From Gammaproteobacteria bacterium (lineage in GTDB: Bacteria; Pseudomonadota; Gammaproteobacteria; SZUA-229), in NCBI GenBank assembly GCA_026195895.1, contig JAPHRO010000034.1, positions 1 to 48,206 of the forward strand: a stretch of DNA of 48,206 nucleotides, in the 5' to 3' direction. Shown here in pieces: positions 1-48,206 of this stretch. Position 1 is the stretch's first letter. Each line of letters starts with the position of its first letter. The translations under genes were made by a program, and so were the position numbers. Under the pieces are notes generated by a model. That model was not told the DNA's origin, ran no database searches, and saw only the letters and a program-made list of their open reading frames with translations.

Positions 1-42
1 CAGCGCCTCAACGGCCTTATTAAAATCAAATTGTTCAGACAT
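1..42 (-). CDS. Transposase, IS256 family, N-terminal 14 codons only (partial)
   Basis: The minus strand reads ATG at 42-40 and stays open to the window edge, giving MSEQFDFNKAVEAL. A purine-rich ribosome site (AAGAGGAA) sits at a good distance upstream. IS256-family transposases commonly open with a 'FDF.KAL..L' stretch, which this matches. The sequence is too short for a firm assignment. The rest of the gene lies outside the window, so it cannot be told whether the transposase is intact. Confidence 0.45.
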   Translation of the reverse strand, partial: MSEQFDFNKAVEAL

Positions 43-99
43 GTATCATTCCTCTTATTTGCTATTTTATAGAAATGACACAGAATTTCTAACACTCCC
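1..99 (-). mobile_element. End of a probable IS256-family insertion sequence, cut by the window edge
   Basis: Reading the minus strand, a tip beginning GGGAGTGTTAGAAATTCTGT (from position 99 downwards) leads in about 57 bp to a start codon at 42. Many IS256-family (Mutator type) elements have terminal inverted repeats containing a similar 'GACACAGAATTT..GACACTC' pattern, and the short encoded N-terminus also resembles those transposases. Only one end is in the window, so neither the partner inverted repeat nor the target duplication can be verified. If position 99 is the tip, the adjacent bases at 100-108 would be the target-site copy. Confidence 0.45.
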
Positions 100-221
100 A
101 AAATGAATACCAGCGAATCAGAAGCCAGAAATTAACCTTTAAACAATTGTACCTTAAGTATTTTTCATTGTAGTAAACTGAGTCGATTTACTGCGTTCTA
201 AATGACAAAATGTGTATGGTT

Positions 222-244
222 TGACCTTATGTACTGGAAGGTCA
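222..244. promoter_or_regulatory. Inverted repeat TGACCTT-N9-AAGGTCA upstream of nnrS
   Basis: A perfect 7-bp inverted repeat (TGACCTT at 222-228, AAGGTCA at 238-244) with a 9-nt spacer lies 60 bp before the nnrS start. Position and symmetry fit an operator for a dimeric regulator. It does not match the FNR/Dnr consensus (TTGAT-N4-ATCAA), and I cannot match it convincingly to NsrR or NorR sites. Confidence 0.35.
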
Positions 245-304
245 TTTATGCAAATATAGACCAGATTTCACTTAAACAGATTAAGCTTATTACATGGTTA
301 AACA

Positions 305-1510
305 ATGGTATTAAACGTCGATAACAGTCGCACTGCACTGGCAATCCTACCTGTTTTACGGCTGGCTTTCAGGCCGCTATTTCTGGGTGGCACAATATTT
401 TCCATTATTGCTATTGGCTGGTGGGTTTATTTCTGGTTAAGCCCTTTTGAATGGTCGCCATACGGCGGCCCTGTCTGGTGGCATGGCCATGAAATGCTAT
501 TTGGATTTGGCGCTGCGATTGTCGTTGGTTTTTTGCTGACGGCTGTACAATCCTGGACAGGGGTTGGCGGCTTACGCAATAAGCCGTTAGCCGTACTCGC
601 TTTAAGCTGGTTATCCGGGCGATTATTGTTAGCCTCTGGATCAGCATTGCCGGCATGGTTAATTGCGATAACCGATATCAGTTTTTTGCTGCTGGCCACC
701 ATTGCGATGGCTTATCCAGTAATTAGAGTAAAGCAATGGCGCAACTTAATGTTTGTGCCAATATTATTGATTTTTACCTTATTAAACGCTGCCAGTCATT
801 GGGCAGTAATGGCTGAACAATCCGAGTTGGCTATGCGCTCCCTGCATGGCACGATCATGTTATTTACATTGCTGATTGCGATACTGGGTGGTCGGGTAAT
901 TCCGGCATTCACTGCAAATACAACGGCCTGTAAAAAAGCGCAGCCGATTAAATGGCTAGAGTTTGTTAGCATTATTAGCATTATTCTATTATTGATTTTT
1001 GCTGTTACAGGATTTGCCAGTATCCCTGCCTATTTATTGCTCATTGTTTCTGTAGTGGCGGCACTGACTAATGGCTGGCGATATGCACGCTGGGGTATTC
1101 AATACACCTGGTCAGTGCCTTTGTTATGGTCATTGCATCTGGCGTATCTGTTTATCCCGCTCGGTTTTGTCATGCTGGCTTTGTACAGTGCTGGATTAAT
1201 GCAAAGTATTAGTGCGGCGCTCCACTGTTTTACAGTGGGTGCTATTGGTGGAATGATTCTGGCAATGATCTCACGGGTGACCCTGGGGCACACGGGGCGA
1301 CCGCTCAAACCGCATGGTCTTGTCACCCTGGCCTATATTTTTATGCTGCTGGCTGCAATGCTACGCGTGATAGTGTCTGCATGGCTGCCTGAATATGCAA
1401 ATTGGGGGATTGGTGTTGCTGGCGCTCTCTGGCTTGCTGCCTATGGTATTTATGTTTATTTTTATGCGCCCATGCTGGTCAGCGCGCGCGCCGATGGTCG
1501 TCCGGGTTAA
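305..1510 (+). CDS. nnrS: NnrS family protein (polytopic haem/copper membrane protein linked to NO metabolism)
   Basis: 401 residues, almost entirely hydrophobic, with about 12 membrane segments, which is the usual NnrS size. Family signatures visible are the N-terminal 'FRPLFL' stretch, the 'WHGHEMLFGF' motif near residues 58-67 with two likely metal-ligand histidines, 'LHGTIMLF' near residue 180, 'GGRVIPAF' near 196-203, and 'SRVTLGHTGR' near 325. NnrS proteins are inner-membrane haem- and copper-containing proteins that protect against nitrosative stress; their exact chemistry is not settled. Ribosome site before the ATG at 305 is weak, but the N-terminus aligns with the family. A Cys-rich small gene follows 98 bp downstream, ahead of a shared terminator. 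Confidence 0.88.
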   Translation: MVLNVDNSRTALAILPVLRLAFRPLFLGGTIFSIIAIGWWVYFWLSPFEWSPYGGPVWWHGHEMLFGFGAAIVVGFLLTAVQSWTGVGGLRNKPLAVLALSWLSGRLLLASGSALPAWLIAITDISFLLLATIAMAYPVIRVKQWRNLMFVPILLIFTLLNAASHWAVMAEQSELAMRSLHGTIMLFTLLIAILGGRVIPAFTANTTACKKAQPIKWLEFVSIISIILLLIFAVTGFASIPAYLLLIVSVVAALTNGWRYARWGIQYTWSVPLLWSLHLAYLFIPLGFVMLALYSAGLMQSISAALHCFTVGAIGGMILAMISRVTLGHTGRPLKPHGLVTLAYIFMLLAAMLRVIVSAWLPEYANWGIGVAGALWLAAYGIYVYFYAPMLVSARADGRPG

Positions 1511-1608
1511 GCATAAAATATTTTATCAGTCCTAATCCAGGTCAATTTAATGCAGGCCATATTAGCCTAAGATGGTTTTTTTACTGAATTTTACACGAGG
1601 GTATTGAT

Positions 1609-1728
1609 ATGAGTTGTTGTGGTAGCTGCGGCGGTCAGGATGCTGATCAAACAAGTGATCAGGATAAAAACAAAGAGCAGGAACAGGAGTCAACTCAGAC
1701 CCAGGATCAGGATAAGACTGAGCAGTAA
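1609..1728 (+). CDS. Cys-rich small protein with CCGSCGG head and acidic Gln-rich tail
   Basis: An ATG at 1609, preceded by an ACGAGG ribosome site at good spacing, opens a 39-residue frame. It starts MSCCGSCGG (three Cys in seven residues) and continues as a low-complexity hydrophilic tail rich in Asp, Gln, Lys and Glu. A strong terminator begins 34 bp after the stop. The compact Cys cluster could bind a metal or cluster, or be a redox site; this is inference. Small proteins with a similar CCGxCGG head are known to me as uncharacterised. It may be co-transcribed with nnrS (98 bp apart). Confidence 0.72.
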   Translation: MSCCGSCGGQDADQTSDQDKNKEQEQESTQTQDQDKTEQ

Positions 1729-1762
1729 TTTTATTGCTTGTTTGTCTGACGCTAAATAAGTT

Positions 1763-1791
1763 AAAAAAAGGGGCATTATGCCCCTTTTTTT
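1763..1791. terminator. Bidirectional rho-independent terminator
   Basis: AAAAAAAGGGGC-ATTAT-GCCCCTTTTTTT forms a G/C stem flanked by A and T runs, so it can act in both directions. It lies between the small Cys-rich gene (plus) and the convergent hydrolase gene (minus). Confidence 0.9.
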
Positions 1792-1801
1792 GTGCGCGAA
1801 T

Positions 1802-3586
1802 TTAACGGTTCAGTTGATGACAGATGTAGCTTGAAAGCATGGGCAGATTTTCAACATAGTTGTCCGCCATTGCATAATGTTGCCACAGGGGCCTGTTGCC
1901 CAGGTGGGTGCCCAGATCGCGCATGCTGTACCAGCCCATTTCATTCGCTGCAATATTCAAGCGGGTTGCCATGCATTCCCGGTCTGCCAGATCATCGAAG
2001 GAATTAAAATGCCTCAGTGACAGGGCGTCGAATACCGCATTGATATCGGCCACGATATTATCGAACAGCGGGATGGGTAAATAGCCGGTGAGCGTGATTT
2101 CGTCAACATCAGCGGCTTTATGCCGGAGAATATTTTTCACCTGACGCTTCCAGTAATGTGCGGGTTTGGGATCCAGCACCGGGTTATCCAGCACATAGGG
2201 GTAGCTGTCTGGCGTGACATAGATTTCGGTGCTGTAGGTCATGGGCAGGCCAGCCAGACCCTGGTAGATAAATTCAATATAGGTGGCATGAAAACCGCTG
2301 TTGCTTTCGGGCAGGCTCACTGTGTATTGATGGCTGGCGTCGGGGGTGATCAGGGTGGAACTCCAGGTTTCGCCAATGGTGTCTTTTCTAAAATCACGAC
2401 CATTGGGATTGTAGGCGCTCCATACTTTAACCGCTGCCGGCGGTATGGAGGTTGATGCGACCAGCTCACCGTTTTCAAGTTGCCAGTTGATAGTGGGCCG
2501 GGGTGCGCCGTATAACACCGTTTGATACCAGCCGAGCAGGGAATACAAACTGTCCAGTATGCTGGTGGCAGAATTGCTCAGGGAGTGGTCGGTGTTGGGG
2601 GCGAAGCGAATCAGGGTCTCGCCGACCAGATCATCAAGATAAAATTGCGCCGAATCGGGCAGGAAAAACTGGTCACCGGATGAATTCAGGATTAACTTCG
2701 GCATTGTCAGTTGATCCCGGTAAGCATAGGGGTCGATGACTTTTGCCAGATCAGCGAATTCGGGGCTGCGAAGTTTTTGCAGGATGCCCAGGTTGACATA
2801 TTCTTCGACCGCGCTTGAATATTCGCCATAGGCTTTGAAATGATGTTCGAAGCTGGGTGCAATATTCAGAATATCAATCACTCCGGGTGCGATGGCTTTG
2901 ACGCGAGGATCCACAGCCGCGGCTAACCAGACCGCCGCACCGCGTTTGGAAAAGCCGGTGAGTACAAAGTCATTAATCTGGTAATCTCCCAGATCGCCGA
3001 TCACCGACTGTACCCCGTCCATGGCTTTGACCACGGTTTTGGCCATCGGCAGATAGGCGGTATAGACATAGTTGCCGGTGTCCAGGGCTTTCTTCCACGA
3101 AATCGAGGTTAATTTATCTTCTTTGCGGGCAATGCCGTCATCCAGAAATGTGATGGGCTGATTGGGCACCTGAAATACGGCGCTGACAATGGATTGCGAA
3201 CCCAGCGCCAGTTGCGTGATGATCTGAATCACCGGATTGTTTTCATCGGGCAGGGGATCGTCGTTATCATCATCGCCGACAAACAACATGCTGGTGGTGC
3301 TGGTAACTGTATCGGGGATGATAGTGACCAGCGTATGCGTCCAGAGGCTGCGGTCAACTTCAGTATCGGTTAGCCAGCGCTGCGAAGTGAGCTGATACAG
3401 GTAAGCGGTAAAACCGGCTCCGGGCAGCGCCGCGACAGGCTGGATATTAAAGTTGCCGTCATCGTACTGAATATAGTCCTGCAGTGCAGTGTCGGGGTTG
3501 CGCAGTTCCAGTGCCTGGAGTTGCCATGAGGCGAGCAGCAGGATCAGTCCCTGCAGTACCGGGGTGAATAGCCGTAATGATGTCAT
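1802..3586 (-). CDS. PhoPQ-activated pathogenicity-related family hydrolase (PqaA/AprA-like), secreted
   Basis: 594 residues with a clear signal peptide (hydrophobic residues 5-25, probable cleavage after WQLQA). The protein matches the PhoPQ-related family (Pfam PhoPQ_related), an alpha/beta-hydrolase-like group that includes Salmonella PqaA and Dictyostelium AprA. The likely nucleophile elbow is GFSKRG at 211-216 (Ser213), followed by Asp305 in 'NSSGDQFF' and His334 in 'NTDHSL', in the correct order for a catalytic triad. Typical family members are about 450-550 residues; the extra C-terminus (about 470-594) has Cys residues and no domain I recognise. Good ribosome site (AAGGAGT) before the ATG at 3586. 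Substrate unknown. It stands alone, convergent with the nnrS side. Confidence 0.85.
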   Translation of the reverse strand: MTSLRLFTPVLQGLILLLASWQLQALELRNPDTALQDYIQYDDGNFNIQPVAALPGAGFTAYLYQLTSQRWLTDTEVDRSLWTHTLVTIIPDTVTSTTSMLFVGDDDNDDPLPDENNPVIQIITQLALGSQSIVSAVFQVPNQPITFLDDGIARKEDKLTSISWKKALDTGNYVYTAYLPMAKTVVKAMDGVQSVIGDLGDYQINDFVLTGFSKRGAAVWLAAAVDPRVKAIAPGVIDILNIAPSFEHHFKAYGEYSSAVEEYVNLGILQKLRSPEFADLAKVIDPYAYRDQLTMPKLILNSSGDQFFLPDSAQFYLDDLVGETLIRFAPNTDHSLSNSATSILDSLYSLLGWYQTVLYGAPRPTINWQLENGELVASTSIPPAAVKVWSAYNPNGRDFRKDTIGETWSSTLITPDASHQYTVSLPESNSGFHATYIEFIYQGLAGLPMTYSTEIYVTPDSYPYVLDNPVLDPKPAHYWKRQVKNILRHKAADVDEITLTGYLPIPLFDNIVADINAVFDALSLRHFNSFDDLADRECMATRLNIAANEMGWYSMRDLGTHLGNRPLWQHYAMADNYVENLPMLSSYICHQLNR

Positions 3587-4020
3587 CGGTGATACTCCTT
3601 TCTGTTGTTGTTTGTCCAGCAGAACGCAGTGTTACAAAGCCTGTTTTTATATTGTTGGCGTTTTGTATTATTTACATTCAGGATAGATAGTGTACTAACA
3701 GGTGATCGGATATAACTAGCAGATATGCTAGTGCGCCTGATTGGGTGGGCGGGTATTCGGCTGAGGTGGGGCAAAACTGTGGGAGCGAAAACTCTGTAAA
3801 AACCAATGTTGGATTATGTTGTTAACCGGTGTCGATAGCTCTTGCGGGCATACAGGATTTCAAGAGCTTAAACATCTGGGCCAGAGCCTGGAGCCGGAAT
3901 ATTAACGCTAATTTCAAAGTCGTGTCAGAGAGCAAAGTTCTAACATCAGCCCTTTGCTCTCTGACATCGGACGCTATGGTCAAATCCTGCAGCTACGCAT
4001 TCTATTTTTACGTTAACGAT
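3587..4020. other. Non-coding stretch with one long hairpin
   Basis: 434 bp between the promoter side of the PqaA-like gene and the last of three small minus-strand genes. The only structure seen is the inverted repeat at 3924-3965. A plus-strand open frame starting with GTG at 3829 runs through this region but has no ribosome site and overlaps a better-supported minus-strand gene. Confidence 0.5.
3924..3965. repeat. 14-bp perfect inverted repeat (hairpin)
   Basis: GTCAGAGAGCAAAG (3924-3937) is the exact reverse complement of CTTTGCTCTCTGAC (3952-3965), separated by 14 nt. It lies 56 bp after the stop codon of the last small minus-strand gene, so it may end or stabilise that transcript. There is no T run on either side, so a classical rho-independent terminator is not supported. 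Confidence 0.7.
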
Positions 4021-4161
4021 CTAAAACCGTATTACCTCAAGATGATTAGTGGCTTCATGCCGGGCATGCTCGATACTCCAGTCATTTATTTCTCTGGCTC
4101 GGTCGTTACTGCCTGTATTACCGGTGGGTGAATATCGGATGTCTTTTTCTATATGAGTCAT
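4021..4161 (-). CDS. Small hydrophilic protein, 46 residues (unknown)
   Basis: Minus-strand ATG at 4161 with a strong ribosome site (ACAGGAGT, 8-9 nt upstream) opens 46 codons ending in TAG at 4021. The product starts MTHIEKDIRYSPTGNTGSND, is rich in His, Glu, Arg and Asn, and lacks any membrane segment or signal peptide. I do not recognise a family. It is the third of three short genes in the same direction (4665 to 4021) with 70-120 bp gaps, each with its own ribosome site, diverging from the CbbR-like regulator. Confidence 0.6.
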   Translation of the reverse strand: MTHIEKDIRYSPTGNTGSNDRAREINDWSIEHARHEATNHLEVIRF

Positions 4162-4283
4162 TGGTTTAACTCCTGTAAGTTATACGTTTGTATCGCGATA
4201 AATTACACGGGGAAGAAACAATTTATTCTTGAATAATTCCGGTCACTCCTGGTTAAATTATGATGCAAGAGACCATACAGCTA

Positions 4284-4400
4284 TCAGCTTTCCAGAATAA
4301 TAATAAGTCCTGTTGTTAATGCGGTCGATATGGCTGTCACAGTCCATTTAATTGCTTCAAATGTGCGGTTGCCGGGGCTGTTCATTATGTTGGATAGCAT
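4284..4400 (-). CDS. Small single-span membrane protein, 38 residues (unknown)
   Basis: Minus-strand ATG at 4400, preceded by AGAGGAA at good spacing, gives 38 codons ending in TGA at 4284. The N-terminal half is polar (MLSNIMNSPGNRTFEAIK). The second half is one hydrophobic segment of about 18-20 residues ending '..GLIIILES', consistent with a single membrane helix. Family unknown. It is the middle gene of the three-gene small-protein cluster. Confidence 0.6.
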   Translation of the reverse strand: MLSNIMNSPGNRTFEAIKWTVTAISTALTTGLIIILES

Positions 4401-4470
4401 TGTCTGTTCCTCTTTGTCCGGTTGAAATTAATTACTTGTAAATCCCGTTATTGACCTGTTTACAGAGCGT

Positions 4471-4665
4471 TTAATCCTGCAGGTAGCGGCTTATTAAGGC
4501 ATGTCGACTGAGGTCTGCCCCCAGATAATTCGCCGACTGTTGTAGAAAACGAATTTTTATCTGGCGGGCGAATGTCTCGCCTGGTTCATGTTGACTGAAT
4601 GCTTCTGCCAGTAAACCGGGTGTCGTCTGTTTGTCGTGTGTTGTTGTTAAATAATCGTTATGCAT
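4471..4665 (-). CDS. Small hydrophilic protein, 64 residues (unknown)
   Basis: Minus-strand ATG at 4665 with GAGGATAG upstream opens 64 codons. The product is soluble, with a helical, charged second half ('FARQIKIRFLQQSANYLGAD' region) and no Cys. I do not recognise the family. It is the first gene of a run of three short genes reading away from the LysR-type regulator at 4830, with a 164-bp AT-rich region between them. That arrangement is typical of a LysR regulator and its divergent target operon, so regulation by the neighbour is a reasonable inference. Confidence 0.62.
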   Translation of the reverse strand: MHNDYLTTTHDKQTTPGLLAEAFSQHEPGETFARQIKIRFLQQSANYLGADLSRHALISRYLQD

Positions 4666-4829
4666 TTTTCTATCCTCAGCGAGTATTCAGGCCTGATATG
4701 TTAGTGATTAAATCGGCGCCTGGGGTTGTGGATATAATTCCCGACTAATTTGATCAGGTATTAAAATTATAAGCAGTTATTTCATAAATAATAATTGATA
4801 TTATTGATTGTTTGTATAGACTTATATCT
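4666..4829. promoter_or_regulatory. Divergent promoter region between the small-protein cluster and the LysR regulator
   Basis: 164 bp of AT-rich sequence between two divergent starts. A short dyad AATAAT-N7-ATTATT at 4787-4805 lies just ahead of the regulator start, compatible with the T-N11-A style sites of LysR proteins. The assignment rests on position and composition only. Confidence 0.35.
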
Positions 4830-5786
4830 ATGAATAGTCTTACCCTTGGCCAACTCGCCCGCCGCATCAGCCTGCGTCAGCTCCAGGTATTTGAAGCCGT
4901 GGCCCGTTTGCTCAGCTATACGCGGGCTGCCGAGGAGCTATATCTGTCTCAGCCGACCGTTTCGATGCAGATCAAGAAGCTTGAATCCGATATTGGCCTG
5001 CCGCTTACCGAACAAATCGGTAAAAGAATCTCGCTCACCGAGACGGGTACTGTGTTACATCAGGTTTCGCGGGATATTCTCAGCACATTGGCACGTTTTG
5101 AAATGCAGATGGATGACCAGAAAGGATTGCATACCGGGCAGTTGCGTGTTGCTGTGGTAACCACGGCTAATTATTTCGCGCCACGTCTGCTGGGCAAATT
5201 TTGTCAGGCATATCCTGGCATCAAGGTGTCGCTCGATGTGAATAACCGTGAGCATATTCTTAACCGGATGGCCCATAACATTGATGATCTCTACCTGATA
5301 GGTAAACCCCCGGCATCCAGTGAGCTTGAGTTTAAGCCCTACCTGGCCAATCCGATGGTCGTTGTGGCGCCGGCCAGTCATAAGCTGGCCCAAAAGCAGG
5401 CTATTCCGTTATCAGCTATTGCCGACGAATACTTTATCGTGCGCGAACAGGGCTCTGGAACACGTATCGCAGTTGAACAGAAATTTGCGGATGCCGGTTT
5501 CAATTGTAAAGTCCGCATGGAGCTGGGCAGCAACGAATCGATCAAGCAGGGTATTACCGGTGGCCTGGGAATCGCTGTATTGTCCCTGCATACACTCACC
5601 CGTGGCGACATGAATGAGCTGACAGTGCTGGATGTAGAGGGTTTTCCAATTTCCTGGCAATGGTACGTTGGGCATCCGCGAGGCAAGCGACTGTCTATAG
5701 TGGCCAGAACCTTTATCGATTTTATGTACCAGGAAGGGCCATCGCTGTTACCCGAGAATGTGGTTGACGGAACCATGGATATTTAA
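4830..5786 (+). CDS. LysR family transcriptional regulator, CbbR-like
   Basis: 318 residues from the ATG at 4830. The N-terminal winged helix-turn-helix (about 8-70) contains 'LRQLQVFEAVARLLSYTRAA' and 'LSQPTVSMQIKKLE', which closely resemble CbbR, the activator of Calvin-cycle operons in autotrophic proteobacteria. The rest (about 95-300) is a periplasmic-binding-protein-like effector domain. CbbR proteins sense metabolites such as NADPH or RuBP; the effector here is unknown. No cbb genes are in the window, so the target is not established; the divergent small genes are the closest candidates. A TTG at 4812 would add six residues, but neither start has a clear ribosome site and the ATG fits the family better. 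Confidence 0.82.
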   Translation: MNSLTLGQLARRISLRQLQVFEAVARLLSYTRAAEELYLSQPTVSMQIKKLESDIGLPLTEQIGKRISLTETGTVLHQVSRDILSTLARFEMQMDDQKGLHTGQLRVAVVTTANYFAPRLLGKFCQAYPGIKVSLDVNNREHILNRMAHNIDDLYLIGKPPASSELEFKPYLANPMVVVAPASHKLAQKQAIPLSAIADEYFIVREQGSGTRIAVEQKFADAGFNCKVRMELGSNESIKQGITGGLGIAVLSLHTLTRGDMNELTVLDVEGFPISWQWYVGHPRGKRLSIVARTFIDFMYQEGPSLLPENVVDGTMDI

Positions 5787-6018
5787 CACGAAATAATCAT
5801 ATATGCTGGTTTTAAAACAGACTGATAAAACCAGATGAAATAAACCTGCATCTGGGCAATGATAAAAATTACCTGGCATATTAAAATAAATTTATTCGGA
5901 AAAAATAAGCTAATCACAGCTAAATCACGAAAAGTCGTACAATGAGTAATATAAGATTTAGTAATTAAACTCAGTAATTTAATAATCAATTTCAGAGTGA
6001 ATAAATTATCGAGAAAAT

Positions 6019-6312
6019 ATGTTACGAAATGAAATCAGCAATTTTCAGGATATACCGAATGTTGGCAAAGTTATTGAACAACAACTACTGCTTTTAGGAA
6101 TAACCGAACCCAGCGACTTAATTGGTATGAATCCTTACGACATGTTTGCTAATCTCTGCAGGATTACCGGCAAACAACAGGATCCCTGTATCATCGATGT
6201 ATTTATTTCAGCAGTAAAATACATGGAAGGCGGCCCGATAAAAAAATGGTGGGAGTTTACAGCGGAGCGTAAAATGAAAATGGCCAGGAATAAATCGTCA
6301 GGCTTCTTATAG
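6019..6312 (+). CDS. Helix-hairpin-helix protein, Cdd1 / 'pathogenicity locus' family
   Basis: 97 residues. 'FQDIPNVGKVIEQQLLLLGI' (about 9-28) is a helix-hairpin-helix with the PNVG turn, followed by 'LIGMNPYDMFANLCRITGKQ' and 'DPCIIDVFISAVKYMEGG', the pattern of the short Cdd1 family (Pfam Cdd1). A basic C-terminal tail follows. Helix-hairpin-helix units usually bind DNA without sequence preference; the function of this family is not known. It is monocistronic, with 232 bp upstream and 97 bp downstream free of genes. Confidence 0.8.
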   Translation: MLRNEISNFQDIPNVGKVIEQQLLLLGITEPSDLIGMNPYDMFANLCRITGKQQDPCIIDVFISAVKYMEGGPIKKWWEFTAERKMKMARNKSSGFL

Positions 6313-6409
6313 TGCGTGAATGCAGTCAGAATTTAGCAGTGATTAGAAGCCGTCTAATACGCATCAAAGTTTATGCTACAGATTGAAAATTTAACCTTAG
6401 GAGTACAAC

Positions 6410-6736
6410 ATGAGTAACGAGATTAAAGACAACCTCACACAGCAATCCACCTGGCTGCGCGGATTATACATGCTGCTGTTTGCCCTGTTTTATAGCATTG
6501 CGGAAATTGTGCTGTTTGCGGTTGTGATATTTCAATTCCTGCTCAAGCTGTTTACGGCAGAGAGTAATGCGCGCCTGCTCAAGCTGGGGCAGAGTCTTGC
6601 TACCTATATTTATCAGATTATCCAGTTTCTTACATTTAATAGCGATTATCAGCCATACCCTTTTGGTGCCTGGCCAAAAAGCGAGCCTGCTGCGCTGAAA
6701 AAACAGCGAATAGAATCGGATGAAACAGAAAGCTGA
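6410..6736 (+). CDS. DUF4389 membrane protein
   Basis: 108 residues with strong ribosome site (TTAGGAGT). One long or two close hydrophobic segments (about 18-48) are followed by 'LKLFTAESNARLLKLGQSLA' and 'YQIIQFLTFNSDYQPYPFGAW', the conserved core of DUF4389 proteins. The tail is charged (ends ESDETES). Inner-membrane location is predicted; function is unknown. It is convergent with the small exported protein at 6863. Confidence 0.8.
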   Translation: MSNEIKDNLTQQSTWLRGLYMLLFALFYSIAEIVLFAVVIFQFLLKLFTAESNARLLKLGQSLATYIYQIIQFLTFNSDYQPYPFGAWPKSEPAALKKQRIESDETES

Positions 6737-6809
6737 AAAACGGCACAATCTGGATGGCTCACTATGACTGCAGATGTGGGTTAAGACTGTGTTTTTATAG
6801 TAGACAGTC

Positions 6810-6835
6810 AGCGACTGGCAGGGTTACCAGTCGCT
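6810..6835. terminator. Hairpin between convergent genes
   Basis: AGCGACTGG (6810-6818) pairs with CCAGTCGCT (6827-6835), 9-bp stem and 8-nt loop, midway between the DUF4389 gene and the convergent exported protein. No T run follows on either strand, so terminator function is likely from position but not proven. Confidence 0.45.
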
Positions 6836-6862
6836 GGCTCTGGCTGTAAAAAGATCGGCTAT

Positions 6863-7123
6863 TTACCGGGCAGTTTTTGAATCAGTTTTGCTTGCACCGG
6901 CTGCTGGTGCGATGGTGGTGATATCTTTACCGGTGATAGGGCTTTTGGTGGCGTCATTTGCCATTTCTTTTTGTTGCATTTGCCATTCCTGGTAATTAGC
7001 ACCCGATTTTTCAATTTGCTGACATTTGGCCATATCCATTTTACCCAGACTGGCAGGACATTCAGCATTGGCCAGACCAGTTACAAACAAACCGCACAGA
7101 ATTACCATTAAATTTGTTTTCAT
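6863..7123 (-). CDS. Small exported protein (86 residues, unknown)
   Basis: A signal peptide (MKTNLMVILCGLFVTGLANA, probable cleavage after ANA) precedes a 66-residue hydrophilic mature protein with two Cys (in 'ECPASLG' and 'KCQQIEK'), which could form a disulfide in the periplasm. The C-terminus is rich in Thr, Lys and Ala. The stop is at 6863. A GAGGACGAA ribosome site precedes the ATG at 7123. Family not recognised. Confidence 0.7.
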   Translation of the reverse strand: MKTNLMVILCGLFVTGLANAECPASLGKMDMAKCQQIEKSGANYQEWQMQQKEMANDATKSPITGKDITTIAPAAGASKTDSKTAR

Positions 7124-7388
7124 TTTTTCGTCCTCATTGACATTGTTTTTGCATTACGCGGAGAAATACTAAACGCATTTGAGAGGTGATGGTAAAGATG
7201 TTTGTTATAAGTGCGAGGCCAGTCACATTAAGGCTGTGGATAAACCAGCCCGCAAAATGAAGCCAGATCCAATGGTGCCCCTTTTAAGCTGACGCTTTAA
7301 CCACAGCATAATGGTACGAGATTTCTCCGTATTCCAGTGGTCAATCTGCTATTCTCGTTAACTGAATAATAATTACAGAGGACGCATC

Positions 7389-8345
7389 ATGGTTATTGAA
7401 GAAGTATTGGGCTTAATTTTTAATTTCTGGACCGGGCTGGCCGTATTAATCATTATTCTGGTCAAGTCCTCGATCAAGTTTGTGCCACAGAATCGGGCTT
7501 TTGTTGTTGAGCGATTTGGCAAGTACCACAAAACAATGACGGCTGGCCTCAATGTGCTTTTCCCCTTCATCGATAAAGTGGCTTATGACCAGTCATTAAA
7601 AGAACATGCTTTTGATGTACCCAGTCAGGCGGCGATTACCAAGGATAATATTTCCCTGGTGGTGGATGGCGTGTTGTATCTGAAATTACTCGATGCCTAC
7701 AAGGCCTCTTATGGGGTTGACGATTATGTGTACGCGGTCAGCCAGTTGGCGCAAACCACCATGCGTAGTGAAATTGGTAAAATTGATCTGGACAAAACCT
7801 TCGAGGAACGTGAAAGCCTGAATATAAATATTGTTAACGCGATCAACATGGCTTCAGAACCCTGGGGCGTACAGGTGATGCGTTATGAAATTAAGGATAT
7901 CGAACCGCCGCGGACTATTTTAGATGCCATGGAGCGCCAGATGAAGGCAGAGCGTGAAAAGCGCGCCACTATACTTGAGTCCGAAGGTCATCGGCAGTCG
8001 GCTATTAATGTGGCTGAGGGTGCCAAGCGGGCGCAGGTACTGGCTGCTGAAGCGGATAAGGCTGAACAGATCCTGCGAGCCGAGGGTGAAGCACAGGCGA
8101 TTATAGCCGTGGCCGATGCACAGGCGAAAGCACTGGATACCGTCGGCCAGGTGGCCAAAACGGTCGAAGGTCAAAAAGCGATTCAATTGAATCTTGCCGA
8201 CAGGGCTATCGAGGCAAAACATGCTATCGCTAAAGATTCGACTGTGGTGTTGTTGCCGGATGGTAACAGTAATGCGGCAGCGGTGGTGGCCGAAGCCATG
8301 ACCATTATTAATACGTTGAATAGCAATAAAGCCATCGACCAATAA
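7389..8345 (+). CDS. SPFH/band-7 (stomatin-like, paraslipin) membrane protein
   Basis: 318 residues: an N-terminal membrane anchor (about 10-27), the SPFH/band-7 domain ('FVPQNRAFVVERFGKYHKT' at about 31-49, 'LDKTFEERESLN', 'YEIKDIEPP'), then a long Ala/Glu-rich coiled coil (about 190-270) that drives oligomerisation. The conserved order and the neighbouring NfeD gene place it in the slipin/SLP-2/QmcA group, which form ring-like scaffolds in the membrane. RBS CAGAGGA precedes the ATG. It is the first gene of a two-gene operon with nfeD (14-bp gap). Confidence 0.93.
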   Translation: MVIEEVLGLIFNFWTGLAVLIIILVKSSIKFVPQNRAFVVERFGKYHKTMTAGLNVLFPFIDKVAYDQSLKEHAFDVPSQAAITKDNISLVVDGVLYLKLLDAYKASYGVDDYVYAVSQLAQTTMRSEIGKIDLDKTFEERESLNINIVNAINMASEPWGVQVMRYEIKDIEPPRTILDAMERQMKAEREKRATILESEGHRQSAINVAEGAKRAQVLAAEADKAEQILRAEGEAQAIIAVADAQAKALDTVGQVAKTVEGQKAIQLNLADRAIEAKHAIAKDSTVVLLPDGNSNAAAVVAEAMTIINTLNSNKAIDQ

Positions 8346-8359
8346 TTTAGGAGTGCAAT

Positions 8360-8836
8360 ATGATTGCTGATTATATTGTCAGTCACCAGGCGGAGTTCTG
8401 GCTCGCATTAGGTTTTGCAATGCTGGTAATTGAAGTGGTGACCGGTTTTACCACCGGCGTATTTTTGTTCGGCGGGCTGGGCGCGCTGACAACTGGAGCC
8501 TTAATGAGTTTTGGTGTTTTGCCTGAAACCTGGATTGCGGGAGTTTCCTGTACCGGTATTAGCTCGGGAATCATTACCTGGCTGCTGTGGAAGCCATTGA
8601 AAAAATTGCAGAATGACCGGCCGGCAACAAAAGACAATAGCAGCGATCTGGTCGGGTATGAATTTGTTGTAGACAGTGACATTACACTGAGTAAACCGGG
8701 CAGGACCCATTACTCGGGCATTAGCTGGAAAGTTGAAATTGATAAGGATGCAGGTATTGATACTATTTCGACAGGACAAAGGGTGTCGGTTAGCTCGGTT
8801 GAAGTGGGCGTATTTAAAGTTAAACTGTTATCGTAA
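8360..8836 (+). CDS. NfeD family membrane protein (short form, YbbK-like)
   Basis: 158 residues: a cluster of hydrophobic segments in the first half (about 12-75) with the glycine-rich 'LFGGLGALTTGAL', a basic loop 'WKPLKKLQ', then a soluble OB-fold tail (about 95-158, 'VGYEFVVDSDI' to 'VGVFKVKL'). NfeD proteins partner SPFH proteins and are almost always encoded beside them, as here. This is the short form without a ClpP-like protease. RBS TAGGAGT is strong. Confidence 0.9.
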   Translation: MIADYIVSHQAEFWLALGFAMLVIEVVTGFTTGVFLFGGLGALTTGALMSFGVLPETWIAGVSCTGISSGIITWLLWKPLKKLQNDRPATKDNSSDLVGYEFVVDSDITLSKPGRTHYSGISWKVEIDKDAGIDTISTGQRVSVSSVEVGVFKVKLLS

Positions 8837-8968
8837 ATGTTGATTTACGCGCCGGCCGGTGGATATGTTTCAGTGATTAAAGTGACTGACTATTTGTTTG
8901 CACAGGTTCCGGTTGCTGATACCGAATAAGGACGGTGCGGATGATTCAATACTCAGTAGGAGCCATGC

Positions 8969-9925
8969 ATGGATTTTAAAGACTATTACCAGATCATGGA
9001 TGTCAAAAAAGATGCCAGTCAGGATGAAATTAAACGTGCCTATAAAAAGCTGGCACGCAAATATCACCCTGATGTCAGCAAGGAGTCTAATGCTGAAGTG
9101 CGTTTCAAAGAACTGGGTGAAGCCTACCAGGTGCTCAAGGACCCTGAAAAACGTGCCGCTTACGACCAGCTTGGCAAAAACTGGCAAGCGGGTCAGGATT
9201 TTAATCCACCACCTGACTGGGATGCCGGTTTTGAATTCAGCGGTGGTGATTTTGCTGGTGATAGCGCGGGTTACACCGATTACAGTGATTTCTTTGAATC
9301 ATTATTTGGCCACGGCTTTGGCTCGGTTCATCAAGGGCGTCAACAGGGTGGCTATCGAGCGCGCGGAGAGGATCATCACGCCAAAGTGGTGATTGATCTG
9401 GAAGATGCCTACCAGGGAGCGACGCGTAGTATTGTTTTGCAGGCACCGGAGCTGGATAGCAGCGGTCACGTCATCAACAAACAACGCACCCTGAATGTCA
9501 AAATTCCCAAAGGCGTTAAGCAGGGACAGCGTATTCGTCTAAGTGGTCAGGGATCGCCCGGCATGGGCGGTGGGCCTGCTGGCGATCTTTATCTGATCAT
9601 CGAGTTCAGGCCTGACAGCATGTTCCGCGTTGATGGCCATGATGTTTATCTTGATCTGCCGGTTACGCCATGGGAAGCGGCACTGGGCGCAAGCGTTAAG
9701 GTGCCCACGCCCGTGGGACCGGTTGATTTAAAAATTGCAGCTGGCACCCCTGGCGGACGCAAGCTGCGTTTAAAAGGGCGTGGCATTCCTGCCAGTACAC
9801 CCGGCGATCTTTATGTGATAACGCAAATTACCTTACCGCCCGCCGATAGCGACGCCGCCAAAGCCCTGTACCAGAAAATGGCGCAGGAACTTGCGTATAA
9901 CCCGCGCAGTAAATTAGGAGTGTAG
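8969..9925 (+). CDS. cbpA: DnaJ-type co-chaperone CbpA (curved DNA-binding protein)
   Basis: 318 residues: J domain at 1-70 with the HPD motif at 33-35 (KYHPDVSKE), a Gly/Phe-rich linker (about 75-125) and two beta-barrel substrate-binding subdomains ('RIRLSGQGSPG', 'LRLKGRGIP') without the DnaJ zinc finger. This is the CbpA architecture. It activates DnaK ATPase and also binds curved DNA. The cbpM gene follows after 5 bp, confirming the identification. RBS GTAGGAG upstream of the ATG at 8969. Confidence 0.94.
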   Translation: MDFKDYYQIMDVKKDASQDEIKRAYKKLARKYHPDVSKESNAEVRFKELGEAYQVLKDPEKRAAYDQLGKNWQAGQDFNPPPDWDAGFEFSGGDFAGDSAGYTDYSDFFESLFGHGFGSVHQGRQQGGYRARGEDHHAKVVIDLEDAYQGATRSIVLQAPELDSSGHVINKQRTLNVKIPKGVKQGQRIRLSGQGSPGMGGGPAGDLYLIIEFRPDSMFRVDGHDVYLDLPVTPWEAALGASVKVPTPVGPVDLKIAAGTPGGRKLRLKGRGIPASTPGDLYVITQITLPPADSDAAKALYQKMAQELAYNPRSKLGV

Positions 9926-9930
9926 CCACC

Positions 9931-10248
9931 ATGACTCAGAAAATACTGAATGGGATTTTACTTGATGAACAAACCGAACTGTCCTTGCATGATCTTTGCG
10001 TGGCCTGTTCAAGTTCTGAACAATGGATTATCGAACTGGTTGAAGAAGGCGCGCTGGAACCGGTTAATCTACACACGACGAGCTATCAGCAAACGGAATG
10101 GCGATTTTCAGCCGACAGTTTGCAAAAAGTGCATACAGCTATGCGATTACAACGTGATCTGAGCATTAATCTTGCCGGGGTTGCTCTGGCGCTGGACCTG
10201 CTCGAGGAAATTGAGGCGCTGGAAACTCGATTGAAATGCCTGAAATAA
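9931..10248 (+). CDS. cbpM: Chaperone modulator CbpM
   Basis: 105 residues, the usual length. MerR-like N-terminal fold ('LSLHDLCVACSSSEQWIIEL') and a C-terminal helical coiled stretch ('LALDLLEEIEALETRLK'). CbpM binds the J domain of CbpA and inhibits both its co-chaperone and DNA-binding activities. It is translated with cbpA: the ribosome site AGGAGTGTAG overlaps the cbpA stop. A strong palindromic terminator follows. Confidence 0.92.
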   Translation: MTQKILNGILLDEQTELSLHDLCVACSSSEQWIIELVEEGALEPVNLHTTSYQQTEWRFSADSLQKVHTAMRLQRDLSINLAGVALALDLLEEIEALETRLKCLK

Positions 10249-10288
10249 GTGGTGTTCGTTAATGTCAGTCGGTAGAAGAACAAAAAGC

Positions 10289-10326
10289 TGGCAAAAGCGG
10301 GATCAAATTTGATCCCGCTTTTGCCA
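10289..10326. terminator. Bidirectional terminator, 38-bp perfect palindrome
   Basis: The stretch 10289-10326 is self-complementary over its whole length: TGGCAAAAGCGGGATCAAA followed by its exact reverse complement. A-rich and T-rich stem ends flank a GC core. It separates cbpM (plus) from the DUF2202 lipoprotein gene (minus), so it can serve both. Confidence 0.85.
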
Positions 10327-10336
10327 ATTGAAATAA

Positions 10337-10999
10337 TTATCTACCGGTTTCCGTCGGTGTATTGATGATCGCATCATAAGCTTGCTGTGAAAGATACTGT
10401 GGTGTGTAGTCGAGACCCTGGTTTGCCAGTTGTCTCACATACGCTCGCAGATGATTGCGTGACCCTTTCAGTAGTGATTCATAAACCAGTTTTATGTCCT
10501 GGTTATCTACCAGCAGCAATGCCTGTTCAATATCAAGAATGTCGGTTTCTTCAATGGTGGTGCCGGCGAGCAGGCCATCAATTAAGCTTATTGAACCCGA
10601 AGCAATCAACGCGTCATACAGGGCCTGCAATGACTGATCTACAAAAACCCCCGTATCATTGCTGCCCACTGGATCAGCAATCTGGTATCGATTTAATAGT
10701 AACAATACCGCATTAGTGTGCTGTTGCTCGCTATCGGCAATATTGTTGAAAATATTTAAATTCCAGATTGCATAAAGATGCAGATAGACATCTCGCGCCA
10801 GTTTTTCTTCCTCCCGCATGAATAGCAGGCTGGCTTCTTCTTCGCTGGATATGGCTTCGAGAGGAAGTGCTGAAATTTTTTCTTCAATAGTCTCATCTGC
10901 ACTGGCTTCCAATGAGTTCAGCGTGTCTTCATTACAGCCAGTTAGCAGTATTGAGGAAATTAATAATGGAAATAATAGCGTGGTTTTCAGATTGTTCAC
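10337..10999 (-). CDS. DUF2202 ferritin-like lipoprotein
   Basis: 220 residues from the GTG at 10999, which has AAGGGTG at good spacing; a GTG at 11008 lies too close to it. A lipoprotein signal is present (LLISSILLTGC). The mature part is helical with 'SSEEEASLLFMREEEKLARD' and 'ADSEQQHTNAVLLLLNRY', providing Glu and ExxH-type residues expected of a ferritin-like di-iron four-helix bundle, the DUF2202 family. Function is unknown; an iron- or oxygen-related role is inferred from the fold. It would be anchored in the inner or outer membrane facing the periplasm. Confidence 0.8.
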   Translation of the reverse strand: MNNLKTTLLFPLLISSILLTGCNEDTLNSLEASADETIEEKISALPLEAISSEEEASLLFMREEEKLARDVYLHLYAIWNLNIFNNIADSEQQHTNAVLLLLNRYQIADPVGSNDTGVFVDQSLQALYDALIASGSISLIDGLLAGTTIEETDILDIEQALLLVDNQDIKLVYESLLKGSRNHLRAYVRQLANQGLDYTPQYLSQQAYDAIINTPTETGR

Positions 11000-11428
11000 A
11001 ATAAGCACCCTTAAATATTATATTGTTTAGTCACATGTTGGTGGCATCGGAATTCCAGCGGCGAGTTACTAATTTTTATCCATGAATAATAGCGAATTCA
11101 GGATTTGAAATTTGCGCAACGGCCTGGATAAATGTTTTTCCGTTGAATGCCCTTAATATACGTCTTTAACAGGACTTACACGCTCTGGCTGAATAATGGG
11201 TTCCATGGGAAATCAGTGATAGATCACAGTTTTCACTCGTTCTGCCGCGTCACGGAATTGCCGATATGCAGGCTATTCAAAAACTGGTGAGGGCGTTTGC
11301 CGGCCACGTTGGGTGTTGGTAATGACAGGTAGCCAGCTGATTTTCCAGTATTTAAGATAAAGCTGTGATCTTGTTCTATTAGACCAGTATAATTCTCTAT
11401 TTGTACTATTCGATGACGGAAATGAAAC
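11000..11428. other. Intergenic region without an identified gene
   Basis: 429 bp between two divergent genes. No gene or clear hairpin seen. A short plus-strand open stretch around 11207-11336 (ends 'FAGHVGCW') has no ribosome site and no family I recognise. Promoters for both flanking genes must lie here. Confidence 0.4.
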
Positions 11429-12301
11429 GTGAGTAAAGAAATATTTGTTTTTGAGCTTAACCAGAAAAGCTTTGATCAGGCGGTGTTATTGAATTCGCAT
11501 AAGATTCCCGTGATCGTTGAGTTTATGGGCGTCTGGTCTGGTCCCTGTGTCGCCATGGATAATTTGTTTACCCGTCTGGCCCAGGAGTTTGCCGAACAGT
11601 TTGTTTTTGCCAAAGTGGATATAGATGAACAGGCTGAACTGGTAAAAGAATATAATGTAGAAAATGTACCTGCCCTGATGGTGTTTAAAGATGGCAAGCT
11701 GGCGCGTACCGAAGTGGGTGAAATGAAAGAAGCCGAGGCCCGTGCCCTGCTAAAAGATTTTGGCGTGTTCCATGAATCTGATTTGATGCGTGAGCAGGCC
11801 CGTGAAAAACACCTGGCCGGTGATACACCGGCCGCCATACTGCAGCTCACCGAAGCGATAAAAGCCGATCCATCAAACCCTCGTGTGGCCATGGATATGG
11901 TACAAATATTTATCGACATCGGGGATATAGAGCAGGCGGATGGTTTATATTCTCGATTGCCTGAGTCAGCACGGGAAACTGAAATGGGTAAGTCCTTAAG
12001 CGGTCAACTGAGCTTTGCCAGGCTCGCGGCTAAAACCGATGATATGGAAACACTACTTGGCAAACTGGCAACCAATGCAAATGATCATGCTGCACGATTT
12101 GATTTATCAATTCGTCAAATTGCACAATATCAATATCAGGAAGCTATCGATAATTTATTTTATATTCAACAGCAAGATGCTGAATATAAAGCAGGGGCCG
12201 CAAAAGAGATGATCGTTACTGTAACCAATATGATTGCTCCGGTGAATAATGGACTGGCGCAGGAAATACGCCGCAAACTGGCTAATTTTCTGGCGGAATA
12301 A
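11429..12301 (+). CDS. cnoX: Thioredoxin-TPR protein, CnoX/YbbN family
   Basis: 290 residues: thioredoxin fold at about 5-112 and tetratricopeptide repeats at about 115-285. The usual WCGPC active site reads WSGPC (36-40), so the first catalytic Cys is Ser37 and only Cys40 remains. E. coli CnoX (YbbN) likewise lacks a CxxC pair; it is a chaperedoxin that protects proteins from hypochlorous acid damage and passes them to GroEL or DnaK. The start is GTG at 11429 with GGAA upstream. The lytic-transglycosylase-like gene follows after 13 bp. Confidence 0.88.
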   Translation: MSKEIFVFELNQKSFDQAVLLNSHKIPVIVEFMGVWSGPCVAMDNLFTRLAQEFAEQFVFAKVDIDEQAELVKEYNVENVPALMVFKDGKLARTEVGEMKEAEARALLKDFGVFHESDLMREQAREKHLAGDTPAAILQLTEAIKADPSNPRVAMDMVQIFIDIGDIEQADGLYSRLPESARETEMGKSLSGQLSFARLAAKTDDMETLLGKLATNANDHAARFDLSIRQIAQYQYQEAIDNLFYIQQQDAEYKAGAAKEMIVTVTNMIAPVNNGLAQEIRRKLANFLAE

Positions 12302-12314
12302 TCTGTAGAACGGC

Positions 12315-12941
12315 ATGATCAACAAGGCTTTAATTTCTATCGTCGCTATGCTGTTATCAGCAATGTTGCTGTCGTTAACGGCCTGTTCCACTAATCCACC
12401 CAAAAATATCAATAATAGCTGCGATATTTTCTTTGAAAAAGATGACTGGTATGACGCTGCCAAAGACAGCTATGAGAAATGGGGTGTGCCGATTCATGTG
12501 CAGTTAGCGATCATCCATCAGGAATCACGTTTTCGATATGATGCGCAAACTGAGATGGAATATTTTTTATGGATTATTCCCATCGGCAGAAAATCAGATG
12601 CCTATGGTTATGCACAGGTAAAAGATGCCACCTGGGACTGGTATATTAAACAGACTGGTAACAGCGGGGCAGACCGGGATGATTTTGACGATGCCGTTGA
12701 TTTTATTGGCTGGTATGGCAACTACACTCATAACAAGCTGGGGATCTCAAAATGGGATGCCTATAACCAGTACCTGGCATACCATGAAGGCCATGGCGGT
12801 TTTAAGCGCAGGACTTATCTGCAAAAAAAGTGGCTAATTAAAGTCGCTCAAAAAGTAAAAAAACGCGCCAGCCAATACCATACGCAATTATCCAGATGCC
12901 AGGCCAGCCTCGAATCCTCATGGTCGTTGTGGCCATTTTGA
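12315..12941 (+). CDS. Lytic transglycosylase-like lipoprotein (SLT fold)
   Basis: 208 residues with lipobox LTAC (Cys24). 'VQLAIIHQESRF' supplies the likely catalytic glutamate (Glu70), followed by 'DAYGYAQVKDATWDWY' and 'YLAYHEGHGGF', which match the GLMQ-like and YNxG-like positions of SLT-type peptidoglycan lytic transglycosylases. It would cleave or sense peptidoglycan at the outer membrane's inner face. RBS is weak (GAACGG). Follows cnoX closely and precedes ybaN by 9 bp, so a three-gene operon is likely. Confidence 0.8.
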   Translation: MINKALISIVAMLLSAMLLSLTACSTNPPKNINNSCDIFFEKDDWYDAAKDSYEKWGVPIHVQLAIIHQESRFRYDAQTEMEYFLWIIPIGRKSDAYGYAQVKDATWDWYIKQTGNSGADRDDFDDAVDFIGWYGNYTHNKLGISKWDAYNQYLAYHEGHGGFKRRTYLQKKWLIKVAQKVKKRASQYHTQLSRCQASLESSWSLWPF

Positions 12942-12950
12942 GTTAAGCCT

Positions 12951-13358
12951 ATGAAACAGCAATCCATTCGAATTCTGCTTATTATTGCCGGCTGGTTTTT
13001 TATTGTGCTGGGTGTCATCGGCATCTTCCTTCCGCTGCTCCCGACCACGGTATTTATTTTGCTGGCGGCGGCCTGTTTTGCCCGTTCATCAGATCATTTT
13101 CATGACTGGTTAATATCGCATCCACAGTTTGGTGAAATTCTAAAAAGCTATCAATCAGGGCGAGGCATTGAGCGGCGAGTTAGAAATAGAGCGATTGCAG
13201 TGATGTGGTTTTTTATGTCTATATCGATGCTAATTATTTACCAGGTCTGGAGTACGGTGCTGTTAATAACCACAGGTCTTTTAGTGACCCTGTATTTAAT
13301 AAGACTGCCGGTGTATCAGCCAATAGAGAAGCTGAATGCTGAGAAAGAAAAAAATTAA
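12951..13358 (+). CDS. ybaN: YbaN family inner-membrane protein (DUF454)
   Basis: 135 residues. 'GWFFIVLGVIGIFLPLLPTT' and 'FILLAAACFARSSDHFHDWL' followed by 'HPQFG' are the DUF454/YbaN signature. Two or three pairs of membrane helices are predicted. Function is unknown. It is the last gene in the cnoX - transglycosylase - ybaN run. Confidence 0.88.
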   Translation: MKQQSIRILLIIAGWFFIVLGVIGIFLPLLPTTVFILLAAACFARSSDHFHDWLISHPQFGEILKSYQSGRGIERRVRNRAIAVMWFFMSISMLIIYQVWSTVLLITTGLLVTLYLIRLPVYQPIEKLNAEKEKN

Positions 13359-13563
13359 GCTTGTTAATATTTAGATATCAATAGTGTTGCTTATCTGTTC
13401 AGAGTAGTGTTTATAGTTAGCGTTGCCGAGTATGTTTATCGAATCCAGAATAAGTGGCTGCTCATTTTATGAAGTTGGTAACTCATCTTTATGATTTTTA
13501 ATATTTTGACTTGTCTGCTGCTTTCGATTTAAAGGCAATAGATCAAAATCAGGTAACATAGTG

Positions 13564-13580
13564 ATATTATTTAATAATAT
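13564..13580. promoter_or_regulatory. AT-rich inverted repeat ahead of the SnoaL-like gene
   Basis: ATATTATT-T-AATAATAT is a perfect 8-bp dyad 30 bp before the ATG at 13611. It could be an operator or simply AT-rich promoter DNA. Confidence 0.25.
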
Positions 13581-13610
13581 AAAACTTTTAACTTATCGGA
13601 ATTAATACTA

Positions 13611-13973
13611 ATGGCTGATTATCAATGGATTAAACAATTGTTCGCGGCAATAGATAACAGGGATGCCAAAGCATTCGTGAAATATATATCGGCGGCAGGA
13701 ACTTTCCGCTTTGGCAATATGCCACCGGTAGCAGGCAGAGAAAATATCGAAAAATTTGTGGCTGGGTTTTTTCAGTCAATAGAAGCGGTCTCGCATGAGC
13801 TAATAGATATCTGGGAGGTTCCGGAGGGACGTGTTTGTCATGGCCTGGTTTCATATACCCGGAAAAATGGCACGATGCTAACAGTGCCATTTGCAAATGT
13901 TCTCAAAGGTGAACAGAAAAATATTACCGAATATCTTATATTTGCAGATACTTCAGGTTTATACGATCAATAA
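13611..13973 (+). CDS. SnoaL-like / NTF2-fold protein
   Basis: 120 residues, the size of a single NTF2-like cone. 'WIKQLFAAIDNRDAKAFVKY' and 'GTFRFGNMPPVAGRENIEKF' followed by 'FFQSIEAVSHELIDIWEVPE' is the SnoaL-like pattern. These proteins act as small isomerases, cyclases or ligand-binding domains; the substrate cannot be deduced. It stands alone, with about 250 bp on each side free of genes. Confidence 0.8.
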   Translation: MADYQWIKQLFAAIDNRDAKAFVKYISAAGTFRFGNMPPVAGRENIEKFVAGFFQSIEAVSHELIDIWEVPEGRVCHGLVSYTRKNGTMLTVPFANVLKGEQKNITEYLIFADTSGLYDQ

Positions 13974-14243
13974 GGTAAATGGCGGCCCGTCTCTCAGCTT
14001 TCGGTAAAGTTTCCATTGGCTTTGTGGATGCCTTTCGGTGTGCTATGGCCGTGTGGCGGAGCTTTTCAGTGTCGCGTGTTAACCGGCGTTTTTGATAGTC
14101 TCGTTATCAGTAAAGACAGGAGACAATTTAATATAAAGTATTGTTATGGAAAGATCTGAGCAGGGCACCGGTATGATCCAGCGAATAAAAAACTGATTGT
14201 ATCCAGACATCGAAAAGTTGGAATAATACTCGTTGTTACAGAA

Positions 14244-15029
14244 TTATGCTTTGGATAAGCTAACAATCTTCTCATTACTTGAAATAATAGTGCGGGCCAT
14301 ATCTTCAACCAGTTTAGCCATGGTGTCAGGCCTGCTTGAGAGTAATTCTTTAAACTGTGTGCTGGGCACTACCAGTACTGAACACTGGGATTCGGCTTTT
14401 ACCGTAGCGGTCCTCGGAGTGTCAGTTAAAGCGGCTATAGCACCGAACACCTCATCGCGTTTTATCTCACCAACCACGGTCTCTCCAACGAGTACCTGGG
14501 CAGAGCCAGACATGAGGGTAAATACATCATTATCTTTAGAACCTTGCTGAATAATTGTTGCGCCCTTATCAAAATGGCGTATTACAGGATGAAATTGCTG
14601 TTCCTGTTTTTTGTGGTGGCACATGAGAATTTGATAGCTCTGGATGAGATTCATTAAATATTGCGTCCAAGCCTGATGTCTGGTGTCATCAGCTCGGATA
14701 TATTCCAGCAACTGTAGACCATCATACTCGTCAACAGTAATGGCAAAGTCGGTGGTTATTTTTGTCGGCTTGCTTTGTAATAGAGTATCAGCGCCGACCA
14801 GATCGCCGGGTTCATAATTTATGATGACATTATTGTGATAGCTTTCTTTTAATATGCCCTGTTTGATTACATATAGAGATTTTGTAGTGTTGCATTCAAC
14901 GGTGCTTTCAGAGGGCAGGATCAGGTCACTGGTTTTTACAGGTGCATCTTCCAGAAATACCTGGCTCAAGTCATAGCAGTTTTGCCAGAGCTGGGTACAT
15001 TCTTCGAGGGTGGTGTCATCTGTATACAT
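14244..15029 (-). CDS. Cyclic nucleotide-binding domain protein without a DNA-binding domain
   Basis: 261 residues. The C-terminal half (about 145-250) is a full cyclic-nucleotide-binding fold: 'FDKGATIIQQGSKDNDVFTL' , 'GEIKRDEVFGAIAALTDTPR' with the FG-x-x-A-A-L-x-x-x-P-R phosphate-binding cassette shape. The N-terminal half (about 30-120) looks like a second, degenerate copy ('YVIKQGILKE', 'YEPGDLVGADTLL'). No helix-turn-helix follows, so this is not a Crp/Fnr transcription factor but a stand-alone sensor. No TM. Divergent from the SOR-like gene at 15278 across 248 bp. Ligand (cAMP, cGMP or other) unknown. Confidence 0.8.
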   Translation of the reverse strand: MYTDDTTLEECTQLWQNCYDLSQVFLEDAPVKTSDLILPSESTVECNTTKSLYVIKQGILKESYHNNVIINYEPGDLVGADTLLQSKPTKITTDFAITVDEYDGLQLLEYIRADDTRHQAWTQYLMNLIQSYQILMCHHKKQEQQFHPVIRHFDKGATIIQQGSKDNDVFTLMSGSAQVLVGETVVGEIKRDEVFGAIAALTDTPRTATVKAESQCSVLVVPSTQFKELLSSRPDTMAKLVEDMARTIISSNEKIVSLSKA

Positions 15030-15277
15030 AAAAATACCATGCTTGGGTTAGGATAATTCATTAAAGGGTTCGGTTAGCAGAACAGGGTTTGCTTTTTAAG
15101 TATAGTTTGAATATATCTGAATTTTCGGTATCTCATTAAGGTTAATCGCATATCTAATTGATGTAGTTTAAAAACAATACATTTATTATGTTTTTATGGG
15201 GTTATTATGAGCTTGTATTTATATATTTTGACGTTATATTAAATATTATTAATATCTATCCCCCCAGGAGATTAATT

Positions 15278-15667
15278 ATGTTTCATCCAATAGAAATACC
15301 GTTTGGTTGTGTGATGTTGTTTAACGTGGTGAAGCTCAAAGAGGGCGTCACCATTGAAGATGTTGAAATGGAATTAGGTGAAATGTGCAATGTGGTTAAA
15401 AACACCTATGGCGATGATAATGGTGGTTTTATCGGTGGCCAGGTATACAAATATACGGGATTTATTTCAGATGAGGGTTCTGTTGCGCCTAAAGAAAGAA
15501 CGTCTGACGATCATCTTGCCATTGTGACCTACTGGAAATCTTTTGAGCAACATGAGAAATCCCATGCCGATGCTATTTTCAATGAAAAATTCAGTGCATT
15601 AGCTGAAAAATGTCAGGAGACTTATGAAACCGGCTATGAAATGTTGTGGCAGGGTGTTCCTGAATAG
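15278..15667 (+). CDS. Single-domain dimeric alpha-beta barrel protein resembling sulfur oxygenase reductase
   Basis: 129 residues from the ATG at 15278, chosen for its strong ribosome site (CCCAGGAGATT); an upstream ATG in frame at 15188 has none. The fold looks like a ferredoxin-like (ABM-type) domain. It shows 'YWKSFEQHEKSHADAIF' (85-101) and 'YEMLWQGVPE' (120-129), strikingly like the SOR segment 'FWKDWKDHEEMH' and its 'MIWGPWEP'. From memory of Acidianus SOR, its Cys31, His86, His90 and Glu114 would correspond to Cys37, His92, His96 and Glu129 here. SOR is about 309 residues; this is less than half. The alignment is by eye, so a generic antibiotic-biosynthesis-monooxygenase-like protein is the alternative. 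Confidence 0.55.
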   Translation: MFHPIEIPFGCVMLFNVVKLKEGVTIEDVEMELGEMCNVVKNTYGDDNGGFIGGQVYKYTGFISDEGSVAPKERTSDDHLAIVTYWKSFEQHEKSHADAIFNEKFSALAEKCQETYETGYEMLWQGVPE

Positions 15668-15695
15668 TAAGTCATCAGGAGTCGAGCTTGAAAAC

Positions 15696-15733
15696 ATCAG
15701 GAGCTGATCACTGATTAGCTCCTGATATTTTTT
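15696..15733 (+). terminator. Rho-independent terminator after the SOR-like gene
   Basis: ATCAGGAGCT (15696-15705) pairs with AGCTCCTGAT (15717-15726), followed by ATTTTTT. It isolates the SOR-like gene as a single-gene transcript. Confidence 0.88.
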
Positions 15734-15869
15734 CCAATCTGATCCAGTTACTCATCATTTCTTCCAAAAAAACAGCTCGAGAAGAAATCTGAAATACAGT
15801 AAAATAAAAAAATATCAGGCCATGCTAGCGGGCCATTGATTAATCAAATGATAAAAAAAAGGAATCATC

Positions 15870-16688
15870 ATGGAACAGATAATTGAAACCGGACGCCAAC
15901 TGGCGCTGGACTATGGCCTTAATATCGTTTTTGCTATCCTTATTTATATTGTTGGTAAGGGGGTTGCAAAAATCATTAAAGGTACTGTCGTCAAGTTAAT
16001 GACACGTGCTAAAGTTGATCCCTTACTGGTCACTTTTACATCAAATCTTGCTTATGCCGGCCTAATCGTGTTTGTCGTTATTGCAGCATTAGGGCAACTG
16101 GGCATTCAAACAACTTCCTTTATCGCTATTCTAGGTGCTGCAGGTCTTGCTGTTGGTCTGGCATTACAGGGATCACTCTCAAATTTCGCCGCAGGTGTAT
16201 TGATGATTATATTTCGCCCGTTCAAAGTAGGCGATTTTATCGAAGCAGGTGGCGTTGCCGGCATAGTTGAAGAAATCGATATTTTTACCACGCAGATTCG
16301 AACCGGTGACAACAAAACTATTTATGTGCCGAATGGAAAAGTCATGGGTGATAGCGTTGTTAATTACTCGACAAAAGATACCCGGCGTATTGATCTGGTT
16401 GTGGGTATTGGATATGAGTCTGATATCAAAAAAGCGAAAGCAATACTTGAAGATATCGCCGCCAGCGATGAACGTATTTTGAAAGATCCTGCGGTAACGA
16501 TTGGCATAGTGGAGCTGGCGGATAGTAGCGTGAATTTCGCCTATCGCCCGTGGGTGAATACGGCTGATTACTGGGCTGTGTATTTTGATTTGAATGAAAC
16601 AATCAAGCTTAGATTTGATGAAGCGTCAATCAGCATTCCTTATCCACAGCGAGATGTGCACCTGTTCAAGCATGAGAATGTGGCATAG
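15870..16688 (+). CDS. mscS: Small-conductance mechanosensitive channel MscS
   Basis: 272 residues, the size of E. coli MscS. Three N-terminal membrane helices; the pore helix TM3 carries the Gly/Ala pattern 'AAGLAVGLALQGSLSNFAAG', then 'FRPFKVGDFIEAGGVAGIVE' and 'YVPNGKVMGDSVVNYS', all classic for the beta domain. It opens on membrane tension after osmotic downshift. RBS AAAAGGAAT is strong. Monocistronic with its own upstream terminator from the previous gene. Confidence 0.94.
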   Translation: MEQIIETGRQLALDYGLNIVFAILIYIVGKGVAKIIKGTVVKLMTRAKVDPLLVTFTSNLAYAGLIVFVVIAALGQLGIQTTSFIAILGAAGLAVGLALQGSLSNFAAGVLMIIFRPFKVGDFIEAGGVAGIVEEIDIFTTQIRTGDNKTIYVPNGKVMGDSVVNYSTKDTRRIDLVVGIGYESDIKKAKAILEDIAASDERILKDPAVTIGIVELADSSVNFAYRPWVNTADYWAVYFDLNETIKLRFDEASISIPYPQRDVHLFKHENVA

Positions 16689-16734
16689 TTTTTCAGTAGC
16701 AGTTATTTATTAGATAGATTAAGAGAGAGAAAAA

Positions 16735-17427
16735 ATGAAAAAAATTTTAGCTATATTACTATTAGCGCCTGGTCTTGTGGGCGCTGCTGAGTGGAAGGGC
16801 GAGGGTGAGCTAGGTTTTACCAGTACTTCTGGTAATACAGATTCGGATACATTAAATACTAAATTGTCATTATCTAAAGAGCATGACAAATGGAAACACA
16901 CTGGATCACTGCAGGTGCTGAAGTCATCGACAGACAATGTTGATAGTGCGGATAGTAAAATCTTCCAGGAAAAATCACGCTATAAATTTCTTGAAAAAAC
17001 TTATGCTTTTGTGGGCCTGAGATATGAAGATGACAAGTTCAGTGGTTTTGATTACCAGTCTTCAGTTTCACTGGGTTTTGGTCATGAGTTTTTAAAAGGC
17101 GACGTTCATAGTCTTGATGCTTCGCTTGGTTTGGGTTACAGAAAAACCAAAGACACTGCAACTCAGCAAACAGAGTCAGAAGGTATCATCAAGGCAGAAG
17201 CAGATTACGGGTATGTAATCAGCAAACATGCATCTTTTTCAGAAAAAATACTGGTTGAATCAGGTGATTCAAATACACATTCAGAATCAGAAACCGGTCT
17301 GAAAATGAAAATTAATGCCAGTTTGTCATCAAAAATAACTTATTCTATAAAGCGCAACTCTGATGTGCCAGCAGGAACTGAAAAAACTGACAAGATCACG
17401 GCAATCACACTTGTGTATGGTTTTTAA
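16735..17427 (+). CDS. DUF481 outer-membrane beta-barrel protein (YdiY-like)
   Basis: 230 residues with a signal peptide (MKKILAILLLAPGLVGAAEW, cleavage near GAA). 'GEGELGFTSTSGNTDSDTLN' and 'RYKFLEKTYAFVGLRYEDDK' are the DUF481 signature. Alternating amphipathic strands and a C-terminal aromatic (ends YGF) predict an outer-membrane barrel. Related proteins are described as salt-induced; function is otherwise unknown. It may be transcribed with mscS (46-bp gap), which would tie both to osmotic response (inference). Confidence 0.88.
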   Translation: MKKILAILLLAPGLVGAAEWKGEGELGFTSTSGNTDSDTLNTKLSLSKEHDKWKHTGSLQVLKSSTDNVDSADSKIFQEKSRYKFLEKTYAFVGLRYEDDKFSGFDYQSSVSLGFGHEFLKGDVHSLDASLGLGYRKTKDTATQQTESEGIIKAEADYGYVISKHASFSEKILVESGDSNTHSESETGLKMKINASLSSKITYSIKRNSDVPAGTEKTDKITAITLVYGF

Positions 17428-17452
17428 AAAAATCATGTAGATCTAAATAAAT

Positions 17453-17498
17453 ATAGAGGGGAAATGACGTTATGTTGAAGATGAGTGTTCCCCTCTAT
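17453..17498. terminator. Inverted repeat, probable terminator
   Basis: ATAGAGGGGAA (17453-17463) pairs with TTCCCCTCTAT (17488-17498) across a 24-nt loop, 26 bp after the DUF481 stop codon. Only a short T run follows. Confidence 0.6.
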
Positions 17499-17554
17499 TT
17501 CCCGCCCAGTTTTTGTTCCCGACTCCAATCAAGCTTTTTCACATAGGCTAGAGC

Positions 17555-19591
17555 ATGCAAAAACCACATCCCGTAGTAAAAAAATTATTATTAATTATTT
17601 TTTCTATAGCAGTATTGATGATAGTAATTCTTGGGGTGTTGCCTTACGTTATTAACTGGGCCGCTGTTTACTGGTTAGAACAGCAGGGTGTTGCAGCCAA
17701 TATTGAAAAAATAGACATCGACTACAATGATGCTGTACTGAATATAGTCAATGCCAGCGGGCATAACGCAGCAGGCAAAGGTTTTGTTATTGGGCAATTT
17801 AAGGTAGATATGGCCTGGCGGCCATTGCTGAGTCATACGGCAAAAATAGAAAATATAGTGCTGAGTGATTTTGAGCTGGATATAGAACAGGGGAAAGAGG
17901 GGGAGCTATCTATTGCGGGTATTGCTTTGCCAATGGATAGTGAGCAAGGCGCTTATTCAAAAAAAGATACTGATATACAATCTGAAGCCTGGAAAGTTCA
18001 GCTAGGCAATATATTTCTGAATAATATTAAAAGTTGTTACGAGTTTAAAAACAAACATTTTTGTACGAGTTTGGACAAATTTGACTGGCAGGGTCACCTG
18101 TCGTTTGATGGCAATAAGCCGGGGGCAAGCCAGCCAGAAATAAATAGTTCGCTGGCCCTGAATATGCTGGTAATTTATGATGAAAAACGTCATGTCGAAC
18201 TGTTTAGCAATAAAAGTCTCAACCTGGAAAAGCTACTGCTGAAAGGTATCAATGATATCAGGCTGAACGGATTTCAGGTGAGGGATCTGGTTATATTGCC
18301 AGTTGCAGAATCAGCTCAGCCAGCCCATAACATCATGCAACTGGACAGCATACAGATTAATCAGCTGCAGTTCTCCGATCAGCAGAAATTAGATATTCAA
18401 CAATTAATTTTCAAGGGTATAGGTGTCAGTATCTTTCGCGATAAACAGGCCCATTGGGAAGTTGTGCAACAACTTGATTACATAATGCCAGAGGATGTGG
18501 CAGAGGATCAGCAGCAATCGGCACCAGAACAGAATAAAATATCGCCACTCACAGTGAAAATAGGCGAATTGCTTTTGCTAGATAGTCGGCGAATCAGTTT
18601 TTCCGACCAGAGTCTGGCGACGCCATTCAATCTGTCGGCTATGATAAAAGAATTTCGTCTAAGCGAAATTGATACCAGTGATGCAAAGCAAAGTAGCAAG
18701 ATGAAGTTGCAGATGGTTGCAGATAAACATGGCAGCATTGATATGGCAGGTGATATTCAGTTATTCGCCGATGCTAGAAGTTTTAATGTTACCGGAAAAA
18801 TTCTCGGTATCGATTTAAGGCCGATAAGTTCTTATCTGGAATCAGTTCTGGGGCATAGAATAAAAAGTGGGCAGTTAAATGCTGATGTAAAACTGGTGTC
18901 CAGACAGGGCAAGATGGATAGTTCGATCGAGCTTGATTTAAAACAGTTTAAACTCAAAGCGCTTACCGATGAAGAACAGGAAAAGCTCAATCAAAAAATG
19001 GAATTAGGAATGCCGCTGGATACGGCGCTTAATTTATTAAGGGATAGAGATAACAGTATTAAACTCAAATTACCTGTTACCGGAGATGCAAATCAGCCAG
19101 ATTTTGATCCGTCGGATGTGATCTATAAGGCAACTTCCAAAGCAATGACGGTGGCAATTATTAATTTCTATACACCGTTTGGTCTGGTGCATGCTGCTCA
19201 GGGATTACTGGATTTAGCGACCGCTTTACGTTTTGAACCGCTTAAGTATGAAGCAGGAGTATCCGAGGCAACTCCAGCCCAATATCAAAGCCTCAACAAA
19301 ATTGTATTACTAATGACAGAGCGTCCTATGCTGCATCTTACGATTTGTGGATATGCCAGTGTCGATGACCTGGCCACGATATCAGCAGAGCTATATGAAC
19401 AGAGAAAAGAGAAGCCAGATAATTTCAAGCTGGACGAAAGCAGTAAAAAACAACTAATCGGTATCGCTTCTAAAAGAAGCGAAGCAGTGAAAGCATACCT
19501 GATTAAACAGAATGTGGCTGCCGACCGGTTGATTTTATGCGAGCCTGAATTTGATGCGGCAGATGCGGCCCGGGTTGAAATTAGCATTTAA
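17555..19591 (+). CDS. DUF748 (AsmA-like) envelope protein
   Basis: 678 residues. One N-terminal membrane anchor (about 11-32, basic just before it), then a long region of amphipathic beta strands typical of the AsmA/TamB superfamily. The family marker 'LSHTAKIENIVLSDFELDIE' and the C-terminal module (about 560-678) ending 'ADRLILCEPEFDAADAARVE' resemble the OmpA-like tail common in DUF748 proteins. These proteins are thought to act between inner and outer membranes, probably in lipid transport, but this one is uncharacterised. Start ATG at 17555 has no strong ribosome site. Confidence 0.8.
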   Translation: MQKPHPVVKKLLLIIFSIAVLMIVILGVLPYVINWAAVYWLEQQGVAANIEKIDIDYNDAVLNIVNASGHNAAGKGFVIGQFKVDMAWRPLLSHTAKIENIVLSDFELDIEQGKEGELSIAGIALPMDSEQGAYSKKDTDIQSEAWKVQLGNIFLNNIKSCYEFKNKHFCTSLDKFDWQGHLSFDGNKPGASQPEINSSLALNMLVIYDEKRHVELFSNKSLNLEKLLLKGINDIRLNGFQVRDLVILPVAESAQPAHNIMQLDSIQINQLQFSDQQKLDIQQLIFKGIGVSIFRDKQAHWEVVQQLDYIMPEDVAEDQQQSAPEQNKISPLTVKIGELLLLDSRRISFSDQSLATPFNLSAMIKEFRLSEIDTSDAKQSSKMKLQMVADKHGSIDMAGDIQLFADARSFNVTGKILGIDLRPISSYLESVLGHRIKSGQLNADVKLVSRQGKMDSSIELDLKQFKLKALTDEEQEKLNQKMELGMPLDTALNLLRDRDNSIKLKLPVTGDANQPDFDPSDVIYKATSKAMTVAIINFYTPFGLVHAAQGLLDLATALRFEPLKYEAGVSEATPAQYQSLNKIVLLMTERPMLHLTICGYASVDDLATISAELYEQRKEKPDNFKLDESSKKQLIGIASKRSEAVKAYLIKQNVAADRLILCEPEFDAADAARVEISI

Positions 19592-19662
19592 TATTCGTGA
19601 CCAGGCGCCATTTGGCTGTTAGTTTCCTATACTTAACATATCTGTCACCATATTTTATATCT

Positions 19663-21537
19663 ATGCGCTCATCTCATATTAAACTCAGTCTCATGATTTT
19701 GCTCATTTGCACGGTTTCAGTTTCATGGGCAAAAAGTTCTGCAACTAGTGAAATCGCTACCTTTGAAAACGCACAAGCAGCTTATGACAAAAACGATATC
19801 GTTACGGCTCTAATGATCTGGTTGCCGTTGGCGGAAGCGGGGGATAAGCAGTCTCAATTCATACTTGGTAAGCTTTATCTAGAATATAATGATGCAGATA
19901 ATGCAATTTACTGGTATCAGCAGGCGGCTGACCAGGGTCATCTGGAGTCACAGACAACATTGGGACTGTTATATTCAGAAGGTAAACAAATAGCAGGAAA
20001 TCCTCAACTAGCAGCAAAATATTTGCTTATGGCAACACGTAATAAACGGGCCATATCTCGTATAAACAATCTAAGTGATTCCCAGTTCCCGGTAGCAGAA
20101 AAAAATAAGTTAAGCGATTATGAAAAAGGCATGAAGGCCTATCGTAAAAAAGATTACACCAGTGCGCTCATGCTCTGGCTGCCGCTGGGTACGTCAGATG
20201 ATGCCAATGCAGAATACATGATTGGAAAAATGTATCTGGAGCAGCAGGGTGAACGTAGAAATCCTGGCAAGGCCGCTTACTGGTTCAGGCGAGCGGGGGA
20301 TCATGATCATCTGGAGGCGCAGACGAAGCTTGGGTTAATGTATTTTCACGGTGATTTAATCCAGCAGGATTTAGCCCAGGCAGCTAGATGGTTACTCAAA
20401 GCGTCTCGAAATGAGAAAGTTCAGCAGGTAGCCGTAAAAAAATCTAAAAAAACAGTTAAAAAACACCGACTTGAGTCATTGCCGTCATTGAATAAAGGAA
20501 TGATTGCATATCAGAAAAAAGATTACATTACAGCGCTGATGTACTGGTATCCGCTGGGCATGCAAGGCAATGTTGAAGCTCAATTTATGTTGGGCAATTT
20601 ATACATGCGTGAACAAGGTATTTATAAAAATCCGGCTCAGGGTCTGGCATGGTATGAACGTGCAATTTCACAGGATGACATAAAAACAATTAAAAGCCTC
20701 GGTATGATGTATCTGTTTGGTGATGATGCCAGTAAGAATTCGAATAAGGCAATAGAACTGTTATTAAAAGCGGCACGCATGGGAGATGCCGAGTCGCAAT
20801 TTACCCTGGGTAATATATATTTTAAAGGTGAAACTGTTAAAGCAAATGCGCCTAAAGCAGCTTACTGGTATCAGCTTGCAGCCAGTCAACAACATTCTGA
20901 AGCACAGTATCTTCTCGCTGAAATGTATATGCATGGTCAGGGAATTAAAAAAAATATGCGCAAGGCAACAAGCTTATATAAATCGGCGGATAAAAATAAT
21001 TATTACAAAGCCAGTGTTGTGTTAGGAAAAAATTATTATCAAAATTCAAAAAAATCTGATTATAAAAAAGCGCTAAATATGTTTAACAGGGCAGCAAGTC
21101 AGGGTGAAGCGGAAGCTCAATACTATCTGGGTGAAATGTATTTTTATGGGAAGGGAAATAAAAAAAATTTAAAGCAGGCTTTCGGCTGGTATTTAAAGTC
21201 AGCAAATCAGTCTTATACAGATGCAGAATATAGTCTGGGTAAAATGTATGTTAATGGCTATGGGATTAAACGAAATTATAAAAAAGGTGTAGAGTATTTT
21301 AAGCGGGCCGCAGAGAAAGGCCATGGGCCTGCGCAAAAAGAATTAGGTATCGCATACTATAGTAGTCAGGGTATTGATCAAGATAAGATCGCAGCTTATG
21401 CCTGGTTTTATTTGGCTGATAAACAGGGTGTTGAAGGAGCATATAAAAATAAGCATTTAATATACAAAAATCTGTCTGTAGCAGATAAAAAACGGGCGAA
21501 TTTGCTAGTTGATGATTTTATAAAAAGGTTTGAATAA
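19663..21537 (+). CDS. Secreted Sel1-repeat (TPR-like) protein
   Basis: 624 residues from the ATG at 19663, which puts a signal peptide first (cleavage near VSWA, residue 23). A GTG at 19597 would add 22 residues ahead of it and is not preferred. The body consists of Sel1-like repeats (about 36 residues each, 'A..WY..AA..G...AQ..LG.MY..G'). The first two-thirds is built from three larger units of about 120 residues starting near 40, 157 and 281, each opening with an 'AYxKxDxxxALMxWxPL' segment. Sel1 proteins act as protein-interaction scaffolds, often in envelope or signalling complexes. Lys-rich in the last third. Confidence 0.85.
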   Translation: MRSSHIKLSLMILLICTVSVSWAKSSATSEIATFENAQAAYDKNDIVTALMIWLPLAEAGDKQSQFILGKLYLEYNDADNAIYWYQQAADQGHLESQTTLGLLYSEGKQIAGNPQLAAKYLLMATRNKRAISRINNLSDSQFPVAEKNKLSDYEKGMKAYRKKDYTSALMLWLPLGTSDDANAEYMIGKMYLEQQGERRNPGKAAYWFRRAGDHDHLEAQTKLGLMYFHGDLIQQDLAQAARWLLKASRNEKVQQVAVKKSKKTVKKHRLESLPSLNKGMIAYQKKDYITALMYWYPLGMQGNVEAQFMLGNLYMREQGIYKNPAQGLAWYERAISQDDIKTIKSLGMMYLFGDDASKNSNKAIELLLKAARMGDAESQFTLGNIYFKGETVKANAPKAAYWYQLAASQQHSEAQYLLAEMYMHGQGIKKNMRKATSLYKSADKNNYYKASVVLGKNYYQNSKKSDYKKALNMFNRAASQGEAEAQYYLGEMYFYGKGNKKNLKQAFGWYLKSANQSYTDAEYSLGKMYVNGYGIKRNYKKGVEYFKRAAEKGHGPAQKELGIAYYSSQGIDQDKIAAYAWFYLADKQGVEGAYKNKHLIYKNLSVADKKRANLLVDDFIKRFE

Positions 21538-21819
21538 TAATAAATTTATACTGCATAGGCAGGGATAGTAATAAGCAGGGCCTGGAGTATAGGTGGCAGG
21601 TGTCATCAGGGTCATGGTTATTATTATCTAGTGGGGATTATTAATAAAATCTATAGCTTATCTGTCTGGTGCTATTATAAAAAAACAGCTGCTGCTGAAA
21701 TATTGTACATTAATTTATCAATCTATTGATATAAGGTATAGCCAGGCATTCGAGCATTTTTTATACTTATTTAAAAGGCGATAGATAGTGTAGATCAATC
21801 AAATTGGTAGGTGTCAAAA

Positions 21820-22329
21820 ATGGATATTAATGCATTGCCCTTATACGATATCAGTGATAATCCTACCGGCTGTTGCCCTCGGTTTAATCCTGCAGGCTGG
21901 GATGAGCAGGATTTACACTTCAAAGATAAATTATTTGTAAAAGTTACGACGCGAAGCATTTTCCATATTCCTGTTAATATGGGATCAGTGTTTCCTGATA
22001 CCTTCAAAGCTATAGAAAATGCTAATGCCAATTCCGATAATAACTTTTTTGTATTTTCTCGGGATTTGTCGCCCTGGCAGGCTGAGCATTATTTTGCGGT
22101 TAGCAAGGAAATTAGCGGACAGGAAATGGTTAAACTAACGGGTGATTATCTGACCAGGATATTTGAAGGTCCTTACAAAAACGCGCCGAAGTGGCAAAAG
22201 GAAATGGCTTCGTATGTTAAGGCGCAGGGCAAAGAAATGACTAAAACTTATTTTTTCTATACCACATGTCCAAAATGTGCAAAATATTATGCTAAGAACT
22301 ATGTGGTCGTAGTTGCTGAAATTCACTAA
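21820..22329 (+). CDS. Conserved protein with a C-terminal CPKC motif (unknown)
   Basis: 169 residues from the ATG at 21820. The sequence 'DNPTGCCPRFNPAGWDEQDL' at the start, 'FVFSRDLSPWQAEHYFAV' in the middle and 'YFFYTTCPKCAKYYAKNYVV' at the end recall a widespread bacterial protein of unknown function, sometimes loosely labelled hydrolase. The two Cys pairs (CC near residue 20 and CPKC) suggest metal binding or redox chemistry, though this is not shown. No signal peptide or membrane segment. Stands alone. Confidence 0.72.
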   Translation: MDINALPLYDISDNPTGCCPRFNPAGWDEQDLHFKDKLFVKVTTRSIFHIPVNMGSVFPDTFKAIENANANSDNNFFVFSRDLSPWQAEHYFAVSKEISGQEMVKLTGDYLTRIFEGPYKNAPKWQKEMASYVKAQGKEMTKTYFFYTTCPKCAKYYAKNYVVVVAEIH

Positions 22330-22467
22330 TTTTCAGTGACGGGTGACTAAACAAATAGCCATAAACTGTTGTGAATTTATTGATATTTGTCATTTCTCAG
22401 GTGAAACAGCTACGATAAAAACCCTGCGTGTAGCGATTGTAATAAAAAGGGCGATTTTTATAGTGTG

Positions 22468-22524
22468 AAAAAAGAGATAAATCTCAATTGAGTTTGTGAA
22501 GCAGGTTACTGAGATTTATCTCTT
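22468..22524 (-). terminator. Terminator for the minus-strand small Arg-rich gene
   Basis: AAGAGATAAATCTCA (22472-22486) pairs exactly with TGAGATTTATCTCTT (22510-22524), a 15-bp stem with a 23-nt loop. On the minus strand the stem is followed by a run of six T, giving a terminator 43 bp after the stop of the gene at 22567. Confidence 0.75.
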
Positions 22525-22566
22525 GCCAGGCTGTTGCTTGAATTCAGCAGGCAGCAGATCGGTAGT

Positions 22567-22704
22567 TTATCGAGCTATTCGTCTGTCCTCTCCTGTTCGC
22601 CTGCCAAGAGCATCCTTAAATCTGATTTTTGCCCGACGTTCATTGACTCTCCGCTCATCCTTGCGACGCTCTGCTCCTGTATATTTGTTTTTTTCTATGG
22701 TCAT
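22567..22704 (-). CDS. Small Arg-rich protein with repeated RR(K/A)/DRR motifs
   Basis: Minus-strand ATG at 22704 opens 45 codons, ending TAA at 22567. The product begins MTIEKNKYTGAERRKDERR and ends 'GRRTGEDRRIAR', about one third Arg or Lys, with repeated ERR/DRR units. Short proteins with this RR-repeat pattern occur in many gammaproteobacteria and are uncharacterised as far as I know; nucleic acid binding is plausible from the charge. The ribosome site is weak (CAGGGCAC). A matching terminator follows, supporting a real gene. Confidence 0.62.
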   Translation of the reverse strand: MTIEKNKYTGAERRKDERRVNERRAKIRFKDALGRRTGEDRRIAR

Positions 22705-23202
22705 TTAAAGTGCCCTGTATTTATAAGCGGATATTTTTTAATTCCTTATCAGTCCTGGCTTCCGGGTTCATTTTTTGAGAACAAGCAAAAAATGAATAAT
22801 TACATAAATTTACAAGCAATAATTGCGCCGAATTGTTGAGCGGCTTCTATTTGCGCCTTTTCTGATTATTATTTATTTCAGTTATGGTTTATCTGTAAAG
22901 TTTTTCTTATAGATAAGCTGTTTAAAATGGAGGGATTCTAGAATTATTTACAGTTTTAGCAGTTGGTTTCACCAGATATCGAGATAGTATAAATTGTTTT
23001 TGGGAGGTGGGTATCCTGCAAATTTAAGCGCTAGTGAAAAAACAGCTATGGGATAATATTGAGTCTGTTAGATCGTATTTTACTATCGATAATGGCTCTT
23101 TCATTTTAATCATGTTGAGGCTTAGCGAGGAGTATGTCTTGAAATAGAGTTTTAAACCGATCATAGTTTGAATGACGAACTGCACATAAATGGAGTTTAA
23201 AT
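22705..23202. other. Intergenic region without an identified gene
   Basis: 498 bp between the divergent small Arg-rich gene and the DUF2235 gene. Short plus-strand frames here lack ribosome sites and recognisable content. Presumably holds promoters for both sides. Confidence 0.4.
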
Positions 23203-24753
23203 ATGAAGCGTCTTATCGTTTGTTGTGATGGCACATGGAACAATCCTCAACAGGAAGACAATGGAATTCCTGCCCCGACCAATGTTTTTAAAATTTACAA
23301 TGCGATTGCAGAACAGGATGCTGGCAATAACGTCGAGCAGTTCAAATACTATCATCCTGGTGTTGGTGGCGAAGAAAACGGCCTGCTCGATTCAGTGCTA
23401 GGAGGTGCTATTGGGCTGGGTATAAGTCGGCATATTTGTAGTGCCTATCACTGGCTGGGAAGCAACTATGCGGAAGGGGATGAGATTTACCTGTTTGGCT
23501 TTAGTCGTGGCGCTTTTACCGCACGTAGTTTGGGTGGTTTATTAAGTCGTGGTCTGCTTGATTTGACTAATGTTAGCCCAGATGAGTCATGGCCTCGTGT
23601 CACCAGAGCTTATAACCAGGGGTATCGTATCAGGGATGCGATACTCGCTGACTGGGCAGATCCCAATTGGGCATTTTTTAACCAGCGAGATAAAACACCC
23701 ATCCATTTTATTGGTGTCTGGGATACGGTGGGCGCCCTGGGTGTTCCTGATGACCTGGAGATGATTAACTTTTTTGACGACAAGAAAAACTGGCAGTTTC
23801 ACAATACTTCGCTGGGAGACAATGTGAAGCACGCCCGCCATGCCATGGCGATGGATGAAATACGTTCCAGTTTTAGCATTACTCGCTGGAATAACGCCGC
23901 CCAGCATGATGATGCCGTCGAGTTATGGTTCCCCGGCGTGCATTCTGATGTGGGTGGCGGCTACTCGGATGTTGATTTATCCAATGGCGGATTACAGTGG
24001 ATGATGGAACAAAGCAATAATGTTGGGCTGAGTTTTCGCCCGGAAATACAGCAGACGATAAAGTCCAACCCACTGGGCGTTATGCATAATTCTTACAAAG
24101 GTGTCTTTGCCAGGCTACGCTCTCGGCCGCGAAATATTGCTGCAATGACGCCGGATAATTTTGACCAGTTCCACAGCAGTGCCATTAAGCGCCAGGAAAT
24201 TTCCCCCATCGAGCATCCCCCCTATCATCCGACCCGTATTCTGGAGCTTGATGAATCGATAACGGTCGATGTTTTTGCAGATACCCGTTGGAATGCTACT
24301 CATATTTATTTTCCGAAAGGGCATAAATATATTTTTTCGGCCAGCGGAAAATGGCAGGATAGCAAAGACAGTTGCGACTGGAAGGGCACTCAGGATGATA
24401 AATTGACCAGCGGAGACGTTATCCGTGCAACTTCGTCATTTCTGGGAAAATTTGAAAATATATTCAGCAAGCTAACAAAGAATCAGTCAACCGATTTTCT
24501 GGGCACCAAACGAGTGGAGCATCTCAACTGGTTTACGCTGGTGGGCGCCATTGTGAATGATGCCGGTGCTGATAAAGCCGTGAAACACGATGGCAGCGCG
24601 GTACCCCATCAGTATGTCGAGCTGTCGGCTCATGAAGTGACACCGCTAAAAGTCAATAGCCCAGGCTATCTGTACTGTTTTCCTAATGATGTCTGGACGC
24701 TATATGATAATAACCACGGCAGTGTTCAGCTCACGATAACCCGGGTAGCGTAA
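23203..24753 (+). CDS. DUF2235 alpha/beta hydrolase (Tle1-like lipase family) with an extra C-terminal domain
   Basis: 516 residues. The N-terminus 'LIVCCDGTWNN' (4-14), nucleophile elbow GFSRG (99-103, Ser101), 'GVWDTVGALG' (171-180) and 'GVHSDVGGGY' (245-254) are the hallmarks of DUF2235, the family containing type VI secretion phospholipase effectors of the Tle1 group. The region from about 345 to the end is separate, with 'IYFPKGHKYIFSASGKWQDS' and 'SPGYLYCFPNDVWTLYDNNH', resembling a small carbohydrate-binding beta sandwich of the PA-IL (LecA) type. No T6SS genes, immunity gene or signal peptide are nearby, so a non-secreted lipase role is equally possible. No clear ribosome site besides GGAGTTTAA. 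Confidence 0.85.
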   Translation: MKRLIVCCDGTWNNPQQEDNGIPAPTNVFKIYNAIAEQDAGNNVEQFKYYHPGVGGEENGLLDSVLGGAIGLGISRHICSAYHWLGSNYAEGDEIYLFGFSRGAFTARSLGGLLSRGLLDLTNVSPDESWPRVTRAYNQGYRIRDAILADWADPNWAFFNQRDKTPIHFIGVWDTVGALGVPDDLEMINFFDDKKNWQFHNTSLGDNVKHARHAMAMDEIRSSFSITRWNNAAQHDDAVELWFPGVHSDVGGGYSDVDLSNGGLQWMMEQSNNVGLSFRPEIQQTIKSNPLGVMHNSYKGVFARLRSRPRNIAAMTPDNFDQFHSSAIKRQEISPIEHPPYHPTRILELDESITVDVFADTRWNATHIYFPKGHKYIFSASGKWQDSKDSCDWKGTQDDKLTSGDVIRATSSFLGKFENIFSKLTKNQSTDFLGTKRVEHLNWFTLVGAIVNDAGADKAVKHDGSAVPHQYVELSAHEVTPLKVNSPGYLYCFPNDVWTLYDNNHGSVQLTITRVA

Positions 24754-24759
24754 GAGGTT

Positions 24760-25005
24760 TTATTGATCTTTTTCTTCAGTATCGAATTTAAAGCTGGGTA
24801 GATTGGCGCTACCTATGATGCTTAAAACGAATCCAACCAGTATGAAAAAGAATATGCAGGCCAGCAGGCTGGCAGAAACCGGGTTATTGATGTCATGCTC
24901 TGGCAATCTCAGGTAAAGAGTAACCGCACTGGCTACGCCCAATATAAAGCTGATAATTGCCGCATAAGAGGATAATTTCTGCAGAGGTCGTTTGGCAGTA
25001 GTCAT
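24760..25005 (-). CDS. Small two-span membrane protein (81 residues, unknown)
   Basis: Two hydrophobic segments (about 13-33 and 44-66) with a short loop, and a hydrophilic C-terminus (FKFDTEEKDQ). The stop is 7 bp from that of the convergent DUF2235 gene. The start has only a weak ribosome site. Family not recognised. Could be a membrane partner of the neighbouring hydrolase, but nothing in the sequence shows this. Confidence 0.6.
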   Translation of the reverse strand: MTTAKRPLQKLSSYAAIISFILGVASAVTLYLRLPEHDINNPVSASLLACIFFFILVGFVLSIIGSANLPSFKFDTEEKDQ

Positions 25006-25148
25006 AATGTCAGATCACGCTAGGAAAGAGTTGTGATTATACATCTAAATGATACGGCTTATTTGATATTGGTTAAAAGCCATTTCTCTGGATGTATAGC
25101 CGACATCGTCTGTCAACGATACAATACGCGAAAATCACGAGGTGTTTT

Positions 25149-25373
25149 ATGCGCTGGTTAGACCGTATTCCATTTTCCACTTTATTAATAATTGCTCTGC
25201 TACTGGGTCTGGCGCCTTTTGTGCCGGAACCCCATTTGTGGCAGAAGCTTAAAATGCTGGCGGCGGGAACGCTTAGCAAACCAGTTGATATTTTTGATCT
25301 GCTCATGCACGCTACACCTGTACTATTGCTGCTGCTAAAATTAGCCAGGTTGCAGCAAAAGAATGCCGAATAA
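25149..25373 (+). CDS. Small conserved inner-membrane protein (74 residues)
   Basis: Start placed at the ATG 25149 (ACGAGGTG upstream); the frame is open further upstream but without a better site. 'RWLDRIPFSTLLIIALLLGL' and 'FDLLMHATPVLLLLLKLARL' give two membrane helices linked by 'APFVPEPHLWQKLKMLAAGT'. A closely similar 75-residue protein is common in pseudomonads, where it is often mislabelled 'RND transporter'. Function unknown. The signal-peptide gene for the haem-binding-like protein begins 49 bp downstream. Confidence 0.72.
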   Translation: MRWLDRIPFSTLLIIALLLGLAPFVPEPHLWQKLKMLAAGTLSKPVDIFDLLMHATPVLLLLLKLARLQQKNAE

Positions 25374-25422
25374 TGTAAAAAAGTATTTATATAACCATCC
25401 CCCACGCGAAAAGGTGATCATT

Positions 25423-25932
25423 ATGAAAAAATCAATCATGCAGAAGTTAACTGTTGGTTTGCTATTATGGGTATCCGGACTAACAGCTCAGGCTGCCGAT
25501 ATTGTGAGTGATAAAAGTATTGGAATGGAGCTGGCTCGAGATATAGCCTATGAAACCATCGTGGCCTGTCGTAAGGATGGCTATCATATTAGTGCCGTTG
25601 TGGTTGATCGCTTTGGTCTGCAGCGTGCGGCCTTGCGGGACGATCTGGCATCACGCTTCACCCTGGAAATTGCCGAGCGTAAAGCCAATATGACCGTCAT
25701 GTCGTGGACCGATAGTGGTGCGTTTAAACAGGCACGGGCAGATATACAGCAGGAGCTAAACCATATTGATGGACTTATTGTGATGGAAGGCGGGCTGAAA
25801 ATTATTGCTGGCGGATACAATATTGGCGCCGTCGGTGTGAGCGGGGCACCGGGCGGTGATAAGGATGCCGCTTGCGCCCGCAAGGCACTGGATAAACTGG
25901 CTGAGCGCATAGAATTTGCACTTGACGAATAA
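25423..25932 (+). CDS. GlcG/HbpS-family secreted protein (haem-binding-like)
   Basis: 169 residues from the ATG at 25423, with AAGGTGA at good spacing. Signal peptide at 1-24 (cleavage after AQA). The body has 'ISAVVVDRFGLQRAALRDD' and 'GGLKIIAGGYNIGAVGVSGA' followed by 'GDKDAACARKALDKL', the GlcG/HbpS fold. HbpS-type members bind haem and act in redox sensing; many related proteins have no proven function. Periplasmic by prediction. Confidence 0.85.
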   Translation: MKKSIMQKLTVGLLLWVSGLTAQAADIVSDKSIGMELARDIAYETIVACRKDGYHISAVVVDRFGLQRAALRDDLASRFTLEIAERKANMTVMSWTDSGAFKQARADIQQELNHIDGLIVMEGGLKIIAGGYNIGAVGVSGAPGGDKDAACARKALDKLAERIEFALDE

Positions 25933-25960
25933 ATTTCTGATTCAACATTAGAGAAAAGAT

Positions 25961-26623
25961 GTGGACGCTATTGAATGTATAAAGAGTAGAAAGTCGATTC
26001 GTGGTTTCAAAGCTGAATCGGTACCTCGTGATTTGTTAATGGAAATTATCAGTACAGCTAAACAGAGTCCCTCTTATAAAAACACGCAGCCCTGGGAAAT
26101 AATGATTGTTTCAGGGCAAAGGAAACAGGCTTTATCTGAAATGCTATTGGGATTATTGGCGGAGGATGCACCGATAAGCCCTGATTTTCCGGAGCCGAAG
26201 TCCTGGCCACAGGCACAGCAGGACAGAATCAATCATTTATATAAAATGCGTTCTGAGGCTACCGGCCTGGATTTAACAGATCCGGCATTAATCAGGAAAT
26301 CCAAGCAGAATAATTTCAAATTCTATCATGCACCTCATGCTATTTATCTGTATCAGGATGCATCATTATCACCCTGGTCAATTTTTGATATTGGACTGTT
26401 TGCGCAAAGTTTAATGCTGGCGGCAAATGCCAGTGGACTGGGTAGTGTGCCCCAGGCTTTTGCCACGGATTATGCAAAACAGGTAAAGGGATTTCTTGGG
26501 ATTGCTGATAGCAAACGTCTGATTGTTGGCATGTCTATCGGCTATCCGGATATGACTCTGCCAATTAATCAGTTATCTACTGATCGTGTACCAACCGAAG
26601 AACTCGTTACCTGGCTGGAATAA
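25961..26623 (+). CDS. Nitroreductase family flavoprotein
   Basis: 220 residues starting at a GTG. 'CIKSRKSIRGFKAESVPRDL' (5-24) and 'SPSYKNTQPWEIMIVSG' (about 37-53) are the FMN-binding segments of nitroreductases, with the C-terminal 'LIVGMSIGYPD' completing the fold. It would use NAD(P)H to reduce nitroaromatics, quinones or related compounds; the natural substrate is unknown. It follows the HbpS-like gene by 28 bp and could be co-transcribed. Confidence 0.9.
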   Translation: MDAIECIKSRKSIRGFKAESVPRDLLMEIISTAKQSPSYKNTQPWEIMIVSGQRKQALSEMLLGLLAEDAPISPDFPEPKSWPQAQQDRINHLYKMRSEATGLDLTDPALIRKSKQNNFKFYHAPHAIYLYQDASLSPWSIFDIGLFAQSLMLAANASGLGSVPQAFATDYAKQVKGFLGIADSKRLIVGMSIGYPDMTLPINQLSTDRVPTEELVTWLE

Positions 26624-26796
26624 GTGCGTTAAGAAAACACTATCAGGAGACATTTTTAATATCCATAAATTCGGGTGTTGTAAGCATCGGCTGCTGGATG
26701 AAGTATTTGTAAAAGCGGACGATAGAGTAGCTGAAAATTGATGGGTAATTAATACAATGATTCAGGTGGGTGGCAGCAACTGAGAGATCGGGGCGA

Positions 26797-27486
26797 ATGC
26801 GAGATATAATAAATATTATATTGATATGCCTGCCAGTCATTGGGTTTTCTGTGGCGATGACCGTGAGTGCATCAACAGAACATAATAGTGATGACTGGCT
26901 AGATGACTTTAGCGAAAAAGATGCCTCGAAAGTCAACGAAGGTGTGCTGACATTTCTCGATACACCGGTGGATAGAAATAGTTTACATTCAGCGAATATT
27001 TTTACCATTCGAGAAAGTAGTTTACAAACTGGCTGGGTCGGGCTTAAGCAGTGTTATCGTAATCTGGATGCGACCGGCAGAGTTGAAATCGTTTATCAGT
27101 ATCGGCAAATGGAAAAACTGCGCATTGTTCATCAGCAGGGCATTGCCAAAGCAGTTATCGTCAATCAGTCCATTCAACTTGAGGATGTTTCAGCGGGGGC
27201 GAATATATGTGTGCAGGCCGAAGTTAGAGTTTTTTATTTTAATCCAGATGGAAGCTACTCACTGATTAATGGGCCATACATGAGAAAGTTTCTTGATGGT
27301 TATTATCCTTATTATGTCACAATGGAAATACATTACCCCGGCTCTCTGCTGTTATTTAAAAATACTCGACCCAGAGCGCAAAAAGGTTTCAAAGTAGAAA
27401 ATACCCTGAATATGCTCCATATTAAAGCATGGTTTGAAGGTGAGCTTATGACAGATATCCGGTTTTTACCAGACAGCAGGCTATGA
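26797..27486 (+). CDS. Exported protein, DUF2914-like at the C-terminus (tentative)
   Basis: 229 residues from the ATG at 26797 (GATCGGGG upstream); an upstream GTG at 26770 in frame is not preferred. Signal peptide of about 22 residues. The mature part is beta-rich with no domain I can name firmly: 'ANIFTIRESSLQTGWVGLKQ' and 'IHYPGSLLLFKNTRPRAQKG'. Two Cys ('KQCYRN', 'ANICVQ'). It starts a run of three co-directional genes ending with a FRAG1-like membrane protein (7-bp and 19-bp gaps), suggesting a shared envelope function. Confidence 0.6.
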   Translation: MRDIINIILICLPVIGFSVAMTVSASTEHNSDDWLDDFSEKDASKVNEGVLTFLDTPVDRNSLHSANIFTIRESSLQTGWVGLKQCYRNLDATGRVEIVYQYRQMEKLRIVHQQGIAKAVIVNQSIQLEDVSAGANICVQAEVRVFYFNPDGSYSLINGPYMRKFLDGYYPYYVTMEIHYPGSLLLFKNTRPRAQKGFKVENTLNMLHIKAWFEGELMTDIRFLPDSRL

Positions 27487-27493
27487 TGTGATT

Positions 27494-27691
27494 ATGACTG
27501 ACCATGATCCAGATCCCGGCGTGTCCAGGGCTAATCGAATTTCTGATGAAGGACTGGAGCGACTGGAAAAACAGTTGGCTCGTGGCGCCAGAATATCACG
27601 TCCAGTATTGGCGCAGTGGATTAAGCGTTACGGTGAACCGGCCAGAAATATCATAAAGAAATATGACTGTTACAGTGCTGAGCTCGACTAA
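27494..27691 (+). CDS. Small hydrophilic protein (65 residues, unknown)
   Basis: ATG at 27494, 7 bp after the previous stop. The product is charged and helical ('SDEGLERLEKQLARGARISR', 'RYGEPARNIIKKYD'). No membrane segment. Family unknown. Middle gene of the three-gene run 26797-28385. Confidence 0.6.
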   Translation: MTDHDPDPGVSRANRISDEGLERLEKQLARGARISRPVLAQWIKRYGEPARNIIKKYDCYSAELD

Positions 27692-27710
27692 AATTCAGTA
27701 AGGAAAAGCT

Positions 27711-28385
27711 ATGCAGCCACGCACCATAGCGATATTAATCGTTGTTTTACCCCTGTTTACGGTAAATGCAGTTTATTTAATCAGCGCCTATGCCGGTCAG
27801 GTTCCCTGGTGCATTCCTTATATCGAAGGATGCACGTCAATAAGTCGAGCCGCACGTAAATCGGACGCAATATTTTTATTTCGCGGATTGATGATTGTCT
27901 ATGCTGTGCTTTTAATCTATTACTGGCGACTGGTGCAGCTCTGGTTAAATGAACTGGATCATCGATTCACACTCACCGCGTTAATTATTTTTATAATAGG
28001 GATGACTGGCGCTGTGTTTCTGATTCTTTACGTGGATTTTCTAGGCAGTACGGGTGCCATGTATCGATTTTTGCGCCGTTATGGTGTGATTGTTTATTTT
28101 TCATTTACGCCACTGGCGCACATGATTATGCTTAATCATCTTTATAATTTAAAGAGACTGAAACCTGACATAGCTATTTCTTTCAGTGTCTTATATTATC
28201 AATTGAGTATTTTTATGTTGATTTTGATACTGGGATTAACCAATGTAGTCATGGTTTATGTTGGCAGCAAAACCTTTGAAAGTGAAAGCATTGTCGAATG
28301 GAATTATTCACTACTGCTTGCGCTGTTATTTTCAGGGTCAATTTTTATGTGGAAAGACCTGCGGTTACATTTGGTAATCAAATAA
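27711..28385 (+). CDS. FRAG1/DRAM/Sfk1-like membrane protein
   Basis: 224 residues, about six membrane helices. The segment 'VPWCIPYIEGCTSISRAARK' just after the first helix matches the 'G..PSIS...R' loop of the FRAG1/DRAM/Sfk1 family. RBS AAGGAAAA is good. In eukaryotes the family works in membrane lipid or autophagy processes; bacterial members are uncharacterised. Last gene of its operon; an 18-bp palindrome follows. Confidence 0.72.
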   Translation: MQPRTIAILIVVLPLFTVNAVYLISAYAGQVPWCIPYIEGCTSISRAARKSDAIFLFRGLMIVYAVLLIYYWRLVQLWLNELDHRFTLTALIIFIIGMTGAVFLILYVDFLGSTGAMYRFLRRYGVIVYFSFTPLAHMIMLNHLYNLKRLKPDIAISFSVLYYQLSIFMLILILGLTNVVMVYVGSKTFESESIVEWNYSLLLALLFSGSIFMWKDLRLHLVIK

Positions 28386-28430
28386 AATTGCAGGAAAAAT
28401 ACCTACAGATCGATAGCGTCATTTTTTATC

Positions 28431-28448
28431 TCGAATATGCATATTCGA
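28431..28448. repeat. 18-bp perfect palindrome
   Basis: TCGAATATGCATATTCGA reads the same on both strands. It lies in the 160-bp gap between convergent genes, without the GC stem or T run of a terminator. Confidence 0.6.
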
Positions 28449-28545
28449 ACTGGCCGTTACAATTTGTCAATCTAAAATATCTAAGGCCAGAGTTGAAATA
28501 TTTATATTATCAGAAAATATAGTTATCTTTTTACGCTAAGGCTTT

Positions 28546-29220
28546 TTAATGACTAAAGTTGTCGTTATCCTGGTCAACCAATGGCACAAAGGCGACATCT
28601 AGCACGCTTTTGGTATCGATATTAGCTTGCGTGTCTTTGTTCAGTAGCATTAATTCCTGGTGCATGCTGGGCAAGCCAACTGGAATGACCATTTTTCCAC
28701 CAGGCTTGAGCTGTTCAATGAGTGCCTCAGGTATATGAGGTGCCGCGGCCGTCACGATAATGCCGTCGTAAGGCGCATATTCTGGCCAGCCAAGATAGCC
28801 GTTCGCATTAAGTGTTTTGATATTATTGAATCGCATCTGTTTAAAACGATTAACGGCAGCTTCACATAGTTGAGGTATGCATTCCACTGTATAAACCTGT
28901 GTACAAAGTTGTGCAAGAATAGCAGTTTGATAGCCAGATCCTGTACCAATTTCGAGTATTCGGTGTTCTGGCTTAATGTCCAGTAGATCGGTCATTAGCG
29001 CAACGATATAGGGTTGGGAAATGGTTTGTCGGTAGCCAATGGGTAGCGGGCCATTATTAAAGGCCTGATAGCGCAGGTCGTCGGGTACAAATTGCTCCCG
29101 AGGTGTATTGGCCATGGCATTCATTACTCGAGTATCGAGTTTGTCTTTGCCGGTCAGGCTGCGTGTGTATTTGACCTCAGCTTCTATATCGGCGATTAAG
29201 CTGGTTAAGCTTTTTTTCAT
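28546..29220 (-). CDS. pcm: Protein-L-isoaspartate O-methyltransferase
   Basis: 224 residues from the ATG at 29220 (an upstream TTG at 29241 is less likely). AdoMet-binding 'LEIGTGSGYQTAILAQL', the 'PIGYRQTISQPYIVA' segment containing the conserved Ser, and 'APYDGIIVTAAAP' followed by 'LKPGGKMVIPVG' identify Pcm. It repairs isoaspartyl residues in aged proteins. In E. coli pcm sits with surE and rpoS; here it stands alone next to a c-di-GMP enzyme. Ribosome site is weak. Confidence 0.93.
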   Translation of the reverse strand: MKKSLTSLIADIEAEVKYTRSLTGKDKLDTRVMNAMANTPREQFVPDDLRYQAFNNGPLPIGYRQTISQPYIVALMTDLLDIKPEHRILEIGTGSGYQTAILAQLCTQVYTVECIPQLCEAAVNRFKQMRFNNIKTLNANGYLGWPEYAPYDGIIVTAAAPHIPEALIEQLKPGGKMVIPVGLPSMHQELMLLNKDTQANIDTKSVLDVAFVPLVDQDNDNFSH

Positions 29221-29275
29221 AAAAAGAAATCTATATAACAAACATTAATTTTAAGTGTTAGCCAGAGCATGCTGT

Positions 29276-31126
29276 TTAGCTGCTATAGAGCTGGCTAAAT
29301 TTGTCTTTTGTAATGGGTGGCGAGAAAAGATACCCCTGAAATATGCTGCAGTCATGTCGAGCTAGAAAATCGAACTGTGCATCTGTTTCAACACCTTCAG
29401 CCACTATATTTAGCTTAAATATATCTGCCATATGTAAGATTGTGGTAATCATAGCCTGGTCGCCTTCGCTATGTTCTAGTGCATTAACAAATGCGCGATC
29501 TATTTTGATCTCATCTATGGGTAATTGTGTTAAGTAGCTCAATGAGCTGTATCCAGTGCCAAAATCATCCATCGAAAAACGTATGCCAAGTGATTTTATT
29601 TCATTGATAATAGTTATGACTTTGTCGATGTCTTCGGCAATGATGCTTTCGGTTACTTCAAATACGACCACGGTCATTAATTCTTCAGTCAGATAGAGCC
29701 TGGCCAGGCGTTTTACCTCAGCAATAAAAGTCGAGTGAAAAAACTGGCGCATACTGATATTGATAGAAAACTGTTTCAAATGTATTCCATTTTCATGCCA
29801 TTCTCTAAGAGTTTGAAATCCGGATTTTAGTATGTAGTTGCCCAGCTCAACAATGATACCTGTTTGCTCTGCAATGGGTATGAAATCAACTGGTGATATG
29901 TCACCAAGTTTTTCATTGCGCCAGCGTGCCAGTGCTTCAGTGCCGATTATTTTTTTATTTTTATCATATTGGGGCTGATAATTAAGTGTAATTTCATTTT
30001 TCTCAAGGACAAAGTGTAGGCGTCGTTCAATCTCTAAATGCATTTCTACACGTTCTGACATTTCCTTATTAAATAGATAAACGCCATCTCGTCCTTTCGC
30101 TTTGACCTCATACATTGCAATGTCTGCTTCTTTGATGAAGTTGTTGGCATCACTAATACTGGCGTCAATCAAACTGACACCGATGCTCGAGCTGATATAA
30201 AGATTATGGCGATCTATCACATAAATCTCTTTTAAAGCGCTGAGCAACTGATTAGACAGCTCCATTGCTTTCTTCTGACATTCAGATAATGTTTCATAGT
30301 TAGCGCCAGTAATAATGAACTCGTCACCACCCAGGCGAGCCACCAGATTATTGCGGGGCACAATTTTTCTAAACCGGGTTGAAACTTCCTGTAGTAGTTG
30401 ATCACCTATGTCGTGGCCTAATGAGTCATTTATTGTTTTAAAATAATCAAGATCGATAAGCAGCAGGTAGGAATAATGATTTGATTCCTTTAATGAATTC
30501 ATGGTCTCCTGCAGATGCCCTATAAAAAAATAACGATTATGTAAGCCAGTTAACAGATCATGGGATGCCTGAAAGCTGGTTTTCATTAACAGGTTGAAAC
30601 TGCTAGTAGAGGAATAAAAAAGTACCCAGGTAAAAATACAGGCAAAAATGGTTAGTACATAACCATACCACTCTCCAATGTTGGCAAAGTAAATCACCAG
30701 CGGAATCATCAGGATCAGAATGGCGGGTGTAAATAGTTTTTTATCTGAGCTTAGTAGCGTCGAGGCGACAACCGAGGCACCAATTTGGGTGAATATGGCA
30801 ATGTAATGTAGATTGCTTTCTGTTTCTCCTGCATAGAGGATAAAGATGACTGTCCATAATATGAAGAAGGCATAGTAATAATAACTGAGTTCCGCATACC
30901 AGCGCTGTTTTGCAATGCGGCTCATTTCATCAAAGTCGAAATTTCTGTATAGCCTGAATCCCCAGAATGAGACGAGCAGAATCATTATGTACCAGATAAT
31001 GGCCCGCAGATGCACATCGTAAAGCCAGCCAAGGAAGATATATCCCAGGCCGGGAAACACGGACAGGAATGTCAATACGGGTATTTGTTTATGAAGAAAC
31101 TGGTAAAATCTTTTATCTTTTATCAA
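29276..31126 (-). CDS. Membrane-bound GGDEF-EAL protein (c-di-GMP turnover)
   Basis: 616 residues: about six N-terminal membrane helices (20-180), then a GGDEF domain ('HDLLTGLHNRYFF', 'LGHDIGDQLL', active loop ARLGGDEFI) and an EAL domain ('GTEALARWRN', 'DDFGTGYSSLSYLTQLPID', 'VAEGVET', 'FQGYLFSPP'). Both catalytic motifs are intact, so it may make and break c-di-GMP; which dominates cannot be told. The N-terminal sensory region matches no MASE type I can name. The frame opens with TTG at 31126. Divergent from a PilZ-like gene, so enzyme and effector share a control region. Confidence 0.92.
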   Translation of the reverse strand: MIKDKRFYQFLHKQIPVLTFLSVFPGLGYIFLGWLYDVHLRAIIWYIMILLVSFWGFRLYRNFDFDEMSRIAKQRWYAELSYYYYAFFILWTVIFILYAGETESNLHYIAIFTQIGASVVASTLLSSDKKLFTPAILILMIPLVIYFANIGEWYGYVLTIFACIFTWVLFYSSTSSFNLLMKTSFQASHDLLTGLHNRYFFIGHLQETMNSLKESNHYSYLLLIDLDYFKTINDSLGHDIGDQLLQEVSTRFRKIVPRNNLVARLGGDEFIITGANYETLSECQKKAMELSNQLLSALKEIYVIDRHNLYISSSIGVSLIDASISDANNFIKEADIAMYEVKAKGRDGVYLFNKEMSERVEMHLEIERRLHFVLEKNEITLNYQPQYDKNKKIIGTEALARWRNEKLGDISPVDFIPIAEQTGIIVELGNYILKSGFQTLREWHENGIHLKQFSINISMRQFFHSTFIAEVKRLARLYLTEELMTVVVFEVTESIIAEDIDKVITIINEIKSLGIRFSMDDFGTGYSSLSYLTQLPIDEIKIDRAFVNALEHSEGDQAMITTILHMADIFKLNIVAEGVETDAQFDFLARHDCSIFQGYLFSPPITKDKFSQLYSS

Positions 31127-31372
31127 ACCCGTATGATCCTGTAAGCCTGGATGCTAAATATCATATATCTATTATATGGATGCTGTTAAAGCACTCTCTT
31201 ATTTGTATTATAGACATGAATATGTGATCTGCTTCAAGCTTCCATTGTCGTTAAATTTATTTTCTTGCCTTTTTGTTAAGCTGTGCTTGAATCTAGTGTC
31301 TCGGGATTTACTGCCCGTGGACTAAAATGATAAAGGCTCTTCTTAAAACAATAACTTATAAGCAGAGTATGT

Positions 31373-31765
31373 ATGAGAAACCTGGGTAAGCGCTTATTTG
31401 ACAGAAGGAAGTCTGATCAGTTTATCACCACAGATGGTGTTGAAGTTAAAATTTTGTTTTCATCAGAAAATCCATCATTACTGGGTAAAACGGTAAGCAC
31501 AACTGCAATAGAAATTTCTCCCAGGGGATTGCGCCTGGAAGTTGGCTATCCTATTGAGATTGATTCGGTGCTTGATGTGGTGGTGAAAGTTGCAGGCAGC
31601 AACAGGGAGTATTATTTAACAGGAAATGTCAGGTGGCGATTGCCATCAACGTTAGGGCTGTATCATGTTGTTCTGGTATTGAGAGAAAGAACTGATATCA
31701 GATCTGATCTCAGGGCCTGGAAGGCAAACTTTGATCACAATTTTGATTTTTCGGATGTTGGTTGA
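31373..31765 (+). CDS. PilZ-like c-di-GMP receptor candidate
   Basis: 130 residues. A basic start (GKRLFDRRKSDQF) followed by 'STTAIEISPRGLRLEVGYPI' matches the PilZ layout of an Arg-rich N-terminus and a (D/N)xSxxG-like motif, here 'EISPRG' with Glu in place of Asp/Asn. 'GNVRWRLPSTLGLYHVVLVL' is the expected later strand pair. It is divergent from the GGDEF-EAL gene. Binding to c-di-GMP is uncertain because the motifs are imperfect. Confidence 0.6.
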   Translation: MRNLGKRLFDRRKSDQFITTDGVEVKILFSSENPSLLGKTVSTTAIEISPRGLRLEVGYPIEIDSVLDVVVKVAGSNREYYLTGNVRWRLPSTLGLYHVVLVLRERTDIRSDLRAWKANFDHNFDFSDVG

Positions 31766-31802
31766 AAGCAGGCTGCGGCAGTCACCGCAGCTTAATTTAT
31801 TA

Positions 31803-32261
31803 TCAGCTAAAAAATTCCTGAATTTTTGTTTTTAACCAGCCCTGTTTTTCATCGGCATTAATACCCGGAATATTTTGTTTGACCACTGGTACATAACTGC
31901 TGTCATCTTCTGCAATGTGATCCATCAACCAGATGTTCAATAGCTGGAACAAGTCGTCAGTGATATTTTCACCGGCCCTGTATCTTTCATGGTAACTGTT
32001 AATTTTTTCTCGAAATGCCTCGTGAGTCTGTTTATGGATGCTGGCTGCGGAATATCCAGCCTCGTCCATGAGTGATTCTTCAAAGGCAAAATGAGACAGC
32101 GTATAATCAATCAGGTGTATCAGCACATCACCAATAATTTCAGGCGAATTCAAATTTTGTGCATCGGTTAGCTGATTAATGTAGTGAATAATACGTTTAT
32201 GCTGACAGTCAATTACATTAATGCCTGTGGCAAATTCATCCGTCCACTCAATGTAGGGCAT
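31803..32261 (-). CDS. Bacteriohemerythrin (O2-binding di-iron protein), copy 1
   Basis: 152 residues. All seven di-iron ligands are visible: His21, His57, Glu61 ('HFAFEESLM'), His76, His80 ('HKQTH'), His115 and Asp120 ('LMDHIAEDD'). Single-domain bacteriohemerythrins bind O2 and may store or deliver it, or sense it. It lies 70 bp downstream of a paralogue, both in the same direction. Confidence 0.93.
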   Translation of the reverse strand: MPYIEWTDEFATGINVIDCQHKRIIHYINQLTDAQNLNSPEIIGDVLIHLIDYTLSHFAFEESLMDEAGYSAASIHKQTHEAFREKINSYHERYRAGENITDDLFQLLNIWLMDHIAEDDSSYVPVVKQNIPGINADEKQGWLKTKIQEFFS

Positions 32262-32331
32262 ATCTATACTCCGAATATCTGACTGCTAGATTGCAAGTAA
32301 TAAGTCTTTTAATTTATAGCATGATTTCTGC

Positions 32332-32778
32332 TTAACCAAAGAATTTCTTCAGCCAGCCTTCTTTTTTACTCTCATTAACGTTATTCATATTATTGCGGAC
32401 TGTTTCAGCATAGTCGTTATCATCGCTTTTAATATGATTCACCAGCCAGGACTTAAGTACAGTTAGCAGTTCTTCCGTGATGTCTTCACCCATTTTAAAT
32501 CGTTGCTGGAAATCGCCAACTCTTTTTACAAACAGCTCATGAACACGTTTGTGACCGTTGATAAACGGGTAGCCGGAGTCCTCCATCAGGCTTTCTTCGA
32601 AGGCAAAGTGGGACAGGGTGTAGTCGACCAGTTCACCCAGTACACGTTCGACTTCGTTTCTATCGTGGCTGGCGCTAATATCATCAAGGGCATTGATATA
32701 TTCAACAATGCGGTGATGCTGGCTATCAATTACCTGTATGTCCGTATTTAGTTCATCGGTCCACTGTATATGTGCCAT
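32332..32778 (-). CDS. Bacteriohemerythrin, copy 2
   Basis: 148 residues with the same ligand set at the same positions: His21, His57, Glu61, His76, His80, His115, Asp120. It shares the run 'DYTLSHFAFEESLM' exactly with copy 1 but differs elsewhere ('EDSGYPFINGHKRVHELF'). The pair looks like a tandem duplication with divergence. This is the upstream copy in the likely transcript. Confidence 0.93.
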   Translation of the reverse strand: MAHIQWTDELNTDIQVIDSQHHRIVEYINALDDISASHDRNEVERVLGELVDYTLSHFAFEESLMEDSGYPFINGHKRVHELFVKRVGDFQQRFKMGEDITEELLTVLKSWLVNHIKSDDNDYAETVRNNMNNVNESKKEGWLKKFFG

Positions 32779-32953
32779 GGCGGCTCTCCGGGAATAAATT
32801 ACTAAATGATGTAAAAAATACTAGCAGATATATTTTAGGAAACCGGTCAAAACTTTAGGACATTTTCCCTATCCGGGAATGTTTCCCTATTCGCTGATTT
32901 AACTCAAAAGAATGCTTCCTGCTTGATGCCAGTGGCAGCAGGAGTCACTGCGC

Positions 32954-35434
32954 TCAGGCGTTGAGCACCTGGGCGGGGGGGTGGTGGCTTATCCTGCGCG
33001 TCGATAGCCAGCCGGTGAATAAAATAATTGCCATACTGGCGGCGGGACCCAGCAGCCATAACCAGATATGCAGGCTAAATTCGAAATCAAACACTTGCCG
33101 GTATAAACCGTAGGCGATCAGCTCTGTACCGGCTGCGGCCAGCAGGCCGGAAAAAAGTCCCAGCATGCAAAATTCAACCAGCTGGGTTTTTTTCAGGTAG
33201 GCGGACTGGGCGCCCAGGGTACGCATAATAACGGCCGTGTGAATGCGTTCATCCATGCTGGTCTGGATAGCTGCCAGCAGTACCATCAGTCCGGCAAATA
33301 ATACGAACAGCATGACATACTCCACGGTTAGCGTTACCTGGGTCAGGATCGCTTTGACCTGCTCCATAACGGCATCGATTTCAATAACGGTAAGTCCCGG
33401 GTATTGTTTGAGTAGTTTATTAATTTTGTGTTTGTGCTGCTGGGGCAGGTAGAAACTGGTGATGAAACTGCCAGGAAATGAATCAATGCTTGCCGGTGGA
33501 AAAATGACAAAAAAGTTGGGTTGAAATGAATCCCATTGAACACTGCGCAGGCTGATGACCTGTGCAGTCAGTTTCTGTTCAGCTATCTGAAAACTGATTT
33601 CATCGAACAGATCGACACCGAGGCGTTGGGCCAGACCCTGTTCCAGCGAAATAAGATACTGACCCTCGTCTTCTGGCTGCCACCAGCGTCCCGCAACCAG
33701 TTTGTTGTTTGTTTGTATGGCACTGGTCCAGGACAGGTTCAGTTCGCGTTTCAGTGCTTCGTCTTCCTGGGCGTGATCAATATCGGTGACCGGCTGGTGA
33801 TTAATTTCAGTAATGCGACCACGCACCATGGGATAGAGGCCTTCAGTGCTGATTTCCTGCTGCTTAAGAAAATCGCTTACGCCAGCGACCTGGTAAGGCT
33901 GGATATTAATTACAAAATGGTTGGGTGCCTGTTCAGGCAGTTGTGCCTGCCAGCGATTCAACAGGTCTATTCTCAGCAGCAGAACGGTCAGCAGCACCAT
34001 GAGTGATAAACCAAATGCCAGCATTTGTAGCTGGTTGGCTTTTCGATGGCGAATCAGTTGCTGCATGCCGGAGCGCCAGGGACCGGTGAATCGTCTGACC
34101 AGATGCCGGCTGATGTACATCAGTAAAGACGAAACAATGCCGAGCATTAGAACGCTGAGCAGGGTGCCGGCAAGAACAATAAGTGTCAGCATGATATTTT
34201 TTGACTGCCACCACATGATAGCGACCAGGCTGGCCAGAGCCAGACCATAAATGGTAATGGCGCTGGCGGGCAAAGGGGTTAAGTCACGGCGCAAAACCCG
34301 TAAGGGTGATACGGATTTCAGTCGTAATATGGCCGGCAGGCTGAAACCGAACAGAGTGACCTGTCCTGAAATAAAGCCTGTAATGAGCGGCAGGTAGCTG
34401 GCAGGGGGTAGCTCGGGTGGTAATAGATCTGCCAGCAATAGAATAATGCCCTGTTGTGCCAGATAGCCGAGCAGACAGCCGAGCAGACCCGCCAGTGTGC
34501 CCAGGTAGAGTAGCTGGTAAATATATAGCTGTACTAGCTGGCCCTGGGTAGCGCCCATACTGCGCATGAGAGCGGTTTGATCAAAATGCCGCAGGCTGTA
34601 ACGATTGGCTGCCATGGCGATGGCAATACCCGCCAGCATGACGCTTAACATCGATGCCAGTGATAAATACTGTTCCGCTTTGCTAATGGCTGAATTCAGC
34701 GCAGGAGAGCCCTGTCGGCCGCCGATAAGTTTTTCCGTGGCATTGAGTCTGGGAGTCAGCCATTGCTCAAATTGCTGCCGCCGCTGATAGTCGCCGGCGA
34801 AAAGCTGCTGATAAGAGACGCGACTGCCCGGTTGAATAATGCCGGTTTTTTCGATGTCATCTATATGCATCATTAAGCGGGGTGCGATGGACATGCCGCT
34901 GCTGGCCTGTCCCGGATCATGTTTAAGCACGGCGGTTACGGTGAAACTCGCTTCGCCAAGCTCAATGGTATCTCCCGGCTTCAGCTGTAGCTGTTGCAGT
35001 AGTCTGGCGGTTGGCCACACTTCACCCACTGCCGGGCCATGGTCAAGTTCAATGTCTTCGCCATAAAGCACGCGAGAAATTTTGACGCTACCGCGCAGGG
35101 GATAGTGCGTATCCACCGCTTTAATATGGGCAAGTTGAAATTGCTCGTTGGCCACAGTAACACTGGAAAATGCCATGCCGCGACTGATATTCAGCCGTAG
35201 TTGTGCTGCGTGGTCAGTAATTGCAGACGCAATTGCTCGCGGGCTTGTTAACAATAAATCAGCGCCCAGAAAACGGCCGCTCTGATCGTTCATCGCCAGA
35301 TCAATGCGGTGAGTAAACAGGCTAATCGAGGTCATACTGGCAACAGCAATGATGAGCGCGCTCAACAGAATGCGTAGTTCACCAACATGCCAGTCTCGCT
35401 TTAGCAGGCGCCAGGCAAGCCTGAGTTGATTCAT
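32954..35434 (-). CDS. ybbP: ABC transporter permease, FtsX/YbbP type
   Basis: 826 residues: an N-terminal helix, a large periplasmic region (about 50-240), a first FtsX block of helices (about 255-370), a second periplasmic region and a C-terminal FtsX block (about 710-815). This double-FtsX layout is YbbP. With the adjacent ATPase it forms a type VII (MacB-like) ABC system; YbbAP has been linked to lipid or lipoprotein handling but its substrate is not settled here. Translationally coupled: its ATG overlaps the ATPase stop (ATGA). Confidence 0.9.
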   Translation of the reverse strand: MNQLRLAWRLLKRDWHVGELRILLSALIIAVASMTSISLFTHRIDLAMNDQSGRFLGADLLLTSPRAIASAITDHAAQLRLNISRGMAFSSVTVANEQFQLAHIKAVDTHYPLRGSVKISRVLYGEDIELDHGPAVGEVWPTARLLQQLQLKPGDTIELGEASFTVTAVLKHDPGQASSGMSIAPRLMMHIDDIEKTGIIQPGSRVSYQQLFAGDYQRRQQFEQWLTPRLNATEKLIGGRQGSPALNSAISKAEQYLSLASMLSVMLAGIAIAMAANRYSLRHFDQTALMRSMGATQGQLVQLYIYQLLYLGTLAGLLGCLLGYLAQQGIILLLADLLPPELPPASYLPLITGFISGQVTLFGFSLPAILRLKSVSPLRVLRRDLTPLPASAITIYGLALASLVAIMWWQSKNIMLTLIVLAGTLLSVLMLGIVSSLLMYISRHLVRRFTGPWRSGMQQLIRHRKANQLQMLAFGLSLMVLLTVLLLRIDLLNRWQAQLPEQAPNHFVINIQPYQVAGVSDFLKQQEISTEGLYPMVRGRITEINHQPVTDIDHAQEDEALKRELNLSWTSAIQTNNKLVAGRWWQPEDEGQYLISLEQGLAQRLGVDLFDEISFQIAEQKLTAQVISLRSVQWDSFQPNFFVIFPPASIDSFPGSFITSFYLPQQHKHKINKLLKQYPGLTVIEIDAVMEQVKAILTQVTLTVEYVMLFVLFAGLMVLLAAIQTSMDERIHTAVIMRTLGAQSAYLKKTQLVEFCMLGLFSGLLAAAGTELIAYGLYRQVFDFEFSLHIWLWLLGPAASMAIILFTGWLSTRRISHHPPAQVLNA

Positions 35435-36147
35435 TTAGTATTTTCCCTGATGCGCCCATTTTCAAGTAATAGCCGTCGCTGACATTGTGCAGCCAGTTGT
35501 TCATCATGGGTGACTATGACCAGTGTTGTCTGCAGTTCCTGGTTTATTTCCAGCAATAGCTCAATAATTTGTCTGCCGGTTTCCTGGTCCAGATTACCCG
35601 TGGGTTCATCGGCAAAAACAATTGCCGGCCGGCTGACAAAGGCGCGCGCAATGGCTACCCGTTGTTGTTCGCCACCGGATAACTGCCGTGGGTAATGATA
35701 CAGGCGTTCACCGAGTCCAACGCGGTGCAAAAAACTATTAGCCTGGGCTTCGGCTGTTGCATCTGCCTTAAGCTCGAGCGGTAGCATAACGTTTTCGAGT
35801 GCTGTCAGATTAGGCAGTAGCTGAAAAGACTGAAAGACAAAACCAACATGCCTTGAGCGTATTTCAGCACGACCATCTTCATCCAGTTCATTGAGTTGAA
35901 CGCCTGCCAGCGTGATGTTGCCGCTATTTGCTAAATCCAGCCCGGCAAGCAGGCCAAGCAGGGTGGACTTACCAGAACCCGATGCGCCTAAAATGGCAAC
36001 AGTTTCGCCTGACTTGATTTCAAGATCGACTCCATTCAGGATGTGCAAATTGTTATCAATGGCTTTGCGGGCACCTGACTTATCGAGAGCAGGCACCTGT
36101 CGGGCTATTTGCTGTGCCGAAATAATAATGTCTGAAGGACTATTCAT
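35431..36147 (-). CDS. ybbA: ABC transporter ATPase, YbbA/LolD-like
   Basis: 238 residues. Walker A GASGSGKST, signature LSGGEQQR, Walker B 'IVFADEPTGNLD' and the H-loop 'VIVTHDEQ' are all intact. The long N-terminal 35 residues before the ATPase core and the tesA neighbour match YbbA. It powers the permease at 32954-35434. Its start codon (CAT on the plus strand, 36145-36147) overlaps the start of tesA on the other strand. Confidence 0.93.
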   Translation of the reverse strand: MNSPSDIIISAQQIARQVPALDKSGARKAIDNNLHILNGVDLEIKSGETVAILGASGSGKSTLLGLLAGLDLANSGNITLAGVQLNELDEDGRAEIRSRHVGFVFQSFQLLPNLTALENVMLPLELKADATAEAQANSFLHRVGLGERLYHYPRQLSGGEQQRVAIARAFVSRPAIVFADEPTGNLDQETGRQIIELLLEINQELQTTLVIVTHDEQLAAQCQRRLLLENGRIRENTK

Positions 36148-36778
36148 GATGCGTGTATTGTTATGTTTTCTATTGTTATTTTCCAGTCATTATTCGATGG
36201 CCGCTTACAGTGAGCAGAATAATAAGCTCATACTGGTGGTGGGGGATAGTCTGAGTGCTGGCCACGGTATTAATCCTCAACGGGGTTGGGTGTCTTTGCT
36301 TGGACAGCATATCAGGCAACAGGGTTTCGATTACCGTATTATTAATTCGAGTATTAGTGGTGATACCAGTGCCAACGGATTAAACCGTATGTCGCAACTG
36401 CTTGAGTCTTACCAGCCTCAAATCGTGATTCTGGAACTGGGGGGTAATGATGGGCTACGCGGCTTATCGTTGGGGCAGATGAAAAAAAATTTATCCGCAA
36501 TGATCCAGCAAAGCCAGCAAAAACAGGCCAAAGTATTATTGATTGGCATGCAAATACCGCCTAATTACGGTAAGCGTTATACCAATGCATTCCATCAAAT
36601 CTATATTGATTTAGCCAGGCAGCATGAGGTGGTGTTGCTGCCATTTCTGCTGGAATCTATTGCTACAGACAATAGCCTGATGCAGCAAGATGGTATTCAT
36701 CCCAATGAGACGGCTCAAACTATGATTGCGGAAAATGTCTGGTCGTATTTGAGACAGATGCTGCAGACAGGAAATTAA
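36146..36778 (+). CDS. tesA: Arylesterase / lysophospholipase TesA (SGNH hydrolase)
   Basis: 210 residues from the ATG at 36146 (a second ATG follows immediately). Signal peptide at 1-20. SGNH blocks are all present: GDSL (block I, Ser35), GDTSANGL (block II), LGGND (block III, Asn101), and DGIHPN (block V, Asp182, His185). It cleaves thioesters, lysophospholipids and aryl esters in the periplasm. The ribosome site GAAGGAC lies inside the divergent ATPase gene. The tesA / ybbA divergent pair is conserved with E. coli. Confidence 0.93.
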   Translation: MMRVLLCFLLLFSSHYSMAAYSEQNNKLILVVGDSLSAGHGINPQRGWVSLLGQHIRQQGFDYRIINSSISGDTSANGLNRMSQLLESYQPQIVILELGGNDGLRGLSLGQMKKNLSAMIQQSQQKQAKVLLIGMQIPPNYGKRYTNAFHQIYIDLARQHEVVLLPFLLESIATDNSLMQQDGIHPNETAQTMIAENVWSYLRQMLQTGN

Positions 36779-36792
36779 AAAAACTGTTGCTA

Positions 36793-36835
36793 AATCAACA
36801 CAGGCTATGAAAAATATTCATAGCCTGTGTTGATT
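36793..36835. terminator. Strong hairpin terminator between tesA and the small minus-strand gene
   Basis: A 19-bp stem with a 5-nt loop: AATCAACACAGGCTATGAA pairs with its reverse complement. It sits 14 bp after the tesA stop and 23 bp from the stop of the convergent small gene, so it can serve both. Confidence 0.8.
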
Positions 36836-36857
36836 TCAGGGAGGGGTGTTCTACAGA

Positions 36858-36998
36858 TTAGTCGTTTGGTTCAAACTCATAACCAGAAGAATCGGTGGTT
36901 TTCATCAGTTTGTTGATTCTGACACCTAAAAAGGTGAAAACAATAACTGAGCCAATAACGCCCAGTACAGCCAAAATTGCAGTTGCATCCATAGTCAT
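36858..36998 (-). CDS. Small single-span membrane protein (46 residues, unknown)
   Basis: Minus-strand ATG at 36998, 46 codons to TAA at 36858. 'AILAVLGVIGSVIVFTFLGV' is one clear membrane helix, preceded by six residues and followed by a charged tail ('RINKLMKTTD' ... 'EFEPND'). An in-frame ATG two codons in is an alternative start. Ribosome site is weak. Family unknown, but the composition and the terminator support a real gene. Confidence 0.62.
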   Translation of the reverse strand: MTMDATAILAVLGVIGSVIVFTFLGVRINKLMKTTDSSGYEFEPND

Positions 36999-37223
36999 AC
37001 TCGTTTTTTAGATTTAACGTCGCGCCACTAAAATGGCGAGCGGGAATCTATAGCAAATCCAATGTATCTTCAACCCTGTTTTTCATAAGTGTTTAGATTT
37101 GATAAGTATCTCAGGCTTTTATTAATTAATGATTAATATCATCAAACCCTGATAAGCCCCGGTTTTCAATTATCCTTAAAACGCATACACTGCGGCTAAC
37201 AGTTTTTACTATTCAGAGAGCAA

Positions 37224-38177
37224 ATGCAGGTGTCGTCAAGCAATCTAAAAGAAACAATACGGCTGCAACGAGAAATGTTGATTGGACTGCTGGGCGAACC
37301 CATGCACGATCTCGCTATGCGCTGTGCAGAAGTCATTGATTCGCGCATAGCGCTGGAAACATTACTAACCAATGCTTTTCCGGTATTTTCCTACTGTAAA
37401 CACCTGTATGTATTAAATGCAGATGCTATCCAGATTACTGACAATATCATCCGGCAGGGGGTGGACCATGAACATTTTGGGCGTGATCGTACCGAACGGC
37501 CTTATATGCAGGATATTATCGGTACCACAGACTTCAAGTTATCTGAGGCTTATATCAGTCGTAACAAGAAACGGCCATCATTAACGGCGATACAGGTGAT
37601 ACGCAATCGTAATGGTGAGCATGTTGGTTTTCTGGGGGCCGATTTTGATACCCGCGAGCTGCCGCATAGCGAAAACGGTTACACGGAGCCTGATGACTGG
37701 CGCCAGATTAAAGGTGATCCAGCCATTCGCAGTGGCGTGTTCCTGTCACGTCGAATCGACAGCTTAATGGATAAGCGACTGGATGAAGTGCTGTCAGTCA
37801 TGAATGAGCTGATTGCAGAGCATGGTGTTTTTCACGGTAAGCTGCATTTTTCCAGTAATCGCGCGACTATCTGGACAGTTGACGATCCTTTTGTTTATCG
37901 GTTTCTTGGTATTGATGAGCTCACCGATCCGGATATTTGCCTGGCCTATCCGGGCCGACCCTATCACAAACGTGCGATTGTGCCGGTTGAGCAGGTGATG
38001 CCGGTATTTGATATGTTCCGTAAACTTCGGTTTGCTGATGACAATGTGTATTTACGCGCCGGTTCACTTAATATTATTAATGGCATGGTCGGATTAAATT
38101 TTTCCTGCGATGGCTCTCACTATATGCGCTACGATGAGTTTCTGGATAAAAGCACCGACTTCTGGTTTGGTCTATAA
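37224..38177 (+). CDS. Cytosolic PDC-sensor-domain protein without an output domain
   Basis: 317 residues. The first half ('LLTNAFPVFSYCKHLYVLN', 'FGRDRTERPYMQDI', 'LSEAYISRNKKRPSLTAIQV', 'GEHVGFLGADFD') has the two-lobed PDC (PAS-like) ligand-binding pattern seen in membrane sensors, but there are no membrane helices or signal peptide. The second half (about 160-317) is unique to me. No kinase, GGDEF or HTH domain. PDC domains usually sense small metabolites outside the cell; here the ligand would be cytosolic. Stands alone. Confidence 0.7.
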   Translation: MQVSSSNLKETIRLQREMLIGLLGEPMHDLAMRCAEVIDSRIALETLLTNAFPVFSYCKHLYVLNADAIQITDNIIRQGVDHEHFGRDRTERPYMQDIIGTTDFKLSEAYISRNKKRPSLTAIQVIRNRNGEHVGFLGADFDTRELPHSENGYTEPDDWRQIKGDPAIRSGVFLSRRIDSLMDKRLDEVLSVMNELIAEHGVFHGKLHFSSNRATIWTVDDPFVYRFLGIDELTDPDICLAYPGRPYHKRAIVPVEQVMPVFDMFRKLRFADDNVYLRAGSLNIINGMVGLNFSCDGSHYMRYDEFLDKSTDFWFGL

Positions 38178-38202
38178 ACCCAGATCGATTCTGGAATAAG
38201 CC

Positions 38203-38246
38203 ATAGATTTACACAAAATAAATTCACAAAATAGATTTACACAAAA
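38203..38246 (+). repeat. 16-bp direct repeat ending at a start codon
   Basis: ATAGATTTACACAAAA occurs at 38203-38218 and again at 38231-38246, where it abuts the ATG of the next gene. The period is 28 bp, with a partial third copy between (TTCACAAA). No ribosome site is present, so the repeats may be regulatory or the product of recent slippage. Confidence 0.55.
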
Positions 38247-38669
38247 ATGAAAACTTTATGTTTAATTGCATTGTCCTTATTGGCAATGTCTGCAAATGCC
38301 GAAATTGATCAGCAGGAACTGATTCGTTTTTTTCATGGCAGCTATGATTTTATAGGTGTTACACCAGATACCCAAAACAACTATTCTGGAAAAGCTAAAT
38401 TTGAAGCCAGGCAGGGATATCTGGACGTGACACGGGAAATAAACGGCATACAGGTCAACGCCAGAGCGAGTCTCGAAAAAACGGCCATGGCTGATGCTTA
38501 TGTACTGCGTATGCGATTTAAGGAAAACAACATAGATTTTGAAGAAACCTGTTTATTTCATGCGGATCTGGATAACTATGCAAGATTAACCTGCTATTTA
38601 TATCAGCCTGAAAAGCAGACACATAAGCCGGGTATGGAAGCGTATTTTTTTGATAGAAATTCGCCGTAA
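38247..38669 (+). CDS. Exported protein of unknown function
   Basis: 140 residues with a signal peptide (MKTLCLIALSLLAMSANA, cleavage after ANA). The mature part is 'FFHGSYDFIGVTPDTQNNYS' then a beta-rich region with two Cys ('EETCLFHAD', 'ARLTCYLY'). No family recognised. No Shine-Dalgarno; the start is fixed by the signal peptide and the ATG next to the direct repeat. Confidence 0.6.
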   Translation: MKTLCLIALSLLAMSANAEIDQQELIRFFHGSYDFIGVTPDTQNNYSGKAKFEARQGYLDVTREINGIQVNARASLEKTAMADAYVLRMRFKENNIDFEETCLFHADLDNYARLTCYLYQPEKQTHKPGMEAYFFDRNSP

Positions 38670-38686
38670 ACTTTTATCGAGCTAAT

Positions 38687-38719
38687 AAAGAAGGCCGACA
38701 TTAAGTCGGCCTTCTTTTA
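38687..38719 (+). terminator. Rho-independent terminator
   Basis: AAAGAAGGCCGAC-ATTAA-GTCGGCCTTCTTT followed by T and A. It lies between the exported-protein gene (plus) and the convergent rhodanese gene (minus), and can act for both. Confidence 0.88.
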
Positions 38720-38734
38720 TGCGTTGAATTTATA

Positions 38735-39463
38735 TTACTCAGATGGTCCGCCACCAGTTCCCACTATGGTTAAGCCCAGTGATTGCCATGCCTGCATACC
38801 GCCACGGTAATAATGAATTTTTTCAGCCGGGTAGCCCAGTGCAAGCATACCTTTAATGGCACGAGGTGATTGCCCACACCACATACCGTTACACCATATC
38901 AATACTTCTTTGGCTTTAGAAAAATCCCATTTGTTGCTGGTGGCTACATTGTCATCTTTAATCAGGCTCATCATGTGATCAATCAGTGATATGTCATCAC
39001 TGACTGTTTTTGCAGTTACCCCCAGTTGTGCGAGTGCCGACACTTTTATCAGGTCGCTGCTTTCCTTATCAAAGGTATTGAACGGAATATTTATAGAGCC
39101 GGGAATTGTTGATTTTTTAAACCAGCTTTCTGTTCGGGCATCAATTAATACGCCGGTACCGTTATTAACTTTATTCTGGATAAACTCCAGCACCTCCAGC
39201 TCGGCAACCGTGTTCACTCCGGGTGCAACGAACATCGGTTGAATACAGAAGGGCGGACATTTACGTGATGTTTTAGTGTAACCGCCAGTTAGCACATGAT
39301 TTTGATCCTGAATCCGCTGGATTTTAACGACTTTACCATGATGCGCCGTGCTGACCGCAGACACATTTTTAGTAATATTAACATCCAGAGCATGAGCAGG
39401 GTTAATGCTTATTAAGCAAAGGCTTAATAAATAGAGTGGGAATGAAACTTTAGATTGCTGCAT
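38735..39463 (-). CDS. Exported rhodanese-domain protein
   Basis: 242 residues with a signal peptide (1-25). The rhodanese domain covers about 85-235: 'GVLIDARTESWFKKSTIPGS' is the typical first motif, and the active-site loop is 'IWCNGMWCGQSPRAIKG' with the catalytic Cys most likely Cys196 (another at Cys191). A CPPFC pair (69-73) lies in the N-terminal part. It would transfer sulfane sulfur in the periplasm. GAGG ribosome site. The gene at 39506 lies 42 bp upstream in the same direction, so they may form an operon. Confidence 0.9.
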   Translation of the reverse strand: MQQSKVSFPLYLLSLCLISINPAHALDVNITKNVSAVSTAHHGKVVKIQRIQDQNHVLTGGYTKTSRKCPPFCIQPMFVAPGVNTVAELEVLEFIQNKVNNGTGVLIDARTESWFKKSTIPGSINIPFNTFDKESSDLIKVSALAQLGVTAKTVSDDISLIDHMMSLIKDDNVATSNKWDFSKAKEVLIWCNGMWCGQSPRAIKGMLALGYPAEKIHYYRGGMQAWQSLGLTIVGTGGGPSE

Positions 39464-39505
39464 TTTAAATATGCCTCATTAATATTTGATTTAGCGCGGG
39501 ATTGA

Positions 39506-39883
39506 TTAACGAACTTTGAAATATAAATTAAATAATAAACGTGTGGCCACCGGCATGTTCTGGTTGTTTTCAAAATAAGTATTAACAACCATCATTTTTT
39601 CATCCGCAGGTAGCATTCTATAAGTTTTGAATGTAGCGGGTAGCTGCTTGGCCAGTCTTGCTTCAAATTCACTCTTTCTAATATCCTGTTGATTGACCGG
39701 CTGATTTTGTGTTTCTGTTACAGAAGGGGTGTTAGATTCAACAACGCTACTTGCGGCAGCTTCCGCTTCCAGTGCATCGAGATAACTATCATCGGTGCTA
39801 ACAGCGACCGTAGTCCATAGAACTAATGACAGGAATAAAATTAATGATTTAATTTTTTCGAGTTTACATACTACATTACACAT
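39506..39883 (-). CDS. Membrane-anchored or exported protein of unknown function
   Basis: 125 residues. Hydrophobic segment (about 11-28: 'IKSLILFLSLVLWTTVAVS') could be a signal peptide or anchor. Acidic, Ala/Ser-rich middle ('DALEAEAAASSVVESNT'), then a helical tail 'LPATFKTYRMLPADEKMMVV'. Family unknown. It precedes the rhodanese gene and may share its transcript. Confidence 0.6.
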   Translation of the reverse strand: MCNVVCKLEKIKSLILFLSLVLWTTVAVSTDDSYLDALEAEAAASSVVESNTPSVTETQNQPVNQQDIRKSEFEARLAKQLPATFKTYRMLPADEKMMVVNTYFENNQNMPVATRLLFNLYFKVR

Positions 39884-40510
39884 CTACACGTACCAGCTTT
39901 TGTTGTTTACTCAATTTGGGGTGGCTCCAGTCTTTGCACCTGGAATCTTAACAAGTGACTACAGCCGTAATCTATGGCTGAGAGGACTCCATTTAATGCT
40001 GTCAATACTTCCAGATGTAATTAAAGATACTGTTAAATGTAATAGTTATTATATAAATACTAGCACAGGAAATAAGGTTTTCCAGTAAAAGTGCATCAGA
40101 TGATTATTTCTGTATTATAAAGTGCTAATATATTTATTGTTTCATTAAAGATGTATTTGTCAGGCCGCAAATTTAAATGATGCTATAGATATTATAGTTT
40201 GTTAATTTTCAATACGGCTAATTGTCTGTAGTGGCTATCTGGCATTGGTTTATTATGTATAGCGGGTAGTATTTAAAATACAAGAAATTTGACTCATAAA
40301 GGCCATGAAAACTCCAGGATAGAAGCTAATAATTGATATTGGTCAATTGAGGCTGAAAATTGTACTAACGTCCGTATTTTGTCTTCGAATAAACAGAAGC
40401 CAATAAAGACAATAATTATATTCATGTATCAGCTGTTTTTAGGTAAGGAAAAAATTCGTACTAGTAGTTAGTAGAGTAATTAAATATATAAAGGAATGAA
40501 TAAGACTTAA
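39884..40510. other. AT-rich intergenic region without an identified gene
   Basis: 627 bp between the divergent rhodanese-side gene and the HDOD gene. I see no gene, tRNA or riboswitch. The last 15 bp (40496-40510) form a four-codon open frame that ends exactly at the HDOD start. Confidence 0.4.
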
Positions 40511-41260
40511 ATGAAAAGCTTAACAGATCTGGCGCTGAAAACAGCGCAGCTACCCAGCCTTCCCGAACTGGTTAATGACCTGCAAATACTTATTGATCAG
40601 GACAAAGAGATTAATGTCATTGCTGAATTGTTAGCCACTGACGCAAGTTTGTCAGCGCGAGTTATTGAATTGGCAAATACCGCTTTTTATGGCAACCAGA
40701 ATGTAACTAAAATATTTGATGCCATACATCTAATAGGCCTGAGTAAATTATTACTAATGGTTCGTACAGCATATACCATTGAAATTCTGAAGTCTGTTGA
40801 TGGTGCTCGAATTGATATGCGGAAATTCTGGATTAAATCCTATACCGCTGCTCTAATTTCGCAACGACTTGGCAATAGAATTCACTACCCGCAGGCAGAT
40901 AGCCTCTATACTTCTGGATTGCTCATGTATATTGGTGAGTTGATATATTCATTATTACCGCCGCATATTCAACTGGATAAAATGGATCCTTTTGAGCTCG
41001 CGGCTGCGCAGTTGTCTTTGTGGCAGTTTCCCTCTTTTATCGTAGAGTCGATTCGTTATACAGCATCTCCCGTATTGACGGCAGATCAGTTTGCATTGCC
41101 GGCAGCAGTTGTTCACATTACCGACAGCGTTATAAACAAAGAGCAAGTTAACCCGGATGAAGAAGCTATGCTACTTACTCAGCTAACCGAAGCAGAAATA
41201 GACAATATATATAACGAGGTCAAATCATTAGGTGTTAGTGGAAAAAAACCACTTAATTGA
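40511..41260 (+). CDS. HDOD domain protein
   Basis: 249 residues. 'LKTAQLPSLPELVNDLQILI' and 'LLATDASLSARVIELANTAF' followed by 'AIHLIGLSKLLLMVRTAYTI' is the HDOD signature (about 10-200). HDOD proteins are HD-related signalling domains that usually lack phosphodiesterase activity and regulate taxis, DNA repair or c-di-GMP responses. No output domain. The ribosome site AAGGA lies 15 nt from this ATG, further than usual. Confidence 0.85.
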   Translation: MKSLTDLALKTAQLPSLPELVNDLQILIDQDKEINVIAELLATDASLSARVIELANTAFYGNQNVTKIFDAIHLIGLSKLLLMVRTAYTIEILKSVDGARIDMRKFWIKSYTAALISQRLGNRIHYPQADSLYTSGLLMYIGELIYSLLPPHIQLDKMDPFELAAAQLSLWQFPSFIVESIRYTASPVLTADQFALPAAVVHITDSVINKEQVNPDEEAMLLTQLTEAEIDNIYNEVKSLGVSGKKPLN

Positions 41261-41332
41261 TGGTTATTTATGCCATATATGCTGTATAAAATAGATGTAC
41301 ACTAATTGTTTTCCCGGCCTCAGGGTAAGATT

Positions 41333-41779
41333 ATGCTGGAATTTATATTTTTTCATCAAAAACCATTCAAATTGTTTCTTGCACAACTAGAAAATCGAGG
41401 GCTCGAATTTACAACGACTCTGGATGAGGCCGAAGATGAATACGAAGTTCACATGGATGAAAATATCGATGATGATCTACTTGAGGAGATTGAAGATATT
41501 TATGACCAACTCATGGATATGAATCAGCAATTGGTTGATCAGGAGGAAGGCGATAGTGCCAGTAATTATCATCTGGCGAGCATTACTGTGACTTTGGCTG
41601 ATGGCACCATTTCTCATGCCAGCATACCGCCGACACTATTATCAAAAATAATGCAGGTGATAACGCCTGAAGAACTGGGTGAAATTGTTACTGCCATTGC
41701 GGATGCAGTAGAAAATCCAGATGATCGTAGTATGTGTCAGCGCGTTCGGGATGGCGATGTAGATTTTGAGCCGTCCTGA
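41333..41779 (+). CDS. Conserved protein of unknown function, acidic
   Basis: 148 residues from the ATG at 41333 (CAGGGTAAG upstream). The start 'MLEFIFFHQKPFKLFLAQLE' and the acidic 'DENIDDDLLEEIEDIYDQLM' resemble a protein conserved in pseudomonads and relatives. Strongly acidic (many Asp/Glu). No membrane segment. Function unknown. Its stop is 8 bp from that of the convergent hydrolase. Confidence 0.7.
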   Translation: MLEFIFFHQKPFKLFLAQLENRGLEFTTTLDEAEDEYEVHMDENIDDDLLEEIEDIYDQLMDMNQQLVDQEEGDSASNYHLASITVTLADGTISHASIPPTLLSKIMQVITPEELGEIVTAIADAVENPDDRSMCQRVRDGDVDFEPS

Positions 41780-41787
41780 ATTCATCA

Positions 41788-42564
41788 CTATTTAGAAAGC
41801 CAGAGATTAATTTCACTGATCATATTGTTAGTATCGATTCTATCACTAAACAAATGATCAGCATCTTTCAGTTCATACAGTCTGGATTCTGCGCTTGTTA
41901 AAGCAATGATGTTATCGGCATCGGAATGAGAAACCAGACTATCCTTGCCGGCGCGTATGGCGAGAATGCGTTTATTAAAATTACTCAAGATTTTTCTCAT
42001 TTTAAAGCCATACACATCCTGAATAAATTGTGGCTTTACCGGATACTGAATACCAGCAACTGTTATTTCTGCATTCTGGCCTGATTCAAGCTGATCCATT
42101 GCCTTTCCAAAATGATGCAATACATGGGATGGTTCATTGGGCGCTGCAATTGTGATGACCGTATCGCAGGATGTTATTGCAACAGACGCTGCCAGTGCAG
42201 CCGTGCCCCCCATGCTGTGGCCAATCAATGTAACAGGTGCGCTATAGTTTTTTTGCAGATATTCTGCAGCACTGTGAACATCATTTACCATGCTGGTGAA
42301 ATTGCTGTCGGAAAAATTGCCTTCGCTATCACCAAGTCCAGTAAAGTCAAAACGCAATACTCCAAATCCCTGTTGTGCCAGGCCACGGCTGACACGTGCG
42401 GTGGTCAATGTTTCTTTAGTGCAGGTGAAACAATGGCTCATGATGATATAAGCAATTGGCTCTCGATCAACAGGTCTATCCAGGCGTGCTGCCAGTATTA
42501 CATTGTGCTGGTTAGGAAATGACAGCTTGATGCTTTGGGTTGAGTATTTTTCTGTAGAATTCAT
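41788..42564 (-). CDS. Alpha/beta hydrolase (OsmC-associated type)
   Basis: 258 residues. 'FDFTGLGDSEGNFSDSNFTS' and the nucleophile elbow GHSMGG (Ser near 117) identify an alpha/beta hydrolase; 'CFTCTKETLTTARVSRGLAQ' is characteristic of the group often fused to an OsmC domain. No OsmC part here. 'IRAGKDSLVSHSDADNI' and 'DADHLF' provide the Asp and His. Substrate unknown. It is 8 bp downstream of another alpha/beta hydrolase, so they are co-transcribed. Confidence 0.85.
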   Translation of the reverse strand: MNSTEKYSTQSIKLSFPNQHNVILAARLDRPVDREPIAYIIMSHCFTCTKETLTTARVSRGLAQQGFGVLRFDFTGLGDSEGNFSDSNFTSMVNDVHSAAEYLQKNYSAPVTLIGHSMGGTAALAASVAITSCDTVITIAAPNEPSHVLHHFGKAMDQLESGQNAEITVAGIQYPVKPQFIQDVYGFKMRKILSNFNKRILAIRAGKDSLVSHSDADNIIALTSAESRLYELKDADHLFSDRIDTNNMISEINLWLSK

Positions 42565-42571
42565 GGAATCA

Positions 42572-43474
42572 CTAATCGTCTTCAGAGATGCCCTGGATTT
42601 TTGATGTTAGAAAATGCGTACAAAGATCGATGACTTGTTCTGTACGTAGAATTCGGCGATGCCCCAGCCCCTGGGTAATGTGGATCTGGGCATTGCTCCA
42701 GTTACTGGCCAGTGCTTTACCTTCGTCACAGGGAACATCATAGTCATCTTTATCGTGGATAATCAAAGCAGGTAGCTCTATCGAGTTCGACGGGCTTTCC
42801 AGATCCAGTAACTGCCACACCTGCTTATTGAAGTGCCGCTCTATTTGCTTTCGCATAGTTGCCAGTGCTGGTTCCTTCAAGCTAAAAGTGTCGCCAAATT
42901 TTTGCAGTAATCCGAGGCCATTGGAAGGCGGGCTGATCGCAATAAGTCGGTTGAAATTTACGCCTGATTGTATGGCGCGAAAGGCGCACATCATACCAAA
43001 TGAGTGAGTTATGACAGCATAAAATGGCCCTTTTTCATTTTCAAGCTGCTGTATGGCTTCGGCGATTTCAAGCGCATTGGTTTTTTTGCCGGAGGACTCG
43101 CCGTGGGCGGGGGCATCCAGGGCCAGTATTTGAAAATTATCTTTCAGCAACGGCACTATAAAGGCTGAAAACTGCCTGGCATTGCCACTCCAGCCGTGAA
43201 CTAGTAGTATGACTGGCCCAGTAGATCCCCAGCAATGACAAACTATATTTTTACCATTTATTTGAAATTGATGTTTATCTGCCTGATCAAAAATGAGCTG
43301 TTTTTTCCTGATTCTGCTTTGTGATGCTGGACGAAACCACAACCAGGCTGCAAAGCGTCCGGTCAGGCGGGGTGATAGAAATTGTAGTACAGCAAATAGT
43401 TTGCGCATGGCCTTGAGTGCAAATAGATAATTTCGCGCATGCTTTGAATGGATTTGTTGTTTATCATTTGTCAT
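42572..43474 (-). CDS. Alpha/beta hydrolase
   Basis: 300 residues. 'LLVHGWSGNARQFSAFIVPL' (oxyanion region), 'ALDAPAHGES', nucleophile elbow 'THSFGM' (Thr in place of the usual Gly), 'IIHDKDDYDVP' (Asp) and 'GLGHRRILR' (His). This is a standard alpha/beta hydrolase with a basic N-terminal extension. Lipase or esterase is likely; substrate unknown. It is the first gene of the two-hydrolase transcript. Confidence 0.85.
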   Translation of the reverse strand: MTNDKQQIHSKHARNYLFALKAMRKLFAVLQFLSPRLTGRFAAWLWFRPASQSRIRKKQLIFDQADKHQFQINGKNIVCHCWGSTGPVILLVHGWSGNARQFSAFIVPLLKDNFQILALDAPAHGESSGKKTNALEIAEAIQQLENEKGPFYAVITHSFGMMCAFRAIQSGVNFNRLIAISPPSNGLGLLQKFGDTFSLKEPALATMRKQIERHFNKQVWQLLDLESPSNSIELPALIIHDKDDYDVPCDEGKALASNWSNAQIHITQGLGHRRILRTEQVIDLCTHFLTSKIQGISEDD

Positions 43475-43794
43475 TTGAATTTGCAGTTATTTCTGTGATA
43501 TAGAAACTCAGTTAATTGTCTGAATTATATACCTGCTTCCGAGTAAGTAAACGTCTGTTAAATATACCTGAGAAATTGTATGGTTTGCCCTGAATGGGTG
43601 ATGTTTGAGAAAAAACCCCTGGTTATACTTGTCATTATTAATAAAAAATAAAGAAGCTAAATCAGTTGCTTAGGTTCTGGTTTCAACGCATTTTTGATCT
43701 ATATGAAATTGAAATCAGGTTTAAGTTTTTTCGGCATTTATCTGGGAGTTGCTGATAAGGATGTTGGCTGGATAGATCATTAAAAAGGTTAGGA
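43475..43794. other. Intergenic region without an identified gene
   Basis: 320 bp between divergent genes (hydrolase, PilZ). No gene or strong hairpin seen. The PilZ gene has a plausible ribosome site (TTAGGA) just before its ATG. Confidence 0.4.
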
Positions 43795-44124
43795 ATGTCC
43801 AAACAGCAGCGAGAATATTATCGTATTAATTACCCTATGGCAGAACGGCCTTCACTCATTTCAAGAGAAGAAGAGTTTGAAGTGATCGATGTTTCCGAAT
43901 ACGGCGTTAAATTTAAGATCCAGGAAATTAGCCCATTTATCCTTGGCGAGGAAGTCACCGCGGACATTCGGTTTTCAGATGATGAAGTATACCCATGCAG
44001 TGGTCATATTAATCGCTATACCAATAAAGAAGTGGTTATTCTACTGGAAACCCCCATTCCACTGAATAAGATCAGGTCGGAACATATTCATCTGATTAAT
44101 CGGCGCTCACCATTGTATGTTTAA
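43795..44124 (+). CDS. PilZ domain protein
   Basis: 109 residues, a single PilZ domain. The c-di-GMP-binding signatures are present: RxxxR as REYYR (6-10) and (D/N)xSxxG as DVSEYG. It should bind c-di-GMP directly and act as an adaptor, for example in motility or exopolysaccharide control. Convergent with the sulfur-globule-like gene across a terminator. Confidence 0.9.
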   Translation: MSKQQREYYRINYPMAERPSLISREEEFEVIDVSEYGVKFKIQEISPFILGEEVTADIRFSDDEVYPCSGHINRYTNKEVVILLETPIPLNKIRSEHIHLINRRSPLYV

Positions 44125-44129
44125 TTTTA

Positions 44130-44162
44130 AAAAAACAGACTGCTGATAGCAGTCTGTTTTTT
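44130..44162. terminator. Bidirectional rho-independent terminator
   Basis: AAAAAACAGACTGCT-GAT-AGCAGTCTGTTTTTT: a 15-bp stem with a 3-nt loop, A run on one side and T run on the other. Serves the PilZ gene and the convergent sulfur-globule-like gene. Confidence 0.92.
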
Positions 44163-44169
44163 CTTATGC

Positions 44170-44436
44170 TTAATTGGTGGTTGCTGGCGCAGGTACTGTC
44201 GGCACCAGTGGTGTAGCATAAGGGTAGCCGCCGTAGCCATAACCGGGGTAACCGCCCCAGCCATAGCCGGGATAACCGCCGTAACCATAACCAGGATAAC
44301 CGCCCCAGGGACCACCCCAGCCTGGGCCATCATCAAACCAGTCAAAAGGCCCCCAGAATGCATTGGCAGGAACAGAAATTAATGCTGTAGAACCAGCGAG
44401 AACAGCAGCTAAAACAATCTTTTTGATGTTAGGCAT
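44170..44436 (-). CDS. Sulfur-globule-like secreted Gly/Tyr-rich protein
   Basis: 88 residues. Signal peptide (1-26, cleavage after ANA) followed by 'FWGPFDWFDDGPGWGGPWGG' and repeats of GGYPGYGY/W, then a Pro/Ala-rich tail. Such Gly/Tyr/Pro-rich small proteins coat the sulfur globules of Allochromatium and other gammaproteobacterial sulfur oxidisers (SgpA-C); the signal peptide fits a periplasmic globule coat. No Cys. The gene could also be a generic Gly-rich envelope protein. RBS ACAGGAGT is strong. Confidence 0.7.
   Translation of the reverse strand: MPNIKKIVLAAVLAGSTALISVPANAFWGPFDWFDDGPGWGGPWGGYPGYGYGGYPGYGWGGYPGYGYGGYPYATPLVPTVPAPATTN
44228..44299. repeat. Tandem 24-bp repeat inside the sulfur-globule-like gene
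   Basis: Three copies of a 24-bp unit (44228-44251, 44252-44275, 44276-44299) plus a partial fourth, encoding GGYPGYG(Y/W). Copies differ at a few bases. Confidence 0.85.
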
Positions 44437-44631
44437 GATTGATACTCCTGTATTTTTGTCATTTGATAAATTGTATTGTGTGCTACTTTTTTTGTAAGCC
44501 TGACTCTGATGTTAACGTGCGCTCTACATTCAGGCTATAACAATAATATTAAATATTCGACAAATATTCTGTATTGACCTGTATCATATTTATGATTTGA
44601 CTGGTTTTTCCGCTTTCAGGGTTTGTAACAT

Positions 44632-45204
44632 ATGATTTTTTACAAGTCGCATATCGTACTGCTAATGATTTATAGCTTAGTGGCCTGCAGTACCGAAAAA
44701 AAACAATTTATCCTTGAATCACCGGCTGATCCAGAAGGTTCAACAGTATATATATATCGTCCCCATTCATTATCAAATATTGTGGTTTCTCCCATTTTGT
44801 CGATAAATGGGAAAAATAAGATCGCGATTAAAAATGATCATTATACTTATATACACCTGCCGCCCGGCAAACATGTTTTTCAGCTTGAACTGGATGAGAA
44901 ATATCAGGGTAAAAAGCGGTTGCAACTTCTGCTGGAACCAGCCAGCCAGTATTATATAAAAGTTAATACGGCATTAAAATTTGAGAAAAATAAGCCCTAT
45001 AGCAGGACATTTTCCATGCAAAGAATTGAGCAGTCGCAGGCACTGGACGAAATTGAGCAATGCGGATACATGGAGGCAAAAATACCGTCCAGGTATTTAT
45101 GGTCTGAAAACAGCTCAGAAGATAAATCTGATCCTGCTGTACCAGTAAGAGATGCTGAGTTCGATCTGGAAAAAAGCAGAGATCCATTTTCAAAGCTTAA
45201 ATAG
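44632..45204 (+). CDS. DUF2846-type lipoprotein
   Basis: 190 residues with a lipobox (LVAC). 'GSTVYIYRPHSLSNIVVSPI' and 'YTYIHLPPGKHVFQLEL' are the DUF2846 pattern. The C-terminus has an extra acidic stretch. Outer-membrane lipoprotein by prediction; function unknown. Lies 49 bp upstream of yaaA. Confidence 0.75.
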   Translation: MIFYKSHIVLLMIYSLVACSTEKKQFILESPADPEGSTVYIYRPHSLSNIVVSPILSINGKNKIAIKNDHYTYIHLPPGKHVFQLELDEKYQGKKRLQLLLEPASQYYIKVNTALKFEKNKPYSRTFSMQRIEQSQALDEIEQCGYMEAKIPSRYLWSENSSEDKSDPAVPVRDAEFDLEKSRDPFSKLK

Positions 45205-45253
45205 ATCAATATTCTGATATACTTTTTATTTTTTAATTGACTGGTTTGTACCT

Positions 45254-46024
45254 ATGCTGATAGTTATATCCCCTGCAAAAACACTGGATTATGATACCCC
45301 TCCAAAAACAAAGACATTTACTCTGCCTGATTATCTTGATCAGTCACAACAGTTGATAGATCGTATGCGGGAATTTTCGGCACTGGATATATCTGAGTTG
45401 ATGAAGGTTAGTACAAAAATTGCAGAGCTAAATTTTGATCGTTACGAAGCCTGGAATCGCAATTTCACACCGGATAATGCCAAACAGGCTGTACTTGCAT
45501 TCAAAGGTGATGTGTACACTGGTCTGGATGCGGAGTCTTTTAAAGCGACTGACTTTAAATTTGCACAAAAACATCTGCGGATTCTTTCAGGATTATATGG
45601 CTTGTTACGGCCGCTGGATCTCATGCAGGCATATCGCCTTGAAATGGGAACAAAACTGAAGAATGTTAGAGGTAATAACCTGTATGAATTCTGGGGTTCT
45701 GACATCACTGATGGGCTTAATCAGCAATTAAAGAAAATCAAGTCAAATTATTTAATTAATCTGGCTTCAAACGAATATTTTAAAGCTGTTAAACCCAGAC
45801 AATTAGACGGTGAAATTATTACGCCAGCATTTAAAGACTATAAAAATGGTGAATATAAAATGATAGGTGTTTATGCTAAAAAAGCACGCGGTACACTGAG
45901 TCGTTTCATTATTCAGAATCAGTTGGCTGACCCAGAAGATTTAAAAGATTTTAATGGGGATGGTTACAGTTATAATAAGAAGTTGTCTAAAGAAAATAAC
46001 TGGGTGTTTACGCGTAAAGCATAA
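45254..46024 (+). CDS. yaaA: Peroxide stress protein YaaA
   Basis: 256 residues, the usual length. '[17 protein letters not shown]' at the start, '[12 protein letters not shown]', '[20 protein letters not shown]' and '[14 protein letters not shown]' are the YaaA (DUF328) signature. In E. coli, YaaA limits free iron and DNA damage under peroxide stress and is OxyR-controlled; no OxyR site is evident here. A terminator follows. Confidence 0.94.
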
Positions 46025-46043
46025 TATTGTGTATATATGGAAT

Positions 46044-46074
46044 AAAAAAGGGCTGTATATTCAGCTCTTTTTTT
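46044..46074 (+). terminator. Terminator after yaaA
   Basis: AAAAAAGGGCTG-TATATT-CAGCTCTTTTTTT, a stem with one G-T pair and a long T run, 20 bp after the yaaA stop codon. Confidence 0.85.
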
Positions 46075-46225
46075 GAAACAGAAAGCATTAAGCTTTTGAC
46101 ATGGTTATGAACTTTGTAATTTAATCAACTAGTTTTATCTTCCTGGTCTTTTTATTCAACACATAAACAACGGTTTCATCTTTAGGGCCAGAACCAGTTT
46201 CTGTATAGAAAAATATGACAAATTC

Positions 46226-46720
46226 ATGAAAGTAACTGTTGACGATAGAATAAAAGCCAAAGCAAAAGTACCGCACAATTTATTTATGCTAAATCTGGCG
46301 CTGTTTCATTTGTTGATGACACCTGCAACTATTGCAATGAATATCGGTATGTCAGGTATGTTGTTGCCTTTGTTTTTGTCGTTATCTGTAATAGCATATA
46401 CCTGGAAGCGCAGTACAAATGAAAATAAGCATGAGCACTGGTTTATTTTTGTCCACTGGAAGCTTGCTGCCCAGCGTTGTCGCATGTTGCTGGTTTCTTA
46501 TCTTGTAGCGGCTGGCTTGTTAGCGCTAGGCTGGTTGTTGGCGTTGAATTCCACAGATTCTAATATGCAGGATATTATACAGACGGTATTTATAAGAATA
46601 GCAATTATGCCGGTGCTGCTAATGGTAATGATTAATTTTTATCTTGAATCTAGTGCAATAAATCAGGTTGCCAGTGGTGAGATTCCAGATGCTATGGTTA
46701 AACGATTTCCACAGCCCTAA
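46226..46720 (+). CDS. Conserved membrane protein of unknown function
   Basis: 164 residues with about four membrane helices (about 20-35, 40-58, 85-107, 122-145). 'WFIFVHWKLAAQRCRMLLVS' sits between pairs. No family I can name. Ribosome site is weak. The divergent neighbouring stretch on the minus strand (46121-46225) contains a possible gene remnant. Confidence 0.6.
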   Translation: MKVTVDDRIKAKAKVPHNLFMLNLALFHLLMTPATIAMNIGMSGMLLPLFLSLSVIAYTWKRSTNENKHEHWFIFVHWKLAAQRCRMLLVSYLVAAGLLALGWLLALNSTDSNMQDIIQTVFIRIAIMPVLLMVMINFYLESSAINQVASGEIPDAMVKRFPQP

Positions 46721-46751
46721 AATATGCAAAGTAATATGCGGGATAAATAGG

Positions 46752-47288
46752 CTGAAGGGTAATATTGATTTCTGGTATTCAGAAGAAGGCAGTAAATCTT
46801 GGTTTAATTCGACTGCTGATTTTGAACAGTAACTACCTGTAAACTAATTTCACATATAGCAGCAGGCAAAAGATGATAAATTGTTATATTGATTAGATTC
46901 TCCCAATGGCTGTTTAGCACTGGCGATCATTGTTGACCAGTTTTTACTAAATATGTTTCATGGTACTGCAGAAAGTTTCGCTACGGAATCTGTGGCTATT
47001 GATGTTGTATTACATGCGATTGAATATGGTTTTGATCAAGAGATTGCTTTGAATCAGATAACGTATTTATATATGCCATTGACGTATAGTGAAAATATTA
47101 AGCATCAGCATTTATTAGTAGAAAAATATTCTCAGACCGGGCTTGATCACAATATAAAATTTACCCATCATCATCACGATATCATTAAACGTTTTGGTCG
47201 ATTTCCTCATCGCAATGCAATAGCTGGCAGAAAAAGCACCTCTGATGAAATTGGCTATCTTAATTCTGTGGATGCTTTTAAAAGCTGA
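46752..47288 (+). pseudogene. DUF924 family pseudogene with four in-frame stop codons
   Basis: One frame carries recognisable DUF924 sequence over its whole length: 'NIDFWYSEEGSKSWFN' near the start, 'CLALAIIVDQFLLNMFHGT' before and around 46953 (normally DQFPRN..RGT), and 'HHHDIIKRFGRFPHRNAIAG' near the end. It is broken by TAA at 46830, TAA at 46845, TAG at 46857 and TGA at 46890, all in the same frame with no frameshift. The TGA stands where the family normally has Trp. The 111-residue frame from the ATG at 46953 is only the C-terminal part. No convincing start is present upstream. Such multiple nonsense changes indicate decay. Confidence 0.82.
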
Positions 47289-47593
47289 ATTGAGCGCAGA
47301 ACAGGCGCCTGCCTGAGATCTCAAGGCGTGTCTTATTGATAACAAATTCAAATTAATATTTTGATTGTTTAACTGTAAGTCATTGAATATATAGCGTGAT
47401 TTTTTTCCATCTAAGATCAAGTTTCATATGTAAAAATATAAATAAATTCTTATTTGCCGGGGCTTTGTTGATAAGTGGGCATTTTTTCATTTAATATATT
47501 GTGGTTTTAATAATATGGTAACTGAGCAGGTGACATAGGCTGTCGATGGGTATTTCGACATCATAATTCCTAAATGAGAAAAGAAGGTGTGTT
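47289..47593. other. Intergenic region without an identified gene
   Basis: 305 bp of AT-rich sequence between the DUF924 pseudogene and a small membrane protein gene. No gene or hairpin seen. Confidence 0.4.
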
Positions 47594-47707
47594 ATGACTA
47601 GTGCAACTAAAAGTTTTGGTGGTATTTGTGTTTTCTGTGGTGCAATAGCGATTTCCGTTATTGCTGCAATATCTTTGTTAGTTATAATCTGGACACAATT
47701 TTTATAA
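47594..47707 (+). CDS. Small single-span membrane protein (37 residues, unknown)
   Basis: ATG at 47594 with AGAAGG at good spacing opens 37 codons. After a short polar start with two Cys ('GGICVFCGA'), one strong hydrophobic helix follows ('IAISVIAAISLLVIIW'). A perfect terminator follows 20 bp after the stop. Family unknown. Confidence 0.65.
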   Translation: MTSATKSFGGICVFCGAIAISVIAAISLLVIIWTQFL

Positions 47708-47726
47708 TACCGTTTTAATATTTTTT

Positions 47727-47762
47727 CATAAAAAAGCCGCTTTGATTAGCGGCTTTTTTATG
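47727..47762. terminator. Bidirectional rho-independent terminator
   Basis: A 15-bp stem: CATAAAAAAGCCGCT pairs with its reverse complement across a TTGATT loop. Lies between the small membrane protein gene (plus) and the convergent EAL gene (minus). Confidence 0.92.
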
Positions 47763-47795
47763 CGGATGATTTTTTAATGGTTTATTCTGTTTGCT

Positions 47796-48206
47796 TTATC
47801 CTGTCATCGATGTAAAGTCATAATCCAGGTCGGGAGCGGGTTCCTGTAAAAAATTGCCCTGGATAAAATTAATTCCCATACCCCAGAGTACTGACAGACT
47901 GGTCGCATCCTGCACACATTGCGCAATGGTGAGTTTATTCATTTCCATTGCAGTCTCGGTAATTTTTTTCACCGCTTCCTGGTTTTCACTGCTCGATGAG
48001 AGTTCTTCCATAAATGAACGTTCAAGTTTTAGATAGTCCGCAGGAATGTGCTTTAATAGTTCGAAAGGGTTGCTGCCAGTTCCAAAATCATCAAGCGCAA
48101 ATCCACAATTTAATTGTTGCAGGGATTTGGCCAGTTCTGCGGTATGTTTGAGGCTGGTAACAGCAACGCTTTCCTTAACTTCAAAAATCAGACTGTTTTG
48201 AGGAAC
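47796..48206 (-). CDS. EAL domain protein, C-terminal part (partial, runs off the window)
   Basis: 136 residues, open to the window edge. 'LIFEVKESVAVTSLKHTAEL' , 'FALDDFGTGSNPFELLKHIP' and 'YLKLERSFMEEL' are late EAL motifs, and 'GINFIQGNFLQEPAPDLDYDF' is an end shared with FimX-like gammaproteobacterial EAL proteins. The catalytic E-A-L motif and any sensory or GGDEF part are outside the window, so activity cannot be judged. Confidence 0.88.
   Translation of the reverse strand, partial: VPQNSLIFEVKESVAVTSLKHTAELAKSLQQLNCGFALDDFGTGSNPFELLKHIPADYLKLERSFMEELSSSSENQEAVKKITETAMEMNKLTIAQCVQDATSLSVLWGMGINFIQGNFLQEPAPDLDYDFTSMTG

Follow-up and report, generated by a model that had tools for sequence, protein, structure and literature searches.

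Probable recent inactivation, by base substitution, of a DUF924 gene in a gammaproteobacterial genome

The DUF924 (PF06041) copy found near one end of a gammaproteobacterial contig is most probably a pseudogene, formed recently by the inactivation of a dispensable gene, and we place the probability of this reading at roughly 0.93. It is a dead relative of the family and not a working member, and its condition is that of ordinary gene decay, not of a surviving shortened protein. The window analysed here is the whole contig of 48,206 bases, and 918 bases separate the end of the pseudogene from that of the contig. The features on which the argument depends are the following.

45254–46024, forward strand: yaaA (PF03883), intact; in genus g5, the partner lying upstream of DUF924
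46226–46720, forward strand: hydrophobic open reading frame (ORF) of 164 residues, separating yaaA from DUF924; membrane-like by eye
46743–47288, forward strand: DUF924 pseudogene, full length and free of indels, running from the position where homologs start to the original stop
46743–46745, forward strand: position of the lost start codon, reading ATA, with no upstream Shine–Dalgarno sequence
46830–46892, forward strand: stretch of 21 codons holding all four in-frame stops (TAA, TAA, TAG, TGA)
46953–47288, forward strand: residual ATG-to-stop frame beyond the last internal stop, 111 codons, drifting and without a Shine–Dalgarno sequence
47796–48206, reverse strand: EAL-type gene by eye, cut by the contig end; also the downstream neighbour in four of five g5 genomes

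When the frame is read through its stops, the product matches the PF06041 profile over positions 2–178 of 180 (E 3.2e-44, 151.6 bits against a curated cut-off of 27 bits), which is homology far beyond chance; the last 111 residues alone match with E 6.7e-29. The internal stops are TAA at 46830–46832, TAA at 46845–46847, TAG at 46857–46859 and TGA at 46890–46892, all in one frame, as the initial annotation had read them; the original terminal stop codon is still in place. Alignments to close relatives contain no gap inside the gene, so there is no frameshift, and the proposal of a pseudogene formed by substitution without frameshift is supported. Moreover, no intact relative that aligns without 46830–46892 was found, as the 13 core orthologs described below all run through this stretch gapless. 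The gene start, previously put at 46752, belongs at 46743–46745. Only one stop had been placed at a tryptophan position; such stops do exist, and there are two of them among the four, at residue 36 (tryptophan in 12 of the 13 core orthologs) and at residue 47 (13 of 13). Of the remaining two, one lies at a tyrosine/phenylalanine column and one at a variable column. Disabling changes relative to intact orthologs, which define a pseudogene, are therefore present, and, given the four stops and the ATA, the coding sequence is neither intact nor provided with a start codon. A profile search of the genome returned the pseudogene as its single PF06041 match. A second DNA copy as the source of the stop-rich stretch was rejected, since the 620-base DUF924 region finds only itself in the genome. 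Local scrambling of 46830–46892 was likewise rejected, because this stretch is variable in the intact g5 relatives too.

The signals for translation initiation are also gone. The five g5 genes begin with ATG or TTG at the homologous position, and most of them are preceded by a purine-rich ribosome-binding site, recognised by eye, of which nothing is recognisable at the pseudogene. At 46743, the 16S tail is predicted to pair at +0.6 kcal/mol, against a median of −3.8 kcal/mol over 29 ORF starts chosen within the window. Comparison with intact relatives thus shows, at the level of sequence, that the start codon, the ribosome-binding site and four sense codons were lost by substitution.

Constraint has been lost outside these sites as well. 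Thirty loci were compared, of which 17 were aligned and 13 left out, mostly because of an insertion and otherwise as partial or weak matches (loci L032–L041 are not in the alignment). For the count of invariant columns and for the codon models, 13 of the 17 served as the core, the divergent L002, L003, L004 and L008 being excluded. These 13 intact orthologs share 39 invariant columns, of which 11 are changed in the pseudogene: 3 of the 12 up to residue 67 and 8 of the 27 after residue 67. With a set of columns ending one residue earlier, 10 of 38 are lost, and 18 of 25 are kept when all 17 aligned orthologs serve as the reference. In a leave-one-out control, in which each intact ortholog was set against the other 12, seven of the 13 lost no invariant column and four lost one. 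The remaining two were L031, a core ortholog from an uncultured Ectothiorhodospiraceae MAG and the one relative obtained from a scan of named genomes, which lost two, and the divergent L007, which lost seven.

Loss of purifying selection, a further hallmark of pseudogenes, is found by a codon model in which the pseudogene branch closes with a neutral phase, estimated at 0.19 substitutions per codon (2ΔlnL 8.40; P ~0.002, boundary-corrected chi-square). For yaaA, taken as a control, the neutral phase on this branch comes out at 0.001 substitutions per codon. Repeating the test on each of the 13 intact DUF924 tips yields a 2ΔlnL of at most 0.07 for 12 of them and of 1.41 for L007, whose estimate of 0.097 substitutions per codon is an insignificant hint. 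In profiles computed on a coarse grid with the other parameters fixed, the N-terminal part peaks at 0.3 neutral substitutions per codon (zero being 3.3 log units worse) and the C-terminal part at 0.2 (zero being 5.0 log units worse). Under these models, the whole gene, its C-terminal part included, is shown to carry the marks of recent neutral drift after long constraint. Start loss, stop gain, invariant loss and the codon model all agree, which makes this a tidy case.

Comparison with related DUF924 genes, which the initial annotation had proposed as a means of dating the loss, places it late. The pseudogene is 49% identical in amino acids to g5, against 72% within g5; the corresponding values are 80% and 93% for yaaA, and 90% and 95.5% for the EAL-type gene (four g5 genomes). 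Taken whole, the pseudogene branch is therefore not accelerated. Allowing it an omega of its own gives 0.090, against 0.107 elsewhere, without improving the likelihood, and forcing omega to 1 along the whole branch is 8.8 log units worse. The unaccelerated branch and the two omega results together imply that the gene died late in comparison with the split from g5, and they fit a long period of constraint before its death. A single omega for the branch is uninformative, since synonymous sites are saturated along it; the neutral phase consequently rests mainly on replaced conserved residues, and the precision of dating is limited by this saturation.

Decay by base substitution alone had been called unusual, and this was overstated. 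On the codon-model grid, the neutral phase spans about 0.06–0.39 substitutions per codon, which over 173 codons amounts to about 33 (10–67) substitutions; judged from the lost invariants alone, the number is about 70. In simulations, 33–75 neutral substitutions produce 1.9–3.8 stops (1.9–3.5 for 33–67), and the last 130 codons (44–173) remain free of stops with P 0.31–0.09 (0.31–0.11 for 33–67). An open C-terminal frame is thus expected by chance in roughly 10–30% of cases at such a stage of decay. The absence of indels is mildly surprising, and more so if the decay lies near the upper end of its range: the probability runs from 0.37 to 0.0001 for 33–67 substitutions, according to the indel ratio assumed. 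For instance, mutation-accumulation lines of Teredinibacter turnerae are reported to have yielded 779 substitutions and 106 indels (PMC5833318), from which our own division gives a ratio of 0.136; at this ratio, 33 substitutions would pass without an indel with P 0.011, and at an assumed ratio of 0.05 with P 0.19. Four stops spanning no more than 21 codons have P 0.003–0.005, given four stops, in neutral simulations with 33–75 substitutions. This clustering is a mild oddity, treated as chance because it was picked out post hoc for looking odd. In the T. turnerae lines, mutations are reported to lie within 50 bases of one another more often than expected (PMC5833318).

Whether the C-terminal frame is drift or a still-translated remnant had been left undecided, and the evidence supports drift. 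According to the second of these readings, which we hold to be very improbable, the gene is truncated yet functional, its last 111 residues being translated from the ATG at 46953 and maintained by selection. The frame does stay open for 131 codons after the last internal stop, without indel; all four stops lie upstream of it (P 0.013–0.018, given four stops, for 33–75 substitutions); and the HHxxIIxRFGRFPHRN block is mostly retained. However, a truncated functional gene should retain constraint on its remaining frame, and here the invariants after residue 67 are lost at the same rate as those before it, while the profile for the C-terminal part alone prefers a neutral phase. These two results together lead to the conclusion that the C-terminal frame drifts like the rest. 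Nor does 46953 have the ribosome-binding site that such a gene would need: the predicted 16S-tail pairing of +0.7 kcal/mol reveals no Shine–Dalgarno sequence, and about 81% of the 1876 ATGs in the window pair at least as strongly. Additionally, no free-standing C-terminal piece is seen among relatives, since the three shortest matches (G012, G041 and G060) lie at contig ends by their coordinates. The remnant reading is without positive support beyond the open frame, and a C-terminal frame left open downstream of several stops says little in favour of a protein having survived. NCBIfam has no family for either the C-terminal frame or an intact ortholog.

Similarly improbable is the re-use of 46953–47288 under a new constraint, either as a new short protein or with its transcript acting as an RNA. 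If true, it would account for both the upstream-only position of the stops and the absence of indels.

A sequencing or assembly error within an intact gene is less likely still. Assembly errors do produce false pseudogenes (PMC11017572), and the gene lies close to a contig end. Against this, the start codon, the Shine–Dalgarno sequence and 10 further invariants are changed besides the stops, throughout the gene and without any indel, and the adjacent yaaA is intact. Least credible of all is that the stops are read through or reassigned so that the full protein is made: the preserved frame and the two stops at tryptophan columns would suit it, but recoding was rejected on account of the three different stop codons, the surrounding long ORFs are normal under the standard code, and both the initiation signals and conserved residues elsewhere in the gene are lost.

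The locus itself suggests how inactivation of the DUF924 gene may have come about. Among the genomes compared, its nearest intact orthologs belong to genus g5 (45–50% identical over 172–173 residues), where DUF924 stands directly behind yaaA in all five genomes, the aligned parts being 55–116 bases apart, and is followed in four by the EAL-type gene on the opposite strand. This order is kept at the pseudogene locus, with the 164-residue ORF interposed. The ORF has no Pfam or NCBIfam match; it has matches in 14 of 54 family genomes, the source genome included, which holds a second, distant copy on contig C59. Its closest relatives (in G003, G004, G015, G023 and G028) lie on contigs other than those bearing yaaA, and the g5 genomes that possess one carry it away from the yaaA–DUF924 locus. 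The placement here therefore looks lineage-specific, and as far as seen the ORF stands between yaaA and DUF924 only at this locus. In four g3/g4 genomes (L115, L116, L117 and L118), the ORFs behind yaaA are unlike those found here, and so the spot seems readily rearranged in the family.

In the gap between yaaA and the 164-residue ORF, 46027–46048 and 46149–46170 form an imperfect 22-nt inverted repeat (82%), which could be the mark of a rearrangement or chance. Further downstream, at 47594–47707 on the forward strand, a hydrophobic ORF of 37 codons has the strongest predicted ribosome-binding site of the 29 ORF starts (−6.9 kcal/mol); behind it comes a perfect inverted repeat of 15 bp with a run of T (47727–47762). 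The ORF is likely an unannotated small membrane protein, with matches at E≤0.01 in nine of 54 family genomes, source genome included; the best four others cover 35–37 of 37 residues at 47–50% identity, and it is absent from the g5 yaaA–DUF924 loci. An RNA element at DUF924 was considered and rejected, as 46000–48206 has only two matches, each far short of its gathering score and situated downstream of the gene.

The ancestor probably carried DUF924 directly behind yaaA, as g5 still does. A rearrangement inserting the 164-residue ORF may then have severed DUF924 from the yaaA transcript, or the gene may simply have become unneeded. Selection would have ceased, after which point mutations would have piled up. 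Full deletion may come next, as the absence of DUF924 from genera g3 and g4 suggests.

The distribution of DUF924 points to dispensability within the bacterial family. PF06041 matches occur in 29 of the 54 family genomes (source genome included), and internal stops only in the source genome; 25 lack a match, including 10 of the 22 genomes with completeness of 90% or more and contamination of 5% or less. Around yaaA of G002, G014, G022 and G003, no trace of DUF924 was detected at E up to 1 (5.0–9.5 kb read), and these genomes have no PF06041 match anywhere; in G011 and G026 (g12), DUF924 is present and does not adjoin yaaA. A search of the open-licence literature found no paper on DUF924. One further recent gene loss carries little weight alone.

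Among known systems, the closest are the g5 orthologs themselves (L009, L013, L015, L019 and L021), which resemble the pseudogene in full-length gapless homology and in their place behind yaaA. Unlike it, they have a start codon and no internal stop, and they retain every column that is constant among the remaining core orthologs. A single relative with a solved structure came up, Atu0120 (PDB 2i6h); it matches the ortholog profile with E 6.4e-40 over 169 of 175 positions and is itself named "hypothetical protein". Bacterial pseudogenes that arise through nonsense and missense changes are exemplified by aaxB of Chlamydia trachomatis (PMC2720952). In that report, aaxB is, as here, inactivated by substitution, judged recent and without a relaxed ratio over the whole comparison. 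There, a single nonsense change in one lineage is backed by experiments, whereas the DUF924 case consists of four stops and a lost start, read from the DNA.
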